Source: Clostridia bacterium | Lineage (GTDB): Bacteria; Bacillota; Clostridia; Christensenellales; SZUA-584 | Reading direction: 5' to 3' | Length of the DNA stretch: 64,000 nucleotides | Assembly (NCBI GenBank): GCA_003249555.1 | Contig: QKIQ01000095.1 | Coordinates: forward strand, 1 to 64,000 | Shown here: positions 1 to 64,000 of the stretch, in pieces | Layout of the letters: each line of letters opens with the position of its first letter | How positions within the stretch are numbered: position 1 is the first letter of the stretch | Notes under the pieces: model-generated | What the model was told of the DNA's origin: nothing | Database searches by the model: none | What the model saw: only the letters and a program-made list of their open reading frames with translations | Made by a program: the position numbers and the translations under genes

Positions 1-2
1 GG

Positions 3-68
3 TTAAAACAAAGAGGCCTAATATCACTATTAGACCACTTCAACAAAGTACACTTAGTTACGAATTGA
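3..68 (+). CDS. C-terminal tail of a group II intron reverse transcriptase (partial)
   Basis: The open frame entering from the window edge reads LKQRGLISLLDHFNKVHLVTN and stops at a TGA. A tail of the kind GLISLLD followed by a basic stretch resembles the C-termini of intron-encoded reverse transcriptase/maturases. The stop codon abuts a sequence that folds as group II intron domain V, which is where such ORFs usually end in bacterial introns. Only 21 codons are visible, so the family call rests mainly on the RNA structure that follows. The rest of the gene lies upstream of the window. Confidence 0.5.
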   Translation, partial: LKQRGLISLLDHFNKVHLVTN

Positions 69-143
69 ACCGCCGTATACGGAAAACCGTACGTACGGTG
101 GTGTGAGAGGGGCGAAACCTGATACGGTTAGCCCCTACTCGAT
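69..143 (+). mobile_element. 3' end of a group II intron: domains V and VI
   Basis: Bases 69-102 form a 34-nt domain V: ACCGCCGTA pairs with TACGGTGGT (one G-U pair), a CG bulge follows at 92-93, and TACGG/CCGTA close an AAAA loop. The lower stem contains CGC, an accepted form of the catalytic triad. Bases 109-135 form domain VI: GGGGC pairs with GCCCC and AACC with GGTT, leaving A130 bulged at the expected branch-point position. The intron should end at the AT of CTACTCGAT near base 143. The 5' part is outside the window, so class and target cannot be decided. The following 130 bases lead into the sigma factor gene. Confidence 0.8.
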
Positions 144-275
144 TGCTTAAACATACGTTCATGTTAATAAATCGACATCTCAATACAATAAATGATAATA
201 TATTTTATATTTATATATCAAAAAATGAACTTTTTTAGAAATTATTCGTTATGTATGGGAAAGGAGGATGAATTT

Positions 276-845
276 GTGTGCGCGCATGATGAAATCTATA
301 TGCTCTTTATAAAAGGAGACAGGCAAGCTATGAGTATACTTGTAGAAACATATAAGCGTGAGTTGTTCAACTTATGCTTTAGGCTGACGTTTAACAAACA
401 GGATGCGGAGGATCTTTTTCAGCAGACTTGGATTAAAGCAACAAAAAACGCATCCAAATACGAGCACCAATCATTCAAACCTTGGCTGTTTAAAATATGC
501 GTTAATCAGTACAGGGACAATTACAGACAACATATCAAGAGAAAGAAGCTTATGAAGGAAGACTTTGAGTCGACCAGCGCGAAGGATTATGTGCTGATGA
601 CAGCAGGCGAAACGGATTCCGTGGAGGAGCAGTTTGAAAGAAAGCATATTCAAGCGCTGCTTATCGCCAATATTGATAAACTTCCGCATCCGCAAAAAGT
701 ACCAATGGTTCTTTACTATTATCAACAGTTGAAATATTCGGAAATTGCCAATGTTCTTGGTGTGCCTGAAGGGACGGTCAAATCACGGATCAATACGGCC
801 AAGAAAAAGCTAAAGAGTGTATTGGAGAGTGAATTGTATGTTTGA
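276..845 (+). CDS. ECF-type RNA polymerase sigma factor
   Basis: A sigma-70 family factor of about 189 residues with only regions 2 and 4, as in the extracytoplasmic-function group. Region 2 lies around residues 25-65 (YKRELFNLCFRLT, then DAEDLFQQTWIKA, the promoter -10 recognition helix). Region 4 lies around 130-180 (LKYSEIANVLGVPEGTVKSRI, the helix-turn-helix that reads the -35 box). I chose the GTG at 276 because AAGGAGG sits 8 bases upstream; the longer ORF start at 192 has no ribosome binding site. The stop overlaps the start of the membrane anti-sigma gene, so the two are translationally coupled and very probably a signalling pair. Upstream is the end of a group II intron. Confidence 0.9.
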   Translation: MCAHDEIYMLFIKGDRQAMSILVETYKRELFNLCFRLTFNKQDAEDLFQQTWIKATKNASKYEHQSFKPWLFKICVNQYRDNYRQHIKRKKLMKEDFESTSAKDYVLMTAGETDSVEEQFERKHIQALLIANIDKLPHPQKVPMVLYYYQQLKYSEIANVLGVPEGTVKSRINTAKKKLKSVLESELYV

Positions 846-2961
846 TATAGACGCTTATTTAGATACAATTGCCATTAAAGAAGTATCACCGCCCGACGCC
901 TTGATTAGCAGGACGGTGGAACAGTGCGGTGAGTTGCTGAAAAGAAAAGAAAAAGACAAAAAAGCCACGCAACAGATAAAAAAAGCAGTGATGATTGCGG
1001 TGCCGGCAGCGGCGCTGCTGCTGATTGGCATATTTATCGGTTCGCAAATGAATATGTTTCAGGGAACTGCGATGAATGCTGCTTCCGCTTGTTTTACAGT
1101 GGATATCAATCCGAGTGTATGCGTGAATGTGGATGAACAAAGCATCGTTACCAGCCTTGTGGGACAAAACAATGATGCACAGATACTGGTTGACAAGCTG
1201 GACTGCGTAGGTGACCCCGCCGCAGATGCCATATATCAGATCGTAGAGGAAGCAAAAGATTTAGGCTACATTGACGAACAAAATAAATATGTGCTGATTG
1301 GATGCTTTGGTGTCAGTGATGAAGACGGGACACTTGGCAGCTTGCAGGAGAAGCTGGAGAACAGCTTTGGTGATATGATTGACTTATTGGTTGTTTCCGG
1401 CACGCTTGAGGAAAAAACGCAAGCGGATTCGCTGGATGTTTCTGCGGGGCTGCTAAAGCTTAGCCGTATGGCACAAGGCGTGTCGATCGATAACGAAGAT
1501 AAAGTCAAAGATGTGGTGGACGAGCTCAAGGACACTTACAGTGCACCTGCGTTGTCAGTCAGCGAAACGACCGGCGGGCTTATGCTCAAATGGACAAGCC
1601 TTGATTTTGAAGCGATGGGCTACAGCGGCGAAGTCACCTGCGCTATTGTGGCGGCTGATACAGCAACAGAAGTGAAAGATTACAACGCGAAGATATTGAA
1701 ATCGTTTACGTATCAAACAGGAGATACGCAAAAATCAAGCTTTAAGGTGACTCCTGAAAACAGCGGTATTCATGCGGGGACTATGAAGTTTTACGGTGTA
1801 TATGTGAAGTATGGAAACATCGCAAAGCTGGTTAGCAATGTTGTGGGCGCCAATATGCCAAAAGCTGCCGCGCCTTCGCCAAAAACCAGTACCACACCGA
1901 CAGCTGCGCCTACTTCGACACAAACGCCGAAGCCGCAGCAAAACCCGGACGTTACGGGACATATTTCCGGGGGCGCCGTCGTGATTCAATGGCGTAAAGA
2001 CACATCTGAGACACTTTCGGGATATAAGATTGTGGCGTCCAAGACAAATCCGAACCCCAGGTATCCCGATGATGGATACTTAAAATTCATCACGGATAAG
2101 GATACCACGAGCATTAAGCTCTATGAAGGCACAGGCGGCCTAAAAGCCAATCAAAGCTACTATTTCAGCGTAACGTATCTCTATAAAGATGGAAGCACGG
2201 TCGCAGCTAACGCCGTGCAGCTGACAGTACCCGCAAAAGAGAAGACGCCGGCTGAAACGGCCGCACCGCCGGCAGAGCAAACGACCGCGCCAACGCAGGC
2301 ACCTCCGCCTTCGGGAGACTATGCCTCGACAAGTATTAGTGGTTCGATGGACGGCAACACTGCTCGATTAAGCTGGGGACAGATCAACGATGCGCGGTTT
2401 GACGGGTATAAAGTGGTGTGTTCATTCACCAACTCCAGCCCGAGCTATCCCAATGACGGTTATGTAAAATGGATTACGGATGCGGGGCAGACAAGCTGCT
2501 CGGTGGATATGACCAAAATTTCCGGTTATGCGCCGGAAGCCGTTTGCTACTTTGCTATCACCGCGCTTTATGACGGCCATAACGTGAAAAAGACGGGTAA
2601 TACGATATCGCTGACAATGCCTGCGGCGCCTCCGGCGGTTCCTGAATCCCAGCCTTATGAATCGACAAATGTCAGTGGTTCAATGGACGGTAATACAGCC
2701 CGATTAAGCTGGGGACAGATCAACGATGCGCGGTTTGACGGATACAAAGTGGTGTGTTCATTCACCAACTCCAGCCCGAGCTACCCCAATGACGGCTATC
2801 TGAAATGGATCACGGACGCAGGGCAGACGAGCTGCTCAGTGGATATGACGGGAGTTGACGGATATGCGCCGGGCGCTACATGTCACTTTGCAATCACAGT
2901 GCTTTACGATGGACATAACGTCAAGAAAACAGGCAATACTGTCACCTTGACTATGCCTTAA
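838..2961 (+). CDS. RsgI-like transmembrane anti-sigma factor with fibronectin-like repeats
   Basis: A 707-residue single-pass membrane protein. Residues 1-48 are cytoplasmic and presumably hold the sigma factor. A helix spans about 50-68. Directly outside is the RsgI-type module beginning FTVDINPSV; in RsgI proteins the Asn-Pro bond of this motif (here 91-92) self-cleaves. A Pro/Thr-rich linker (about 345-368) leads to three fibronectin III-like repeats at about 371-463, 495-600 and 607-707, the last two almost identical. The start ATG lies inside the end of the sigma gene. By analogy with RsgI, an extracellular event acting on the repeats would release the sigma factor. The N-terminal segment does not look like the usual RsgI anti-sigma domain, and the partner is an ECF sigma rather than SigI. 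Confidence 0.82.
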   Translation: MFDIDAYLDTIAIKEVSPPDALISRTVEQCGELLKRKEKDKKATQQIKKAVMIAVPAAALLLIGIFIGSQMNMFQGTAMNAASACFTVDINPSVCVNVDEQSIVTSLVGQNNDAQILVDKLDCVGDPAADAIYQIVEEAKDLGYIDEQNKYVLIGCFGVSDEDGTLGSLQEKLENSFGDMIDLLVVSGTLEEKTQADSLDVSAGLLKLSRMAQGVSIDNEDKVKDVVDELKDTYSAPALSVSETTGGLMLKWTSLDFEAMGYSGEVTCAIVAADTATEVKDYNAKILKSFTYQTGDTQKSSFKVTPENSGIHAGTMKFYGVYVKYGNIAKLVSNVVGANMPKAAAPSPKTSTTPTAAPTSTQTPKPQQNPDVTGHISGGAVVIQWRKDTSETLSGYKIVASKTNPNPRYPDDGYLKFITDKDTTSIKLYEGTGGLKANQSYYFSVTYLYKDGSTVAANAVQLTVPAKEKTPAETAAPPAEQTTAPTQAPPPSGDYASTSISGSMDGNTARLSWGQINDARFDGYKVVCSFTNSSPSYPNDGYVKWITDAGQTSCSVDMTKISGYAPEAVCYFAITALYDGHNVKKTGNTISLTMPAAPPAVPESQPYESTNVSGSMDGNTARLSWGQINDARFDGYKVVCSFTNSSPSYPNDGYLKWITDAGQTSCSVDMTGVDGYAPGATCHFAITVLYDGHNVKKTGNTVTLTMP
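2320..2961 (+). repeat. Two in-frame tandem copies of a 336-bp fibronectin-like repeat
   Basis: The segments starting at TATGCC (2320) and TATGAA (2656) are 336 bp apart, i.e. 112 codons. They share long identical runs, for example the stretch encoding GQINDARFDGYKVVCSFTNS. A third, more diverged copy lies at about 1948-2226. The near-identity at DNA level implies a recent duplication or gene conversion, so copy number may vary between strains. Confidence 0.9.
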
Positions 2962-2988
2962 CCCTGCCCTTGGGCAGAAAATAATTCA

Positions 2989-3023
2989 AGAGAGTGCGCC
3001 CCCAACCGTGCTCTCTTTTTTTC
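2989..3023 (+). terminator. Intrinsic terminator of the sigma/anti-sigma operon
   Basis: AGAGAG TGCG pairs with CGTG CTCTCT (two G-U pairs) and is followed by a run of seven T. It lies 27 bases after the stop of the anti-sigma gene. Confidence 0.8.
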
Positions 3024-3203
3024 TGTATTTGAGTTAAAAATTCTACACAAATGTACATCTTGCCAAAATACCAACGTGTAATAATACATTTAACGCTACA
3101 GGTTTTGTGTTGCCCAAAAATATGTTGTAAACAATTATCGAAACGCTATGCACACCAAATTTAGGATGGTATAATTTTTACAATAACAATCGGAGGCGAG
3201 TGT

Positions 3204-4139
3204 GTGGGCATCATATTTGGCGCTATACAGTTTATAGAGACCTCTCTTTTATCTTCATCTCTTCTTTTCTCTATTATCATGTTTGTGAGAACAAAGGACC
3301 GTTTTGTTCGCCGAACGCTGTTGTTGCTGCTGCCCGTATCTGCTTTGCTTTTCACTTCGTATATGTATAGTCTGAAAGTGAACGTTTCTGAAACGAAAGC
3401 CGTTGCATGGCTGACCCCTCTCTTCGCGCTTTTTGTCATCGTTTTAATTATGCTGTCTATATTAGCGGCCTGCTTCTATGTCATACAGCTGTTTCCCATT
3501 CCGAAACATAAGAAACGTATAGCCTTGCTGTCGGCAACGGGAATAACAGGGGTGCTGCTGATTACAACAGCAGTTCTTGTCATGTACATGTCTCGGGCAG
3601 ATTTGACACAATCGGTTACAACGGCGCTTTGGGCGTTTTATCCACTTTGCTCGATTGCCTTGTTTGTTGAAGCGATGGCCGTGGCCGGCATGTACCGAAA
3701 AATTACTGATTCGCATAACCTGCGCCTTGCAAAATATTTCTTGATTGCGTTTATTCCACAAGCTGCCTATTCGATTATCGACTTTTTATTGCTTCAAAAC
3801 ATCTCGTTCCAGCTTACACATATTTCATACGCGGTTTTTTCGGTTTTTGTGTTTGTCGACCTGTGTTCATACTTTTTTAAACACTACAGTCACGAGCTGG
3901 ATATATCGTCCAAAAAAGAAGACCTTAAAGCAAAATACGCCCTGAGCGACCGTGAGTATGAAGTGATTGAGCTGCTTGCCAAAGGCATGACCTACCAGAC
4001 CATATGTGAAAAATTGCATATCAGCGTCAACACTGTGAAGTCTCATATCAAGCGCATCTACAAAAAGCTGGAAATCGTTAACCGTTTGCAGCTCATAAAT
4101 CTTCTAGGTAACGGAAAAACACCAAATATAGAAAAATAA
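3204..4139 (+). CDS. Membrane-bound LuxR-type transcription regulator (seven predicted helices)
   Basis: A 311-residue protein with about seven hydrophobic helices spread over residues 4-230 and a C-terminal LuxR/GerE helix-turn-helix at about 243-305 (LSDREYEVIELLAKGMTY, then ISVNTVKSHIKRIYKKL). This layout makes it a one-component regulator that senses in the membrane and binds DNA directly. No kinase or receiver domain is present. The GTG start has GGAGG 7 bases upstream. It is followed after 131 bases by an MMPL transporter gene on the same strand, the most obvious target. The signal cannot be told from sequence. Confidence 0.8.
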   Translation: MGIIFGAIQFIETSLLSSSLLFSIIMFVRTKDRFVRRTLLLLLPVSALLFTSYMYSLKVNVSETKAVAWLTPLFALFVIVLIMLSILAACFYVIQLFPIPKHKKRIALLSATGITGVLLITTAVLVMYMSRADLTQSVTTALWAFYPLCSIALFVEAMAVAGMYRKITDSHNLRLAKYFLIAFIPQAAYSIIDFLLLQNISFQLTHISYAVFSVFVFVDLCSYFFKHYSHELDISSKKEDLKAKYALSDREYEVIELLAKGMTYQTICEKLHISVNTVKSHIKRIYKKLEIVNRLQLINLLGNGKTPNIEK

Positions 4140-4173
4140 CGCGCCATTCACCCGAAAGGGTTAATCAAAAATC

Positions 4174-4207
4174 ACCCCGAAAAGTATGCATTTGCATGCG
4201 TTTGGGT
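4174..4207. repeat. Imperfect inverted repeat between the LuxR-type gene and the MMPL gene
   Basis: CCCCGAAAAGTATGCA and TGCATGCGTTTGGG can pair over most of their length around a 2-base centre. No T-run follows, so it is not a standard terminator. An operator for the neighbouring regulator is possible but unproven. Confidence 0.3.
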
Positions 4208-4270
4208 CATTGTGCTTGCCAAAAAGCAGCCATATGATGTTATCAAAGAGAGCAAAAAGGAGGAGCATCA

Positions 4271-6343
4271 TTGCAAACGCTGTTTGGCAGGGTTATCCGA
4301 AAAAAGAAAACCATCATTATAGTGTCTTTATGTGCAGCTTTTGCCTGTGCGTTTTTAATGCTGGGCGTTGGACAGAACTATGATATGTCAGATTATCTGC
4401 CGGGTCATTCAGATTCTAAAACGGGAATCGATATTTTGAAAACTGAATACAGCTACAACGGCAGTGCGCTGATGATGCTGGAAAATAAGAGCATCGTAGA
4501 GGTGCTTGATGCCAAGGAAAAAATAAAATGTATAAATGGCATTGATGCGGTTGTCTGGCTGGACGACGTGGCGGATTTAAAGCAGCCTGTTGAGCTGATA
4601 AATGAGGAAGTACGTAACAATTATTACAATGACGCAAATGCGTTGCTCCATATTATTTTTACGGAAGACGATTATGCGGAACTCACACGCAGTGCCATTG
4701 ATAGCATTAAAGACGTATTCGGCAATGATGCCATATTATCAGGAAGCGCAATGGACGCATATTTGAACATCAATACGGTCAACGGCAACGTCATGAACAG
4801 TATAACGATTGCCCTGAGTATTGTGCTTGTGCTGCTCTTTCTTACAACAAACTCCTTCGCTGAGGTTTTACTGTTCCTGCTGACCACGGGCGTGGCCATC
4901 GTGCTCAACTTAGGAACAAATGTGATGTTCGGGGAAATTTCCTACATGACTTTTGCGTGCGCAGCTATATTGCAGCTTGCGGTATCCATGGATTACTCGA
5001 TATTTCTGCTCCACCGTTTCAGCTACGAGCGACGTACTATAAGCAATCCTTCTGTCGCCATGGCACGGGCACAAAAAGCGTCGTTTGCCGCAATCATGTC
5101 CAGCGGCGCGACCACGGTTGTCGGTTTTTTTGCGCTTGTTTCTATGAGCTACACAATGGGGCGCGATATGGGGCTGGTGCTGGCAAAGGGTATTTTTTTC
5201 AGTCTTCTGTGCGTCATGCTGCTGCTGCCTGTGCTTGCGGTGGTTTTTGTAAAGTTTATTGATAAGACCACACACAAGCCGCTGCTGCCCTCACTCAAAA
5301 AAGTGCAGCATTTATTGGGCGGCAGAGTCAAATACGTGGTGATCAGTTTGCTTATTGTGGTCAGTGTCATATCGTTCATGGCTCAAAACAAAAATGTGTT
5401 CATTTATTCGTCCAGTAACGTGGCGGATGAAAATCAGACAACATCCAAAATTGAAAATACATTTGGAGAGAGCAATATTTTTGTGGTGCTCGTCCCTCGC
5501 GGCAATGAAATGGGTGAATACGATATGGTAAACAAGCTGGAATCGCTGGATATTGTGAAAAGCGTGCAGGGAATATACGCGTTCATCGACCCGGCCACAC
5601 CGCAGGAGATTGTGCCCCAATATATGAGCGATGAATTTTTGAGTGATAACTATTCACGCTATATCGTGGAAGTGGATACGTCGATCGAAAGCGATGCGGC
5701 AATGGACACTGTGAGACTGATTCGAAGCGTGGCATCCGAATTCTTTGACAAAGCTTATGTGACCGGTTCTTCGCCTGTTATTTACGACATTGCGCAGACC
5801 ACGTCAGAAGATTTTTCGCGCGTGACCATTCTTTCCATCGTGTTTGTGGGGCTCATCATATTGGTCACTTTTCGATCGCTCACGGTTCCGGTGATACTGC
5901 TTTTTATCATCAAAACGTCCATTTGGATCAACATGGCGATACCGTATTTTCAAGGGACACCTATGATTTTTTTGGGATATATGATTGTCAGCGCTATCCA
6001 GCTTGGCGCGACAATCGATTACGCGATACTCATGACGAATTATTATACAGAAGGACGAAAAACGCTGGAGAGGCGCGATGCCGCGGAATACGCCGTGGAG
6101 AAAGCGGGGGCATCTATCATGGTGTCGGCGTTTGTGCTTGCGGTGGGCGGTTTCGTGATCGCAGGAACATTTACACAAGAAGCAATGGCGCAGCTCGGCA
6201 CGCTGATCGGCAGAGGGGCGCTTCTTTCCGGATTCCTCACGATATTCGTATTGCCTCAACTGCTGATATCGCTGGACGGTGTGATAAAAAGAACAACCTT
6301 AGAGGGAAAATTGCTTAAAAAGAGGCGGCAAAATGAAATGTGA
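4271..6343 (+). CDS. MMPL/RND-family membrane transporter
   Basis: A 690-residue protein with the duplicated layout of the MMPL branch of the RND superfamily: an N-terminal helix, an extracytoplasmic domain (about 35-170), a six-helix block, a second extracytoplasmic domain (about 370-510) and a second six-helix block. Both blocks carry family-like segments such as GATIDYAILMTNYY, with the charged and polar positions typical of proton-driven members. Such proteins export lipids, siderophores or other envelope compounds. TTG start, with AAGGAGGAG upstream. The next gene, 76 bases on, encodes a secreted heptad-repeat protein, a common partner in Bacillota. The substrate is unknown. Confidence 0.88.
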   Translation: MQTLFGRVIRKKKTIIIVSLCAAFACAFLMLGVGQNYDMSDYLPGHSDSKTGIDILKTEYSYNGSALMMLENKSIVEVLDAKEKIKCINGIDAVVWLDDVADLKQPVELINEEVRNNYYNDANALLHIIFTEDDYAELTRSAIDSIKDVFGNDAILSGSAMDAYLNINTVNGNVMNSITIALSIVLVLLFLTTNSFAEVLLFLLTTGVAIVLNLGTNVMFGEISYMTFACAAILQLAVSMDYSIFLLHRFSYERRTISNPSVAMARAQKASFAAIMSSGATTVVGFFALVSMSYTMGRDMGLVLAKGIFFSLLCVMLLLPVLAVVFVKFIDKTTHKPLLPSLKKVQHLLGGRVKYVVISLLIVVSVISFMAQNKNVFIYSSSNVADENQTTSKIENTFGESNIFVVLVPRGNEMGEYDMVNKLESLDIVKSVQGIYAFIDPATPQEIVPQYMSDEFLSDNYSRYIVEVDTSIESDAAMDTVRLIRSVASEFFDKAYVTGSSPVIYDIAQTTSEDFSRVTILSIVFVGLIILVTFRSLTVPVILLFIIKTSIWINMAIPYFQGTPMIFLGYMIVSAIQLGATIDYAILMTNYYTEGRKTLERRDAAEYAVEKAGASIMVSAFVLAVGGFVIAGTFTQEAMAQLGTLIGRGALLSGFLTIFVLPQLLISLDGVIKRTTLEGKLLKKRRQNEM

Positions 6344-6419
6344 TTCATTGTGGATTTGATTAGCTTTGAAGATCTGCGCGTTTTTAAAACGATGCAAAGA
6401 AAGGAATATGGGAGGCAAA

Positions 6420-8045
6420 ATGAATATGAGACGAAAAAGATATTTATCGGTAGCGGGTGTGCTGCTCATGAGCTTTTTGCTTCTTTTAACGCCTGCTATG
6501 GCGCAAGGAAGCAGCAAGACAGAAACAGTGTATGCGACTTTGAACCATGACGGCAGCGTCAAAAGCATATACGTGGTGAATCATCTGACGGGGAATTATA
6601 CGGACTACGGCTCATATATCGAAATAAAAAATCTGTCTACGATGACTGAACCGACTGTTGAGGGAGACAAGATCACATTTTCCGATGAACTCTCCGAAGA
6701 AGGCCTTTATTATCAGGGTACGATGAACGCAGAACTGCCAATAAGCACCCACATAAATTATGACCTGAATGGCAAGCCTGTAGACGCGGACAAACTCGCG
6801 GGCGCGAGCGGTCATCTCAAAATCATGATCAATTATGCGGTGAATGAGGGGTGCAGCTCAGCGGTGAGAGAGGGGCTTATGGCACAGGTGACCGCCGAGT
6901 TTAGCAAAGAAACGGCTTCGAATGTGTCTGCAGAAAATGCCACAACAGTGACCGTGGGCAGCTCTGTAAATTTAAGCTATATTATTATGCCGAACGAAAG
7001 CGGTACGCTTGTGATGGAAGCGGATATCAGCAATTTTGAAATGGATCCGATTACGGTGACGCTGCTTAAAGGGGTGTTTTCAATATCGGGCGTGTCGGAC
7101 AGTATTAGCGACTTTGAAGACGGCTTCGATGAGATGATCACCGGCACAGATGAGATGGTGGACGGTACCACGCAACTTAAAGACGGCATGCAGACGCTGG
7201 CAGGTAAGGTGGGCAAGCTGAGCGATGGGTTGTCAGAGCTTGGTGCATCGGGCGTGCTCATCGATGACGGCATCACGCAGTATGAGCAAGCACTGGACAC
7301 ATATATTTCCGGCGTACAGGGCTTAAAATCCGCGTCTGCCGATATACGTGCAGGACTTGAAGAGTTGGCGCTAAACGGATCTGCGGTATCGTCCGGCATT
7401 GGAGATGTGAGCAGCCATCTCACGGCGCTGGCAGACAACAGCGAGCAATTAAAGACGCTGGCCCAATCATTGACAGGCAGCTCGGATGAAACGGTCAAAG
7501 CGCTGGCAGGAGGTGTGCTGGAGCTTCTGGGCGGCATTCAGGGACTCTCGGATGGGCTTGCGTCTGCAAGCGGGGGCCTGAGCTCCTATGTGGCGGGTGT
7601 GAACGATGTGTCGCAAGGGTATACGGCACTTGATGATGGCATTGCACAACTGGATGAAGGAGGCGCTCAGATTGTTACGGGATTCGTTGACGCACACAGT
7701 GGCTTTGCATCCTATCGGCAAGGTGTGTCGCAAAGCGCCGACGGCGCCTATAAGCTTTATAAAGCACTAAAAGGGCTGCCCGCAGATGTTCAGGAACTGA
7801 TAAACGGACAAATTGAGTTTAAGGATGGTATTGAGAGCGCGAAAAATGAAATAATGGAAAAGACAGATCGATTCACCGACAACGAAGAGCCACAGGTATC
7901 GTTTGCGTCACCGCAAAAAAACAATCCCGACAGCGTTCAGTATGTATTGACCACGCCGGGAATCGAGATCAAAAAAGCGCCAAAAACTGATGCGATAAAA
8001 AAAGAAGAAGATTTTTTATCACGGCTTGTTGATTTGTTTCGATGA
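6420..8045 (+). CDS. Secreted protein with Leu/Gly heptad-type repeats, partner of the MMPL transporter
   Basis: A 541-residue protein with a clear signal peptide (RRKRY, then VLLMSFLLLLTPAMA). It has a globular N-terminal half and, from about residue 230, repeated motifs of the XXXLXXG kind (for example LKDGMQTLAGKVGKLSDGL) that predict a long helical rod. Such repeats occur in YhgE/Pip-like and other envelope proteins of Bacillota. There is no C-terminal membrane helix. The ATG at 6420 has GGGAGG 5 bases upstream, so the longer ORF start at 6366 is rejected. Its position after the MMPL gene suggests an extracytoplasmic adaptor. The exact function is unknown. Confidence 0.75.
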   Translation: MNMRRKRYLSVAGVLLMSFLLLLTPAMAQGSSKTETVYATLNHDGSVKSIYVVNHLTGNYTDYGSYIEIKNLSTMTEPTVEGDKITFSDELSEEGLYYQGTMNAELPISTHINYDLNGKPVDADKLAGASGHLKIMINYAVNEGCSSAVREGLMAQVTAEFSKETASNVSAENATTVTVGSSVNLSYIIMPNESGTLVMEADISNFEMDPITVTLLKGVFSISGVSDSISDFEDGFDEMITGTDEMVDGTTQLKDGMQTLAGKVGKLSDGLSELGASGVLIDDGITQYEQALDTYISGVQGLKSASADIRAGLEELALNGSAVSSGIGDVSSHLTALADNSEQLKTLAQSLTGSSDETVKALAGGVLELLGGIQGLSDGLASASGGLSSYVAGVNDVSQGYTALDDGIAQLDEGGAQIVTGFVDAHSGFASYRQGVSQSADGAYKLYKALKGLPADVQELINGQIEFKDGIESAKNEIMEKTDRFTDNEEPQVSFASPQKNNPDSVQYVLTTPGIEIKKAPKTDAIKKEEDFLSRLVDLFR

Positions 8046-8060
8046 TTGAATAACCGCATA

Positions 8061-8088
8061 AATAGCCGTTCTCTTCGTATAATAATCT
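8061..8088 (+). promoter_or_regulatory. Possible forespore-type promoter of lonB
   Basis: GCATAA, then GTATAATA about 15-16 bases later, upstream of lonB, loosely resembles sigma-F/G promoters. No vegetative -35 box stands at the right distance from the TATAAT. This rests on consensus resemblance and on the known sporulation control of lonB in Bacillus. Confidence 0.25.
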
Positions 8089-8112
8089 TACGGGGTCGGG
8101 AGGCTATTTTTT

Positions 8113-9762
8113 ATGACAGAATTAATGATTGTTATACAGCTGACAGTCAGCGTTATAATCGGCGCATACTTTTACAGTCAAATGAAAAACAAGCGAAACG
8201 CAAAAACGAGTTTGGATGGCGAATCTAAGGTGCAGATGGAACGGCTAAAAAAGCTGCGCAGTATTTCGCTCAACGTACCGTTGTCCGAAAAAACACGTCC
8301 GCAAAGCTTTGATGAAATCGTGGGGCAAAGGGAAGGTATTATGGCTTTATCCGCGGCGCTCTGCGGTGAAAACCCACAGCACGTGCTCATTTACGGCCCG
8401 CCGGGAGTGGGGAAGACGTGTGCGGCACGACTCGTGATGGATAAGGCGAAGCGCGCAAACGGCTCTCCTTTTCGACCGGATGCGAAGTTTATTGAAATTG
8501 ACGCGACATGCCTGCGTTACGATGAACGCAACATTGCCGATCCGTTGATTGGCTCGGTGCACGACCCTATCTATCAAGGCGCAGGCGCATTCGGGGTGGC
8601 CGGCGTGCCGCAGCCTAAAGAAGGCGCAGTGACGCGCGCTCACGGCGGCATTTTGTTTTTGGATGAAATCGGCGAGCTGCATCCTTTTCATATCAACAAG
8701 TTGTTAAAAGTGCTGGAAGATAGGCGTGTGTATTTTGACAGCGCTTATTACAGCAAGGAAAACAAGAGCATACCCACATATATCCATGACATATTCGCAC
8801 ACGGCATGCCTGCGGATTTTCGTCTCGTCGGGGCAACAACAAAATCCCCGCGTGATATACCTTCCGCAATTCGGTCACGATGCATGGAGATTTTTTTTCG
8901 TCAGTTGTTTCCCGAGGAAGTGGAGACAATATCCAAAAATGCGGCTGAGCGGGCAGGTATCGGTATCAGCGACGACGCGGCGACGATTGTAGGTGAATAT
9001 GCGTCAAACGGGCGTGACGCCGTCAATATTATTCAGATGGCTGCCGGTGTTGCCCGGGAAAAGGGTACACAGACGGTGAAAGTCGATCATGTCAGCTGGG
9101 TTATTGAAACGGGCAAATATGTAAAGAGACCGAGACTTCGTTTGGGCGCCAATACCATCGGGTGTGTCAACGGTCTCGCAGTATACGGTTCGCAAATCGG
9201 CACAATTATTGAAATTGAAACGGTTGCTGTGAAAACGCAAAACGGTTCGCTGACAATAACTGGTGTTGTGGATGAAGAAGAGATGGGCAACGAAGTTAAG
9301 AGGTTTCGCCGAAAGAGCACGGCGAAGAGCTCTGTGGAAAACGTGCTGACTGCGCTGCAAAAGAATTTCGGAATCAATCCGTCGGATTATTATATTCACA
9401 TCAATACCCCCGGAGGCGCGCCCGTGGATGGTCCGTCGGCAGGTGTGGCCATCGCCGTATCTGTGTTATCCGCAATTACAGGACGCTGTGTAGCGCCGGA
9501 TATCGCCATGACGGGGGAAATATCCATAAATGGATGTATTCGGGCTGTGGGCGGTGTCAAGGAAAAGGTATGGGCTGCCAAGCGTGCGGGAGCGGCGTTG
9601 GTGATTGTACCGTCTGAAAATGTCGATGAAATTCGAGACGCAAATGGCGTTCATGTGGTGGGTGTTAAGCACATAAGCGAAGTGATACGCCTGGCCTTTG
9701 CTCAAAAATTAGCACCAAACACAGAGGATGTCGGCATATTGAGCGCGCAAGGACTGGATTAG
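8113..9762 (+). CDS. lonB: Membrane-attached ATP-dependent protease LonB
   Basis: A 549-residue Lon-family protease. Residues 1-20 form a membrane anchor. The AAA+ domain has Walker A GPPGVGKT and Walker B FLDEIGE. The C-terminal S16 protease domain has the catalytic Ser in DGPSAG and the catalytic Lys in GGVKEK. It lacks the large N-terminal substrate domain of LonA. Length and anchor match the Bacillus LonB, made in the forespore during sporulation. GGGAGG precedes the ATG by about 9 bases. The 3' end overlaps the convergent phosphoesterase gene by 4 bases. LonA lies nearby on the opposite strand; in Bacillus the two are adjacent and co-oriented. Confidence 0.93.
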   Translation: MTELMIVIQLTVSVIIGAYFYSQMKNKRNAKTSLDGESKVQMERLKKLRSISLNVPLSEKTRPQSFDEIVGQREGIMALSAALCGENPQHVLIYGPPGVGKTCAARLVMDKAKRANGSPFRPDAKFIEIDATCLRYDERNIADPLIGSVHDPIYQGAGAFGVAGVPQPKEGAVTRAHGGILFLDEIGELHPFHINKLLKVLEDRRVYFDSAYYSKENKSIPTYIHDIFAHGMPADFRLVGATTKSPRDIPSAIRSRCMEIFFRQLFPEEVETISKNAAERAGIGISDDAATIVGEYASNGRDAVNIIQMAAGVAREKGTQTVKVDHVSWVIETGKYVKRPRLRLGANTIGCVNGLAVYGSQIGTIIEIETVAVKTQNGSLTITGVVDEEEMGNEVKRFRRKSTAKSSVENVLTALQKNFGINPSDYYIHINTPGGAPVDGPSAGVAIAVSVLSAITGRCVAPDIAMTGEISINGCIRAVGGVKEKVWAAKRAGAALVIVPSENVDEIRDANGVHVVGVKHISEVIRLAFAQKLAPNTEDVGILSAQGLD

Positions 9763-10454
9763 ATAAGCTTATATAGAGAAAAATTGGTGGCATCGCAGGA
9801 GACCAGCGCGTAGTTCACTCCGCGTACCGTGCCGGAAAGCGCGCCTTTGATGCTGGCCGCGTGCAAATGGCCGTACACCACATGTGAAACCCTGTACTTT
9901 TCAAACAACTCAGTAAACATGGTGGGGGAGCCATCCTGATCTGAGGGCGGGTAATGAATCATGCCGATTAGCTGCTTGTCGGGCGCGGCTTTTTTTGCAT
10001 GGGAGAGCGACAGCTCCAGACGTCCGGATTCGCGTTTATACAGCTTTTCGTCCGTTTCAGCGTTGTACTGGCGGTTGGCAGGGCAGAGCCAGCCGCGTGT
10101 TCCCGCTATCACATAATCGCCAAATACGAGACTGTTGTTTTGCAAAGCAAAAGTTTTATTAAAAAGCAGAGAATTCACCTGGGCGAGAGAGCCCCACCAG
10201 TAATCATGGTTGCCTTTGAGCAAAACCTTATTCCCCGGCAGCTCGCATATGGACGAAATATCCGTACACGCTTCACTCAGGCGCATTGCCCAAGACAAAT
10301 CGCCCGGGAGCAATACCATATCATCGTCACTGACAAGAGAAAGCCAGCTTTCTTTAATTTTATCCCAATGACCGTTCCAATGTTCGCCAAACACATCCAT
10401 GGGCTTGTGAGTAAAGCCGGAAAGGTGAAGATCTCCGATGGCAAATATATTCAT
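9759..10454 (-). CDS. Calcineurin-like metallophosphoesterase
   Basis: A 231-residue protein with the full set of metal-binding motifs of the family: GDLHL at the N-terminus, GDLSW, GNHDYWW, and a C-terminal YGHLH. It should be a two-metal cytoplasmic phosphoesterase; the substrate cannot be predicted. The start overlaps the end of ysxC by 4 bases, so it is the last gene of a lonA-ysxC-phosphoesterase operon. Its stop overlaps the end of lonB on the other strand, leaving no room for a terminator between them. Confidence 0.88.
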   Translation of the reverse strand: MNIFAIGDLHLSGFTHKPMDVFGEHWNGHWDKIKESWLSLVSDDDMVLLPGDLSWAMRLSEACTDISSICELPGNKVLLKGNHDYWWGSLAQVNSLLFNKTFALQNNSLVFGDYVIAGTRGWLCPANRQYNAETDEKLYKRESGRLELSLSHAKKAAPDKQLIGMIHYPPSDQDGSPTMFTELFEKYRVSHVVYGHLHAASIKGALSGTVRGVNYALVSCDATNFSLYKLI

Positions 10455-11038
10455 ATTGTCAGCGCCTTTTCGATTTCATCCAAGAGCGATTCTGCTCCGA
10501 AGCGGTTTTGAGAAGAGACGGCCACGATGGGATAATCCACGCCGCCGCTAATGCTTTTTTTAATCATATCCAGCTGGGCATGCCGCTTGGTTTTCGCGAT
10601 TTTGTCGGCCTTCGTGGCCACGATTATGACCGATATGCCAAAGTGAGCGGCCCATTCAAACATAAGCTTGTCATCAGCTGTCGGATTGTGGCGGATATCC
10701 AGAAGTACCATCAGCGCGCGCAACTGCTTTGAATGGCTCAAATAGCCTTCTATCATGGCAGCCCAGCTTTTTTTCTCGTCCTTGGAGACGCGCGCAAAGC
10801 CATAACCAGGAAGGTCAACAAGCAGAAACTCTTCATTAACCACGAAGAAATTGACAAGCCGCGTTTTGCCGGGGCTTGAGCTGATTTTCGCAAGCTTGGA
10901 ATTGTTCGTCAGATAGTTGACGAGCGACGATTTCCCGACATTTGACTTGCCGCATATCGCAATTTCGTGCATGTCAAGAGACGGATAATCCGCTTCCTTT
11001 TTCATGCTCTTCAAAAAACGTGCGTTCTTTATTTGCAT
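10451..11038 (-). CDS. ysxC: Ribosome-assembly GTPase YsxC/EngB
   Basis: A 195-residue GTPase of the EngB/YihA/YsxC family that acts in assembly of the large ribosomal subunit. G1 GKSNVGKSS, G3 DLPGYG and G4 TKAD are present, and length is normal. Its start overlaps the end of lonA by 10 bases. The lonA-ysxC order is conserved in many Bacillota. Confidence 0.95.
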   Translation of the reverse strand: MQIKNARFLKSMKKEADYPSLDMHEIAICGKSNVGKSSLVNYLTNNSKLAKISSSPGKTRLVNFFVVNEEFLLVDLPGYGFARVSKDEKKSWAAMIEGYLSHSKQLRALMVLLDIRHNPTADDKLMFEWAAHFGISVIIVATKADKIAKTKRHAQLDMIKKSISGGVDYPIVAVSSQNRFGAESLLDEIEKALTI

Positions 11039-13356
11039 GCGTTCTCCGGTTCTTTATTGATTGCGATACCCAGCACCTCGTCGAGTTTGGATACGCGGAT
11101 AAACTTAATGGATTTGCGTACCGTGGCGGGCATCATCTGAATATCTTTTTCGTTATCAGCCGGAATGATAATGGTACGGATGCCCATTTTCAAAGCGGCA
11201 AGGGATTTTTCTTTCAGTCCGCCGATGGGCAGCACTCGTCCTGTAAGCGTGAGTTCGCCGGTCATCGCGATATCGCTTCTCACCGTGCGGCCCGACAGCG
11301 CCGAGACGAGCGCAGTCGCAATCGTGATGCCTGCGGACGGGCCGTCTTTGGGGATTGCTCCCTCAGGCAGATGAATATGAATATCGGTATTATCAAATAA
11401 ATCTTCGCTGATATTGAGCGTTTTGCTGTTGGCGCGCACATAGCTTAAGGCCGCTTTCGCGGATTCCTGCATCACTTCGCCCAGCTTGCCTGTGAGCTGC
11501 AGCTTGCCCTTGCCATGCATCTTAATCGCCTCAACAATGAGCGTCTGACCGCCTGCGGATGTCCAAGCAAGGCCGGTGACCACGCCGACTCTGTCCTCGG
11601 TTTCCGATGCTGTCAGTGAGTATCTTGGCGGACCAAGATATCGGTGCAGCGTATTTTTTGTGACCATAATACGCTCGCGTCCGCCGGTAATATCAACAAT
11701 GCATTTACGAAATACCGTGGCGATTTTGCGTTCCAGCTCACGAACACCCGCTTCACGCGTATAGCGTCGAATCAGTTCCGTCATCGCGGTATCGCGAATC
11801 GTGACTTCAAAGCTTTCCAAACCGTGTGCCTTTTGCTGCTTGGGTATCAGATGGTTCTTCGCAATACCCATCTTTTCCAGCTCGGTATAGCTCGACAGGT
11901 CAATAATCTCCATACGGTCTAGCAGAGGTGCTGGAATCGTGTCGTAGCTGTTGGCCGTGGTTAAGAACATGACATGCTCCAAGCTGAACGGCAGGTCAAG
12001 ATAATGGTCGCGGAAGGAATTGTTGATTTCCGGATCGAGCACCTCGAGCATCGCCGAGGCGGGGTCGCCTCGAAAGTCGCTTGCCATTTTATCGATTTCG
12101 TCAAACAGAAACACGGGGTTCATGCTATTGGCTTGCTTAACAGACGCGATAATGCGGCCGGGAATTGCGCCGATGTATGTGCGTCTGTGCCCTCGTATTT
12201 CTGCTTCGTCACGCACGCCGCCGAGCGAAGTGCGTACGAAGTTACGCCCCAGCGCGCGCGCAATAGAGCGTGCGATAGACGTTTTTCCGGTGCCAGGAGG
12301 ACCGACAAAACAAAGTACAGGTCCGCGAAGGTCTTTTTTGCGCCCGAGCACGGCAAGATATTCGATAATCCTGTCTTTGACCTTCTCGAGGCCGTAGTGA
12401 TCCTCATCAAGGATTTTCCGCGCGTGCTCAAGGTCCAAGTTGTCATCTGTAAACTCATTCCATGGAAGGTCGAGTATCCATTCCACATATGTGCGGATCA
12501 CACCCAGTTCGGGAGATCCGAGGGAGAGCTTTTCCATGCGCGAAATTTCTTTTTCCGTCTTTTCACGGATGTCGTCGCTAATATCCAGTTCTGCAAGTCT
12601 TTGACGCAGTTCGTCCGCGTCCGACTGAACGCTGCCAGCTTCACCAAGCTCGCTTTGGATCGCACGCATCTGCTCACGAAGCACGTATTCCTTCTGCGAC
12701 TTATCGATTTGCTTTCTAACCTTGTTTCTGATGTCGTTTTCAATTTCTGTGATTTCGAGTTCGTTTGTGAGCAGCGCCACCAGCATTTCAAGTCGTTCAA
12801 CCACGTCAACACATTCAAGCGCTTTTTGCTTGTCCTCCAACTTGAAAAGCACTCCGGACGCAATGATATCTGCCATCTGACCGATATCATCTACGCTGTT
12901 TACGGAAGAGAGTATCTCAGAAGACACCTTGGGGCTGATCGTTGTGAGCTTTTCAAAAAGGCCGAGCACCATACGTCTTAAGGCAATCTCTTTATGCTTA
13001 TTTTCCTCGTTGACCTGTGTGACGAGTTCAGAAGTATCCACTTCCAGAAACGGTTCCGCTTTTGTAAAGCTATTAATACGAGCGCGGTATTCACCCTTGA
13101 CCAAAACGCGAATGACATCACCCGGCAGTTTTAATATCTGCTTAATACGCGATATTGTGCCTACTTCATAGATATCGTCAGGGTTGGGATCTAAAATCTC
13201 TTTATCCTTTTGCGCGGCAAGAAAAATGATCTGGTCGTTTTCCATCGCCTTTTCCAAAGCAGCGATAGATTTTTCCCGCCCGACTTCAAAGTGCAGTGCC
13301 ATATAAGGAAAGACGATCACGTCTCTCAAAGCAACCATTGGCATAATGTTGCTCAT
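11029..13356 (-). CDS. lon: ATP-dependent protease La (LonA)
   Basis: A 775-residue cytoplasmic protease with the LonA layout: an N-terminal substrate domain (about 1-200), a helical region, an AAA+ module with Walker A GPPGTGKT and Walker B VFLFDEIDK, and an S16 protease domain with catalytic Ser in DGPSAG and Lys in GGLKEK. It degrades misfolded and regulatory proteins. I chose the ATG at 13356 because GGAGG lies 5 bases upstream; the ORF-track start (a TTG at 13368) overlaps that ribosome binding site. A vegetative promoter precedes it. Confidence 0.95.
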   Translation of the reverse strand: MSNIMPMVALRDVIVFPYMALHFEVGREKSIAALEKAMENDQIIFLAAQKDKEILDPNPDDIYEVGTISRIKQILKLPGDVIRVLVKGEYRARINSFTKAEPFLEVDTSELVTQVNEENKHKEIALRRMVLGLFEKLTTISPKVSSEILSSVNSVDDIGQMADIIASGVLFKLEDKQKALECVDVVERLEMLVALLTNELEITEIENDIRNKVRKQIDKSQKEYVLREQMRAIQSELGEAGSVQSDADELRQRLAELDISDDIREKTEKEISRMEKLSLGSPELGVIRTYVEWILDLPWNEFTDDNLDLEHARKILDEDHYGLEKVKDRIIEYLAVLGRKKDLRGPVLCFVGPPGTGKTSIARSIARALGRNFVRTSLGGVRDEAEIRGHRRTYIGAIPGRIIASVKQANSMNPVFLFDEIDKMASDFRGDPASAMLEVLDPEINNSFRDHYLDLPFSLEHVMFLTTANSYDTIPAPLLDRMEIIDLSSYTELEKMGIAKNHLIPKQQKAHGLESFEVTIRDTAMTELIRRYTREAGVRELERKIATVFRKCIVDITGGRERIMVTKNTLHRYLGPPRYSLTASETEDRVGVVTGLAWTSAGGQTLIVEAIKMHGKGKLQLTGKLGEVMQESAKAALSYVRANSKTLNISEDLFDNTDIHIHLPEGAIPKDGPSAGITIATALVSALSGRTVRSDIAMTGELTLTGRVLPIGGLKEKSLAALKMGIRTIIIPADNEKDIQMMPATVRKSIKFIRVSKLDEVLGIAINKEPENACK

Positions 13357-13385
13357 TTTGTCCTCCAAGTGTTATTTGCTGGTGT

Positions 13386-13414
13386 ATTATACATGAAAAC
13401 CGTTGCGTCTGCAA
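13386..13414 (-). promoter_or_regulatory. Promoter of lonA
   Basis: On the minus strand TTGCAG and TATAAT are separated by 17 bases, about 30 bases upstream of the chosen lonA start. No heat-shock CIRCE element is visible. Confidence 0.7.
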
Positions 13415-13508
13415 GAATCCTTCATCTTTGTTCTCTATACCTTTATCTTCTGTTCCCTTACGCAATCATATATCGATAGTATCTCGCATTTCATTCGCAC
13501 TTTATTCT

Positions 13509-13539
13509 TTGGACAAACAAAGCATGAACATGATATAAT
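13509..13539 (+). promoter_or_regulatory. Probable promoter of degV
   Basis: TATAAT at 13534-13539 lies 51 bases upstream of the degV start. The best -35 box is TTGGAC with a long 19-base spacer, so the -10 is more certain than the -35. Confidence 0.45.
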
Positions 13540-13590
13540 AACTGCCAAAATATATATCAAACGGAATCATAACTTTAGGAGTATTAAGCA

Positions 13591-14430
13591 ATGAGAAGAG
13601 TAAAAATTGTCACGGATTCAACATCCGATCTTCCATTCAGCTTGCTGGAAGAACGCGGAATTGAAAGGGTTCCGCTTCATATCATTTTGGGAGACGATTC
13701 TTATCCGGATGACAAGAGGCTGTCCAGTGCGGATCTTTTTAAGTTTGCGGATGAAACTGGAACATTGCCCAAATCAGCAGCCGTTAATGAATTTGAATTT
13801 GAAACGGTTTTTAAAAAGCTGCTTGATGATAACTATGATATCTTCTTTATGGGCATCAGCAGCAAGCTTTCCAGTACGATGCAGAACGCGCAAACAGCGG
13901 CTGAAAAGCTGGGCAAAGAGCATTTTTCCATTGTGGATTCTCTGAGCCTTTCCACCGGTGTGGGGCTGCAGCTCCTTGAAGCATCTGATTTGGCGCTTAA
14001 TGGAGCCGGACTCGAAGAGATAACTCGCCACGCAATTGAGATTCGTCCAAAAGTACAGGCAAGCTTTGTGGTGGATACACTCAGATACCTTTATATGGGC
14101 GGACGCTGTTCGCGGCTGGTGTCCATTGTGGGAAGCCGTCTCAAAATCAAACCAAAGCTTGAGTTGATTGGAGGAGAAATTGTACCTACATCTAAGTTTC
14201 GAGGCAAGGATTATATAAAAAAGTATTATCAGCAGATAATGGAAAGCGCCGATAATATTGATCCCAGACGAGTTTTCGTCACACATTGCATGACGGAGGA
14301 GGCAGAAGAGGTTAAGCGGCTTCTTGAAACGGAGCATGGGTTCAAAAACATATTCATTACGGAAGCGTCGCCGACAATTTCTACGCACTGCGGGCCGGGG
14401 ACGCTTGGTATCCTATTCCTTTACAAGTAA
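13591..14430 (+). CDS. DegV-family fatty-acid-binding protein
   Basis: A 279-residue DegV protein. The N-terminus VKIVTDSTSDLP and the central MGISSKLSSTMQNA are hallmarks of the fold, in which a fatty acid is bound between two domains. In Gram-positive bacteria such proteins (FakB) present fatty acids to the kinase FakA for phosphorylation. No fakA is in the window. AGGAG precedes the ATG by 9 bases. The next gene begins immediately after the stop codon, suggesting co-transcription. Confidence 0.92.
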   Translation: MRRVKIVTDSTSDLPFSLLEERGIERVPLHIILGDDSYPDDKRLSSADLFKFADETGTLPKSAAVNEFEFETVFKKLLDDNYDIFFMGISSKLSSTMQNAQTAAEKLGKEHFSIVDSLSLSTGVGLQLLEASDLALNGAGLEEITRHAIEIRPKVQASFVVDTLRYLYMGGRCSRLVSIVGSRLKIKPKLELIGGEIVPTSKFRGKDYIKKYYQQIMESADNIDPRRVFVTHCMTEEAEEVKRLLETEHGFKNIFITEASPTISTHCGPGTLGILFLYK

Positions 14431-15072
14431 ATGTATTTTACGTATATTCTCAAATGTTCGGACGCAAGTCTATACACCGGCTGGACTGACGATCTTGATA
14501 AACGGATACGTGCACATAACGCGGGCAGCGGCAGTAAATATACGCGCAGCCGCTTGCCTGCTGTGCTGGTGTACAGCGAAGCATTTGATACGAAAAGTGA
14601 AGCGATGCGCCGTGAGAGCGCCATTAAAAAGCTTAAACGGAGCGAAAAGCTAGAGCTGATTCAAAAGGGAACGTCGGTATCTGAAAAAAGGAGAAAGCAA
14701 TTGGAAGGAAAAGAGACTGAAATTTTGTCTGTTGATGATTACATCGCACAGTTCCCGAAAGACGTTCAGCATAAATTGAAGAGCATGAGGCATACCATCA
14801 TACAAGCGGCACCAGAAGTAAATGAAAAGATCAGCTACGGTATGCCCACATTCTTTATGGATAAAAATCTGGTGCATTTTGCGGCATACAAAAATCATAT
14901 TGGTTTTTACCCGACACCAAGCGCTATAGAAGAATTTGCAGACGAGCTGTCGCAGTATAAAACGTCAAAAGGCGCTGTTCAGTTTCCGCATAATCAGCCG
15001 CTTCCGTATGCACTTATCACACGCATTGTAAAGTTTCGCGTCGCAGAAAATCAGAAGAGAAAAGGAAAATGA
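14431..15072 (+). CDS. GIY-YIG nuclease domain fused to a DUF1801 domain
   Basis: A 213-residue two-domain protein. Residues 1-80 are a UPF0213-type GIY-YIG domain (TYILKCSDASLYTGWTDDL, then basic HNAGSGSKYTRSR). Residues about 90-213 match the DUF1801/YdhG-like fold (DDYIAQFPKDVQ, MRHTIIQAAPEVNEKISYGMP, VHFAAYKNHIGFYPTP). Each normally occurs as a separate small protein. There is no ribosome binding site of its own; the ATG touches the degV stop, so translation is probably coupled. The GIY-YIG part predicts a DNA-repair-type nuclease. The role of DUF1801 is not established, so the job of the fusion is unknown. Confidence 0.82.
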   Translation: MYFTYILKCSDASLYTGWTDDLDKRIRAHNAGSGSKYTRSRLPAVLVYSEAFDTKSEAMRRESAIKKLKRSEKLELIQKGTSVSEKRRKQLEGKETEILSVDDYIAQFPKDVQHKLKSMRHTIIQAAPEVNEKISYGMPTFFMDKNLVHFAAYKNHIGFYPTPSAIEEFADELSQYKTSKGAVQFPHNQPLPYALITRIVKFRVAENQKRKGK

Positions 15073-15073
15073 A

Positions 15074-15106
15074 GAGCCTTGGAGCAATATGAAAGCATCA
15101 AGGCTC
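15074..15106. terminator. Stem-loop between convergent genes
   Basis: GAGCCTTG and CAAGGCTC form a perfect 8-bp stem around a 17-base loop, between the ends of the GIY-YIG gene and the convergent zinc-ribbon gene. T-runs on either side are poor, so bidirectional termination is likely but not certain. Confidence 0.55.
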
Positions 15107-15128
15107 AATTTATCATCGAAAGTCAACT

Positions 15129-16214
15129 TTATAAAAATAATATCAGCGCTCCGACGACTGCGGCGACAGTCAATGCAATGATACCGATTTTAAGCACGCT
15201 TTTAGGAGACTCGCCGACCATCATGCCGGTTTGACCGTTTATATAAATATGATAGATTTTGTTTTTATATTTGTAGGAAGTTATCCATACGGGTAAAAGC
15301 AGCTTTTTAAACGCAATTTCAGAAAATGTGGCGCAGGTATTGACCGCGCCGACGACGTCTGAGCCGCGTTTTACAGTGCTGCGGGCTTCTTCCCGAACCA
15401 ATCCGCCCATATAGCTTTGCGCACGTTTCCAAATCTGGGCAAGGCCGCTTTTGCAGTGCCCGGCAGCATATCCAGCCAGATGCTTGGGAGAATACTTAAC
15501 CAATTCATTAAGCTTAAACGGCTCGAGGTTTTCCAGTGTTTTTGCGTCAAGCTGAACGGTGTCGCTAAACATTACATTTTTAAATTTCTTTTCAATTGTA
15601 CCCGCCACGAAGCGCCAACGCAGCTTTTTGACCTTGCGCTTCTTCGTATCGGTGCGATCGTCGCTGGTAACGGTATCTATTTCCATATCCGTGTAGTTGT
15701 TTGCGGCTTGGCCGGTATAAGCGGCATTGATTTGCGCATCAAATGACCAGTAAGGAATATAGATGCCAGCAAACTGGCCCGGAAGATATTCTGATTTAAA
15801 AGAAAACGGCGCGAGATATCGTTTGTTTATCCAATCGGATATACTCGCTTGTGCCTTGTCTCTGTCGAGCTTAAAGGGAATGATGGAATCCGGATGGATA
15901 CCCGGTGCTTCATCCAATGCTGTTATTTGCTGTGAACCGCAGAAGGTGCAGTTTAAGCTGCCCTCCGGCGCTGTTACGACAGCCTTGCCACCACAGCCAG
16001 AACAAATGACGGTTTGCACGGGAACGCCCCAATCCTGAAATGAAGGATTGTTTTCTGTACCGGCAAAATCAAACATCACATTATCGGTATTTTCTTGACA
16101 GGCATTTTCCACATAGCCGCAAGTTGGGCAGATCATGCTTCCTGCCGGCGTATCATGTTTCAAACTGGAACCGCAAGTCGGACATTGAAAGTCTTCATAA
16201 TTTCTTTCGCTCAC
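15129..16214 (-). CDS. Zinc-ribbon membrane protein of unknown role
   Basis: A 361-residue protein with two N-terminal zinc ribbons: CPTCGSSL/CPTCGYV and CSGCGGKA/CTFCGSQ. A soluble middle region contains the IYIPYWSFDA segment typical of a widespread Bacillota zinc-ribbon family. The C-terminus has one membrane helix (LKIGIIALTVAAVVGALILFL). Database names such as TFIIB-type zinc ribbon protein or primosomal-protein-like reflect the ribbons only. I chose the GTG at 16214, which has GAGGGAGG 8 bases upstream; the longer ORF start has none. Function is unknown. Confidence 0.8.
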   Translation of the reverse strand: MSERNYEDFQCPTCGSSLKHDTPAGSMICPTCGYVENACQENTDNVMFDFAGTENNPSFQDWGVPVQTVICSGCGGKAVVTAPEGSLNCTFCGSQQITALDEAPGIHPDSIIPFKLDRDKAQASISDWINKRYLAPFSFKSEYLPGQFAGIYIPYWSFDAQINAAYTGQAANNYTDMEIDTVTSDDRTDTKKRKVKKLRWRFVAGTIEKKFKNVMFSDTVQLDAKTLENLEPFKLNELVKYSPKHLAGYAAGHCKSGLAQIWKRAQSYMGGLVREEARSTVKRGSDVVGAVNTCATFSEIAFKKLLLPVWITSYKYKNKIYHIYINGQTGMMVGESPKSVLKIGIIALTVAAVVGALILFL

Positions 16215-16376
16215 TTTTTTATCCTCCCTCTTACCCCTATAAACCGGAAAAATGGTCTTCCGGGATAACAAACCTATCAATTCCGATAAAAAAGAAGTAT
16301 ATATATAGTTTTACACCACAGTAAGAAAGTCAAACACTTTTTTCAAGAACACGCCAGGCTTATCGGATAATAATTA

Positions 16377-16405
16377 TTGTGAAACGGCGAAAAGTTTTAT
16401 ATAAT
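16377..16405 (+). promoter_or_regulatory. Promoter of the hutP-cmk-plsC-ispH/rpsA operon
   Basis: TTGTGA and TATAAT with a 17-base spacer, 30 bases upstream of the hutP start codon. Confidence 0.7.
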
Positions 16406-16435
16406 AAGCCAAAGTTATAAAGCGGAGGTTTAAGC

Positions 16436-16846
16436 ATGACGCCCGGAAGTAAAGAAATCGCCAAGGCAGCTATACGTTTGGCACTGACATCTTCAAGAGA
16501 GGATGAAAACGTACTTAAAGAACGTTACGGCGCAAAAGCAATTCGTGTGGCGGCTGTCGATTTTGGCGGCGAATATCTGGCGTCAGTCATGAGGATTGTT
16601 GAATGCTGTGTGGTGGCGGCCAAAAGAGAGAAGATAATCGGTGAGACACACCACGAGGAAGGCGCAGTGGCGGGCGCGGCAAGAGAAGCCATATCTCAGA
16701 TCACCTCCAAGGCCATCGGGCTCAATGTGGGCGGTAAAATTGGTATTGCCCGCTGTGACGAGCATCTCGCAGTTGGGATTTTCTTTGGTATCGGACTGCT
16801 TCATTTAAACGAAGTTGCCATTGGGCTGGGGCATAGAGTTATATGA
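16436..16846 (+). CDS. hutP: HutP-family RNA-binding regulator
   Basis: A 136-residue protein matching HutP over its whole length, including THHEEGAVAGAAREAISQI and the C-terminal GLNVGGKIGIARCDEHLAVGIFFGIGLLHLNEVAIGLGH region (two pieces of one conserved block). In Bacillus HutP binds L-histidine and Mg and then antiterminates the histidine utilisation operon. Here no hut gene follows; the stop overlaps the cmk start (ATGA). This placement next to cmk is common in Clostridia, so a different RNA target is possible. GGAGG stands upstream of the ATG. Confidence 0.9.
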   Translation: MTPGSKEIAKAAIRLALTSSREDENVLKERYGAKAIRVAAVDFGGEYLASVMRIVECCVVAAKREKIIGETHHEEGAVAGAAREAISQITSKAIGLNVGGKIGIARCDEHLAVGIFFGIGLLHLNEVAIGLGHRVI

Positions 16847-17502
16847 TAAATATTGCGATAGACGGTCCTTCGGGCGCAGGAAAAAGTACATTAGCCAAAG
16901 CCATTGCGAAATCGCTCCATATTTATTACCTCGATACGGGAGCCATGTACAGGGGAGTGGGATATGCTGCACTGCAGGCCGGTGTGGATGTTTGCAATCC
17001 CGGAGAGGTTGAGACATTTTTAAATACAATCGATATTGAAACGATATATAAGCATGATGAGCAGCGGGTGCTGGTGAACGGTGACAACGTGATGCCGTAT
17101 ATTCGCACGCCTCAGGTGTCAAAAGCGGCTTCCGATATTTCGGCTCATCCATGTGTCAGGTTAAAGCTGGTTGCCATGCAGCGAGAAGTGGCAAAACAAT
17201 ATGACGTTGTGCTGGATGGCCGGGATATCGGTACTTTCGTTTTGCCGGATGCTAAGTATAAATTTTTCGTTACAGCCGATGTGCAGGAGCGCGCCCGCCG
17301 CAGACAGGCCGAGCTCATTAAAGGCGGTATTGCGAGCGATTATCAAAAGGTTCTCGATGATATGCGTCTTCGTGACAAAAATGATTCGTCAAGAAGCCTG
17401 GCTCCGTTAAAAAAGGCGGATGATGCGATTCTTATTGATACCACTTCATTAGACGTAGATGCGGTGGTAGCGCTTGTTTTGTCAAAATTCAGTCAGGAGT
17501 AG
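16843..17502 (+). CDS. cmk: Cytidylate kinase
   Basis: A 219-residue kinase that phosphorylates CMP and dCMP with ATP. P-loop GPSGAGKS, YLDTGAMYRG and VVLDGRDIGT are the family signatures, followed by the lid RRRQAE. Length is typical. It overlaps hutP by 4 bases (ATGA), so translation is coupled. It is followed 3 bases later by plsC. Confidence 0.96.
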   Translation: MINIAIDGPSGAGKSTLAKAIAKSLHIYYLDTGAMYRGVGYAALQAGVDVCNPGEVETFLNTIDIETIYKHDEQRVLVNGDNVMPYIRTPQVSKAASDISAHPCVRLKLVAMQREVAKQYDVVLDGRDIGTFVLPDAKYKFFVTADVQERARRRQAELIKGGIASDYQKVLDDMRLRDKNDSSRSLAPLKKADDAILIDTTSLDVDAVVALVLSKFSQE

Positions 17503-17505
17503 GTT

Positions 17506-18093
17506 ATGCTTTATCAGGTATTAAGATGTATCGGAAAGCCTATTATCTATCTGTTGTTTTTCCCGAGGATTATTGGCAAAAAAAACAGCAAGATAAAGGG
17601 AAAGGCTTTGGTTATCTCTAACCATACAAGCATGTGGGATCCTCTCCTTATTGCCATTATTTTTCCTCGGCAAATATTTTGGATGGGCAAGGCGGAGCTT
17701 TTCAAGAATGGAATCGCCAGGTTTTTCTTTAAAATCGTGAAAGCATTTCCGGTTCGGCGCGGCGAGGGAGATCTTGCGGCAATCCGCCACGCGTTTCGCG
17801 TGCTTCGCGACGGCAAGCTTTTCGGCATTTTCCCGGAAGGCACACGCAACAAATCCAAGGAACTATCCCGCTTTGAACCAGGGACGGCGATGATTGCTCT
17901 TAAAAACGATGCGCCTGTACTGCCTGTATATATCAAAGGAAATTACAAGCCTTTCAGAAGGATAAAGGTCATCATTGGTGAACCTATTCGTTTGGCTGAT
18001 TATGTGGGTAAAAAAACGGATACCGCAACAGTGGAAGACGCATCGCGGTTTTTGGAAAACAAGATGAATGATTTAAAGAATACGATGTTTTAG
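17506..18093 (+). CDS. plsC: 1-acyl-sn-glycerol-3-phosphate acyltransferase
   Basis: A 195-residue membrane-associated acyltransferase that makes phosphatidic acid from lysophosphatidic acid. Motif I is NHTSMWD (HX4D catalytic pair), motif III FPEGTRNKS, and motif IV APVLPVYIKG. An N-terminal hydrophobic segment (PIIYLLFFPRI) anchors it. CAGGAG precedes the ATG. It sits between cmk and ispH as in many Clostridia. Confidence 0.93.
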   Translation: MLYQVLRCIGKPIIYLLFFPRIIGKKNSKIKGKALVISNHTSMWDPLLIAIIFPRQIFWMGKAELFKNGIARFFFKIVKAFPVRRGEGDLAAIRHAFRVLRDGKLFGIFPEGTRNKSKELSRFEPGTAMIALKNDAPVLPVYIKGNYKPFRRIKVIIGEPIRLADYVGKKTDTATVEDASRFLENKMNDLKNTMF

Positions 18094-18102
18094 GTGGAAT
18101 CA

Positions 18103-20265
18103 GTGGTTATACTTGCGGAAAATGCAGGTTTCTGCTTTGGTGTCAAACGAGCCGTAGAAGCTGTGGAAAAGAATATAGACAAAAGCATTGTCACTTTGGG
18201 GCCGCTCATTCATAACAAAGACGTTGTTCAGTCTCTTGAAAAACGTGGTGTGAGGTGTGTAGAGAGCATTGATGATGTCAATGTGGGCGAAAAGGTTGTG
18301 ATACGTTCACATGGAGCCAGCCCGGATGTATATGCAGAACTTAAAAGCAAAGGTATAGATTATATCGATGCGACATGTCCGTTTGTGAAACGTATTCATG
18401 AACGTGTTTGTGAAGCGAGGGATTCAGGCCATTATGTGATTATCGTGGGAGAGGTTGGGCATCCCGAGGTAGACGGCATTTTGGGATGGGCAGGTGAAAA
18501 CGCTCGCGCTGTATACAGCGAAGACGATGTTGCGGCTTTGCCGCAAATACCCGAAGCGGTGGTGGTGGCGCAGACTACAATCACACAGGAAAAATGGCAT
18601 ACGATACTCAAGGCCATTGAGACAAAGATTGGCCGGATTACTCCTTTTATGAGCATTTGTTCAGCCACTCATCAGCGCCAAAATGAGGCAAAAGAAATCG
18701 CGCAAAAGGCGGGCACAATTATCGTTGTGGGCGGTCGGCAAAGCTCAAACACGAGAAAATTATTCGAATTATGCAAAAGATATTGTAAAAATGTTTATCA
18801 TATTGAGCATAAAAGTGAACTATCACTTGAAAAAATGCGGTTTGGTGATATAATAGGCATTGTCGCCGGTGCATCAACACCGGATACGATGATTAGGGAG
18901 GTTTTTAACTACATGATTGAAAATGAGAAAGTGCTGCCGGTCGCTGAGGGTGAGCAAATGGCCACCGAAGAGACTGCAGCCAACGACATGGTAGAAATTG
19001 CTGAAGATTCAGCGTCTACCGCAGACGAGTCAGCCCCATCCCCAGAAGTTTCAGAAAAAGAAAATGAGAAGACACCCGAAGCCCCGGCTACTGAAAAGGA
19101 TGAGTTCCTGGAAGGTTTGGAGAAGGTTGTTCGTCTGAAGAAGGGTCAGCTCATTACAGGCAACATCGTTCAAGTAACGGATGATGATGTATGTGTCAAT
19201 ATTGGATATAAATCAGACGGTATTATTCATCGCAACGAGTTATCAATGTACGATATCGATCCCAAAGAGGTTTATCATATCGGCGATGAGATTGAGGCTG
19301 AAGTTATCAGCTTAAACGACGGTGAAGGCAACGTACTTCTTTCAAGAAAACGTGTAGAAAGAAAACTGAATTGGCAGAAGATGCAGGAAAACGTCGGTAC
19401 GGACAAGCTTTACAAGTGTACCGTTAAGAAGGCTGTAAAGGGCGGCGTGACGACCAAAATTGATGGCTACAGCGCGTTTATCCCCGCTTCACATATTTCC
19501 CTTAAATATGTGGAAGATTTGAAACAGTTTGAAGGAAAAGAGCTTGAAGTCACGCTGATTGATGCGGATAAGAAGCAGGAGCGTCTTGTGGCTTCGTATA
19601 AAAGTGTATTGCTCAAGGAAAAGAAAGAGCAGGAAAAGAAGATTTGGGAAAGCTACTCAAAAGGACAGCACTTGACAGGCGTCGTCAAAAGGCTCACGGA
19701 CTTCGGTGCGTTTGTGGATGTCGGCGGCGTGGATGGGTTGCTCCATATATCCGATCTGGCTTGGAACCGCGTCAAGCACCCGTCAGACGTTGTGTCTGAG
19801 GGTCAGGAGCTTGAGCTTGTGGTGTTAAATGTGGATTCGGCGAAGAAAAAGATTGCTCTTGGTTATAAGCAGCTTCAGCCTAAGCCGTGGGATCTCGTGT
19901 CCGATAAGTACCATGTCGGCGACGTGGTTAAAGGCAGGGTTGTTCGCATTGTGCCATTCGGCGCATTTGTCCAGCTTGAACCCACAATAGATGGGCTTGT
20001 GCATATTTCTCAGATATCCGCTCATCGCCTTGAAAAGGTGGAAGATGAGCTGCGAATCGGCGATGAGATCGAAGTGAAAATTCTCGAAGTCAATGCGGAC
20101 AAGCATAAAATCAGCCTTTCCAAAAAAGCGTTGCTTCCTGTGGTTGAAAAGCCTATGGAGAAGAAAGAAGAGTCTGAGAGGGAAGAGAGTTTCCATTATG
20201 AAATACCGCCGGTACAGGAGTCTACGGTATCTCTTGCGGACTTTTTTCCAAAAAAAGATGAATAA
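18103..20265 (+). CDS. ispH: IspH (HMBPP reductase) fused to ribosomal protein S1
   Basis: A 720-residue bifunctional protein. Residues 1-280 are 4-hydroxy-3-methylbut-2-enyl diphosphate reductase, the last step of the MEP isoprenoid pathway; the three iron-sulfur Cys are in GFCFGV, DATCPFV and SICSAT. An acidic, Ala/Glu-rich linker (about 285-335) joins it to four S1 RNA-binding domains (starting near 345, 430, 515 and 600; for example [20 protein letters not shown]), the ribosomal S1 part. This fusion is known in Clostridia. The GTG at 18103 has TAGGTGG 5 bases upstream and is preferred; the GTG at 18094 has no ribosome binding site. Confidence 0.93.
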
Positions 20266-20341
20266 GACTTGAATATTTGTGACTAATCTGGTAATAATGA
20301 TTAATGACCTCACAAAATATATTAAGACCCCCTTTACATTG

Positions 20342-20370
20342 GTCGTGATGCAAATCGCGACTCTTTTTTT
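20342..20370 (+). terminator. Intrinsic terminator after ispH/rpsA
   Basis: GTCGTGAT-GCAA-ATCGCGAC (8-bp stem with one G-U pair) followed by TCTTTTTTT. Confidence 0.85.
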
Positions 20371-20393
20371 GCCTTGTGAGCTTAAATAGTCAC

Positions 20394-20422
20394 TGTTGTT
20401 CTGTTAGAAATGATGGTATACT
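20394..20422 (+). promoter_or_regulatory. Possible promoter of polA
   Basis: TATACT at 20417-20422 lies 33 bases before the chosen polA start. The -35 region is weak (TGTTGT with 17 bases, or TTGTTC with 15). Confidence 0.4.
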
Positions 20423-20455
20423 ATACTCAAATTGCAGGAACGATTTGGAGATCAA

Positions 20456-23008
20456 ATGAAAAAGACATTAATGGCCGTGGACGGTAACAGCTTATTGCAC
20501 CGGGCCTTCTATGCGCTTCCGATATTGACAAATGCCAGCGGCGAATACACAAATGCTGTTTTTGGTTTTTTTTCCATGATGATTAATGCGTTGTTGGCGC
20601 TGACACCCGATTACGTTGCCATCGCGTTTGACATGAAAGGAAAGACGTTTCGGCACGAAGTGTATACCGAGTATAAAGGCACGCGGAAGGAAACGCCTGA
20701 AGAGCTGATACCTCAGTTTGCTACGCTTAAAAAAGCATTAAAAGATATCGGAATCGTTGTTCTTGAAAAGGAAGGCTACGAGGCCGATGATATATTGGGT
20801 GTGTTGTCAAGAATAGCTGCGGAAAATGATATGAATTCCGTTTTGCTGACAGGCGATAAGGATGCTCTGCAGCTTGTCTCGGATTCATGCCGCGTAATGC
20901 TTACGCGAAAAGGTGTGAGCGAACTGGAGATTTACGACATTGAAAAGCTTCATGAGGTTTATCAGCTCAGACCGGGACAGATTGTAGACTTAAAAGGCTT
21001 TATGGGTGACAAATCGGACAACATACCCGGTGTGCCCGGCGTGGGCGAGAAAACGGCTCTTAATCTTCTGCATTTGTATAAGGATATGGACGATGTATAT
21101 GCGAATATCAACGAGGTGAAGGGAAAGCTCAAGGAAAAGCTGTTGGACAACAAAGAGATCGCTATGCTCAGCCGTTCACTCGCGAAAATCGATGTGTACG
21201 CGCCTGTCGAGGTTTCTTTGCCAGATCTGTTGTTCTCTGGATTAACAACAGAAAACGCAGGGCCTGTTTTTGAAAGGCTGGCATTTTCATCCCTGCTTAA
21301 ACGCATTGGCGCCGATGTGGAACCAAGAATTAAAGAAGTTGAAAGCGCGAAAATTGATAACGCAGAGCTGCTAAAAAGAACGGTCGAGCAGGATTTAAGA
21401 CAGAAGGTGCTGTCTTTTCATTTTGGAGACGATATTTCACTGGCGTTTTCGGGCGACAAGCAATACGACATCGTGTCTGAACATTCGTTGCTCAATATGG
21501 ATTTTACTTATGAAACGGTTCTTCATTTATTGCGGCCGTTGCTTAAAGACAACGGGATCACTAAGCTGCTGTACGACGCAAAATCAGTTATCCCAATGCT
21601 GAGCGACTACGGTGTGGATATAAAAGGCGAGATATTTGATACAAAGCTTGCTGAATACGCGATTGACCCGGCTTCAGCGGGTCTGTCTCAAAAAGGCCTT
21701 GCAGAAAAATACAAGCTGAGCGGTTCTGCTGCAGCGATTTTTGGCATGTACCGTACACAAATGGATAAACTTAAGGAAGACGGTGTATGGCCCGTTTATC
21801 ACGACATCGAGATGCCGCTGATGCGTGTGCTGCTGGATATGGAGCAGACGGGTTTTCGCATCGACTTGCAGGAGCTTAAAGCTTACAATGACAAACTCAC
21901 TTCTGAGATCGACGCGCTCACCACGGCGATCTATGATCTTTGTGGCTTTTCCGATTTTAACATCAATTCAACAAAACAGCTTGGGCAAGTGCTGTTCGAA
22001 CGGCTGGGTCTGCCTGTGGGCAAGAAGCGTAAAACAGGTTATTCGACCGATATAGAAGTGCTTGAAAAGCTCTCGGGCAAACATCCTGTGATTGATAAGA
22101 TCATCGAATACAGACGTCTCACAAAGCTGAAAAGCACATATCTTGACGGGCTTAAAAAGATAGCCGACAACGATGGTTTTGTGCATACGACATTTGTGCA
22201 GATATCCACAGTTACTGGACGGATTTCGAGCAAGGAGCCCAATCTGCAAAATATTCCGATTCGAACGCAGGAAGGGCGTGAGATCCGCAGGCTGTTTCTG
22301 CCGTCCTCGGACGATCGCAGCCTTGTGGCTGCGGACTATTCGCAAATTGAACTGCGTATTCTTGCCGCGATATCGGGCGACGATGTCATGAAGGATGCGT
22401 TTGCCTCGGGTATCGACATTCACACACGCACCGCATCAGAGGTGTTTGGCTTACCCATAAACGCTGTAACGGATGAAATGAGACGAAGTGCCAAGGCAGT
22501 GAATTTCGGTATTGTATACGGCATCAGCGATTTCGGACTTGCGAGAAATCTAAATATTCCGGTAAAAAAAGCCGCAGGGTATATCGAGAGGTATTTTGCG
22601 CGTTTTGCAGGTGTGCGCGCATACATGGATGAAATTATTGAGAAGGCCAAGGCCGACGGTTTCGTGACAACTTTGCTGGGGCGACGCCGTTATCTGCCTG
22701 AATTGCGGTCGAGCAACTACAACGTGCGTTCGTTCGGTGAGCGTGCCGCACTCAATACGCCCATACAGGGCACAGCCGCCGACATCATCAAGATTGCGAT
22801 GATTGATGTGTCCCGAAAGCTCCATGAGGGCGGATACCGATCCCAACTGATTCTGCAGGTTCACGACGAACTGGTCGTTGATACGGTAGCCGAAGAAGTT
22901 GGTGCTGTGAGTGCGCTGCTCAAAGAGTGCATGGAAAATGCGTATCCGATGGATGTGCCGCTCGAAGTGCAGGTTGGCGTGGGCAGCAACTGGTTGGACG
23001 CAAAATGA
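20456..23008 (+). CDS. polA: DNA polymerase I
   Basis: An 850-residue family A polymerase. Residues 1-290 are the 5'-3' exonuclease (AVDGNSLLHRAFYA, YEADDILG, GDKSDNIPGVPGVGEKTA). The middle region (about 310-460) has the 3'-5' exonuclease fold but lacks the DxE of motif I (LSFHFGDD stands there), so proofreading is probably lost, as in Bacillus. The polymerase domain carries motif A VAADYSQIELR, motif B RRSAKAVNFGIVYG and motif C QVHDELV. The ATG at 20456 has TTTGGAG upstream and is preferred to 20432. The stop overlaps the coaE start. Confidence 0.96.
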   Translation: MKKTLMAVDGNSLLHRAFYALPILTNASGEYTNAVFGFFSMMINALLALTPDYVAIAFDMKGKTFRHEVYTEYKGTRKETPEELIPQFATLKKALKDIGIVVLEKEGYEADDILGVLSRIAAENDMNSVLLTGDKDALQLVSDSCRVMLTRKGVSELEIYDIEKLHEVYQLRPGQIVDLKGFMGDKSDNIPGVPGVGEKTALNLLHLYKDMDDVYANINEVKGKLKEKLLDNKEIAMLSRSLAKIDVYAPVEVSLPDLLFSGLTTENAGPVFERLAFSSLLKRIGADVEPRIKEVESAKIDNAELLKRTVEQDLRQKVLSFHFGDDISLAFSGDKQYDIVSEHSLLNMDFTYETVLHLLRPLLKDNGITKLLYDAKSVIPMLSDYGVDIKGEIFDTKLAEYAIDPASAGLSQKGLAEKYKLSGSAAAIFGMYRTQMDKLKEDGVWPVYHDIEMPLMRVLLDMEQTGFRIDLQELKAYNDKLTSEIDALTTAIYDLCGFSDFNINSTKQLGQVLFERLGLPVGKKRKTGYSTDIEVLEKLSGKHPVIDKIIEYRRLTKLKSTYLDGLKKIADNDGFVHTTFVQISTVTGRISSKEPNLQNIPIRTQEGREIRRLFLPSSDDRSLVAADYSQIELRILAAISGDDVMKDAFASGIDIHTRTASEVFGLPINAVTDEMRRSAKAVNFGIVYGISDFGLARNLNIPVKKAAGYIERYFARFAGVRAYMDEIIEKAKADGFVTTLLGRRRYLPELRSSNYNVRSFGERAALNTPIQGTAADIIKIAMIDVSRKLHEGGYRSQLILQVHDELVVDTVAEEVGAVSALLKECMENAYPMDVPLEVQVGVGSNWLDAK

Positions 23009-23589
23009 GAATTGGTATTACAGGCGGCATTGGTTCGGGCAAATCCGAGGTCACGCGGTATTTACGACGTCTTGGAGAATATGTCATCTGTGCGGATGAG
23101 GTCTCAAAGCAAATCGTTGAGCCGGGAGCAGAAGGGGCGATAGTGCTGAGACTAAATTTTGGTGATGGCTTCTTTTTGCAAAACGGGGAGCTGGACAGAA
23201 AAAAACTTGCGGCCGAGGTGTTTAATAATGAAGAGCGTTTAAAGCTGCTAAATGATACACTGCATCCTTTGATACTCAAACGCATAGAAAGTCTTGCAAA
23301 ACTTCAAAATGGCCGTGTTTTTATTGACGCGGCACTGCTTATACAGACAGGCATGAACAAAATGGTGGATTGTATTTGGATGGTGATGGCAGATATGCAA
23401 ACGCGCGTTATGCGCGTGAATAAGCGAGATGGTTTCGCGGTAAAAGAAGTTGAGCGGCGGATAAAAAGTCAGCTTCGCGATGAGGATATGATGCCTTATG
23501 CTGACGAAATTATTGAGAACAGTGGCAGCATTGATGCGCTGCACAGGCGTATTGATGAACTGATCAAACAAATCAATTGTGTGAGGTAG
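23005..23589 (+). CDS. coaE: Dephospho-CoA kinase
   Basis: A 194-residue kinase catalysing the last step of coenzyme A synthesis. P-loop GGIGSGKS lies at the N-terminus, followed by CADEVSKQIVEPG and the HPLILKRIE segment. The ATG at 23005 overlaps the polA stop (ATGA). The ORF-track start at 22927 runs inside polA and is rejected. The polA-coaE order is common in Bacillota. Confidence 0.95.
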   Translation: MRIGITGGIGSGKSEVTRYLRRLGEYVICADEVSKQIVEPGAEGAIVLRLNFGDGFFLQNGELDRKKLAAEVFNNEERLKLLNDTLHPLILKRIESLAKLQNGRVFIDAALLIQTGMNKMVDCIWMVMADMQTRVMRVNKRDGFAVKEVERRIKSQLRDEDMMPYADEIIENSGSIDALHRRIDELIKQINCVR

Positions 23590-23592
23590 TGA

Positions 23593-24165
23593 ATGGCAAG
23601 TCGGAGAAATAGAAAAATTGCAGATTCGCCTAAAAATATAAGGATATGGACGGTTGTCTGTATTGTTTTGGTCTGCTCGGTCGCTTTTTTACTGCGCGGC
23701 ATTGTTGTTTATCAAATTTATCCGCTTGATTTTAAAGACGAGATAAAAATGTACAGCGAAGAGTATGCTCTGGATCCATATTTCGTCAGTTCAGTGATAC
23801 GCGCAGAAAGCAGTTTTGATGAAACAGCCGTGTCTTACCGTGGCGCTGTGGGTCTTATGCAGATTATGCCCGATACAGGTGCATGGGCAGCTGAAAAAAT
23901 CGGCATTGCTGAGTTTTCTCAAGACATGCTGTTTCAGCCAGATGTCAACATACGCATAGGGTGCTGGTACCTGCGTCATCTTAGCGATATGTTTAAAGGA
24001 GATCAAAACAAGGTGATGGCCGCCTATAACGCAGGGCCAAGCAATGTCAAGGAATGGGCAGGAGACGACGAGCTTGGTGATATCCCGTTTGCCGAAACGG
24101 AGAACTATCTCATAAGAGTCACGAGAAATTATCAGATCTACAAGGGATTGTACGATGAATTTTAA
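23593..24165 (+). CDS. Membrane-anchored lytic transglycosylase (SLT domain)
   Basis: A 190-residue protein with a single N-terminal membrane helix (about 19-42) and an extracellular SLT-type lysozyme domain. The catalytic Glu is in VIRAESSFDE; AVGLMQIMPDTGAWAA, and AAYNAGPSNVKEW near the C-terminus, are the usual family motifs. It should cleave the glycan strands of peptidoglycan at the outer face of the membrane. It resembles the small lytic transglycosylase found after polA-coaE in Clostridia. Its 3' end overlaps the next gene by 11 bases. Confidence 0.92.
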   Translation: MASRRNRKIADSPKNIRIWTVVCIVLVCSVAFLLRGIVVYQIYPLDFKDEIKMYSEEYALDPYFVSSVIRAESSFDETAVSYRGAVGLMQIMPDTGAWAAEKIGIAEFSQDMLFQPDVNIRIGCWYLRHLSDMFKGDQNKVMAAYNAGPSNVKEWAGDDELGDIPFAETENYLIRVTRNYQIYKGLYDEF

Positions 24166-25798
24166 AAAGATATTGATTATACTGCCGGTAATTTTTATGC
24201 TTGTTCTCGGTGCATGTGGACCGGACACACAGACGGATACCGCACCGGAAACGATTCCTCAACTTACGCTCCCGCCAGTTATTAAAGAAGCCGTACCCAC
24301 AACGGGCGGAGAGATTGTTTTTCCCGCGCCTCAGCAGAATCCGACAGCGCTCAATCCGCTCAAGACAAAGAACGTCGAGCTTTATAATATGCTTTCGTTG
24401 ATTTACGAACAGCCGATTCGAATGGGTACGGACGGCAAAGCACAGCCTGAACTTGTGGAAACATGGGAAGTTGACGAAACGGGGATGACGTGGACGTTCC
24501 ATTTGAGAAAAGGTGTGCAATGGCAAGACGGGCAAGGCGAAATGACGTCTGACGATATCCAATATACGGTTGAGGAACTCATAAAACTGTCCAATGAAGA
24601 ATCCAACTATGTGTACAATAAGGAAGCCATTGCATCATGGAACGCGCCGGATGAATATACGTTTCAGATTAGCCAATACTCTCCCGGATACGATGCTGTT
24701 TATTTCATGACCTTCCCGGTGCTTTGCAAGGCGTACTGCGAGTCTGAAAACATAGATACGGCGAAGCCAGTAGGCACGGGACCATATCAGATCGCGGAGT
24801 TTGATATGGATGAGCAGGTTTCTTTTGAGGTTAACCCTTCTTGGTGGAAGCAGGCGCCTTACATCCAAAAGCTCACGGCTATATGTATTCCCAATCACGA
24901 CGCCGAGATGTATCAGTTTGAGCAGAATCTATTGGACATTGTGACGACGTCGTCTCTGACTGTGGACACGTATCAAAAGTATCAGGAAATAGAATATAAA
25001 GATTATTTGACGCAATACTATGACTGTCTTGTGCCCAACATAAACGGCATATTCGGTGATGTTAATTTGCGGCAGGCTGTGGCTTATGGGTTGGACAAGC
25101 GTGAAGTTGTATCAAAAGCACTGCTCGGGCATGCCGTTGCAACGGATTATCCTGTTTCTCCGGATTCTTATCTATCGGGAGGGTCGTCAAAGATATATGA
25201 ATTCAACCAGCAAAAAGCCAAAGAACTGCTTGAACTGTCGGGATGGAAAGACTTGGATAGTGATGGTTTGGCGGAGAATGTACAAGGGGATAATATTAGT
25301 GAGATGACAATTAATCTTCTGATTCCCGCAAACGGTGAAGACACATATCGGATGGATGTGGCTCAAAATATTGACTCACAACTTTTGGAATGCGGAATAA
25401 ATGTTGATATTATCGAGAAGGAGCCGGCTGAATACAAAACGAGTTTGGAAAGCGGAAACTATGATTTGGCGCTATGTACGTTTTATATGGATATCAACCC
25501 TGACATTACCAATATTGTGGGAACAGGCGGAGAGCATAACTACGGTAATTTTTCAGACCCCTTGCTGGACGGGTTGCTGACCAATTGTGTGACGGCAATC
25601 AGTGAAGATACGCTTAAAGAGGCTTATTCAGCAATGGAAGATCAGTTTCTTGCGCAAATGCCGCATGTCGGGCTTTACTACAGGACAAATGCGCTGCTTT
25701 ATAACGCAACGCTCAATATCGCGGATAACTTCCGTGACAGGAATCTGTTTTTGTCGATACCGCAATGGTATATTTATGTTGAGGAACCGGAGGCGTAA
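24155..25798 (+). CDS. Peptide/oligopeptide-binding lipoprotein (SBP family 5)
   Basis: A 547-residue lipoprotein with signal peptide and lipobox LGAC (Cys 20). The rest is a family 5 solute-binding protein: LNPLKTKNVELYNMLSLIYE, MTWTFHLRKGVQWQDG and KPVGTGPYQI are typical segments. It would bind peptides or similar solutes outside the cell for an ABC importer, but no permease or ATPase gene is adjacent. It may therefore serve a distant transporter or, with the transglycosylase upstream, help recycle cell-wall peptides (inference). Confidence 0.88.
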   Translation: MNFKKILIILPVIFMLVLGACGPDTQTDTAPETIPQLTLPPVIKEAVPTTGGEIVFPAPQQNPTALNPLKTKNVELYNMLSLIYEQPIRMGTDGKAQPELVETWEVDETGMTWTFHLRKGVQWQDGQGEMTSDDIQYTVEELIKLSNEESNYVYNKEAIASWNAPDEYTFQISQYSPGYDAVYFMTFPVLCKAYCESENIDTAKPVGTGPYQIAEFDMDEQVSFEVNPSWWKQAPYIQKLTAICIPNHDAEMYQFEQNLLDIVTTSSLTVDTYQKYQEIEYKDYLTQYYDCLVPNINGIFGDVNLRQAVAYGLDKREVVSKALLGHAVATDYPVSPDSYLSGGSSKIYEFNQQKAKELLELSGWKDLDSDGLAENVQGDNISEMTINLLIPANGEDTYRMDVAQNIDSQLLECGINVDIIEKEPAEYKTSLESGNYDLALCTFYMDINPDITNIVGTGGEHNYGNFSDPLLDGLLTNCVTAISEDTLKEAYSAMEDQFLAQMPHVGLYYRTNALLYNATLNIADNFRDRNLFLSIPQWYIYVEEPEA

Positions 25799-25799
25799 T

Positions 25800-26555
25800 G
25801 TGGATACGCGTATCTCAAGTACACAAAATGATTTTGTAAAGATGGTAAAATCGCTGAAAACCAAAAAAGGAAGAGGTAAGCACGGGGCTTTTTTGGTGGA
25901 AGGCGAAAAATGCGTTCGCGAGCTGATGACACATATGCCGGATATATTAAGCAGCCTGATAGTCAGCAGCTCACAATACGAAGATTTGATTCAGCGGGCG
26001 CAAAACATGGGGCGGCGTGTGTATACTGTGGAAGAACACGTCATGGCTGCTCTAAGCGACTGCAAGACACCTCAGGGCATTGCGGCAGTTGCATTAAAGC
26101 CGCTGCATGCGGATGTGAACGCGGGCTTTATTGTGGCCCTGAACGGCGTACAGGACCCGCAGAACGTGGGCACGATCATCCGGACAGCGGATGCGGCAGG
26201 TTGCGCATGCGTGGTTCTTTCCGAAGAGAGCGCAGATTTTTTTTCTCCCAAGGCTGTACGCGCATCGATGGGCAGCATATTCCATATTCCTGTGCTGTAT
26301 GAAAACCTCGTGATTTATGTGTCGAAGCTTTTAACGCGCGGGTATCGTGTCGCCTGTGCGGATATCGAAGGCTCGGAAAAATATGAGCTGGAAGCGGCAC
26401 GGACTTGTCTTGTCATCGGCAATGAAGCACGCGGTTTGTCTGAAGATATGCTGGCACTTTGTACAGATCGTATACGTATTCCCATGTACGGTCAGGCTGA
26501 AAGCCTTAATGCCGCAGTGGCGGCGGGTATACTGATATACAAAATACGCTCTTGA
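25800..26555 (+). CDS. SpoU/TrmH-family RNA 2'-O-methyltransferase
   Basis: A 251-residue SPOUT methyltransferase. The N-terminal substrate-binding domain (about 10-95) contains GAFLVEGEKCVREL. The catalytic knot shows LNGVQDPQNVGTIIRTADAAG, LVIGNEARGLS and PMYGQAESLNAAVAAGILIY. It methylates ribose in rRNA or tRNA; the exact base cannot be told. The GTG at 25800 has CCGGAGG upstream; the longer ORF start at 25602 lies inside the preceding gene. Relatives (YsgA) stand just upstream of pheS in Bacillus too. The pheST promoter -35 box begins within its last codons. Confidence 0.9.
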   Translation: MDTRISSTQNDFVKMVKSLKTKKGRGKHGAFLVEGEKCVRELMTHMPDILSSLIVSSSQYEDLIQRAQNMGRRVYTVEEHVMAALSDCKTPQGIAAVALKPLHADVNAGFIVALNGVQDPQNVGTIIRTADAAGCACVVLSEESADFFSPKAVRASMGSIFHIPVLYENLVIYVSKLLTRGYRVACADIEGSEKYELEAARTCLVIGNEARGLSEDMLALCTDRIRIPMYGQAESLNAAVAAGILIYKIRS

Positions 26556-26581
26556 AAACATTGGCTTTGCTGTGCTATAAT
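26552..26581 (+). promoter_or_regulatory. Promoter of the pheST T-box leader
   Basis: TTGAAA and TATAAT with an 18-base spacer. The -35 box overlaps the end of the methyltransferase gene. Confidence 0.8.
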
Positions 26582-26587
26582 GCGGAC

Positions 26588-26820
26588 TATAAATGCGGTG
26601 ATGCTTGAAAAGACACATGCAGAATGCAAGTATAAACAAAAAGAGACGGATGCCATGGCTGAAAGCGTCCGCTTGCAAGTATGGAGGATATTCACAGGCT
26701 GAGCAGCCCAACAATTGGGCCGGGTCGTTCCGTTATGACGCTTTTAAGGCTTTGCAGGCGCAAAGCGAATTTGGGTGGTACCGCGGACTTTCGCCCCAAG
26801 GCGATTGTCTTTTTTATTTT
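26588..26820 (+). promoter_or_regulatory. T-box riboswitch controlling pheST
   Basis: The leader carries the T-box core AATTTGGGTGGTACCGCGG at 26768-26786, whose UGGU pairs with the ACCA end of uncharged tRNA. A terminator hairpin follows, competing with the antiterminator. A TTC (Phe) at 26691-26693 followed by A, upstream of the core, is a candidate specifier codon, but I did not fold stem I fully. Uncharged tRNA-Phe should permit readthrough into pheST. The small ORFs reported here are not genes. Confidence 0.9.
26785..26817 (+). terminator. Conditional terminator of the T-box
   Basis: GACTTTCGCC-CCAA-GGCGATTGTC followed by a run of six T, directly 3' of the T-box core. Confidence 0.85.
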
Positions 26821-26893
26821 CTCGCTTACTTTGGTGGGATGTTTGCTTAAAACGCTGCTCTTGTAGCGAAAGAGCCGCAGTGGAGGAGAAGCT

Positions 26894-27922
26894 ATGAAAA
26901 ACGGATTAAATCTGGAACAACTGCAAAAAAACGCGCTTGAGCAGATCAAAAGCTGCGCATCAGCGTCAGAAATCGAAGGGTTGCGCGTCAAGCTGCTTGG
27001 CAAAAAAGGTGAACTCACTGCATCGCTTCGCAGCATGAAGGATCTGCCTGCGGAAGAACGCCCGTTGTTCGGGAAGCGTGTGAATGAGGTCAGAGATGTA
27101 CTGACAGAGGCGCTAGAGGAAAAGACGGCTGATTTGAAGCGCTATGAGAAAGAAGAAAGGTTGCTTGAGGAAGCCATAGATATCACATTGCCGGGGAAAA
27201 AACAGACGACCGGCGGTCTGCATCCGCTGACACGCATCTACTATGAATTACGCGATATTTTTGTGAGCATGGGTTTTTCGGTGATGGACGGTCCGGAAAT
27301 CGAATATGACAAATATAATTTTGAGATGCTCAACATACCGAAAGAGCATCCCGCACGCGACACACAGGATACATTTTATGTGTCGGATGATATTGTGCTG
27401 CGTACGCATACGTCTCCGGTTCAAATACGCACGATGCTTAACCAGAAACCACCTATCCGTATGATATGCCCGGGGCGTGTGTACCGAAGTGATGATGTGG
27501 ACGCCACACATTCACCGGTGTTTAATCAGGTTGAGGGTCTTGTGGTGGGGCACGGTATCAGCCTCGCGCATTTAAAACATACACTGAATACCTTTTTGAA
27601 GGAGTTTTACGGCGAAGATACCAAAACAAAATTCAGGCCGGGACACTTTCCGTTTACAGAACCCAGCGCCGAAGTAGACGCCACATGCGCCAAATGCCAA
27701 GGCAAAGGCTGCGGTGTTTGTAAAGGGACAGGTATGATCGAGGTTCTAGGCTGCGGCATGGTGCATCCAAGCGTGCTTCGCAACTGCGGTATAGACCCGG
27801 AAGTCTATTCGGGATTTGCTTTCGGTATGGGGCTGGACAGATTGGCAACCATAAAATACGGTATTACAGACATTCGGCTGCTTTTTGAGAACGACATCCG
27901 TTTTCTGTCACAGTTCAAATAG
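26894..27922 (+). CDS. pheS: Phenylalanyl-tRNA synthetase alpha subunit
   Basis: A 342-residue class II synthetase subunit carrying the catalytic core. There is an N-terminal coiled coil (1-90); class II motifs appear as [15 protein letters not shown] and the C-terminal [34 protein letters not shown] adds four Cys that could hold zinc, as seen in some Clostridial PheS. GGAGGAG precedes the ATG. It lies downstream of a Phe-type T-box. Confidence 0.97.
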
Positions 27923-27935
27923 GAGGAAAGAATCG

Positions 27936-30308
27936 ATGATAGCACCATATAAATGGCTTTGTGATTATGTGAATATGGATATACCGCCCGAACAGCTGGC
28001 ACAGAAACTGATTATGACTGGCAGCGCTGTGGACGGCCTTAAGGAGTTGGGAAGGGGACTTGACAATGTGATTGTCGGACGGCTCGATTCCATTAAAAAG
28101 CACCCGGATGCGGATAAACTTTCGGTGTGCGAGGTCAACATCGGCTCTGAAACACTGCAGATTGTCTGCGGGGCAAATAATATATTTGAAGGCGCGCTAG
28201 TGCCTGTTGCAATGATCGGCGCAAGCCTGCCCAATGGTATTAAAATCAGCAAGAGCAAGCTGCGCGGTGTGTTTTCGTTTGGTATGCTTTGCTCGGGTCT
28301 GGAACTGGGAATATCCGATTACCCGGGTGCGGATGTAGACGGTATCATGATTATCCGCGAGGAAACACCGCTTGGAACGCCGCTGCGCGATCTTTTGGGT
28401 CTTAACGATACTGTGCTGGATATAGAGGTGGTCGCGAACCGGCCTGACTGTCTGTCCATCGTTGGTGTGGCGCGTGAATGTGCGGCATCTCTCGGAAAAG
28501 AGTTGACACTCCCGGACACGAGCTTTAATGAAAACGGCGGAGTCATCTCCGATTACGTCAAGGTTGAGGTTGAAGCCACAGACCTTTGCCAAAGATATAT
28601 TGCGAGAGCCGTTAAAAACGTAAAAATCGGTCCGTCGCCCAAGTGGCTGAAAGACCGTTTGATCACTGCGGGCGTGCGTTCCATCAATAACATTGTGGAC
28701 ATAACGAACTTGGTTATGCTGGAGTTAGGACAGCCGATGCATGCGTTCGACCATAAAGATATTCGAGGCGGCCAAATTATCGTCAGACGCGCAGAAGACA
28801 ACGAAACGATTACGACGTTGGATTCAAAAGAGCGGAATTTATCTAGTGATATGCTGATGATCTGCGACGCTCAAGGAGCAATCGGTATTGCAGGTGTGAT
28901 GGGCGGAGAGAACTCGGAAATAAAAGAAGACACCAAAACTGTGATTTTCGAAGCGGCCAAGTTTATGCATGGTAATGTCAGGCGCACCGCAAGATCGCTG
29001 GGTTTGCAGACGGAATCGGCGATGCGTTTTTCCAAAGGCATCGATACAGCCGGATGCAAAACAGCGATGGACAGAGCGCTGCATCTCGTGGAGCAGCTCG
29101 GCTGCGGTGAAATTGTTTCGGGTGAGATCGACATTCTTTCAGTCGATTTATCTTTGCGTAAAGTGACAGTGGGCGCGGATAAAATCAATGCCAAGCTCGG
29201 TACCGATATTGAGCCCCAGTTGATGGTCGATCTTTTAAACCGCGTTTTTATTCCGACCAAGCTTGACGGTAAAACGCTTGTATGTGATATTCCGAGCTTT
29301 CGAGGCGATATCTCTCTTGGAGAGGATATTGCGGAAGAGGTGGCACGCATGTACGGATACGACAACATTTCGGCTATGGAAATGTTGGGTGAAGTTACGC
29401 GAGGCGTTATCTCAGAAGAAGAAAAGGCGATTGACAAAGCACGTGTTTTGCTGCGCGGCCTTGGCTGCTATGAGTGCGTGACGTATTCATTTGGTTCTTA
29501 TTCCGACATTGAGAAGTTAGGTGTTGAAAAGTTGCGCAACGCTGTGAAGATCATCAATCCGCTGGGCGATGATCAGGCCTATATGCGCACGTCGCCCGTG
29601 CCGGATATTCTCAAAGTCGTGGCGAACAACATTAACAAGAAAGTGCAGGATATTCGGCTGTTTGAATCGGGACGCGTGTATTTGCCTTCGGAACATGAAC
29701 AGGATCTGCCGGAGGAACGCAAATATATATGTGTCGCGCTTTGCGGCGATGAAGACTTTTTCTCGCTCAAAGGTGTGCTTGAGAATTTATTTGATACATT
29801 TGGCGTAAAGAGTCTGCGATATATGAGCGAAGCGGCAGACTATTATCATCCGGGAAGAAAAGCGTCTGTTTATGCGGGCGGCAGCAAGATTTGCGAGTTC
29901 GGCGAAATTTATCCCGATGTGACCGAAGCGTTTGGGATCAGCCGCCGCGTGTATGTGGCGGAAATTGGTCTTAAATCGCTTTGCGAAGCCGCGGATGATG
30001 TGGTAAAGTATGAGCCTTTGCCCAAGTATCCTGCGGTTGAGAGAGATATTGCGCTTATTGTAAACGCAGACGTGACCTCAGGCAGCCTGCTTGAATGTAT
30101 ACGCGATAACGGCGGTGAATTCTTTGAAACTGCGTCCCTTTTCGATGTGTATACGGGCGAAAAGCTTGGCCAAGGCAAAAAGAGCCTTGCGTACAACATC
30201 GTGTTCCGTGCTAAAGATCGCACGCTAATGGATGAAGAGGTTAACGCGGCGCGAGATGCCATTGTTGAGGCTGCCGGACGCGAGTATGGTGCAAAATTAC
30301 GTGAGTAA
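27936..30308 (+). CDS. pheT: Phenylalanyl-tRNA synthetase beta subunit
   Basis: A 790-residue subunit that forms the alpha2-beta2 enzyme with PheS and edits mischarged Tyr-tRNA. It has an N-terminal tRNA-binding EMAP-like domain (about 40-150), B3/B4 editing domain, B5 domain, catalytic-like core and a C-terminal anticodon-binding domain (KYPAVERDIALIV). The ATG at 27936 follows AGGAGG by 9 bases; the ORF-track start at 27885 overlaps pheS and is rejected. Confidence 0.97.
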   Translation: MIAPYKWLCDYVNMDIPPEQLAQKLIMTGSAVDGLKELGRGLDNVIVGRLDSIKKHPDADKLSVCEVNIGSETLQIVCGANNIFEGALVPVAMIGASLPNGIKISKSKLRGVFSFGMLCSGLELGISDYPGADVDGIMIIREETPLGTPLRDLLGLNDTVLDIEVVANRPDCLSIVGVARECAASLGKELTLPDTSFNENGGVISDYVKVEVEATDLCQRYIARAVKNVKIGPSPKWLKDRLITAGVRSINNIVDITNLVMLELGQPMHAFDHKDIRGGQIIVRRAEDNETITTLDSKERNLSSDMLMICDAQGAIGIAGVMGGENSEIKEDTKTVIFEAAKFMHGNVRRTARSLGLQTESAMRFSKGIDTAGCKTAMDRALHLVEQLGCGEIVSGEIDILSVDLSLRKVTVGADKINAKLGTDIEPQLMVDLLNRVFIPTKLDGKTLVCDIPSFRGDISLGEDIAEEVARMYGYDNISAMEMLGEVTRGVISEEEKAIDKARVLLRGLGCYECVTYSFGSYSDIEKLGVEKLRNAVKIINPLGDDQAYMRTSPVPDILKVVANNINKKVQDIRLFESGRVYLPSEHEQDLPEERKYICVALCGDEDFFSLKGVLENLFDTFGVKSLRYMSEAADYYHPGRKASVYAGGSKICEFGEIYPDVTEAFGISRRVYVAEIGLKSLCEAADDVVKYEPLPKYPAVERDIALIVNADVTSGSLLECIRDNGGEFFETASLFDVYTGEKLGQGKKSLAYNIVFRAKDRTLMDEEVNAARDAIVEAAGREYGAKLRE

Positions 30309-30352
30309 TTGCGATTTTTCATCGGATATACTATATTTTGTGTCATAGGTTA

Positions 30353-30381
30353 TTGAAATATTCTTTATCTTGGTATATAAT
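30353..30381 (+). promoter_or_regulatory. Promoter of zapA
   Basis: TTGAAA and TATAAT with a 17-base spacer, 35 bases upstream of the zapA start. Confidence 0.75.
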
Positions 30382-30416
30382 ATTGCTATAATATAGTATC
30401 GGGGTGTTGGACTTTT

Positions 30417-30770
30417 ATGGAAAAGACACGGACTATGGTTAAAATCTGCGGAAAAGAGTATGTGATGGCCGGCTTTGAGAGTGAGGAGTATATTCACCGC
30501 GTCGCCATTTATGTCGATCGTAAAATGTCGGAGCTTAAGAACCAATACGTTAATTTGAATCCCAACACGCTTTCCGTGCTGACTGCGATAAACGTCGTAG
30601 ACGATCTATTAAAGCTTCAGGAGCAATTTGACGCACTTAGCAAGGATTATGCACAAATGAGCGAAGAATTAAAGAAGCTTAAAATCGGCGCGACCATAGA
30701 CAAAGAGCACCGGTCAAATGTGTCGACGATAAAAAAAGAAAAAAGCCAGCTGTTTGACGGGTACAAATAA
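30417..30770 (+). CDS. zapA: Cell division protein ZapA
   Basis: A 117-residue protein with the ZapA fold: the N-terminal MVKICGKEYVMAGFESEEYIHRVA strands and helix are followed by a long coiled coil (about 55-95). It stabilises FtsZ bundles at the division site. It follows pheST, as in Bacillus. The ribosome binding site is weak (GGGGTG). It has its own promoter and terminator. Confidence 0.9.
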   Translation: MEKTRTMVKICGKEYVMAGFESEEYIHRVAIYVDRKMSELKNQYVNLNPNTLSVLTAINVVDDLLKLQEQFDALSKDYAQMSEELKKLKIGATIDKEHRSNVSTIKKEKSQLFDGYK

Positions 30771-30786
30771 TATTCGGTTTTTGATA

Positions 30787-30819
30787 AATAAGCGTGCCTG
30801 TTTGGTGCGCTTATTTTTT
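30787..30819 (+). terminator. Terminator after zapA
   Basis: AATAAGCGTGCC-TGTTT-GGTGCGCTTATT, a 12-bp stem with one G-U pair, running into TTTTTT. Confidence 0.9.
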
Positions 30820-30859
30820 GCCACAAACAGTAAGTTTACAGTTTCGACATAATGATCGG

Positions 30860-30888
30860 TTGAAAACTTATCATGTTGTCCTTATACT
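30860..30888 (+). promoter_or_regulatory. Promoter of the M50 protease-scpAB gene group
   Basis: TTGAAA and TATACT with a 17-base spacer, 28 bases upstream of the first start codon. Confidence 0.75.
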
Positions 30889-30916
30889 GTAAATAACGAA
30901 GAATTGGAGTGTAGTA

Positions 30917-31633
30917 ATGAACCCTTTAAGTTATTTATATAACGGCGATATTCAAGGCTTTTTGCTTAGCCTGCTATTTATATTGCCCGCCATCGTGATT
31001 GCTCTTTCTTTTCATGAAGCGGCACATGCCTGGATGGCAAACAAAATGGGCGATCCGACAGCTAAAAATTTAGGTCGTATAAGTCTTGACCCAACAAAGC
31101 ATTTTGATCTTTTTGGTTTCATCTCTTTTATTTTGATTGGTTTTGGATGGGGCAAGCCCGTTCCGACAAATGCAAGAAATTATTATAACTATAAAAAGGC
31201 CAATGTGCTTGTGGCTCTTTCCGGCGTCACGATGAATTTGCTTATTGCTTTAGTAGGCTCAATTTCCATTTGCGTATTAACAATGTCGGGCGTTTTTCTG
31301 AGCGTTATACCAAGGTATTTATTATACTCAGGTTTCCAGGTTACTTTGGTGGATATAGTTCATACCATTTTATTTTATGTTGTCAGCTTGAATTTGACGC
31401 TTTGTTTTTTCAATCTGATACCGATACCGCCACTGGATGGACATCATTTGGTGAAAGGTTATATAGCAAGAAAAAGCCCCGGTTTTTATATGAATTATCA
31501 AAGATATGGTTTCATTTTCTTGCTTCTTTTACTTTTTGTCACACCGCTGGGGGATTATCTGGGACAGCTAGTGATTCTTATTATAAGAGGGATTGCCGCT
31601 TTGTTTGGGGTACCATTTGCGGTAATTTATTAA
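30917..31633 (+). CDS. Site-2-type intramembrane metalloprotease (M50 family)
   Basis: A 238-residue polytopic membrane protein with the zinc motif SFHEAAHAW in its second hydrophobic segment and a second ligand region NLIPIPPLDGHH, the NxxPxPxLDG motif of M50 proteases. It belongs to the small group without PDZ or CBS domains. The genuine substrate is unknown; relatives beside scpAB are common in Bacillota. Sites such as AGGAG are absent; GGAGTG stands before the ATG. Confidence 0.92.
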   Translation: MNPLSYLYNGDIQGFLLSLLFILPAIVIALSFHEAAHAWMANKMGDPTAKNLGRISLDPTKHFDLFGFISFILIGFGWGKPVPTNARNYYNYKKANVLVALSGVTMNLLIALVGSISICVLTMSGVFLSVIPRYLLYSGFQVTLVDIVHTILFYVVSLNLTLCFFNLIPIPPLDGHHLVKGYIARKSPGFYMNYQRYGFIFLLLLLFVTPLGDYLGQLVILIIRGIAALFGVPFAVIY

Positions 31634-31639
31634 ATTAGT

Positions 31640-32383
31640 ATGATGGATGTCGAATACAAAGTACAAATAGGACAGTTTGAAGGACCGCTAGATCTGCTGC
31701 TGCACCTGATTGGCCGTGCACGCATCGATATCGAGCAGATTTTTGTATCCCAAGTGACGGGTCAATATCTTGATTATATCGCAGATATGCCTGCGCTTTC
31801 TATGGACCGCGCGAGTGAATTTATTGAAATGGCTGCCACGCTTGTGTATATCAAGTCGCGTATGATACTTCCGTCTGAGCCTGTTGAGGAGGAAAATGAG
31901 GAAAACCCAGAACAGGAATTGATTGAACGCCTCAAAGCCTACAAAGTTTTCAAGGATGCATCGCTTGAATTAAAAGAGCGTGAAACTGCGGGGCTCGATG
32001 TGTATTATAAGCTGCCCGAAGAAATTTCCTTTGGGGACGAAAAGTGGGAGATAGAGAAGATAACGCTGGAGAGCCTTTGCGAAGCTTACTGTGAAGTGCT
32101 TAACAGACTGCCTGACGCCCAATATGAGCGCGTTGAAGAGGTTCAAATACATAAAGATGTGTTTACGGTTAAAGAGCGCACGCGCTTTATTATGCGGACG
32201 TTGAGCGGCATGGGTAGTGCTTCGTTCTTTTCGCTGTTTACTCAAAGCCGCACCCGCCTTGAAGTTGCGGTCACTTTTTTAGCGTTGCTTGATCTCATCC
32301 ATAAGAATCTTGTATCAATACGACAGGATGAATGTTATCAAGATATTTTTATCACTAAGAAAAGCGAGGTTGCCGCGGTTTGA
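31640..32383 (+). CDS. scpA: Segregation and condensation protein A
   Basis: A 247-residue kleisin that bridges the SMC heads. The N-terminal KVQIGQFEGPLDLLLHLI is diagnostic, and the C-terminal winged helix ends at ITKKSEVAAV. The ATG lies 6 bases after the protease stop and has no clear ribosome binding site, so coupling with the upstream gene is likely. It overlaps scpB by 4 bases. Confidence 0.96.
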   Translation: MMDVEYKVQIGQFEGPLDLLLHLIGRARIDIEQIFVSQVTGQYLDYIADMPALSMDRASEFIEMAATLVYIKSRMILPSEPVEEENEENPEQELIERLKAYKVFKDASLELKERETAGLDVYYKLPEEISFGDEKWEIEKITLESLCEAYCEVLNRLPDAQYERVEEVQIHKDVFTVKERTRFIMRTLSGMGSASFFSLFTQSRTRLEVAVTFLALLDLIHKNLVSIRQDECYQDIFITKKSEVAAV

Positions 32384-32898
32384 GCGAAAAGGAAATCTTA
32401 AACATATTGGAGAGCATACTTTTTGTTTCGGGAGATGCCGTTGATACATGCGAATTGGCCGAAGCACTGGAAATGGATGTTTCGGCTTTTAATGAGATTG
32501 TCGACAGGCTCGTTAAACAAAAACAGGAAGAAAATGCGGGAATACTTTTTGCACGCGTGGATAGTAAGCTTCAGCTATGCTCTAACATGGCTTATGCCTC
32601 TTATATTGAAAAGGTGCTTCAGCCTATTAAAAAATCACGGCTTTCACAGTCTATGCTGGAAACACTGGCCATCATTGCCTATAAACAGCCGATTACGCGC
32701 TTTGAAATCGAGCAGATTCGTGGTGTAAAGAGCAATTATTCTGTTGCGACGTTGATTGAAAAAGGTCTGATTGTACGGGCAGGCCGCAAAAAAGCACTAG
32801 GGAATCCGATGCTTTATACCACCAGTGACGATTTTTTAAGACACTTTCAGCTTCATTCTCTGGACGACCTGCCGCCCATAAATGAAGCGGAGCAATGA
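32380..32898 (+). CDS. scpB: Segregation and condensation protein B
   Basis: A 172-residue protein of two winged-helix domains that binds ScpA in the SMC condensin. ILESILFVSGDAV and the conserved LAIIAYKQPITRFEIEQIRG are typical. The TTG start overlaps the scpA stop (TTGA). Confidence 0.96.
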   Translation: MSEKEILNILESILFVSGDAVDTCELAEALEMDVSAFNEIVDRLVKQKQEENAGILFARVDSKLQLCSNMAYASYIEKVLQPIKKSRLSQSMLETLAIIAYKQPITRFEIEQIRGVKSNYSVATLIEKGLIVRAGRKKALGNPMLYTTSDDFLRHFQLHSLDDLPPINEAEQ

Positions 32899-32951
32899 AT
32901 TTATTTCATTAATTAGATAATAATAACAACGTCAATTCTATTGGGGAGGCG

Positions 32952-33518
32952 TTGTTTTTTATTATTGCCGTTATTATTGCTGCGATAATCATTTTTCTGT
33001 TTATTGCGGTAAAAACAAAAGCCAGGTTGAGTTTTCGTTATAACCGTGTCCAAACTGTTGTGACTTGGTTTGGTATACATTTGTTTCGCGGTGAATTTGT
33101 TATCAGACGCGACAAAGAAAAAATCCTGACACTCTATAGCATGCGGAGAAAAGGTGAAAGGATAGTCGTATCTTTAGATGACGTGTTAAGACGCTCTGTA
33201 CAGAAAAAAAAGGTAAAAAAAACAAACATAAAGCACGCGCTTGTATACATTCACGGGAAGGCGGAATATGACATAAAAATTTTGTTTGAAATCGGCACGG
33301 GGGACGCTTTTTTAACTGCGATGTCATGCGGGTTGTTGCAGAGTGTCATCGGTACACTGTACGCAATGCGCAGCAATTCGGAGATGAAGGTGAAAGCAAA
33401 CGTGAAGCCGATATTTTCAAAACAGCAGCTTTGCTTTGAATCAGACTGCATAATCGAAGTTTCCCCGGTTAATATTATGATTGGGTATATGATCTACAAA
33501 AAAATAATAAGGCGGTGA
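32952..33518 (+). CDS. DUF2953-type membrane protein, probably spore-associated
   Basis: A protein of up to 188 residues with an N-terminal membrane helix (FIIAVIIAAIIIFLFIAV) and a conserved C-terminal region. Its place between scpB and ytfJ fits the DUF2953 family found there in spore formers. The start is odd: GGGGAGG ends only 2 bases before the TTG at 32952, too close for normal use. The in-frame ATT codons at 32961 and 32964 have better spacing but would be rare start codons. Function unknown. Confidence 0.7.
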   Translation: MFFIIAVIIAAIIIFLFIAVKTKARLSFRYNRVQTVVTWFGIHLFRGEFVIRRDKEKILTLYSMRRKGERIVVSLDDVLRRSVQKKKVKKTNIKHALVYIHGKAEYDIKILFEIGTGDAFLTAMSCGLLQSVIGTLYAMRSNSEMKVKANVKPIFSKQQLCFESDCIIEVSPVNIMIGYMIYKKIIRR

Positions 33519-33525
33519 GTTTTAA

Positions 33526-33918
33526 ATGCATCCAATAGAGAATATTATGCAGACAGCCATGAGTGAAATCAAAGAAATGGTTGATGTTAACACGGTGGTT
33601 GGAGATCCGGTTATATCCACAGACGGGTCAACAATTATACCAATCTCAAAGGTCTCATTTGGTTTTGTCGCGGGTGGCGGTGAATACGGAGAAGCAAAGA
33701 ATGATTTGGAAGATGAGTCAAAGTATCCTTTTACAGGCGGCGCAGGTTCGGGTGTCTGCATTACGCCTGTTGGCTTTTTGGTTGTCAGCGACGGAGAAGT
33801 TCAGCTGATGCCTGTCAGCGGGAGAACCTTGATGGATCAGATTGTCGAGACTGTACCTCAAGTGATTACAGAGATCAAAGATGCATTCCGGCGCTGTCGT
33901 GATGAAGAGGTGGAATAA
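33526..33918 (+). CDS. ytfJ: Spore protein GerW/YtfJ
   Basis: A 130-residue protein with the GerW/YtfJ signatures VVGDPVISTDGSTIIPISKV and GFVAGGGEYG. In Bacillus YtfJ is made in the forespore and is needed for normal germination. It is strong evidence that the organism sporulates. It sits 7 bases after the DUF2953 gene, in a typical sporulation neighbourhood. Confidence 0.93.
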   Translation: MHPIENIMQTAMSEIKEMVDVNTVVGDPVISTDGSTIIPISKVSFGFVAGGGEYGEAKNDLEDESKYPFTGGAGSGVCITPVGFLVVSDGEVQLMPVSGRTLMDQIVETVPQVITEIKDAFRRCRDEEVE

Positions 33919-33922
33919 TAAA

Positions 33923-35074
33923 TTGAAGCGAACAATTGCAAGAGTAGCTGCGGTTTTGCTGGCTTTTACGGCCATATTTGCTTATAATACACATAATGCA
34001 AAAGCGGAGGGTGTTGACGTATCCGCTGCGTCCGCGATTGTTTTAGAGGCTTCGACCGGTCGCGTCCTGTATGAGAAAGACGCTCACGAGAAGATGCCTA
34101 TGGCATCAACGACAAAGGTAATGACTGCTTTAGTGGCGCTGGAATACGGAAATCCAGGCGATGTTGTTACCGTCAGCAAGAATGCAAGCGGTGTGGAAGG
34201 TTCTTCAATATGGCTGTCCGTTGGTGAAAAAATGACGCTCTCGGATATGCTTTACGGTTTAATGCTCGCATCAGGAAACGATGCTGCCGTGGCAATCGCG
34301 GAGCATGTCGGCGGCAGTTTGGATGGGTTTGTGGCGCTCATGAACAAAAAAGCTCAGGAGATTGGTGCGTACGATACGCACTTTGCAAATCCGAACGGCT
34401 TGCCTGCGGAAGACCATTATACTACGGCATACGATCTTGCGCTGGTTTGCGCCTATGCGATGCAGAACGAGTATTTCTCTGAGATTGTTAAGACACAGTA
34501 CAAGACACTTCCTTGGGAAGGGCACGAGTGGGACAGAGTCGTTAAAAACAAGAATAAGATTCTTTGGAACTATGAGGGGGGCAACGGAATAAAAACGGGA
34601 TATACCAAGGAAGCCGGACGGTGCCTGACCGCCGCTGCACAGCGTGACGGGATGCAGTTGGTCTCGGTGGTGCTGTGTGCTCCCAATATGTTTAATGATT
34701 GCATGACGCTCATGGATCATGGATTCGAGAATTATAAAAACCGGGTCATCATGGAAAAGGGCGAATTTATAGGTGAAGTGGCTGTTGAAGACGGTATTGA
34801 AGACAGCTTTTCCGTATACACAGATAAAGATATTGTATATCCGCTGACAGATGCGGAATATGAACAGATTAAAAGAAGCGTGCATTTAGAAGAAAAGGTA
34901 AAGGCGCCGGTGAACAAGGGGCAGTGCGTTGGAACAATAGACCTGTGGCTGGGGGAAAACAGACTTAATTCCATTGAGTTAAAATCGGCCTGCAAAATCG
35001 GGGAAAACTCATACAATTTCAACCTGAACAAATTGCTGAAGTACTGGACGAATTCACGGATGCTCGATATGTAA
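33923..35074 (+). CDS. D-alanyl-D-alanine carboxypeptidase (penicillin-binding protein 5 family, DacF/DacB-like)
   Basis: A 383-residue secreted serine carboxypeptidase that trims the terminal D-Ala from peptidoglycan peptides. There is a signal peptide (RVAAVLLAFTAIFAYN...AKA), the catalytic SxxK in MASTTKVM, SxN in SGNDAAVA, and KTG in IKTGYTKEAG, followed by the C-terminal beta domain. The TTG at 33923 has GAGGTGG 9 bases upstream and is preferred over the ATG at 33902. Its neighbours (ytfJ upstream, rluB downstream) recall the Bacillus dacB spore-cortex region, so a role in cortex modification is plausible. Confidence 0.92.
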   Translation: MKRTIARVAAVLLAFTAIFAYNTHNAKAEGVDVSAASAIVLEASTGRVLYEKDAHEKMPMASTTKVMTALVALEYGNPGDVVTVSKNASGVEGSSIWLSVGEKMTLSDMLYGLMLASGNDAAVAIAEHVGGSLDGFVALMNKKAQEIGAYDTHFANPNGLPAEDHYTTAYDLALVCAYAMQNEYFSEIVKTQYKTLPWEGHEWDRVVKNKNKILWNYEGGNGIKTGYTKEAGRCLTAAAQRDGMQLVSVVLCAPNMFNDCMTLMDHGFENYKNRVIMEKGEFIGEVAVEDGIEDSFSVYTDKDIVYPLTDAEYEQIKRSVHLEEKVKAPVNKGQCVGTIDLWLGENRLNSIELKSACKIGENSYNFNLNKLLKYWTNSRMLDM

Positions 35075-35088
35075 TACAGGAGGGTTAA

Positions 35089-35820
35089 GTGAGGTTAAAT
35101 AAATATATTGCGTCATGTGGAACGGCCTCAAGAAGGGGAGCTGATGCACTTGTTGAGGCCGGTAAGGTAAAGGTTAACGGCTGTGTGGTTAAAAATCACG
35201 GCATTGAAGTTGATGTTAGTAAAGATACAGTCTGCGTTAACGGTGCGGCGTTAAGGCCGGAACAAAGGATGGTTTATATTATGCTTAATAAACCCGCCGG
35301 CGTGCTTTCTACCTGCCGCGATGACAGAGGACGGAAAACCGTGCTTGATATCGTAAAAAATGTGGATGAAAGATTATTTCCTGTCGGCCGATTGGATTTC
35401 GACACGGAAGGGCTGCTGCTTTTGACGAACGATGGAGATTTTGCATATCAATGCACACATCCAAAACATGAACAAAGCAAAACCTATTATGCTGAAGTGA
35501 ACGGAGACTTGACAAGCGCAGCGCTGAGCCGGCTTGAACTAGGCATTGTGATAGACGGGCGAAAAACTTCAAAAGCGAAGATTAAGGTCATAAACAAACT
35601 TGGCAACCAAACCAAACTGACAATTGAAATTCATGAAGGAAGAAACAGACAGGTAAGAAAAATGTTTAAGGCTGTTGGCTCCCATGTGTGTTATCTAAAA
35701 AGAACCGCTATTGGGAACTTAACTGTTGGGGATTTGGCGCTGGGGCAATGGAGATATTTGACTGAGAAGGATTTTTCACTTCTCGGCATTATTTTATTTC
35801 CCAAAACCGATAAAAAATGA
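35089..35820 (+). CDS. rluB: Ribosomal large-subunit pseudouridine synthase B
   Basis: A 243-residue enzyme with an N-terminal S4 RNA-binding domain (MRLNKYIASCGTASRRGAD) and a catalytic domain with GRLDFDTEGLLLLTNDG (catalytic Asp) and HEGRNRQVRKMF. It makes pseudouridine in 23S rRNA. The GTG start is preceded by AGGAGGG. Confidence 0.94.
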   Translation: MRLNKYIASCGTASRRGADALVEAGKVKVNGCVVKNHGIEVDVSKDTVCVNGAALRPEQRMVYIMLNKPAGVLSTCRDDRGRKTVLDIVKNVDERLFPVGRLDFDTEGLLLLTNDGDFAYQCTHPKHEQSKTYYAEVNGDLTSAALSRLELGIVIDGRKTSKAKIKVINKLGNQTKLTIEIHEGRNRQVRKMFKAVGSHVCYLKRTAIGNLTVGDLALGQWRYLTEKDFSLLGIILFPKTDKK

Positions 35821-35981
35821 TATAATTTTTGTGAAAATATGAACAATTTAAAAAAACAGAGGATAAATTAAAGGATTATAGGGGATTGTTGTAGAATATC
35901 GAAAGTGGGCGAAGTTAGTGTTTAATAGCTGTTTTTTTATATAGACAGTTTTTTATAGAATTCAAATGGAGGTTTTACTAC
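35821..35981 (+). other. AT-rich leader of the decarboxylase operon
   Basis: No gene. It contains a TATAAT at the rluB stop (without a good -35), and two oligo-T stretches flanking a 4-bp stem (CTGT...ACAG) shortly before the strong AATGGAGG ribosome binding site. A promoter must lie here, but I cannot place it with confidence. Confidence 0.4.
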
Positions 35982-37493
35982 ATGAGCGAACTAAATGGGT
36001 TTGACTTACTGGCTCAAAAGAGACAAGCTGCTGCCATGGGTGGCGGTAAGGAGCAGACGGACGCCCAACACGCGAAGACTAAGATGACTGCTCGAGAGCG
36101 CATCGAAAAGCTGCTGGATGCTCAAAGCTTTGTTGAGACGTACGCATTTGCTCAGCACTCGAACGCCATGGACGGCCTTAAAGAGGTCAGCGCACCGGGC
36201 GAGGGTGTTGTGACAGGTTACGGTACGATCAATGGTCGTGGTGTCTATGTCTTCTCGCAGGATTATACGATTCTGGGCGGAGCGATGGGAACCATGCAAG
36301 CTCGCAAGATCTGCAAGCTTTTGGAGCTGGCAGGCAAAACGGGACTTCCCGTTGTGGCGCTTCTCGATTCAATGGGGGCAAGAATCGGCGAAGGAGCGGG
36401 TGCATTAGAAGGCTTCGGCGGTATTTTTTGCAAAATGGCTGAGCTTTCCGGCGTTGTACCGATTATCACGATGGTTTGCGGACAGTGCGCCGGTACCGCT
36501 GCGTTTTTTGCTCCATTAAGCGACTTTGTATTTGTGACAGAAGGTATCAGTGGCATTTTTACCACTGCGCCGGGTGCTTTCAATGAGATGGGCAAAGCGT
36601 CAGACGCGGATGCGCTGGGTGGTGCGGCAGTACACACCGAGAAAACAGGACTTGCTCACTTCAAGTGCGCAAGCGAAGACGACACTTTCTTTTATGTAAA
36701 GCAGCTGTTCTCTTATCTTCCCGATAATAATATTGTGGATGCTCCGATGGAAGATTGCGCGGATGATTTAAATCGTCTTATTCAAAATTACGAAGATGCA
36801 TACGATGTAAGAGAGATGATCGGCTCTGTGATGGATAACAGCATCTTTTTTGAATGCCAGGCTGCTTTTGCGCCGGCGATGCTGACTGGTTTTGCACGTA
36901 TCAACGGACGCAGCGTTGGCGTGGTTGCCAATGCGCCAGGAACGGAGATTGACGCTAGAAGCGCTGAAAAAGCAGCGGGCTTTGCGAGCTTCTGTGATGC
37001 TTTTGGGCTTCCGATTGTGACGTTTGTAGATACTCCGGGATTTGTAAAGGATAAGGCTCAGGAACAATGCTGCCTGATTCCGTCCGGTGCTAAGCTGATG
37101 CGCGCTTATGCGGAAGCCACTGTGCCTATGCTGACTGTCATCACAGGAAAAGCGATTGGTTCGGGTTATGTGGCAATGGGTCCAAAAGCAATGGGCGCGG
37201 ATATGGTTTTTGCTTGGCCGAATGCTGAAATTTCTTGTTTGTCCGCCGATGCGGCGGCAGTCATCATGATGCAGGATTCTTATCTAAATTCTGATAAGCC
37301 GATTGAAGCGAGAAAAGCGGCTGCAGACACATATGCAAAAACTTTTGGTTCTCCTTGGGAAGCCGCAAAAATGGGTTATGTTGATGAAGTGATCTATCCT
37401 TCCGAAACACGCCAGCGTCTGGTGGGAGCTTTGGAGCTTGCTGTGGGCAAGCGCGAGAGCAAGCTGCCCAAGAAGCACGGCACTAGGCTGTAA
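35982..37493 (+). CDS. mmdA: Methylmalonyl-CoA/propionyl-CoA carboxyltransferase subunit (MmdA / 12S-like)
   Basis: A 503-residue carboxyltransferase of the acyl-CoA type, with two crotonase-like halves. MTARERIEKLLD, GEGAGALEGFGGIF, and the oxyanion-hole regions CGQCAGTAAFFAPLSDF and GKAIGSGYVAMGPKAMGADM fit MmdA and the 12S subunit of transcarboxylase. It would transfer the carboxyl group of methylmalonyl-CoA to biotin. It heads an operon with gamma, biotin carrier, beta and a pyruvate/oxaloacetate-type carboxyltransferase. AATGGAGG precedes the ATG. Confidence 0.93.
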   Translation: MSELNGFDLLAQKRQAAAMGGGKEQTDAQHAKTKMTARERIEKLLDAQSFVETYAFAQHSNAMDGLKEVSAPGEGVVTGYGTINGRGVYVFSQDYTILGGAMGTMQARKICKLLELAGKTGLPVVALLDSMGARIGEGAGALEGFGGIFCKMAELSGVVPIITMVCGQCAGTAAFFAPLSDFVFVTEGISGIFTTAPGAFNEMGKASDADALGGAAVHTEKTGLAHFKCASEDDTFFYVKQLFSYLPDNNIVDAPMEDCADDLNRLIQNYEDAYDVREMIGSVMDNSIFFECQAAFAPAMLTGFARINGRSVGVVANAPGTEIDARSAEKAAGFASFCDAFGLPIVTFVDTPGFVKDKAQEQCCLIPSGAKLMRAYAEATVPMLTVITGKAIGSGYVAMGPKAMGADMVFAWPNAEISCLSADAAAVIMMQDSYLNSDKPIEARKAAADTYAKTFGSPWEAAKMGYVDEVIYPSETRQRLVGALELAVGKRESKLPKKHGTRL

Positions 37494-37511
37494 AGAAGGG
37501 GGATATTGATT

Positions 37512-37970
37512 ATGTTGGAACATATAATCAGGCTGTCTGATGCTGCTTCTGTGGCTGCGGCAGCTGCAGAAAATACAGGAACAGCTTTGGATAAACTCAG
37601 CCTAGGCGGAAGTGTGGCCGTCATGGGTCTGGCGATTGTGTTCTTAGGGCTTATCTCGCTTATTGTGATTACTGTGGTTTACCCGAAAATCACAAAAGCA
37701 CTGCTTGCCAAGTCGGGTAAGGCAAAGACAAAAAGAGCTGACAGCGCTAAGCCGGAAAAACCTGTTGTTGCAGAAAAGAAAACGGCGTCTGTCGCGGCAG
37801 TCGCACCCGCTGAAGACGATGTGCTGATTGCGGTTATCACAGCGGCTATTGCGGCAAGCCTTGGAACGTCTGCAAACGGACTCGTAATAAAATCAATAGA
37901 GCGTACCGGCCAGAATGTGCCTGCATGGGGTGCAAGAGGCCGTATCGAACAAGTTTATAACAGATTCTAA
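37512..37970 (+). CDS. Sodium-pumping decarboxylase gamma subunit (OadG family)
   Basis: A 152-residue membrane protein. One helix (SVAVMGLAIVFLGLISLIVITVV, in two pieces) is followed by a charged Ala/Lys/Pro-rich stretch and a conserved C-terminal part (AVITAAIAASLGTS, ending WGARGRIEQVYNRF). In oxaloacetate and methylmalonyl-CoA decarboxylases this subunit holds the complex together and binds zinc. The ATG at 37512 has AAGGGGG upstream. Confidence 0.88.
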   Translation: MLEHIIRLSDAASVAAAAAENTGTALDKLSLGGSVAVMGLAIVFLGLISLIVITVVYPKITKALLAKSGKAKTKRADSAKPEKPVVAEKKTASVAAVAPAEDDVLIAVITAAIAASLGTSANGLVIKSIERTGQNVPAWGARGRIEQVYNRF

Positions 37971-37996
37971 CAATTTGATTGGGAGGCTAATGAATT

Positions 37997-38374
37997 ATGC
38001 GTAAATTTAAGATCAACGTCAATGGTACAAGCTACAACGTGGAAGTGGAAGAACTGGGCGGTTTCTCGGCGCCTGTGGCAGCGGTGCCTGTGGCAGCGGC
38101 TCCTTCGCCTGCGCCGGCAGCAGCTCCTGCAGCCCCTGTGGCAGCAGCGCCTGTTGCGGACGGCACGCAGGTGAACGCACCGATGCCGGGTAATATCCTT
38201 GATGTCAAGGTCAGCGTGGGCGACACGGTTGCCGAAGGTGATGTGCTCATGATCCTTGAAGCCATGAAGATGGAGAATGAAATTCTGGCGCCTGCCGCTG
38301 GCAAGGTGGCCTCGGTGCAGGTTGCCAAGGGCGCAAGTGTGAACTCCGGTGATGTGCTGGTTGTTTTAGCGTAG
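37997..38374 (+). CDS. mmdC: Biotin carrier protein (1.3S / MmdC-like)
   Basis: A 125-residue protein: an N-terminal strand region (RKFKINVNGTSYNVEVEEL), an Ala/Pro-rich flexible linker (about 28-55), and a biotinyl domain with the lysine to be biotinylated in EAMKMEN. It carries carboxybiotin between the carboxyltransferases and the membrane beta subunit. Linker and length match free carrier subunits. GGGAGG lies upstream. Confidence 0.95.
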   Translation: MRKFKINVNGTSYNVEVEELGGFSAPVAAVPVAAAPSPAPAAAPAAPVAAAPVADGTQVNAPMPGNILDVKVSVGDTVAEGDVLMILEAMKMENEILAPAAGKVASVQVAKGASVNSGDVLVVLA

Positions 38375-38401
38375 CATATCTAATGATAAGGAGGTCAACA
38401 C

Positions 38402-39619
38402 ATGCAGGATTTTAATCTTGGTCAATCCCTACTTGACTTTGTCAATTCAATGGGATTTGCCACAATAACGTGGCAGCAGATCGTCATGCTGCTGATCGGG
38501 TGCATACTGCTGTATCTGGCCATCGTAAAGAAATACGAGCCTTTGCTGCTTGTACCCATTGCATTCGGTATGATACTCGCGAATCTGCCGGGCGCAGGTA
38601 TGATGGATCATCCATATGAAGTGCTCAATCTCGTTCCCGCTGCCGATGCGGCAGAGCAGGGAACGAATTATGTGGTCACTCATGCGGATGCCTACACGAA
38701 CGGCGGTTTGCTTTACTACTTATATCAGGGCGTGAAGCTCGGCATTTATCCCCCGCTTATTTTCTTGGGCGTCGGCGCAATGACAGACTTTGCACCGCTG
38801 ATTGCGAACCCGAAGAGCTTGCTCTTGGGCGCGGCGGCACAGCTTGGTATTTTTGTGGCGTTTATCGGCGCTTTGCTTTTGGGCTTTTCGACAGATGAGG
38901 CGGCATCCATTGGTATCATCGGCGGCGCTGATGGCCCGACAGCTATCTTCTTGACATCAAAGCTGGCACCGTGGCTTCTTGGGCCGATTGCCGTGGCAGC
39001 GTATTCGTATATGGCGCTTGTCCCTGTGATTCAGCCGCCTATTATGAAGGCGTTTACAACAAAGGAAGAACGCCGCATTGAGATGAAACAGCTTCGTGCA
39101 GTCAGTAAGACGGAAAAGATCATTTTTCCGATCGTCGTCACGATATTTATTTCGCTGTTGCTGCCCGCTGCTGCGCCGCTTATCGGTATGCTCATGCTGG
39201 GCAACTTGTTCAGAGAGAGTCTGGTGACAGACAGATTGAATAAAACAGCTCAGAACGAACTAATCAACATTGTGACTATATTCTTAGGTGTGACTGTGGG
39301 CGCCACAGCGAATGGTGAAACGTTCCTGTCACTTCAAACGCTGGGAATTATCGTGATGGGGCTGTTCGCATTTGCTTTCGGGACAACCGGTGGTGTGCTG
39401 CTCGGCAAACTCATGTGCAAGCTTTCGGGCGGAAAGATCAATCCGCTGATTGGCAGCGCTGGTGTGTCTGCTGTGCCGATGGCGGCGAGAGTGTCTCAGA
39501 AAGTCGGTCAGGAAGCAAACCCAAAGAATTTCTTGCTGATGCATGCTATGGGCCCGAATGTGGCCGGTGTGATTGGCAGTGCCGTGGCGGCGGGCGTACT
39601 GCTCTCGCTGTTCGGTTGA
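38402..39619 (+). CDS. Sodium-pumping decarboxylase beta subunit
   Basis: A 405-residue integral membrane protein with about ten helices. GIIGGADGPTAIFL contains the Asp essential for decarboxylation-driven sodium transport, and GVTVGATANGETFLS and HAMGPNVAGVIGSAVAAG belong to conserved sodium-binding regions of OadB/MmdB. It decarboxylates carboxybiotin and pumps sodium outward, so it conserves the free energy of decarboxylation. AAGGAGG precedes the ATG. Confidence 0.95.
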   Translation: MQDFNLGQSLLDFVNSMGFATITWQQIVMLLIGCILLYLAIVKKYEPLLLVPIAFGMILANLPGAGMMDHPYEVLNLVPAADAAEQGTNYVVTHADAYTNGGLLYYLYQGVKLGIYPPLIFLGVGAMTDFAPLIANPKSLLLGAAAQLGIFVAFIGALLLGFSTDEAASIGIIGGADGPTAIFLTSKLAPWLLGPIAVAAYSYMALVPVIQPPIMKAFTTKEERRIEMKQLRAVSKTEKIIFPIVVTIFISLLLPAAAPLIGMLMLGNLFRESLVTDRLNKTAQNELINIVTIFLGVTVGATANGETFLSLQTLGIIVMGLFAFAFGTTGGVLLGKLMCKLSGGKINPLIGSAGVSAVPMAARVSQKVGQEANPKNFLLMHAMGPNVAGVIGSAVAAGVLLSLFG

Positions 39620-39647
39620 TAAAAACGAGAATAGGAGGCTTATATAG

Positions 39648-41045
39648 ATGGGTAAAGTTCATATTACAGATACAATACTAAGAGATGCGCATCAGTCACA
39701 AGCGGCCACACGTATGAAAACGGCCGAAATGCTGCCGGCGACAAAGATGCTCAACGAAGCCGGTTACTGGTCTTTAGAAATGTGGGGTGGGGCAACGTTT
39801 GACTCCTGTCTGCGGTTTCTTAATGAGGATCCGTGGGAGAGACTGCGCACATTAAAAAAGGCGATGCCGGATACAAAAATGCAAATGCTGCTTCGTGGTC
39901 AGAATATACTTGGCTATCGTCATTACTCGGATGACGTGGTGGATATGTTCGTTCAAAAAGCCATTGAAAACGGTATCGATGTTATTAGAATATTTGACGC
40001 GCTGAACGACACAAGAAATATGAAGCGTGCCATGGAAGCCACAAAGAAATTTGGCGGTCACTGTGAAGCTGCCATTTCATACACCACAAGTCCGGTTCAT
40101 ACGCGCGAATACTTTGTCAAGCTGGCAAAAGAGCTTGAAACGATGGGAGCGGATACAATCTGCATCAAAGATATGGCGAACCTACTGCTTCCATACGAAG
40201 CTTATGAACTTGTTAAAGAGCTCAAAAAAGCCGTCAAGGCGCCGATTCATGTGCATACGCATAACTCAACCGGTACCGGCGATATGGTTTATTTGAAAGC
40301 CATCGAAGCGGGTGCGGATATCGTTGATTGCGCTCTTTCGCCCTTGGCAAACGGTACGGCTCAGCCCTGTACGGAGGCTCTTGTTGCGACGCTTCAGGGA
40401 ACGCAGTATGACACAGGAATTGATATTAAGCTCTTAAGCAAAATTGCTGAGCATTTTAAAGGTGTTGCGGCAAGGCTAAAGGCAGATGGTATATTGAAAC
40501 CGGGCGTACTGGGTGTTGATGTGAATACACTGCTTTATCAAGTTCCGGGCGGTATGTTCAGCAACCTTTTAGATCAGCTGGAAAAAGCAGGAAAGCTAGA
40601 TAAGCTGGATGAGGTGCTAAAAGAAGTGCCGCGCGTCAGAGAAGAGTTCGGTTATCCGCCGCTTGTCACGCCCACAAGTCAGATTGTCGGCACACAAGCA
40701 GTGTTCAACGTGATTGCAGGTGAACGCTACAAGATGGTCACGAAAGAGAGCAAGGCGTTGCTCCGCGGTGAGTATGGCCAATTGCCGGCCGAAGTGGATC
40801 CGGATGTGCGCAAGAAGTGTATCGGCGATGATGAAGTGATTTCACACAGACCCGCTGATGATCTCGCGCCCGAACTTGATAAACTCAGAGAAGAAGTGAA
40901 GCCGTGGATGGAACAGGAAGAAGATGTATTATCTTACGCACTGTTCCCGCAGGTGGCTCAGAAGTTCTTTGAGTTCCGTCAGGCTCAAAAATACGGTGTG
41001 GATTCATCTGTGCTGGATAAAGATAACATGATTCATCCTGCATAA
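39648..41045 (+). CDS. Oxaloacetate/pyruvate-type carboxyltransferase without biotin domain (OadA / 5S-like)
   Basis: A 465-residue TIM-barrel carboxyltransferase. ITDTILRDAHQSQAATRM, MWGGATFDSCLRFL, and the metal ligands in HVHTHNSTGTGDM identify the OadA/PycB/5S family. It also has the conserved PYC-OADA domain but ends at DNMIHPA, before the Ala/Pro linker and EAMKM biotin domain found in full OadA (about 590 residues). It must use the separate biotin carrier encoded upstream. Together with the MmdA-like subunit this makes a transcarboxylase-like set (12S, 1.3S, 5S) joined to a sodium pump. Confidence 0.92.
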   Translation: MGKVHITDTILRDAHQSQAATRMKTAEMLPATKMLNEAGYWSLEMWGGATFDSCLRFLNEDPWERLRTLKKAMPDTKMQMLLRGQNILGYRHYSDDVVDMFVQKAIENGIDVIRIFDALNDTRNMKRAMEATKKFGGHCEAAISYTTSPVHTREYFVKLAKELETMGADTICIKDMANLLLPYEAYELVKELKKAVKAPIHVHTHNSTGTGDMVYLKAIEAGADIVDCALSPLANGTAQPCTEALVATLQGTQYDTGIDIKLLSKIAEHFKGVAARLKADGILKPGVLGVDVNTLLYQVPGGMFSNLLDQLEKAGKLDKLDEVLKEVPRVREEFGYPPLVTPTSQIVGTQAVFNVIAGERYKMVTKESKALLRGEYGQLPAEVDPDVRKKCIGDDEVISHRPADDLAPELDKLREEVKPWMEQEEDVLSYALFPQVAQKFFEFRQAQKYGVDSSVLDKDNMIHPA

Positions 41046-41077
41046 TGAGAAACGCAGATCCATTGTTTTTTGTGTAG

Positions 41078-42187
<1,110 letters not shown>

Positions 42188-42201
42188 GCAGTTCTCACAG
42201 A

Positions 42202-42237
42202 GGCCGGATGTCCTTAGCGAATATCCGGTCTTTTTTT
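42202..42237 (+). terminator. Terminator after gap
   Basis: GGCCGGATGT and ATATCCGGTC form a 10-bp stem (with G-U pairs) and are followed by TTTTTTT. Confidence 0.9.
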
Positions 42238-42326
42238 ATACTATTTTTCCAACGACCGTGAGTATTCTCAGCTGATTTATATGATATACTTGATAAATAA
42301 AGGAAAGCGGTAAAAGGAAGGATCCG

Positions 42327-43832
42327 ATGCAAAAAGAATTTGAGGATAAGCTAAAGGCTTTTAAAGCATACATGCAGGATATCGAGTATCTAAGCAGCGC
42401 CCTAAGCGCGTTGTACTGGGATGCACGAGTCTGCAGCCCAAAAAATGGGTTGCACTTTCGGGGAGAAGTTCTGGGATTTCTGTCATCGGAAATGTATAAG
42501 CGACAAACCTCTTCGAAAATGGAAAGCTTTATCGACTATTTTCAAAGCTTAAAAGAGGCGGATGAAATCACCAAAGCGATGACCGACCGAGCAAGAAGAG
42601 AGTATGAACGCTCCATGCTGATACCAAAAGAGCGATACAGGGCGTATGTTGTCGCTGTCTCGGATTCGGAAGCGGCATGGGAGCTGGCCAAGGACGAAGC
42701 CAATTATTCTTTGTTTAGGCCGCACCTTGCAAAACTGTTGGCTTTCAACCGCGAGTTCATCGAGTATTGGGGTTATGAAGACAGCAAATATGATAAGCTG
42801 CTGGATTATTACGAGCCGGGTATGACGGTTGAAAAGCTGGATACCCTTTTTACTGAGCTAAAAAAGGCTGTTATCACGCTGCTTGATAGAATTAAATCCA
42901 GCCCTAAAAAGATCGACAATACTTTTTTGCGCAATGATTATCCGATCGATGTGCAGCGCAGACTATGTGACTGCGTACTGAAAAGGATGGGTTATGACCT
43001 TGATGCAGGACGTGTTGATGTGAGTGTTCATCCGTTTACAGTGACACTTGGTAACAACGACGTACGAATCACAACTCATTACTATAGCAAGGAATTTCAA
43101 AGCGCGCTGTTCAGTTGCATACACGAAGGCGGCCATGCGATCTACGAGCAGAACATATCTGAAAAGCTGACAGGCACGATGCTTAAAACAGGCGCTTCAA
43201 TGGGCATACACGAATCACAGTCACGTCTGTATGAGAATATTTTAGGCCGCAGCCGCGCGTTTTGGACGTCCTTTTATCCGGAGACGCAAGAGGTATTCCC
43301 GCAATTCAAAGACGTCTCGCTGGACGACTTCTACAGGGGCATAAACGCTGTGCAGCCGTCGCTGATTCGCATTGAGGCGGATGAATTGACGTATAGTCTG
43401 CATATCATCATTCGATACGAGCTTGAGAAAGCGATTTTTGACGGCGGTGTGAGCGCTGAGGAGCTGCCTGCGCTGTGGAATGAGAAGTACAGGGAGTATC
43501 TTGGCATAGAGCCGCAAAACGACGCTGAGGGGATACTGCAGGACATGCACTGGTCGAGTGGCAACTTCGGTTATTTTCCAAGCTATGCGCTCGGTAATCT
43601 GTATGGCGCGCAATTTTTCCACACGCTGAAAAAGGATATGCCGGATATCGCTCAGCGAATTGTCAAAGGCGATTTTTCGTCGCTTAACGATTGGCTCAAA
43701 TCACACATCCATCAGCACGGCGCTGTTTACCTGCCGGAGGAGCTTGTCAAGAAAGTGACGGGGGAGGAGCTGACCGTTAAATACTTTATCGATTATTTGA
43801 ACAATAAATACAGTGATATATATGGGTTTTGA
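42327..43832 (+). CDS. M32-family metallocarboxypeptidase
   Basis: A 501-residue cytoplasmic zinc carboxypeptidase (carboxypeptidase Taq family). The zinc motif is HEGGHAIYEQ, with the third ligand in GIHESQSRLYENILGRS. VHPFTVTLGNNDVRITTHY and the C-terminal GNFGYFPSYALGNLYGAQ are family markers. Length matches the family (about 500). It removes C-terminal residues from peptides. Confidence 0.95.
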   Translation: MQKEFEDKLKAFKAYMQDIEYLSSALSALYWDARVCSPKNGLHFRGEVLGFLSSEMYKRQTSSKMESFIDYFQSLKEADEITKAMTDRARREYERSMLIPKERYRAYVVAVSDSEAAWELAKDEANYSLFRPHLAKLLAFNREFIEYWGYEDSKYDKLLDYYEPGMTVEKLDTLFTELKKAVITLLDRIKSSPKKIDNTFLRNDYPIDVQRRLCDCVLKRMGYDLDAGRVDVSVHPFTVTLGNNDVRITTHYYSKEFQSALFSCIHEGGHAIYEQNISEKLTGTMLKTGASMGIHESQSRLYENILGRSRAFWTSFYPETQEVFPQFKDVSLDDFYRGINAVQPSLIRIEADELTYSLHIIIRYELEKAIFDGGVSAEELPALWNEKYREYLGIEPQNDAEGILQDMHWSSGNFGYFPSYALGNLYGAQFFHTLKKDMPDIAQRIVKGDFSSLNDWLKSHIHQHGAVYLPEELVKKVTGEELTVKYFIDYLNNKYSDIYGF

Positions 43833-43961
43833 TGTTTTTCTTTTGTTAAACAACGGAGCTAGTTTGATATTTTTATTCAATGCAGGTATGGTATGAATGC
43901 TGGAACTTTTTAAATATCACTTTAGTCTTATAATATATTGAGTTTAGAAAGGAAAAGACAA

Positions 43962-44350
43962 ATGAGAAAAACAACTATATGCATTGTATGTATATTCTTT
44001 TATTACCTGATAATGGCGGGCTGTAACAAAACTATTTCTGATCTTGGCCGTGATGATGTTTCAAAGACTATCGTATCAAATTCGTGTGAATAAAATAGCG
44101 AATATGAAAAAGATGTATTTCCGCAACCTGCCGATATGGTTACATCGAGCGATGAAACAACCGCACCCTATATTCTCTCTATATGGGATGAGACATGGAC
44201 GAAAAGTGGTTGGCTTTCTGCTGATGGTATGCCAATATAGACATAACTGTTGTGGAGCGAGGAATATATATCAAATCCGAGGATAAATACGAATCTCATG
44301 GTTATGATTGTGCATTTAAGCTGGTAATCGAAACTGAACTAGAGAACTAG
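43962..44350 (+). pseudogene. Decayed lipoprotein gene
   Basis: An ATG after GAAAGG opens a lipoprotein signal peptide (MRKTTICIVCIFFYYLIMAGC). The frame is interrupted by TAA at 44091 but continues sensibly in the same frame (SEYEKDVFPQPADM, then YILSIWDETWTKSGWL) to TAG at 44238, and then resumes in another frame (DITVVERGIYIKSEDKY...KLVIETELEN) to 44350. One stop and one frameshift thus break an ORF of about 129 codons. Sequencing error is possible. A TATAAT lies at about 43930. No family recognised. Confidence 0.6.
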
Positions 44351-44395
44351 TAACAATTTAACCGCTCATTTCATTTAAGGCCATAAAAACGTATC

Positions 44396-44420
44396 AAAAA
44401 AGCCCGCGATTGCGGGCTTT
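44396..44420 (-). terminator. Terminator of the tRNA cluster
   Basis: On the minus strand GCCCGC-AATC-GCGGGC is followed by TTTTTT, just after tRNA-Leu. Confidence 0.9.
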
Positions 44421-44425
44421 TGATC

Positions 44426-44512
44426 TGGTGCGAGAAACAGGACTTGAACCTGCACGGGTGTGACCCCACTAGAACCTGAATCTAGCGCGTCTGCCAGTTC
44501 CGCCATTCTCGC
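44426..44512 (-). tRNA. tRNA-Leu (anticodon CAG)
   Basis: An 87-nt type II tRNA with long variable arm. Acceptor GCGAGAA pairs with TTCTCGC, the anticodon loop reads TTCAGGT, and the CCA end is encoded. Last gene of the cluster. Confidence 0.95.
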
Positions 44513-44527
44513 AAACTGACAATTTAA

Positions 44528-44612
<85 letters not shown>

Positions 44613-44615
44613 AGG

Positions 44616-44691
44616 TGGAGCTGATGATGGGACTCGAACCCGCAACCTGCTGATTACAAATCAGCTGCTCTACCGATTGAGCTACATCAGC
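44616..44691 (-). tRNA. tRNA-Thr (anticodon TGT)
   Basis: A 76-nt tRNA with acceptor GCTGATG, anticodon loop TTTGTAA, TTCGAGT T-loop and encoded CCA. Confidence 0.95.
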
Positions 44692-44696
44692 GAAAG

Positions 44697-44772
44697 TGGT
44701 GCCTCAGGACAGAATCGAACTGTCGACACAGGGATTTTCAGTCCCTTGCTCTACCGACTGAGCTACCGAGGC
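44697..44772 (-). tRNA. tRNA-Phe (anticodon GAA)
   Basis: A 76-nt tRNA with acceptor GCCTCGG, anticodon loop CTGAAAA and encoded CCA. It is the tRNA sensed by the pheST T-box, whose UGGU matches its ACCA end. Confidence 0.95.
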
Positions 44773-44781
44773 AAGTATGGA

Positions 44782-44858
44782 TGGCGACCCGGAAGGGACT
44801 CGAACCCTCGACCTCTAGCGTGACAGGCTAGCGTTCTAACCAACTGAACTACCGGGCC
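44782..44858 (-). tRNA. tRNA-Asp (anticodon GTC)
   Basis: A 77-nt tRNA with acceptor GGCCCGG/CCGGGTC, anticodon loop CTGTCAC, discriminator G and encoded CCA. Confidence 0.95.
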
Positions 44859-44867
44859 ATATTTTTT

Positions 44868-44944
44868 TGGTGGGGCCTCAGGGACTCGAACCCCGGACCG
44901 ATCGGTTATGAGCCGACTGCTCTAACCAACTGAGCTAAGGCCCC
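44868..44944 (-). tRNA. tRNA-Met (anticodon CAT)
   Basis: A 77-nt tRNA with acceptor GGGGCCT/AGGCCCC, anticodon loop CTCATAA and encoded CCA. The acceptor starts with a full G-C pair, so it is not initiator tRNA. Elongator Met is the default reading, but a lysidine-modified Ile2 tRNA would have the same anticodon. Confidence 0.85.
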
Positions 44945-44963
44945 AAAACCTTAAAGCTTAGAA

Positions 44964-45038
44964 TGGTGACCCCTAGGAGACTCGAACTCCTGTTACCGCC
45001 GTGAAAGGGCGGTGTCTTAACCGCTTGACCAAGGGGCC
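44964..45038 (-). tRNA. tRNA-Glu (anticodon TTC)
   Basis: A 75-nt tRNA with acceptor GGCCCCT, anticodon loop CTTTCAC and encoded CCA. Confidence 0.95.
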
Positions 45039-45065
45039 ATATTGTCTAAGATCACGAGAGATACC

Positions 45066-45142
45066 TGGTCGGGGTGGAGGGACTTGAACCCCCGGCCCCA
45101 TGCTCCCAAAGCACGTGCGCTACCAAACTGCGCTACACCCCG
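45066..45142 (-). tRNA. tRNA-Pro (anticodon TGG)
   Basis: A 77-nt tRNA with acceptor CGGGGTG/CACCCCG, anticodon loop TTTGGGA and encoded CCA. First gene of the cluster. Confidence 0.95.
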
Positions 45143-45164
45143 TGTGTTTTTCGCGACGAAGTAT

Positions 45165-45193
45165 AATATACAGTATTCTCAAACTAATGTCAA
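45165..45193 (-). promoter_or_regulatory. Promoter of the tRNA cluster
   Basis: On the minus strand TTGACA and TATATT with a 17-base spacer, about 22 bases upstream of tRNA-Pro. It is the only promoter I see for the eight genes. Confidence 0.8.
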
Positions 45194-45291
45194 CTGCTTT
45201 TCGGCATTATTTTTGCTTAGTTTAGGAGCAGGCAAATTCGTGACGAATAAGGCAAAAAACGGCTTTTCACTATCAAATCATAAGCCATAAG

Positions 45292-45320
45292 TTGATAAAT
45301 TTCCGTTGAATGATTATAAT
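45292..45320 (+). promoter_or_regulatory. Promoter of miaB
   Basis: TTGATA and TATAAT with a 17-base spacer, 44 bases upstream of the chosen start. Confidence 0.75.
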
Positions 45321-45364
45321 ACTTTTACTTGCATTTATATAAACATGAAAGGTTACCGATATTC

Positions 45365-46714
45365 GTGACAGAGCAACTAAAAGCGTATATAGCGAAAAAC
45401 GAGCTGACTTATTGTATTGAGACGTACGGATGCCAGATGAACACCCACGAGAGCGAAAAGATTGCAGGTGTTCTTGAAGCCTTGGGATATTGCCCGGTCG
45501 CGCAAAAGGCGGAGGCAGATTTCATCATATTCAATACCTGCTGTGTGCGTCAGCATGCCGAAGCGCGGCTTTACGGTAACGTCGGCGCGCTAAAAGATCA
45601 TAAAGACCATGTGAATGGCGCGCTTATAGCGGTATCCGGCTGTGTGATGCAGCAGAAGGATGCGGCTAAAAAGCTGATGAAGCGGTTTCCCTTTGTGGAT
45701 ATCGCGTTTGGTACTAATGGCATACACAGGCTGGAAAGCATGCTCTATGATGCGCTGATTGAAAAGAAGCGCGTGATATGCGTGGACGAAGATGAAACGA
45801 TTGTTGAAGATGTGCCGATCAGGCGCGAAGGCGCACGAAGTGCGTTCGTCAATATTATATACGGGTGCAACAATTTTTGCACCTATTGCATCGTGCCGTA
45901 TGTACGCGGGCGCGAACGCAGCCGTCATCCGGACGATATCATCAGAGAAATTGAAGAGCTTTGTAAAAAAGGCATTTCGGAGATTACGCTGCTCGGGCAG
46001 AACGTGAATTCATACGGCAACGATCTGTCGGCGGATATCACCTTTGTGAACCTTCTCAAGCGTATCGATTCGCAGACGGATATCAAACGTCTGCGTTTTA
46101 TGACGTCGCATCCTAAAGACATGTCAGACGGGCTCATCGAATGCTACGGCAGCTTAAAGAGCTTGTGCGAGCATATCCATTTGCCTGTGCAGTCGGGCAG
46201 CAATCGGGTGCTGCAGCTTATGAACAGACGATACACGCGCGAGCATTATTTAAGCCTAATCAAGCATTTAAAGGCACGTGTGCCCGATTTGGCGGTGACC
46301 ACAGACATTATCGTTGGGTTCCCGGGGGAGACAGAGCAGGACTTTGAGGATACAATTTCGCTCGTCAAGGAAGTGGGTTACGATGCGGCGTATACGTTTG
46401 CGTATTCCAAACGCACCGGTACAAAAGCGGCCGATATGGAAAATCAGAATGATAAACAGACAATGAGCGAAAGACTGACGCGCCTCAATGTGCTTGTGAA
46501 AGAATCCATGCGCGATAGAAACAGAGCGTATCTTGGGCACACTGTTGAGGTGCTTGCGGATAGTCCCGGGAAAAGAGGCAGAAGCGAAATCAGCGGCCGC
46601 ACGCGCACCGCAAAAACAGTGAGTTTTGAAGGAACCCTTGAAGACGTGGGTCAATACGTGACGGTCAAGATAGATAAAGTGATGGCGCACACGCTTCGCG
46701 GTGTACGCGTATAA
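45365..46714 (+). CDS. miaB: tRNA-2-methylthio-N6-dimethylallyladenosine synthase
   Basis: A 449-residue radical SAM methylthiotransferase that adds a methylthio group to i6A37 of tRNAs reading UNN codons. The N-terminal UPF0004 domain supplies three cluster Cys (IETYGCQMN, FNTCCV, SGCVMQ). The radical SAM motif is CNNFCTYC, and a C-terminal TRAM domain follows (about 385-449). I prefer the GTG at 45365, although its ribosome binding site (AAAGG) is weak and distant. miaA, which makes its substrate, lies 6.5 kb downstream. Confidence 0.94.
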   Translation: MTEQLKAYIAKNELTYCIETYGCQMNTHESEKIAGVLEALGYCPVAQKAEADFIIFNTCCVRQHAEARLYGNVGALKDHKDHVNGALIAVSGCVMQQKDAAKKLMKRFPFVDIAFGTNGIHRLESMLYDALIEKKRVICVDEDETIVEDVPIRREGARSAFVNIIYGCNNFCTYCIVPYVRGRERSRHPDDIIREIEELCKKGISEITLLGQNVNSYGNDLSADITFVNLLKRIDSQTDIKRLRFMTSHPKDMSDGLIECYGSLKSLCEHIHLPVQSGSNRVLQLMNRRYTREHYLSLIKHLKARVPDLAVTTDIIVGFPGETEQDFEDTISLVKEVGYDAAYTFAYSKRTGTKAADMENQNDKQTMSERLTRLNVLVKESMRDRNRAYLGHTVEVLADSPGKRGRSEISGRTRTAKTVSFEGTLEDVGQYVTVKIDKVMAHTLRGVRV

Positions 46715-46728
46715 GGAGAGCGGAAAAG

Positions 46729-48048
46729 TTGAACCGAATGGCTTTTGAACATAAGAAGAATCGTACCGCGTTATTTTTCGCCATTGTATTCGTTATTGTT
46801 CTCGCTGTGGGTGCTTATTTATTTTTAAGCAAAATGTGGGCAGAGTTTGAAATGGCGTCGCTTATTAATGCTGATTTTTCCCCTTCTCAGGCTGTCAATA
46901 AAGAACAGGTGGATGCACCCGGGTTGCCGGTCTCCAAAGAAAATGAATATCCGTCGGCTGTTGATTACTTTAAAACGCCCATGGGATTTTCTGTTGTGAG
47001 CTATTCACAGAACTGGACGGGTGAAAAGCTGGAAGACATCTATAATGAACTGGCCGCGAACAAGCATGGGGAAGAAATGTACGCCATATCCGAAGTGATG
47101 ATCTATCCGGGGGAGTCAGCTTTAGACTCGGGCAGCAGCGTTGCAGGAACACATGTGACACAGGAAAAGGATTTTTCAGTATTCTTTCATTTGCCGGGTA
47201 TTGTGCCTGAGTCGCTGCAATACGGCATCCATTCCACTCAAAGCACGATAGAGCTGTATAACATGGATGAATACGCTGACGTATCTCAGGTCGCAAGAAC
47301 GATATCGCATGAATACGGGCATCATTATACGATGTATTATTTTATGCAAAACGATGAGGCAGCGAAGAGCTCCGATTACTACCGCTTGCGAGGCGTGGAC
47401 GGTTTCGACCACGAGGTTTTGTATGATATTGAAAGTGAATATTACGAGAACCATATGTGGAGCCTGTATGAGCTTGCTGCGGAGGATTACGTACAGCTAA
47501 TGGGAAGTCCCGATGCAAAGCAGCCAAGAGAATACCTTGACATCTTTGATGTGCTTAATAACTACAGCAAAAACAAGGACTATAAAGCCTATGCGGATGC
47601 GTCTGTATCCAATGTTTATCCTCAGGAGAACATCTATTTACCTCTTGCAGACGAGGTGGATGGCCTTCGCGATTATTATCTTTCTTTTATCGGTGAACAA
47701 AATGATACTGCAAATTTAGAACATGCAGACTTTAACCTGTCGATGTCGGCGAATGAGCAGTACGGTTATAAATATTATGAAATCACATGGGATAAAACCA
47801 CAACCGATGCCGATTCACTGTATACGCTGGTGTGTTTCAGTGAAAACGGCGATATCTATTTACCGGTGAGAACGGTTCAAGGCAATGAGACGCCCATTGC
47901 CCGAGTGGGTACAGCGGTAAAGTTGTCCGGTATTACGCTGACAACGCTAAAAAACGGTGTGACGGATGAGGACAGATATTTCAAGCTGTATGTGACCTGG
48001 CCGGACGGACGCATGCAGTCATCTGAAATGTTTTATGCGGACTTTTGA
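46729..48048 (+). CDS. Membrane-anchored putative zinc metallopeptidase (HEYGHH)
   Basis: A 439-residue protein I cannot assign to a named family. An N-terminal helix (about 14-33) anchors it, with the rest outside. HEYGHHY at 194-200 fits the HExxH zinc site, and Glu in LYELAAEDYVQ about 55 residues later may be the third ligand, a gluzincin-like spacing. Residues about 340-439 look like a beta-sandwich, perhaps fibronectin-like (YYEITWDKTTTDADSLYTLV). TTG start after AAGGAGAG. The 3' end overlaps the convergent lipoprotein gene by 30 bases. Substrate unknown; it may act on surface proteins. Confidence 0.7.
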   Translation: MNRMAFEHKKNRTALFFAIVFVIVLAVGAYLFLSKMWAEFEMASLINADFSPSQAVNKEQVDAPGLPVSKENEYPSAVDYFKTPMGFSVVSYSQNWTGEKLEDIYNELAANKHGEEMYAISEVMIYPGESALDSGSSVAGTHVTQEKDFSVFFHLPGIVPESLQYGIHSTQSTIELYNMDEYADVSQVARTISHEYGHHYTMYYFMQNDEAAKSSDYYRLRGVDGFDHEVLYDIESEYYENHMWSLYELAAEDYVQLMGSPDAKQPREYLDIFDVLNNYSKNKDYKAYADASVSNVYPQENIYLPLADEVDGLRDYYLSFIGEQNDTANLEHADFNLSMSANEQYGYKYYEITWDKTTTDADSLYTLVCFSENGDIYLPVRTVQGNETPIARVGTAVKLSGITLTTLKNGVTDEDRYFKLYVTWPDGRMQSSEMFYADF

Positions 48049-48801
48049 CGCACGGGTGCGTTTGATTCTACGGATGATGACTGACGATGCAATGATGACG
48101 ATACAACCAAGAGCGATTATGCCGCAAATGACAAGCAGTGTGGCGTTGCGATTTGCCGTGCTTTCAAGATCGTTAAATTTTTGGATGTTTGCTGTGTTTT
48201 CTTTTTGCGTTTCCAGCGTCAGCGTTTTATTCTCACCATAATTTAATTGCCATGTGCATGTTCGGCCGTCACGGCTGTCCGCATTGGTCGCAGTCACCTC
48301 TCCGGGAAGAGTAATCGAGACGGTATAAGTGCCTTGCCCTGCGCTGTTTTCCAGCGCAGCCACCTGATCAGCGGGCATAATCTGTGATTCGTCTTGGCGG
48401 ATAACATCGATCAGTGATACATTTGCCGAAAGATTGTAAGTATCCATTGAAAAGGTAGGTGTATATAAAAAAGATACATCGCTGAATATGGTGCTCTGCG
48501 AAGTGAACACATCGGCAAAGGCGACAGCAGCTTCTTTTGCGGACTCAAAGCTTTGTGTTTTCTCGCCTGTCAGCGTGGCTGTTTCGTTGTCGGCGTATAT
48601 CGCCATACCTTGCTGAGCCCAGAAAGCGCCGATATGACTTAAGTAAGACGATACGTCTTGATTGGGATTTTCAAAAGCAAGCCGGTAATTTATTGCCATT
48701 GTATTATCTTCTGAAAGCGTATATGAAAGGTCTGCAAAAGCGCAGGCCGAAAGGATAAAAAATAAAAGCGTGAATATGAGAATAAGGCATGTCTTTTTCA
48801 T
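48019..48801 (-). CDS. Lipoprotein with C-terminal membrane helix, unknown function
   Basis: A 260-residue protein with a lipoprotein signal (LLFFILSAC, Cys 20), an extracytoplasmic domain with beta-strand character (about 22-205), a predicted helical stretch, and a C-terminal membrane helix (LLVICGIIALGCIVIIASSVII) followed by a basic tail. It would be fixed to the membrane at both ends, as in LppM/DUF3153-like proteins; that comparison is tentative. GGGAG stands before the ATG, with a good promoter. Its 3' end overlaps the metallopeptidase gene. Confidence 0.7.
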   Translation of the reverse strand: MKKTCLILIFTLLFFILSACAFADLSYTLSEDNTMAINYRLAFENPNQDVSSYLSHIGAFWAQQGMAIYADNETATLTGEKTQSFESAKEAAVAFADVFTSQSTIFSDVSFLYTPTFSMDTYNLSANVSLIDVIRQDESQIMPADQVAALENSAGQGTYTVSITLPGEVTATNADSRDGRTCTWQLNYGENKTLTLETQKENTANIQKFNDLESTANRNATLLVICGIIALGCIVIIASSVIIRRIKRTRASKVRIKHFR

Positions 48802-48827
48802 TGCAGACTCCCGATACGGTTTAGAAA

Positions 48828-48856
48828 ATTATAATCCAATTGGGGTCTTTTTTCAA
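48828..48856 (-). promoter_or_regulatory. Promoter of the lipoprotein gene
   Basis: On the minus strand TTGAAA and TATAAT with a 17-base spacer. Confidence 0.75.
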
Positions 48857-48881
48857 CAAAAATGCGCTTTTATGTTATAAT
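48852..48881 (+). promoter_or_regulatory. Possible promoter of mutS
   Basis: TATAAT at 48876-48881 lies 26 bases before the mutS start. The -35 candidate is TTCAAC with an 18-base spacer, and it overlaps the divergent promoter. Confidence 0.45.
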
Positions 48882-48907
48882 GTGATAACGAATTGTGGAG
48901 GGATGCT

Positions 48908-51472
48908 ATGCCGGAACTGACGCCGATGATGCGCCAATATGTGGAGCTCAAGGAGAAATATAAAGACTGTCTGCTCATGTATCGCTTGGGCGACTTTTAT
49001 GAAATGTTTTTTGAAGACGCGATGACGGCATCGCGCGAGCTGGAGATTGTGCTCACCGGGCGCGATTGCGGTCTGCCGGAAAGAGCGCCGATGTGCGGTG
49101 TGCCGCACCACAGCGTACAGGGTTATATTGATAAGCTCATAAAAAAGGGACACAAAGTCGCGATCTGCGAGCAGCTTTCCGACCCGGCGCTGAGCAAAGG
49201 AATAGTGGAGCGTGATGTGATACGCGTTGTGACGCCGGGTACTGTCACGGAAAACACAAGCCTTAATGAATCGGACAACAATTACATCCTGTCACTGGTT
49301 CGATGCGAAAATGTGGTGGGGCTTGCATACGCAGATGTATCCACGGGCGCTTTTTATATGGGCGAATGCAGCACTGGTGACGACTATGCGTCTGTGAAAA
49401 GCGAAATTGCGCGCATTGTGCCGAGTGAGATTATATATATAGAGGAAGATAAGAGTATCATAAAAAGCCTTGATAGCATCATCAAAGAGCAAAACATATA
49501 TGTGAGTGTTTATCCGTCGTTTACTTTTGAGCACGATGCGGCGATGGAATCGCTGGTATCACATTTTGAGGTGGCAGGTCTCACGGGATTTGGCATTCAG
49601 GAAGACAGTATAGCGGTAGGTGCGGCAGGTGCGCTTATTGACTATCTGCGGGAAACGCAGAAAAACGCGCTCTCGCATATCAGTACAATCCGTATCAACA
49701 AAAAGAACGCATATATGTCTCTTGACATGTTCACGCGCTCCAACCTTGAGCTTACAAAGACACTTCGTGACGGCAAGGTGAAGGGATCGCTCTTTGGCGT
49801 GATCGACAAAACAAGAACCGCGATGGGTGCACGGCTGCTTAAGCGATGCATTAATGAACCGCTGCAAAGCATCAGCGAGATCAACGAACGTCTGGACGCG
49901 GTGCAGGAAATCAAAGAAAGCCTGTCGTTAAGCGATAGCATTTCGCATGCGCTGGACGGCGTGTTTGACCTTGAAAGATTGATATCGCGCATTGCTTATG
50001 CGACGCTCGATGCACGAAACTGTCTGGCTATAAAAAAGACACTGGCACAGCTTCCGGTGCTGAAAACGGCTCTATCTGGCCGCCGAGCCTCGCTGCTGAC
50101 GCGTTTATATAATAATTTGGACTGCATGGAAGACATTTATGAACTCATGGAATCGGCGATAGATGAAGAACCGCCTGTGGGCATTATGGACGGCGGCATT
50201 ATTAAAAAAGGCTACAATTTTGAGATTGATGAGCTCAAAGACGCTGCTCTGAAGGGCAAAGAGTGGATCGCGTCTCTGGAAGCGACCGAGCGTGCGGAAA
50301 CGGGCATTAAGAATTTAAAAATCGGATTTAATAAGGTGTTCGGTTATTATCTTGAAGTCACGAAATCGTATCTGGAGCTTGTGCCTTACCGCTATATCAG
50401 AAAGCAGACGCTGGCCAACTGCGAGCGTTTTATCACGCCAGAGCTTAAGGATATGGAAGAAAAGCTCAGCGGCGCGGAAAGCAAATGCGTAACGCTGGAA
50501 TATGAATGCTTCGTGGAAATCAGGAAGACGCTATCGGATAACATCAAGCGCTTTCAAAATGCGGCGCAGGCGATTGCGGACATCGATATGATAAGAAGCT
50601 ATGCAGCGGTGGCATTTGAAAACAACTATACGCGGCCCAAAATGATACAGACAGGCGATATTCAAATATCCGGCGGAAGGCATCCCGTTGTGGAATCGTT
50701 CGTGAAGCAATCGTTTGTGAAGAACGACTGTCTGCTGACTGACGAACACAACATCATGATACTCACAGGCCCCAACATGGCGGGCAAGAGCACGTTTATG
50801 CGTCAGGTGGCGCTCATCGTGCTCATGTCACACATGGGCAGCTTTGTACCCGCGGATAGCGCCCAAATTTGTATTGTCGACAAAATTTTCACGCGCGTGG
50901 GCGCTTCGGACAATCTTGCTTCTGGGCAGAGCACGTTTATGGTGGAAATGAACGAGGTCGCAAACATTCTAAACAACGCGACACCCAAAAGCCTGCTGAT
51001 ACTCGATGAGATCGGACGTGGTACGAGCACGCTCGACGGCTTGTCTATCGCATGGTCGGTTGTGGAGTTTATCAGCAGCCGTATCAAAGCCAAAACACTT
51101 TTCGCCACACATTTTCATGAGCTTTCTGAGCTGGAAGGGGTTGTGGAAGGCGTCAGCAATTATTCAATTACCGTCAAGGAGATGGGTGATACTGTCATTT
51201 TCCTGCATAAGATCGTACGCGGCGGCGCTGACAGAAGCTTTGGCATTGAGGTCGCCAAGCTGGCGGGCGTTCCTTCTGATGTGACTGAGCGGGCAAAAGT
51301 GATCATGCAGGCGCTCATTGAAAAGGATGATGGCATTTTTGGGCAGAAAAAACAAGCGGAAATGCCGTTTGACAGAGATGAGCTTATTGATATGCTTAGG
51401 GATGTGAATCTTGATAACATTACGCCACTTGATTCATTGAAGCTGTTAAGCGAAATTAAACACAGGCTGTAA
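48908..51472 (+). CDS. mutS: DNA mismatch recognition protein MutS
   Basis: An 854-residue protein that binds mismatches and recruits MutL. The N-terminal mismatch domain has LGDFYEMFFEDA (the F-x-E reading motif), followed by connector, lever and clamp domains. The ATPase has Walker A GPNMAGKS and Walker B LLILDEIGRGTS. The ATG at 48908 is preceded by GTGGAGGG; the upstream ORF-track start overlaps this site. mutL follows 12 bases later. Confidence 0.97.
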   Translation: MPELTPMMRQYVELKEKYKDCLLMYRLGDFYEMFFEDAMTASRELEIVLTGRDCGLPERAPMCGVPHHSVQGYIDKLIKKGHKVAICEQLSDPALSKGIVERDVIRVVTPGTVTENTSLNESDNNYILSLVRCENVVGLAYADVSTGAFYMGECSTGDDYASVKSEIARIVPSEIIYIEEDKSIIKSLDSIIKEQNIYVSVYPSFTFEHDAAMESLVSHFEVAGLTGFGIQEDSIAVGAAGALIDYLRETQKNALSHISTIRINKKNAYMSLDMFTRSNLELTKTLRDGKVKGSLFGVIDKTRTAMGARLLKRCINEPLQSISEINERLDAVQEIKESLSLSDSISHALDGVFDLERLISRIAYATLDARNCLAIKKTLAQLPVLKTALSGRRASLLTRLYNNLDCMEDIYELMESAIDEEPPVGIMDGGIIKKGYNFEIDELKDAALKGKEWIASLEATERAETGIKNLKIGFNKVFGYYLEVTKSYLELVPYRYIRKQTLANCERFITPELKDMEEKLSGAESKCVTLEYECFVEIRKTLSDNIKRFQNAAQAIADIDMIRSYAAVAFENNYTRPKMIQTGDIQISGGRHPVVESFVKQSFVKNDCLLTDEHNIMILTGPNMAGKSTFMRQVALIVLMSHMGSFVPADSAQICIVDKIFTRVGASDNLASGQSTFMVEMNEVANILNNATPKSLLILDEIGRGTSTLDGLSIAWSVVEFISSRIKAKTLFATHFHELSELEGVVEGVSNYSITVKEMGDTVIFLHKIVRGGADRSFGIEVAKLAGVPSDVTERAKVIMQALIEKDDGIFGQKKQAEMPFDRDELIDMLRDVNLDNITPLDSLKLLSEIKHRL

Positions 51473-51484
51473 CGGGGAGGCACA

Positions 51485-53299
51485 ATGGGGGAGATCAGAA
51501 GACTTCCGAAAAACGTATCCGATAAAATTGCGGCGGGTGAAGTGGTGGAAAGGCCGCTTAGCGTTGTCAAAGAGCTGATTGAAAATGCGATTGATGCGGG
51601 CGCGAGCGCTGTGAGCATCAGCATCACGGGCGGCGGTATCAAGCAACTCTGCGTGACCGATAACGGAAAAGGTATCGGCGCAGAGGATGTTGAGCTTGCG
51701 TTTGAGAAGCATGCGACCAGCAAAATTGCGACCGAGAAAGATCTGTATTATATTAATACACAGGGGTTTCGCGGTGAAGCACTCTCAAGCATCGCGGCGG
51801 TGTCTGTTGTGGATATGAAGACAAAACAGCGTGAGGCTGAGATGGGCACCCAGATACGCGTATCCGGAGGCAGGATGGACGGCATCAGCCCAGCAGGGCT
51901 GCCGGACGGCACTTCCTTGACAGTCAGCAATCTGTTTTATAACGTTCCAGCGCGGCTCAAATTTTTAAAATCAGAGCAGCAGGAAGCCGCGTACGTCTCG
52001 GATCTCGTATCGCGGTATATCCTTGCTTTCCCGGAGATCTCGTTCCACTATACGTCTCAGGGCAAAACGATCTATCACAGCCCGGGCAATGGGGACTTGA
52101 AGGATGCGATTTATTGCGTATACGGTGCCGCACTGATGGATAATATTATTTACGTATCTGATGAAGCAAACGATATTAAGGTGGAAGGCTATGTATCGCG
52201 GCCGGGTGCGGTGATGAAAAACCGGCAGAAGGGTTCGTTATTTGTCAACAGGCGATTTGTGAGAAGCACAGCGCTTAATGACATGGTCAAAAGCGCATAC
52301 GGCCCCACGCTTGTGAAGGGCGAGTCGCCTTTTTTTGCGCTAAACATTTCTATTCCGCCGGGGTTAGTGGATGTTAATGTGCATCCCAATAAGCTGCAGG
52401 TGCGTTTTCATGATAACGCGGCAGTGGAATACGTGATTAAAGAAGCGGTTGCGCAAGCATGCAAGGAAATTCGCGGCAGCGTGATGATCGATATGCCGGC
52501 ACAACCTGAAAGACCCCGCGGCAGCGTGGAAATGCAGGCGCCGAAGGAAGTGCTTCAAACGGCACTGTTTTCCGGTTTTGGCGGCGCAACGCTTAAGGAG
52601 ACGGCGCTTTCTGACAAACCTGCTGAAACCTATGTCTATGAAACGCAAAACAGTATGGATGACAGCAGCGCGATTGCGGGTGATACAACCGATACACCGC
52701 ACTTTGACTATGAACCTGAAGTCACGGTTGACGCCCCTCAGAGCTATCGTGTGATTGGCTGTTTTGCGAATACGTATGTGCTCGTGGAACAGGGGGAGGA
52801 TCTTTTAATTATTGACCAGCACGCTGCTCATGAGCGTTTGTTGTATGAAAAGCTTACGGGCGGTCAGAGCAGTGCGTCTCAGACCCTGCTGACTCCTGCC
52901 GTGCTCACGGTATCTCATGCACAAAAGCTGATTATCGATGAGAACATAAACGTATTCCAATCGCTCGGTTTTGACATTGAGCTGTTCGGTATGCTTGAAT
53001 ACAAGGTGGGCGCAGTGCCAATGGTTGTGGCCGGAGTGTCAGTAGACGAGCTCATTAACGACGCGCTGAGTGAAATATCTGAAAACAGAGGCAAAGAAGT
53101 GCTTAAAAGAGAATTAATTATACGTGCTTCATGTCGCAGCGCCGTGAAAGCGGGAGACAAGCTGTCACAAACCGAACTGCTAAGCATCGCAGAAAGCTTT
53201 TTGAATACGGGTGTGATGCCGACTTGTCCCCACGGGCGGCCGGTCATCACCGTTATCACAAAAAAACAGATTGAGAAGAGCTTTAAGAGAGTATTATGA
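51485..53299 (+). CDS. mutL: DNA mismatch repair protein MutL
   Basis: A 604-residue GHKL ATPase. N-terminal ENAIDAGAS, DNGKGI and GFRGEALSSIAAV bind ATP. The C-terminal domain contains DQHAAHERLLYEKL, the DQHAxxExxxYE endonuclease motif of MutL proteins from bacteria without MutH, plus ACRSAVKAGD and a C-terminal CPHGRP motif. It should therefore nick the unmethylated or nascent strand itself. It overlaps miaA by 4 bases (ATGA). Confidence 0.97.
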   Translation: MGEIRRLPKNVSDKIAAGEVVERPLSVVKELIENAIDAGASAVSISITGGGIKQLCVTDNGKGIGAEDVELAFEKHATSKIATEKDLYYINTQGFRGEALSSIAAVSVVDMKTKQREAEMGTQIRVSGGRMDGISPAGLPDGTSLTVSNLFYNVPARLKFLKSEQQEAAYVSDLVSRYILAFPEISFHYTSQGKTIYHSPGNGDLKDAIYCVYGAALMDNIIYVSDEANDIKVEGYVSRPGAVMKNRQKGSLFVNRRFVRSTALNDMVKSAYGPTLVKGESPFFALNISIPPGLVDVNVHPNKLQVRFHDNAAVEYVIKEAVAQACKEIRGSVMIDMPAQPERPRGSVEMQAPKEVLQTALFSGFGGATLKETALSDKPAETYVYETQNSMDDSSAIAGDTTDTPHFDYEPEVTVDAPQSYRVIGCFANTYVLVEQGEDLLIIDQHAAHERLLYEKLTGGQSSASQTLLTPAVLTVSHAQKLIIDENINVFQSLGFDIELFGMLEYKVGAVPMVVAGVSVDELINDALSEISENRGKEVLKRELIIRASCRSAVKAGDKLSQTELLSIAESFLNTGVMPTCPHGRPVITVITKKQIEKSFKRVL

Positions 53300-54213
53300 G
53301 ACGGTTTATTATTGTAACAGGCCCCACGGCTTCCGGAAAAACGAAGGTTTCCGTAGAGGTGGCAAAAAAGCTTGGCACATGTATTATTTCGGCCGACAGT
53401 ATGCAGATATACAAGGGGATGGATATAGGTACGGCGAAAGCGACCAAAGAAGAAATGCAGGGCGTTACGCACGAAATGATTGATATTGTGGCTCCCGACG
53501 AAGTGTTTTCAGTGGCTGAATTTCAAAAGTTGGCGTTTTCATTGATTGAAAATGCCAACAATAGAGGAGAAGTTCCTGTCGTAGCGGGGGGGACGGGGCT
53601 GTATATCAATTCTTTGGTATACAATCTGGATTTCGCCTCAACATACAACAATGACAATATTCGTCAAAAGTATACACAACTTGCGGATGACAAAAGTACG
53701 GAATACTTGTATAATATACTGGAAAAAAAGAACCCTGAATATGCCAAAATTATTGCAAGAACCGACAAAAGGCGTATCATACGCCGACTTGAGATATTAG
53801 AAGCAAAGGGCGAAAGTGCGTATGAATTCAGACAGCCAAATACGGATGACGAGTTTTTGATAATTGGTCTATCCATGCCAAGAGATATTCTCTACAAGCG
53901 CATTGATACGCGTGTGGATGACATGATACAAATGGGACTTGTGGATGAAGCACGCCGAGTTTATGACGTGTATGGTGATATTCATGCGCTTAAGGCCATA
54001 GGATACAAAGAGCTAATCGCCTATTTTAAGGGTGAAACAGGTCTTGATGAAGCTGTTTTGCTGATAAAGCGCAATACTCGGCGGTTTGCCAAGCGGCAGA
54101 TGACATGGTTTCGTCGGGATGAACGCATTGCATGGTTTGATGTTTGCGTTCATCCATGTATAGAATACACAATTAATGATATAATGCTTTATATAAAAAG
54201 AAAGGGGTTTTAA
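53296..54213 (+). CDS. miaA: tRNA dimethylallyltransferase
   Basis: A 305-residue enzyme that attaches dimethylallyl to A37 of tRNAs reading UNN codons. P-loop [39 protein letters not shown] and [16 protein letters not shown] are hallmarks. Its dimethylallyl diphosphate comes from the MEP pathway ending at IspH (encoded at 18103). Its product is the substrate of MiaB (45365). Confidence 0.96.
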
Positions 54214-54214
54214 T

Positions 54215-54469
54215 ATGCAAAAGTCAGTCATCGTTCTCCAGGATGTTTTTTTAAATCAAGTTCGTAAAGAACACGTGATGGTGACGATCCATTTGACAAA
54301 TGGTTACCAAATTAAAGGCACAGTAAAGGGGTTTGATAATTTTACGATTATCCTTGATAGTGACGGTAAACAACTCATGATCTATAAGCACGCTGTGTCC
54401 ACAATATCGCCAGCAAGAGCCGTATTTTTCACGTTCTCTGACAAACAGAAAGAATCGCCGGAAGAATAG
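54215..54469 (+). CDS. hfq: RNA chaperone Hfq
   Basis: An 84-residue Sm-like protein. The Sm1 segment [25 protein letters not shown] and Sm2 [10 protein letters not shown] are clear. It forms hexameric rings that bind small RNAs and mRNAs. AAAGGGG precedes the ATG. The miaA-hfq order is widely conserved. Confidence 0.96.
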
Positions 54470-54470
54470 T

Positions 54471-55739
54471 ATGCAGATACTCGACAATTTAAAGATCAGC
54501 AGTAAAACTCAATCGCTGGTTAATGAGGCGGAGAGAGCGCTTTCTCATGTCTTCAAACCCATTGAAACAACAGCTGAAAACAATCAGTATAAGGTTATAG
54601 ATGCTTTTCGTCAGGAAAACATCAGTCAGCGGCACTTTGCACCTACTACGGGTTACGGTTATGGGGATGAAGGCAGGCAAGCCCTTTGCGATGTGTTTGC
54701 GCGCATTGTTAAGGCGCAAAAGGCTGTACTGAGCCCGCACATCGCGTCCGGTACACACGCAATATCGCTTGCTCTTTATGCGGTGCTGCGTCCATTGGAT
54801 ACGCTGATCAGCGTAACCGGCCCTCCGTACGACACGCTGCAAAACGTCATTGGTAAGAAGCGCGCGGGAGACTCCGGCTCGCTCATAGACTGGGCAGTGA
54901 ATTATCAACAGGTCAATATGCTCCCAAGCGGCAGCATAGATTTGGCGCGAGTTGAGCGTGTGATGAAGTCGTGCGAGCGTCCTAAGGCGCTGTTTATTCA
55001 GCGTTCCAGAGGATACGAATGGCGAAAAGCGATATCAATGTTGGAAATGCGCGAGTTTGTGCTTGCCATTAAACGCCAATTTCCCGAAATCATCATCATT
55101 GTCGATAACTGTTACGGTGAGTTCTGTGAGCTTGAGGAGCCCATCGAATGCGGTGTGGATCTGATCGCCGGTTCGATGATAAAAAATCCGGGCGGCGGGT
55201 TTGCGCCTACGGGCGGATACATCGCCGGACGTGCGGACCTTGTTGAGCTTGTGGAGAACAGGCTCACGTGTCCTGGGCTTGGTATGGAGGTCGGGTCTTA
55301 CGAAGCGCCTTACCGCAGCTTTTTCCAGGGTCTTTTTATGGCACCCCATGTGGTGGGACAAGCGCTCAAAGGCAGCGTTCTTTTTGCCAAGGTTTTCGAA
55401 ACGCTGGGATACAAGGTGTTTCCAAATCATGACGATACGAGAAGTGATATCACGCAATCGATTATGCTGGAAGACGAAAAGCTGCTGCTTGCTTATACAC
55501 TTGGCATACAAAAAGCCGCGGCTGTTGACAGCCGGGCTGTGCCCGTTCCTTGGGATATGCCGGGTTATGACGACCCAATCGTGATGGCGGCCGGTACGTT
55601 TGTGCAGGGCGCTTCCATCGAGCTGAGCGCGGATGCGCCAGTGAAGCCGCCGTATATCGTTTATGCGCAGGGTGGACTCACTTATACGCATATGAAGCTG
55701 GGTCTTATGATGGCGCTTGAGGAGATGAATATTATCTGA
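54471..55739 (+). CDS. ynbB: PLP-dependent YnbB / methionine gamma-lyase-like protein
   Basis: A 422-residue protein of the family once called aluminium resistance protein (YnbB). It has a type I PLP fold, with the likely cofactor lysine in GSMIKNPGGGFAPTGGYIAG, and FAPTTGYGYGDEGR and SPHIASGTHAISLALYAVL near the start. The reaction is not established. It begins 1 base after the hfq stop and overlaps the end of lexA by 8 bases on the other strand. The hfq-ynbB-lexA neighbourhood is common in Bacillota. Confidence 0.92.
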   Translation: MQILDNLKISSKTQSLVNEAERALSHVFKPIETTAENNQYKVIDAFRQENISQRHFAPTTGYGYGDEGRQALCDVFARIVKAQKAVLSPHIASGTHAISLALYAVLRPLDTLISVTGPPYDTLQNVIGKKRAGDSGSLIDWAVNYQQVNMLPSGSIDLARVERVMKSCERPKALFIQRSRGYEWRKAISMLEMREFVLAIKRQFPEIIIIVDNCYGEFCELEEPIECGVDLIAGSMIKNPGGGFAPTGGYIAGRADLVELVENRLTCPGLGMEVGSYEAPYRSFFQGLFMAPHVVGQALKGSVLFAKVFETLGYKVFPNHDDTRSDITQSIMLEDEKLLLAYTLGIQKAAAVDSRAVPVPWDMPGYDDPIVMAAGTFVQGASIELSADAPVKPPYIVYAQGGLTYTHMKLGLMMALEEMNII

Positions 55740-56337
55740 ACATTCGCAGCACGCCGATGACTTTGCCGAGTATATCGATATTGCGCGTATAGATGGGTTC
55801 ATAGTTGTCATTTTCGGGCTGAAGACGGACATGTCCGTTTTCCACGAAAAAACGTTTCACGGTGGCTTCGTCTTCGAGCAATGCGACGACGATGTCACCG
55901 TTTTGTGCGTAATCCTGCTTTTGAGCAATAATCTTGTCTCTGTCAAATATGCCGGCATTCACCATACTGTCACCGCAGACGTTGAGTATAAAAACGTCGT
56001 CGCTGCCGAGCAAAGAATAGGGGAGAGAAAGGTATTCTTCTATATTTTCCACGGCAGTAATTGGGCTGCCTGCCGCAACGCGACCCAAAACAGGTACAGA
56101 CACCATTCGCTGCTTTTGAGCGCTGCCGTCAAGTATCATAATAGTGCGCGGTTTAGCAGGGTCTCTTGAAATATAGCCCTTTCTTTCGAGCTTAGTGAGA
56201 TGCGCATGTGCTGTTGATGTTGATTTTAAATCAAGTGCCAGACAAATATCGCGCACACACGGCGCGTAGCCGTTCTCATTGATGTAATCCTTTAAGTATT
56301 CGAGCACTTCGTTCTGCCGCCGTGTCAAATCTTCCAT
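55732..56337 (-). CDS. lexA: SOS repressor LexA
   Basis: A 201-residue repressor. The N-terminal winged helix (LTRRQNEVLEYLKDYINENGYAP, STSTAHAHLTKLERKG) binds SOS boxes. The self-cleavage site is the Ala-Gly bond in RVAAGSP, with catalytic Ser in CGDSMVNAG and Lys in DEATVKRFF. The ATG at 56337 follows GAGG by 6 bases; the ORF-track start 4 codons upstream has no site. A vegetative promoter and a possible LexA box lie upstream. Confidence 0.96.
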   Translation of the reverse strand: MEDLTRRQNEVLEYLKDYINENGYAPCVRDICLALDLKSTSTAHAHLTKLERKGYISRDPAKPRTIMILDGSAQKQRMVSVPVLGRVAAGSPITAVENIEEYLSLPYSLLGSDDVFILNVCGDSMVNAGIFDRDKIIAQKQDYAQNGDIVVALLEDEATVKRFFVENGHVRLQPENDNYEPIYTRNIDILGKVIGVLRMFR

Positions 56338-56365
56338 AAAAAACCTCACTTATGTTTATAAAAAA

Positions 56366-56394
56366 AATATAACAAAACTGTGGCCGAATGTCAA
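56366..56394 (-). promoter_or_regulatory. Promoter of lexA
   Basis: On the minus strand TTGACA and TATATT with a 17-base spacer, about 30 bases upstream of the lexA start. Confidence 0.8.
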
Positions 56395-56404
56395 TGATTA
56401 ACGC

Positions 56405-56416
56405 AAACAAATGTTC
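56405..56416. promoter_or_regulatory. Possible LexA operator
   Basis: AAACAAATGTTC differs at one base from GAAC-N4-GTTC, the core of Gram-positive SOS boxes. It lies 10 bases upstream of the lexA -35 box and overlaps the stop region of the recombinase gene. Confidence 0.4.
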
Positions 56417-57454
56417 TTATTTTTCATTTGAATTAAAAACAACAGCTTCAGATGCCTGCTTTCTGCGTGATTCGTCGATTGCCGCATAGTGCTTCCGAGT
56501 GGTGTTCACGTCTTTATGTCCAAGAACATCCGCCACAAGATAGATATCGCCTGTTTGTTGATAAAGCAGTGTACCATATGTGCTGCGCAGTTTGTGCGGA
56601 GAGATATTTTTGAGCGGAACAGCGAGCTGAGCGTATTTTTGTACGAGCATCTGCAAAGCACGAACGCTCATTCGATTGTTTTGGAGGGAGAGAAACAGGG
56701 GAGAGCTGAGGAGATAGTTTGCTGCGTTTTTTCTTTGCTCCAGATAATCCTCCAGAGCATGCGATGTCTGTTCGCAAAAATAGAGAAGTGTTTCATTGCC
56801 GCCTTTGCGCAAAACCTTAAATGAACGACTTTCAAGATCGATATCGCTGACATCTAACGCACAGAGCTCGCTGATGCGAATGCCTGTTGTGAGAAATAAT
56901 GTAAATATAGCAAGGTCTCGCAAGCGTGTGCGCTGATGATATTTTAACTGATTGTCGGTCAGTCCGTCGCCGGTATTAATGACATGCAGCAATTTTATGG
57001 CCTCGTTCTGATCAAGACGCAATATCGGCTTTTCGTGTATTTTTGGTGTCTTAAGGCGAGTGGTCACATTATTTTCAAGAATTTCTTTATTATAAAAATA
57101 CTTAAAAAATGCACGCAAAGTTGACAGCTTGCGTGCGATGCCATTTTCACCGTTTTCCACAGTTGTGTCGTCTTTATAATATAAAGTCACATATTCGAGG
57201 AAACGTTCAATGTCCGTTAATGTGATTGCGTTTAAATCAGATGGCTGCATGATGCCGACATTTTTGCCAAGTTCGTTTTCAAGAAAAGAAAAAAACAAGC
57301 GCAAATCATACGCATAATTGATACGTGTAAGCAGCAGCGTGTTCGGCTCGATACCTCGGAAAAACTCAAGGCAAAACTTTGGCAGCGTATCCATAACGCG
57401 TCGCAGTTTTTCCGTTTTTTGAACGTTGATTTCTGTTTTGCTGAGTTTAGACAT
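56417..57454 (-). CDS. Tyrosine recombinase (XerC/D-like)
   Basis: A 345-residue recombinase with a core-binding SAM-like domain (about 25-135) and a catalytic domain showing the full active site: Arg in TTGIRISELCALD, Lys in VLRKGGNE, HKLRSTYG, LGHKDVNTTRKHY with the nucleophilic Tyr. It could be the chromosome-dimer resolvase or an orphan integrase kept in the lexA-rnhA neighbourhood. No phage or element genes are near. TTG and GTG codons are absent; the ATG reading MSKLSK is used. Confidence 0.92.
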   Translation of the reverse strand: MSKLSKTEINVQKTEKLRRVMDTLPKFCLEFFRGIEPNTLLLTRINYAYDLRLFFSFLENELGKNVGIMQPSDLNAITLTDIERFLEYVTLYYKDDTTVENGENGIARKLSTLRAFFKYFYNKEILENNVTTRLKTPKIHEKPILRLDQNEAIKLLHVINTGDGLTDNQLKYHQRTRLRDLAIFTLFLTTGIRISELCALDVSDIDLESRSFKVLRKGGNETLLYFCEQTSHALEDYLEQRKNAANYLLSSPLFLSLQNNRMSVRALQMLVQKYAQLAVPLKNISPHKLRSTYGTLLYQQTGDIYLVADVLGHKDVNTTRKHYAAIDESRRKQASEAVVFNSNEK

Positions 57455-57484
57455 TACAACACCTAAAAAGCTTCTATTTTTACC

Positions 57485-57513
57485 ATTATAGCGTATATGA
57501 GTTTAAAAAGCAA
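57485..57513 (-). promoter_or_regulatory. Promoter of the recombinase gene
   Basis: On the minus strand TTGCTT and TATAAT with a 17-base spacer, about 30 bases upstream of the recombinase start. Confidence 0.65.
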
Positions 57514-57514
57514 T

Positions 57515-57548
57515 AACTATGCGCAAAACTAGCCTTTTACGCATAGTT
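57515..57548 (-). terminator. Probable terminator of proC-rnhA (9-bp inverted repeat)
   Basis: AACTATGCG and CGCATAGTT are perfect complements around a 16-base loop. On the minus strand ATTGCTTTTT follows. The T-run coincides with the -35 box of the recombinase gene, so an operator role is an alternative. Confidence 0.5.
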
Positions 57549-57562
57549 TAACGCATATCCTT

Positions 57563-58006
57563 TTAGGCTTTATTATCCTTAATCGCTTTTCTTGCGAGTT
57601 CGTCACAGATGTTGTTGTACTTATCGTCAGAATGACCTTTTACTTTTTTATATGACACCTGGTGATCTCTTGCGGCTTTAAGAATCGCTTTCCACAAATC
57701 CTGGTTTTCCACAGGTTGTTTGGAGGCGTTTTTCCATCCGTTTGAAAGCCACTTATCAATCCAACCACGCTCGAAAGCGTTATGGATGTAAGCACTGTCT
57801 GTGTGTACAATTAAACGGCATGGTTCTTTCAGCGCTTTTAGCGCTTCCAGCACGGCGGTCAATTCCATGCGGTTGTTTGTGGTGTCTGGCTCAAATCCGC
57901 TGATTTTTTTCTCGTTGCCTTTATATATTAGGACAGCCGCCCAACCGCCTGGACCCGGATTATGCGAACATGCGCCGTCAGTGTATATGATAACCTCTTT
58001 CATCAT
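57563..58006 (-). CDS. rnhA: Ribonuclease HI
   Basis: A 147-residue nuclease that cuts RNA in RNA-DNA hybrids. The active-site acids are in YTDGACSHNPG (Asp), NRMELTAVLEAL (Glu), VHTDSAYI (Asp) and NNICDELAR (Asp). Length is typical. Its start overlaps the proC stop, so the pair is co-transcribed. Confidence 0.95.
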   Translation of the reverse strand: MMKEVIIYTDGACSHNPGPGGWAAVLIYKGNEKKISGFEPDTTNNRMELTAVLEALKALKEPCRLIVHTDSAYIHNAFERGWIDKWLSNGWKNASKQPVENQDLWKAILKAARDHQVSYKKVKGHSDDKYNNICDELARKAIKDNKA

Positions 58007-58812
58007 CGTTTAGACATTTTCCTGGATTTCTCCTCGCATTTCACCACTGCATTCATCACTGCGCCTCGGAAGCCGTCGTTCTCAAGTGACTTGACTGCTT
58101 CAATTGTGGTTCCGCCCGGTGAGCATACCGCATCCTTAAGCGCGCCCGGATGGTTGCCGGTATCCAATACCATTTTCGCGCTGCCCAGCACTGTTTGCGC
58201 GGCAAGCTTTTGTGCCTGTGAACGCGTCAGACCGCAAAGTACGCCCGCATCGGCAAGCGCTTCGATAAACATAAACACATACGCAGGCCCGCTTCCGGAT
58301 ACGGCTGTGACAGCATCCATGTTTTTGCAGGGTGCATGATCGATTTTGCCAAGAGCCGAAAACAAGCTTTCGATAAAAGCCGTTTCATCATCAGATAGAT
58401 TGCAGGGTGATTCAAAAACGCTCATCCCCTCCCCCGCCAGCAACGGTGTGTTGGGCATAAGTCGCAAAACTTTTTTGTCTTCACCGATTTGTGACTTAAT
58501 CATGTCGGCGCTCCATCCTGCCGCGATGGATACAACGGGCTTATCTCCAATAAATGGCTTTAATGCACGCAGTACAGCAGCCAGCACGTGGGGCTTCACT
58601 GCTGTCACAATCATCTCTGCATTGGCACATAATTGTTCAATATTTGAGACTGGGATAACACCAATTTCTAATGACATTGATTTCGTTTTTTGCGTATCTA
58701 CGTCATAAATATAGACTTTATCAGCAGATACCACAGCTTTTTCCACAGCGCCTTTTATAATGGCGCTTGCCATATTACCTGCTCCCACAAACCCGAGCGT
58801 ATATGTTTTCAT
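58003..58812 (-). CDS. proC: Pyrroline-5-carboxylate reductase
   Basis: A 269-residue enzyme that reduces pyrroline-5-carboxylate to proline. The N-terminal LGFVGAGNMASAIIKG binds NAD(P)H, and the C-terminal signature is the segment around NHPGALKDAVCSPGGTTIEA. AGGAGG lies 6 bases before the ATG at 58812; the ATG at 58818 directly abuts the ribosome binding site and is less likely. No proA/proB is in the window. Confidence 0.95.
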   Translation of the reverse strand: MKTYTLGFVGAGNMASAIIKGAVEKAVVSADKVYIYDVDTQKTKSMSLEIGVIPVSNIEQLCANAEMIVTAVKPHVLAAVLRALKPFIGDKPVVSIAAGWSADMIKSQIGEDKKVLRLMPNTPLLAGEGMSVFESPCNLSDDETAFIESLFSALGKIDHAPCKNMDAVTAVSGSGPAYVFMFIEALADAGVLCGLTRSQAQKLAAQTVLGSAKMVLDTGNHPGALKDAVCSPGGTTIEAVKSLENDGFRGAVMNAVVKCEEKSRKMSKR

Positions 58813-58887
58813 TTTCATCCTCCTGTTAATTGCAAACTTTGTTATAAAGCATATATTATAAATGATTGCTTTTCTGTATTCCTCCTA

Positions 58888-58916
58888 TTGACGTGACATG
58901 CCAAATTGTTTATAAT
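58888..58916 (+). promoter_or_regulatory. Promoter of tRNA-Trp
   Basis: TTGACG and TATAAT with a 17-base spacer, 16 bases upstream of the tRNA. Confidence 0.85.
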
Positions 58917-58932
58917 ATCGATTGTCTGCTGA

Positions 58933-59008
58933 AGGGGAGTGGCTCAATTGGTAGAGCATCGGTCTCCAAAACCGACGGTTGCGTGTTCGAGTCGCGTCTC
59001 CCCTGCCA
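58933..59008 (+). tRNA. tRNA-Trp (anticodon CCA)
   Basis: A 76-nt tRNA with acceptor AGGGGAG/CTCCCCT, anticodon loop CTCCAAA, discriminator G, and encoded CCA. It stands alone with its own promoter. Confidence 0.96.
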
Positions 59009-59011
59009 CGT

Positions 59012-59041
59012 CGGAGCAAAGTGCGCTTTGCTCCGTTTTTC
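59012..59041 (+). terminator. Terminator of tRNA-Trp
   Basis: CGGAGCAAAG-TGCG-CTTTGCTCCG, a perfect 10-bp stem with 4-base loop, followed by TTTTTC. It is the first unit of the tandem repeat described next. Confidence 0.92.
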
Positions 59042-59262
59042 TTGCAGAAAAACATCCGCACGCTTCCTTGCTCCTCCTTATCCCCACAAAGCCTTGTGTC
59101 TTTGCGGGGGCCCCGGTATTAAAGCAAAGTGCGCTTTGCTCCGTTTTTCTTGCAGAAAAACATCTGCACGCTTCCTTGCTCCTCCTTATCCCCACAAAGC
59201 CTTGTGTCTTTGCGGGGACCCCGGTATTAAAGCAAAGTGCGCTTTGCTCCGTTTTTCTTGTG
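59016..59262 (+). repeat. 108-bp tandem repeat (about 2.3 copies) containing tRNA terminator stems
   Basis: GCAAAGTGCGCTTTGCTCC recurs at 59016, 59124 and 59232, exactly 108 bp apart. Units 1 and 2 differ at very few positions (for example CATCCGCAC versus CATCTGCAC). Each unit has the GCAAAG/CTTTGC hairpin plus T-run, and units 1 and 2 also carry a CCCCACAAAG/CTTTGCGGGG hairpin. Only unit 1 has the full 10-bp terminator stem. Because 108 is divisible by three, open frames with 36-residue repeats appear on both strands, but I see no sign of translation. Confidence 0.92.
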
Positions 59263-59282
59263 GAAAAATGCGTTTATTATCT

Positions 59283-60713
59283 TTAGACGCGTACGTCACC
59301 TTTGATGCCAATTCGTCCCGAATATTTTGCCAATACCGGTTTTACCTGCTCGTCTACAAAGTCCTGCGTCTGTTTTGCGGCACATCCTGTGAATTTCTCT
59401 GGGTCCAGCAGGTTGTCAATTTCCTGAGTTGTAAGATGAAATGCCGCATCCTCTTTGATGAGGTCAAGCAGATTATTGCTTTGCCCGTGCAATTTGACGC
59501 GTTCCGCGGCAGCCATGGAATGTGTACGGATATGTTCGTGCAGATCCTGCCTGTCTCCCCCGCGCTTTACGGCTTCCATCAGTATCGTTTCGGTAGCCAT
59601 AAAAGGAAGCTCCTGGTTGATGTGATTTTTTATTACATTCTCATAAACCACAAGGCCGTCACTGATGTTGAGATAAAGATTGAGTATAGCATCGACTGCA
59701 AGGAAGCTTTGAGGAATCACGAGACGCTTGTTTGCCGAATCATCGAGTGTACGCTCAAACCACTGCGTTGAGGCCGTGACAGCGGCGTTTAACGGCATTG
59801 TGAGCACAAAACGGCAAAGGGCCCCCATGCGTTCACTGCGCATAGGGTTGCGCTTGTAAGCCATCGCTGAAGACCCTATCTGTTTTTTTTCGAAAGGTTC
59901 TTCCATCTCTTTGAGATTTTGCAGAAGTCTAAGGTCGTTGCTAAATTTATACGCGCTCTGCGCAATGAGAGACAGTGTGTTCAGCACGATTGAATCAAAT
60001 TTTCGGGGATATGTTTGGCCAGTCACGGCGTACGATGAAGAAAAGCCCATTTTCTCACAGACGATTTTATCCAGCAATTTCACTTTGCCCGTATCGCCAT
60101 TGAAAAGTGATAAAAAGCTGGCGCCCGTACCCGTTGTGCCTTTCACCCCGCGTAGCTTGAAATTGCTGATGATATCATTTATCTGCTGCAAATCCATGAG
60201 CAAATCCTGTATCCACAGTGTGGCGCGTTTGCCCACTGTGGTGAGCTGCGCAGGCTGAAAATGCGTAAAGCCAAGCGTCGGCATATCTTTGTATGTGAGC
60301 GCAAAACGCGACAGGTTCTCAATAACGCTTACAAGCTTGTCTTCGACGAGCTTTAGAGCACTGTGCATTACGATTAAATCGGTGTTGTCACCCACAAAGC
60401 AGCTTGTCGCACCGAGATGGATGATGGAACGTGCTTTGGGACACTGCTCGCCATAGGCGTGCACATGTGCCATTACATCGTGTCGCACAATTTTTTCCTG
60501 CGCCTCAGCCACATCATAGTTGATGTTGTTCATATGTTGTTTAAGCTCGGCAATCTGTTCGTCGGTGATATCAAGCCCCATGGTTTTCTCGCTCTCAGCA
60601 AGTGCCACCCAAAGTCTGCGCCATGTTTTGAATTTTAAGTCATCAGAGAAGGCTTCGGCCATTTCTTTTGAGGCATATCGTGTGATTAATGGATTTTCGT
60701 AAATATTTTTCAT
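59283..60713 (-). CDS. purB: Adenylosuccinate lyase
   Basis: A 476-residue fumarase/aspartase-superfamily enzyme that cleaves adenylosuccinate and SAICAR in purine synthesis. HLGATSCFVGDN is conserved region 1, and GSSAMAYKRNPMRSER is the signature loop with the catalytic Ser. The length fits the longer purB group. The ATG at 60713 has AAGGTG 7 bases upstream; the ATG two codons earlier is too close to it. It follows the M19 peptidase gene by 14 bases. Confidence 0.95.
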   Translation of the reverse strand: MKNIYENPLITRYASKEMAEAFSDDLKFKTWRRLWVALAESEKTMGLDITDEQIAELKQHMNNINYDVAEAQEKIVRHDVMAHVHAYGEQCPKARSIIHLGATSCFVGDNTDLIVMHSALKLVEDKLVSVIENLSRFALTYKDMPTLGFTHFQPAQLTTVGKRATLWIQDLLMDLQQINDIISNFKLRGVKGTTGTGASFLSLFNGDTGKVKLLDKIVCEKMGFSSSYAVTGQTYPRKFDSIVLNTLSLIAQSAYKFSNDLRLLQNLKEMEEPFEKKQIGSSAMAYKRNPMRSERMGALCRFVLTMPLNAAVTASTQWFERTLDDSANKRLVIPQSFLAVDAILNLYLNISDGLVVYENVIKNHINQELPFMATETILMEAVKRGGDRQDLHEHIRTHSMAAAERVKLHGQSNNLLDLIKEDAAFHLTTQEIDNLLDPEKFTGCAAKQTQDFVDEQVKPVLAKYSGRIGIKGDVRV

Positions 60714-60727
60714 TTGCATTCACCTTG

Positions 60728-61642
60728 TTATTGTTTTAAAAATTTTAATATAAATCGGGCAAAATTGCCATAGCAAATTTTTGAGACGAGACTTTTTGGA
60801 TATCCCCGGCGCAGCATTGCCTCGGGAATCATTTGAAAATCAGCGGTAGAATCAAGGCCTTTTGGCGTATATTGTATGCCGCAAAAATCCGAACCAAAGC
60901 CCACGGTATCTTCTCCCCCACAATCCAAAACAAATTCCATATGATCTATAACATCTTCAATATCGGCAAATCCCCCGCGTAAAAATTCCGTATAGAAGTT
61001 GATACCGATATATCCGCCACGCTTGATAATTGCTTTTATCTGTTCTTTTTTCAGGTTGCGCGCTGATGCATGCAAATCGTAAACGCATGAATGAGTTGCG
61101 CACGGCGAGAGATTATAGTGTTGCAGAGCTTCCCAAAAACCTTGTTCATTGATATGGGATAAATCGAGCGCGATATTGAGTCTGTTGAGCTCCTGAATGG
61201 CTTCTTCACCTTGCCGTTTGAGTCCGCCCTCAGCGAGACAACCGCTGGCGTATGTGTTTTCGCCGTTCCATGTGAGGCTGAATATCCGAACGCCTTTATC
61301 GTAAACCTGTGAAATATAATCATTTCGGCAATCGATGCTTTCACCGCTTTCAATCGCAAGAACAGCTTTAATTGTTTGGTTTGATTGAAGATTTGAGCCG
61401 TTTATGCAGTGAATGATATCTTTCGTGTTCTGTTTTACAAACGTGTGAAAGTACTCAATTTGCTTATCGCATAAAGTCAGTTTGTCTTTGGTTTCAGGAG
61501 GTACCCAAACCGCAAACGTCTGCAAAGCGATGCCTCCGCTTTTCATGCGTTTTATATCAGCGTGGTTAAAAAGCCTGCATGCACAGTCTTCTACGACATG
61601 ATAAGCAAGGAAATCCGAATGGGCATCCGCAATCTTAAACAT
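60728..61642 (-). CDS. Membrane dipeptidase family (M19)
   Basis: A 304-residue zinc dipeptidase of the amidohydrolase fold. ADAHSDFL supplies the HxD metal pair, AIESGESI the bridging Glu, LDLSHINEQGFWEAL and ATHSCVYDLHASARNL the further His ligands, and VGFGSDFCGIQ the C-terminal Asp region. It probably hydrolyses dipeptides in the cytoplasm, as no signal peptide is present. The ATG at 61642 follows GGAGG by 7 bases; the longer ORF start is rejected. It may be co-transcribed with purB. Confidence 0.9.
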   Translation of the reverse strand: MFKIADAHSDFLAYHVVEDCACRLFNHADIKRMKSGGIALQTFAVWVPPETKDKLTLCDKQIEYFHTFVKQNTKDIIHCINGSNLQSNQTIKAVLAIESGESIDCRNDYISQVYDKGVRIFSLTWNGENTYASGCLAEGGLKRQGEEAIQELNRLNIALDLSHINEQGFWEALQHYNLSPCATHSCVYDLHASARNLKKEQIKAIIKRGGYIGINFYTEFLRGGFADIEDVIDHMEFVLDCGGEDTVGFGSDFCGIQYTPKGLDSTADFQMIPEAMLRRGYPKSLVSKICYGNFARFILKFLKQ

Positions 61643-61693
61643 ATCTAAGCCTCCAATCACTAGATAATATATATAAAAGCCCATAAAACTGAA

Positions 61694-61720
61694 AGAGGAA
61701 CCGAGATTTTCGGCTCCTCT
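61694..61720 (-). terminator. Terminator of rny
   Basis: On the minus strand AGAGGAGCCGA-AAATC-TCGGTTCCTCT, an 11-bp stem with one G-U pair, followed by a modest T-rich tail (TTCAGTTTT). Confidence 0.7.
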
Positions 61721-61726
61721 GTTTGT

Positions 61727-63280
61727 TTACTTTGCGTAATCGACTGATCTGGTTTCTCTGATCACGTTGACCTTGATTTGGCCCGGATAGTCCAGATCCT
61801 TTTCGATCTTTTTCACGATGTCCTTGGCCATTAAATGCATGCCAGCATCGTCCACATCCTCAGGCTTGACCAATATGCGGACTTCACGTCCCGCCTGTAT
61901 GGCGTAGCACTTGTCGACGCCCGAGAACGAATTCGCGATTTCTTCCAAAGCTTCTAAGCGTTTTATGTAGTTTTCGAGAGTTTCACGTCTTGCACCGGGA
62001 CGTGCCGCAGAAATAGCGTCAGCCGACTGAACGAGAACCGCTTCAACGGTCTGCGCTTCGACATCGCCATGATGCGCCTGTATACAGTGTATCACATCGT
62101 TAGCTTCCCGGTATTTTTTTGCCAGATCGGCACCGATCTGTATGTGAGGCCCTTCGACCTCATGGTCAACTGCTTTTCCGATGTCGTGCAGAAGTCCGCC
62201 GCGTTTGGCAAGCTTCACATTGGCGCCAAGCTCTGCCGCCATGACTGCTGACAGGTGTGCTACCTCTAACGAGTGTTTAAGCACATTCTGCCCGTAGCTT
62301 GTGCGGTATTTGAGCCTTCCAAGAAGCTTGATGATTTCGGGATGCAGATTGTGTATGCCGGTATCAAAAGCGGCCTGCTCTCCCGCGTCACGAATCTCCT
62401 TATCCACCTCTTTACGTGCTTTCTTGACCATTTCTTCAATGCGAGCCGGATGGATTCTGCCATCGATGATAAGCTTTTCAAGCGCGATCCGCGCAACTTC
62501 CCTTCTGATAGGGTCAAATCCGGACAATATGACGGCTTCCGGCGTATCATCGATAATTAAATCAATACCAGTAGCTGTTTCCAGCGCACGGATGTTACGT
62601 CCTTCACGGCCAATGATTCTGCCCTTCATTTCATCGTTGGGCAGCGATACAACCGAAACGGTATTTTCCGCCACATGGTCAGCCGCATATTTCTGAATGG
62701 CATTGGCTATGATATCACGGGATTTCTTGTCGGCCTCTTCTTTGGCCTTATACTCGATATCCCGAACATAAACCGCCATATCGCGTCTGGTTTCCTGCTC
62801 GACCTTTTCAAGCAGCAGCGATTTTGCTTCGTCGATCGTCATGCCGGATATTTTCTCCAACTGGGCGACCTGATCGGCAAACACTTGGTCGATGTCTTCC
62901 TTGCGTTTGCTGACTTCCTTCAGCTTTTTGTTAATCTGTTCGTCTTTTGATTCCACGCTCGCCATTTTCTTATCAAGCGTTTCTTCTCTTTGAGCTAACC
63001 TTCTCTCGATTCTTTGGATCTCGCTTCGTCTTTCTTTGGTTTCTCTATCGAATTCAGTTCTTAAGGTGTGGATCTCTTCTTTGGCTTCCAGTATCGTTTC
63101 CTTCTTGACGGCTTCGGCTTTTCTCTGAGCTTCAGTCACAAGCTTTTTAACGGATTCTTCTGCCCTGCCTACTTTTGCTTCAGCTACGTTTCTTCTGTAA
63201 ATATAACCAGCAAACGCACCGATAACAACAGTTACAAGAGGCAGAATGACATGCCAAATATCCACTTTAGTATGTCGCAC
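61727..63280 (-). CDS. rny: Ribonuclease Y
   Basis: A membrane-bound endoribonuclease of up to 517 residues that starts mRNA decay in Bacillota. It has an N-terminal helix ([20 protein letters not shown]), a long charged coiled coil (about 35-200), a KH domain ([22 protein letters not shown]) and an HD domain with [12 protein letters not shown]. The start is uncertain: the GTG at 63280 directly touches GAGGAGG, while the in-frame GTG at 63265 has a long spacing of 12-14 bases. The stop is certain. A terminator follows. Confidence 0.95.
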
Positions 63281-63506
63281 CTCCTCTATTAAGTTTTAAA
63301 GCAAATATACCCCCATATAGAGTTCCCTTTGTATATCTGCCAATTGATAATGCACCTCAATTATAATCTTACAATTTGTTCTATAAAATTATACTCGCAG
63401 TGCGCACGAGATTGCTAATAAGGAATTATCTATAAAAAGAAAATAATAGTAATATCTCATATTAGAACCATAACCAATTCTATTATCTGCATAGAATTTT
63501 GTCAAG
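63281..63506. other. AT-rich region upstream of rny
   Basis: No gene. On the minus strand two TATAAT hexamers (about 63371 and 63390) could be -10 boxes, but neither has a convincing -35. A GTGCGCAC palindrome lies at about 63402-63409. Confidence 0.35.
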
Positions 63507-64000
63507 TCAGGATATACCCATGCGGCCACTTTCTTCGCTATGCCGGCTCTTTCGAAAGGCCAAAACAGCAAGGGAAAAACAGACTGCTGCGATAATCGGG
63601 TAATAGAATTTGAATCCTGTTACAATGGGCCATAATATCACGATAACACCGCAGAAGACATAACGCTTTATCTTCTTTTTACTCAAAGTAGTCTGTCTTA
63701 TTCTTTCTAGAGTTAATATAGAAGTATTCATCTCTCTTTGTGACCGCTGTTCAGCTTCTTCTTCATCCGGCAGCATATTATGCTTGGCGGCCAGTTTTAG
63801 GACATCTGCGCCGGATATCAATGTGATCTCTCTATCTATGCCATCGCATAGCTTTTGAGCGTTATCACTGAATTCACTTAGCGATAAAAATAGGAGTGCT
63901 TCGTTATTTGCGCGTAATACATCCAGAATATCAGACACATCTATCATTGAACGGGGATGGTTATGAAATGCGTATACCTTTGCTTCATTTTTGCGGGCAG
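63507..64000 (-). CDS. Membrane protein with a restriction-endonuclease-like region (5' part outside window)
   Basis: The ORF track starts this gene at an internal ATG (63947), but the frame stays open to the window edge (ARKNEAKVYAFHNHPRS) and reads naturally into it, so the gene is 5'-truncated by the window. The visible part has NNEALLFLSLSEFSDNAQKL and REITLISGADVLKLAAKH, which recall the C-terminal half of Mrr-like restriction endonuclease folds (a strand, then LIDG-type motif). An acidic stretch and two membrane helices (about 63525-63640) follow. The family call is tentative. Confidence 0.55.
   Translation of the reverse strand, partial: ARKNEAKVYAFHNHPRSMIDVSDILDVLRANNEALLFLSLSEFSDNAQKLCDGIDREITLISGADVLKLAAKHNMLPDEEEAEQRSQREMNTSILTLERIRQTTLSKKKIKRYVFCGVIVILWPIVTGFKFYYPIIAAVCFSLAVLAFRKSRHSEESGRMGIS

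Follow-up and report, generated by a model that had tools for sequence, protein, structure and literature searches.

An RsgI-type SEAL domain in the presumed anti-sigma partner of an ECF sigma factor from a Clostridia bacterium

Among alternative sigma factors the ECF family is the largest, and work on self-cleaving SEAL domains has dealt with them as a component of SigI signalling. The two-gene operon close to the start of the window (the whole analysed stretch of 64,000 nucleotides) raises the question of whether such a domain can serve an ECF sigma factor as well. Our analysis shows that the SEAL domain as a sensor is not bound to SigI, and we consider it highly likely that the operon encodes an ECF sigma/anti-sigma pair in which an RsgI-type self-cleaving SEAL domain provides the site-1 step. 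The features on which this reading is based are the following:

226–250, plus strand: ECF-type promoter, TGAAC-N16-CGTT
260–267, plus strand: ribosome-binding site of the sigma gene, AAAGGAGG, from reading of the sequence
276–845, plus strand: ECF sigma factor gene, 189 amino acids, GTG start
838–2961, plus strand: anti-sigma gene, encoding a membrane protein of 707 amino acids with a SEAL domain and an FN3 array (RsgI_M match, gene overlap, conserved pair)
838–981, plus strand: residues 1–48, cytoplasmic, presumed anti-sigma tip, not RsgI_N (PF12791 test, hhalign, model helices)
982–1056, plus strand: transmembrane helix, residues about 49–73, with Ala-Ala (VPAAA) as in RsgI helices (sequence and model)
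1078–1470, plus strand: SEAL (RsgI periplasmic) domain, residues about 81–211 (RsgI profile hits, Foldseek)
1108–1113, plus strand: codons of Asn91-Pro92 (AAT CCG), presumed self-cleavage site (N-P-S invariance, solved RsgI chain starts)
1549–1857, plus strand: divergent FN3-type domain, residues about 238–340 (beta-strand pattern of the model; conserved in the relatives L081 and L082)
1858–1941, plus strand: Pro/Thr/Ser-rich linker, predicted to be disordered (pLDDT below 50 at residues 347–367)
1942–2232, plus strand: FN3-like repeat 1
2320–2622, plus strand: FN3-like repeat 2, its protein 87% identical to repeat 3
2656–2958, plus strand: FN3-like repeat 3
2988–3017, plus strand: probable intrinsic terminator of the two-gene operon (11-pair stem, then a T run)

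The ATG of the anti-sigma gene at 838 lies inside the sigma gene, which results in an 8-base overlap with the end of the latter at 845, and the sigma and SEAL anti-sigma genes overlap or abut in every relative. Since the pair is conserved in independent genomes, an assembly artefact was rejected. The hairpin at 2988–3017 probably closes the operon; a terminator scan found five candidates compared to 3.3 in shuffles, and the position of this one is its main support. The original prediction had described overlapping genes, a membrane protein with the DINPSV motif just outside the helix and beta-type repeats at the far end. All three descriptions hold, and to the last it can be added that there are four domains, one of them divergent.

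Directly upstream of the operon, at the contig start, the 3′ end of a group II intron was found (68–143; Rfam RF00029, 47.5 bits), and the promoter at 226–250 is intact downstream of this intron end. After the operon, at 3204–8045, a LuxR-type regulator, an MMPL exporter and an unassigned membrane-associated protein are encoded. This order is kept in L082, whereas in L081 these genes do not follow the operon. As they are separated from the operon by the terminator and kept in only one of these two relatives, they are weak candidates for sigma targets and were rejected as such. No carbohydrate gene adjoins the operon in the window. Further downstream, eight tRNA genes are clustered on the minus strand (44429–45142) and another tRNA gene lies on the plus strand (58933–59005).

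The product of 276–845 is an ECF sigma factor, not SigI. It is a short protein with sigma-70 regions 2 and 4 only, matching Pfam Sigma70_r2 at E 2.7e-14 and Sigma70_r4_2 at 2e-12, and it scores as sigma70-ECF (TIGR02937) at 2.7e-31. The promoter agrees with this assignment: GAAC-N16-CGT(T/C) closely precedes the sigma gene in all 12 operons of the window kind, some of which are closely related. The conserved promoter was seen solely at a spacer of 16 (spacers from 12 to 21 were tried), and shuffles gave 0.013 hits on average. A tighter pattern has one match in the window, that of the operon, compared to 0.11 expected. The T-run after AAC is consistent with the published description of ECF promoters (PMC6056542), and the A-tract/CGWA promoters of SigI are unlike GAAC-N16-CGTT (PMC10575876). 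At the sequence level, 12 of 12 operons have a −35 element containing AAC and a −10 element containing CGT, so that the sigma operon is probably autoregulated. No target outside the operon is claimed, because GAAC-N16-CGTY has three matches across the window against 3.6 expected and TGAACTTT-N13-CGTY occurred in five genomes about as often as in the reversed control, with the exception of the operon itself.

The periplasmic part of the second protein belongs to the RsgI type. Residues 85–208 match Pfam RsgI_M with an E-value of 1.9e-20 (74 bits, cut-off 25). When a profile of 29 relatives was compared with the PDB, RsgI domains were matched at 3e-27 to 3e-21, namely RsgI9 (8u9o, 3e-27), RsgI1 (8hep), RsgI6 (8her), B. 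subtilis RsgI (8t9n) and RsgI2 (8heq, 8hdj), and there was no match other than RsgI at E ≤ 0.01. In an AlphaFold2 model of residues 1–231, pLDDT is mostly 91–98 from residue 81 to 210. A Foldseek search with this model returned, at E ≤ 0.001, only RsgI periplasmic domains, from the same PDB entries as the profile search. Judged by the model, the domain around DINPSV is thus an RsgI periplasmic fold. The presumed cleavage motif reads D89-I-N91-P92-S93-V, and no residues other than N, P and S are invariant among 39 relatives. In the model, N91-P92 is placed in the turn that joins strand 84–89 to strand 93–98. The motif proline is the first residue of five solved RsgI chains in the PDB, which fits the self-cleavage that has been described for RsgI (PMC12203970); the XAA motifs of RsgI membrane helices are described in the same work.

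The cytoplasmic tip is of a different kind. RsgI_N (PF12791) was detected in none of the 11 relatives of the window protein compared to 13 of 13 SigI-linked controls, and profile comparison with hhalign showed no relation between the tip and RsgI_N. In a set of 57 SEAL proteins linked to a sigma factor, tip and sigma factor go together in type: RsgI_N is carried by 0 of 24 ECF-linked proteins and by 31 of 33 others, the two exceptions (L039, L041) having ambiguous gene starts or neighbours. In the searched genomes of the family of the window protein, RsgI_N is absent and no SigI scores above the cut-off. The tips of the window kind form a short, helical family (MxDIDKxL...PS..L..KT) for which no Pfam or PDB relative was found, and residues 1–48 gave only chance hits in the PDB. 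No recognisable relation to known anti-sigma domains was seen, and no sequence match to any solved one. The monomer model predicts a short helix at residues 4–10 and a long helix that runs from residue 20 into the membrane. In outline this is nearer to the two-helix class II than to class I, which is a three-helix bundle plus a fourth helix; the sequence matches neither. Residues 1–48 presumably act as the anti-sigma tip for the ECF partner. The original prediction had also described a partner with ECF regions 2 and 4 rather than SigI features and an N-terminal segment unlike the RsgI anti-sigma domain, had expected an RsgI-type fold around DINPSV, and had suggested that the RsgI sensing stalk has been joined to a different class of sigma factor. 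The first three points are borne out by the data above, the ECF-SEAL pair recurs in independent genomes, and the interpretation as a whole is supported.

The extracellular end carries four FN3-type domains, one divergent and three regular. Foldseek matched the repeat model to fibronectin with an E-value of 1.5e-15, which assigns it to the FN3 fold. Support from sequence is weak, with Pfam fn3 reaching E ≤ 1 in 6 of 12 repeats (best 2.7e-5). With 82% identical DNA, repeats 2 and 3 are a recent duplication. Repeats of the window type were not found elsewhere in the genome beyond the anti-sigma gene, and no carbohydrate-binding family was found in the window protein with Pfam. The number of regular repeats ranges from 2 to 7 among the relatives. 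In L131, a locus of another Clostridia genome, FN3-like repeats stand beside S-layer-homology domains, which marks them as surface modules.

From these data we infer how the pair would work, that is, the cleavage, the binding of sigma, the order of proteolysis and the signal or ligand. The ECF sigma factor would be kept at the membrane by residues 1–48. Self-cleavage of the SEAL domain at Asn91-Pro92 would leave its two halves joined in one beta-sheet until a signal on the FN3 array, either a bound ligand or tension, draws off the C-terminal part. RseP would then cut the transmembrane helix and ClpXP would remove the remainder. The freed sigma factor would start transcription at GAAC-N16-CGTT, that of its own operon at the least. 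For the cleavage and for the RseP and ClpXP steps we follow C. thermocellum RsgI, in which they are known (PMC12203970). RseP is present, with 237 bits compared to a cut-off of 147.6.

Other explanations differ in which part of this reading they give up. It might be argued that the operon is a regular SigI-RsgI system with a diverged sigma factor and a diverged N-terminus, and the periplasmic domain is indeed truly of RsgI type. This is very improbable, however, as SigI lacks region 4 (PMC6056542) and the sigma factor of the window has it, the promoter with AAC and CGTT is of ECF type, the tip is unrelated to RsgI_N in the profile comparison, and both kinds of operon occur in the genome G092. 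With RsgI_N absent from the tips of 11 of 11 relatives and SigI absent from the genomes of the family, this explanation was rejected. It is equally hard to believe that the second gene encodes an unrelated surface protein that is merely co-transcribed with the sigma gene; the two genes overlap or abut in every relative, and across the 57 proteins the type of N-terminus follows that of the sigma factor.

An explanation that keeps the pair would make the SEAL domain a structural stalk that does not cleave itself, the sigma factor being freed in another way, for example by a separate site-1 protease. The motif is not uniform, as NPE replaces NPS in some SigI-linked relatives. On the other hand, invariance of N, P and S would not be required of a mere stalk, and the model shows the strand-turn-strand arrangement of RsgI around the site, so that we regard a stalk of this kind as unlikely. 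Finally, the mechanism may run as proposed with the FN3 array being a specific glycan receptor, which would make the switch a sensor of nutrients or surface polymers; a surface glycan had been suggested as the ligand in the original prediction. The carbohydrate-binding C-termini of C. thermocellum RsgI proteins (PMC12203970) and the surface location implied by the repeats of L131 speak for such a receptor. The lack of a carbohydrate-binding family in the protein and of an adjoining carbohydrate gene speaks against it, and the varying repeat number together with the recent duplication would fit a length-setting stalk equally well. A glycan receptor is therefore possible but doubtful, and the signal on the FN3 array may be tension on a stalk or ligand binding. 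The most likely reading is regulated intramembrane proteolysis of the RsgI type with an ECF sigma factor as its target.

Among known systems, SigI-RsgI of B. subtilis and C. thermocellum (RsgI1–9) shares with the window a membrane protein with one helix encoded downstream of its sigma gene, a SEAL domain with D-I-N-P-S, C-terminal sensor modules and Ala-Ala in the membrane helix. The window differs by its ECF sigma factor with region 4, by a tip that is not RsgI_N, and by GAAC-N16-CGTT in place of A-tract/CGWA. The RsiW, RseA and RsiV type of membrane anti-sigma factor, which is cut by regulated proteolysis, has in common with the window an ECF partner, membrane anchoring, a helical cytoplasmic part and an expected RseP step. 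Unlike in that type, self-cleavage and not a site-1 protease is expected to make the first cut, and the tip has no match to solved anti-sigma domains. In the primary SEAL-domain literature, ECF-SEAL pairs may have been mentioned before. The nearest published precedent is sigma24C-Rsi24C of C. thermocellum (Cthe_1470–1471), in which the ECF factor is combined with a glycan sensor and SEAL is absent, and which has been counted as one of the RsgI-like systems (PMC3990059). It shares the ECF sigma factor, the membrane anti-sigma factor with one helix and a large extracellular sensor, in this case a GH5 module described as a cellulose-binding biosensor (PMC3526467). We read the locus in the genome G329, taken as C. 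thermocellum. Rsi24C differs in having a zinc-finger-type tip (H-x3-C-x2-C) and GH5 after the helix, with neither an RsgI_M match nor an NPS motif, and the nine RsgI_M matches of G329 all lie away from this locus. The window protein has SEAL and no GH5 and is not of this type; identity of the two systems was rejected.

In the sampled genomes of the class, RsgI_M was found in 135 of 391. The gene upstream of RsgI_M encodes SigI or an ECF factor, in proportions that are not frequencies, as loci were taken from both ends of the score list. A whole-protein scan of named genomes gave no match, but relatives were found by a scan with the SEAL alignment. Of nine distant ECF partners, eight matched both regions 2 and 4 in Pfam and the remaining one matched region 2, compared to a weak region 2 alone in the SigI control. 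The pairing is found repeatedly throughout Clostridia, as well as in two Izimaplasma/Acholeplasmatales genomes. FN3 arrays are carried by the ECF-linked SEAL proteins of the window, L081, L082, L130, L135, L156, L158, L160 and L165; other tails consist of PepSY repeats (L030) or are long and polar (L004, L013, L022). In G092, an ECF-SEAL-FN3 operon (L135) coexists with a SigI-RsgI operon (L136).

In the tree, the window protein falls within an ECF-only group of 12 (support 99/98). The best tree requires linkage to switch four times between ECF and SigI, and in none of the bootstrap trees do the ECF-linked proteins form one group. As the AU test still allows one ECF clade (p 0.084), several independent ECF swaps are suggested, not established. 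It may be, with about even chances, that SEAL is a portable, SigI-independent strain-release switch that was joined more than once to different ECF lineages, each with an unrelated tip, and that the companion SEAL lipoprotein of some operons is a second sensor subunit or a decoy. If SEAL also drives ECF sigma factors, envelope signalling by self-cleavage would be wider than SigI systems, and the anti-sigma tip would be exchangeable while the SEAL switch stays. The ECF-linked group presumably offers a previously unrecognised short anti-sigma domain, and its natural series of 2 to 7 FN3 repeats is suited to direct tests of length or tension dependence.

Several further arrangements of SEAL were observed. 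A second ECF-SEAL operon is present in the genome of the window (L004, contig C41, 1113–4031), where the third gene encodes a SEAL lipoprotein with the lipobox LTGC, DVNPS and a SEAL domain and without an anti-sigma part. The same lipoprotein occurs in L005, from the same genus. In L083 (4059–6280) and L084 (2965–4634), RsgI-type proteins are followed by SEAL lipoproteins, both with NPE replacing NPS. Another phylum-level lineage, Izimaplasma/Acholeplasmatales, combines an ECF sigma factor, a SEAL anti-sigma factor and a SEAL lipoprotein (L162, 40–2319; L163, 2525–4828). In a Mollicutes bacterium (L167, 189–4592), SEAL is located on a surface protein of 1467 residues that has a metallopeptidase-like stretch and InlB-type repeats and carries no anti-sigma domain.
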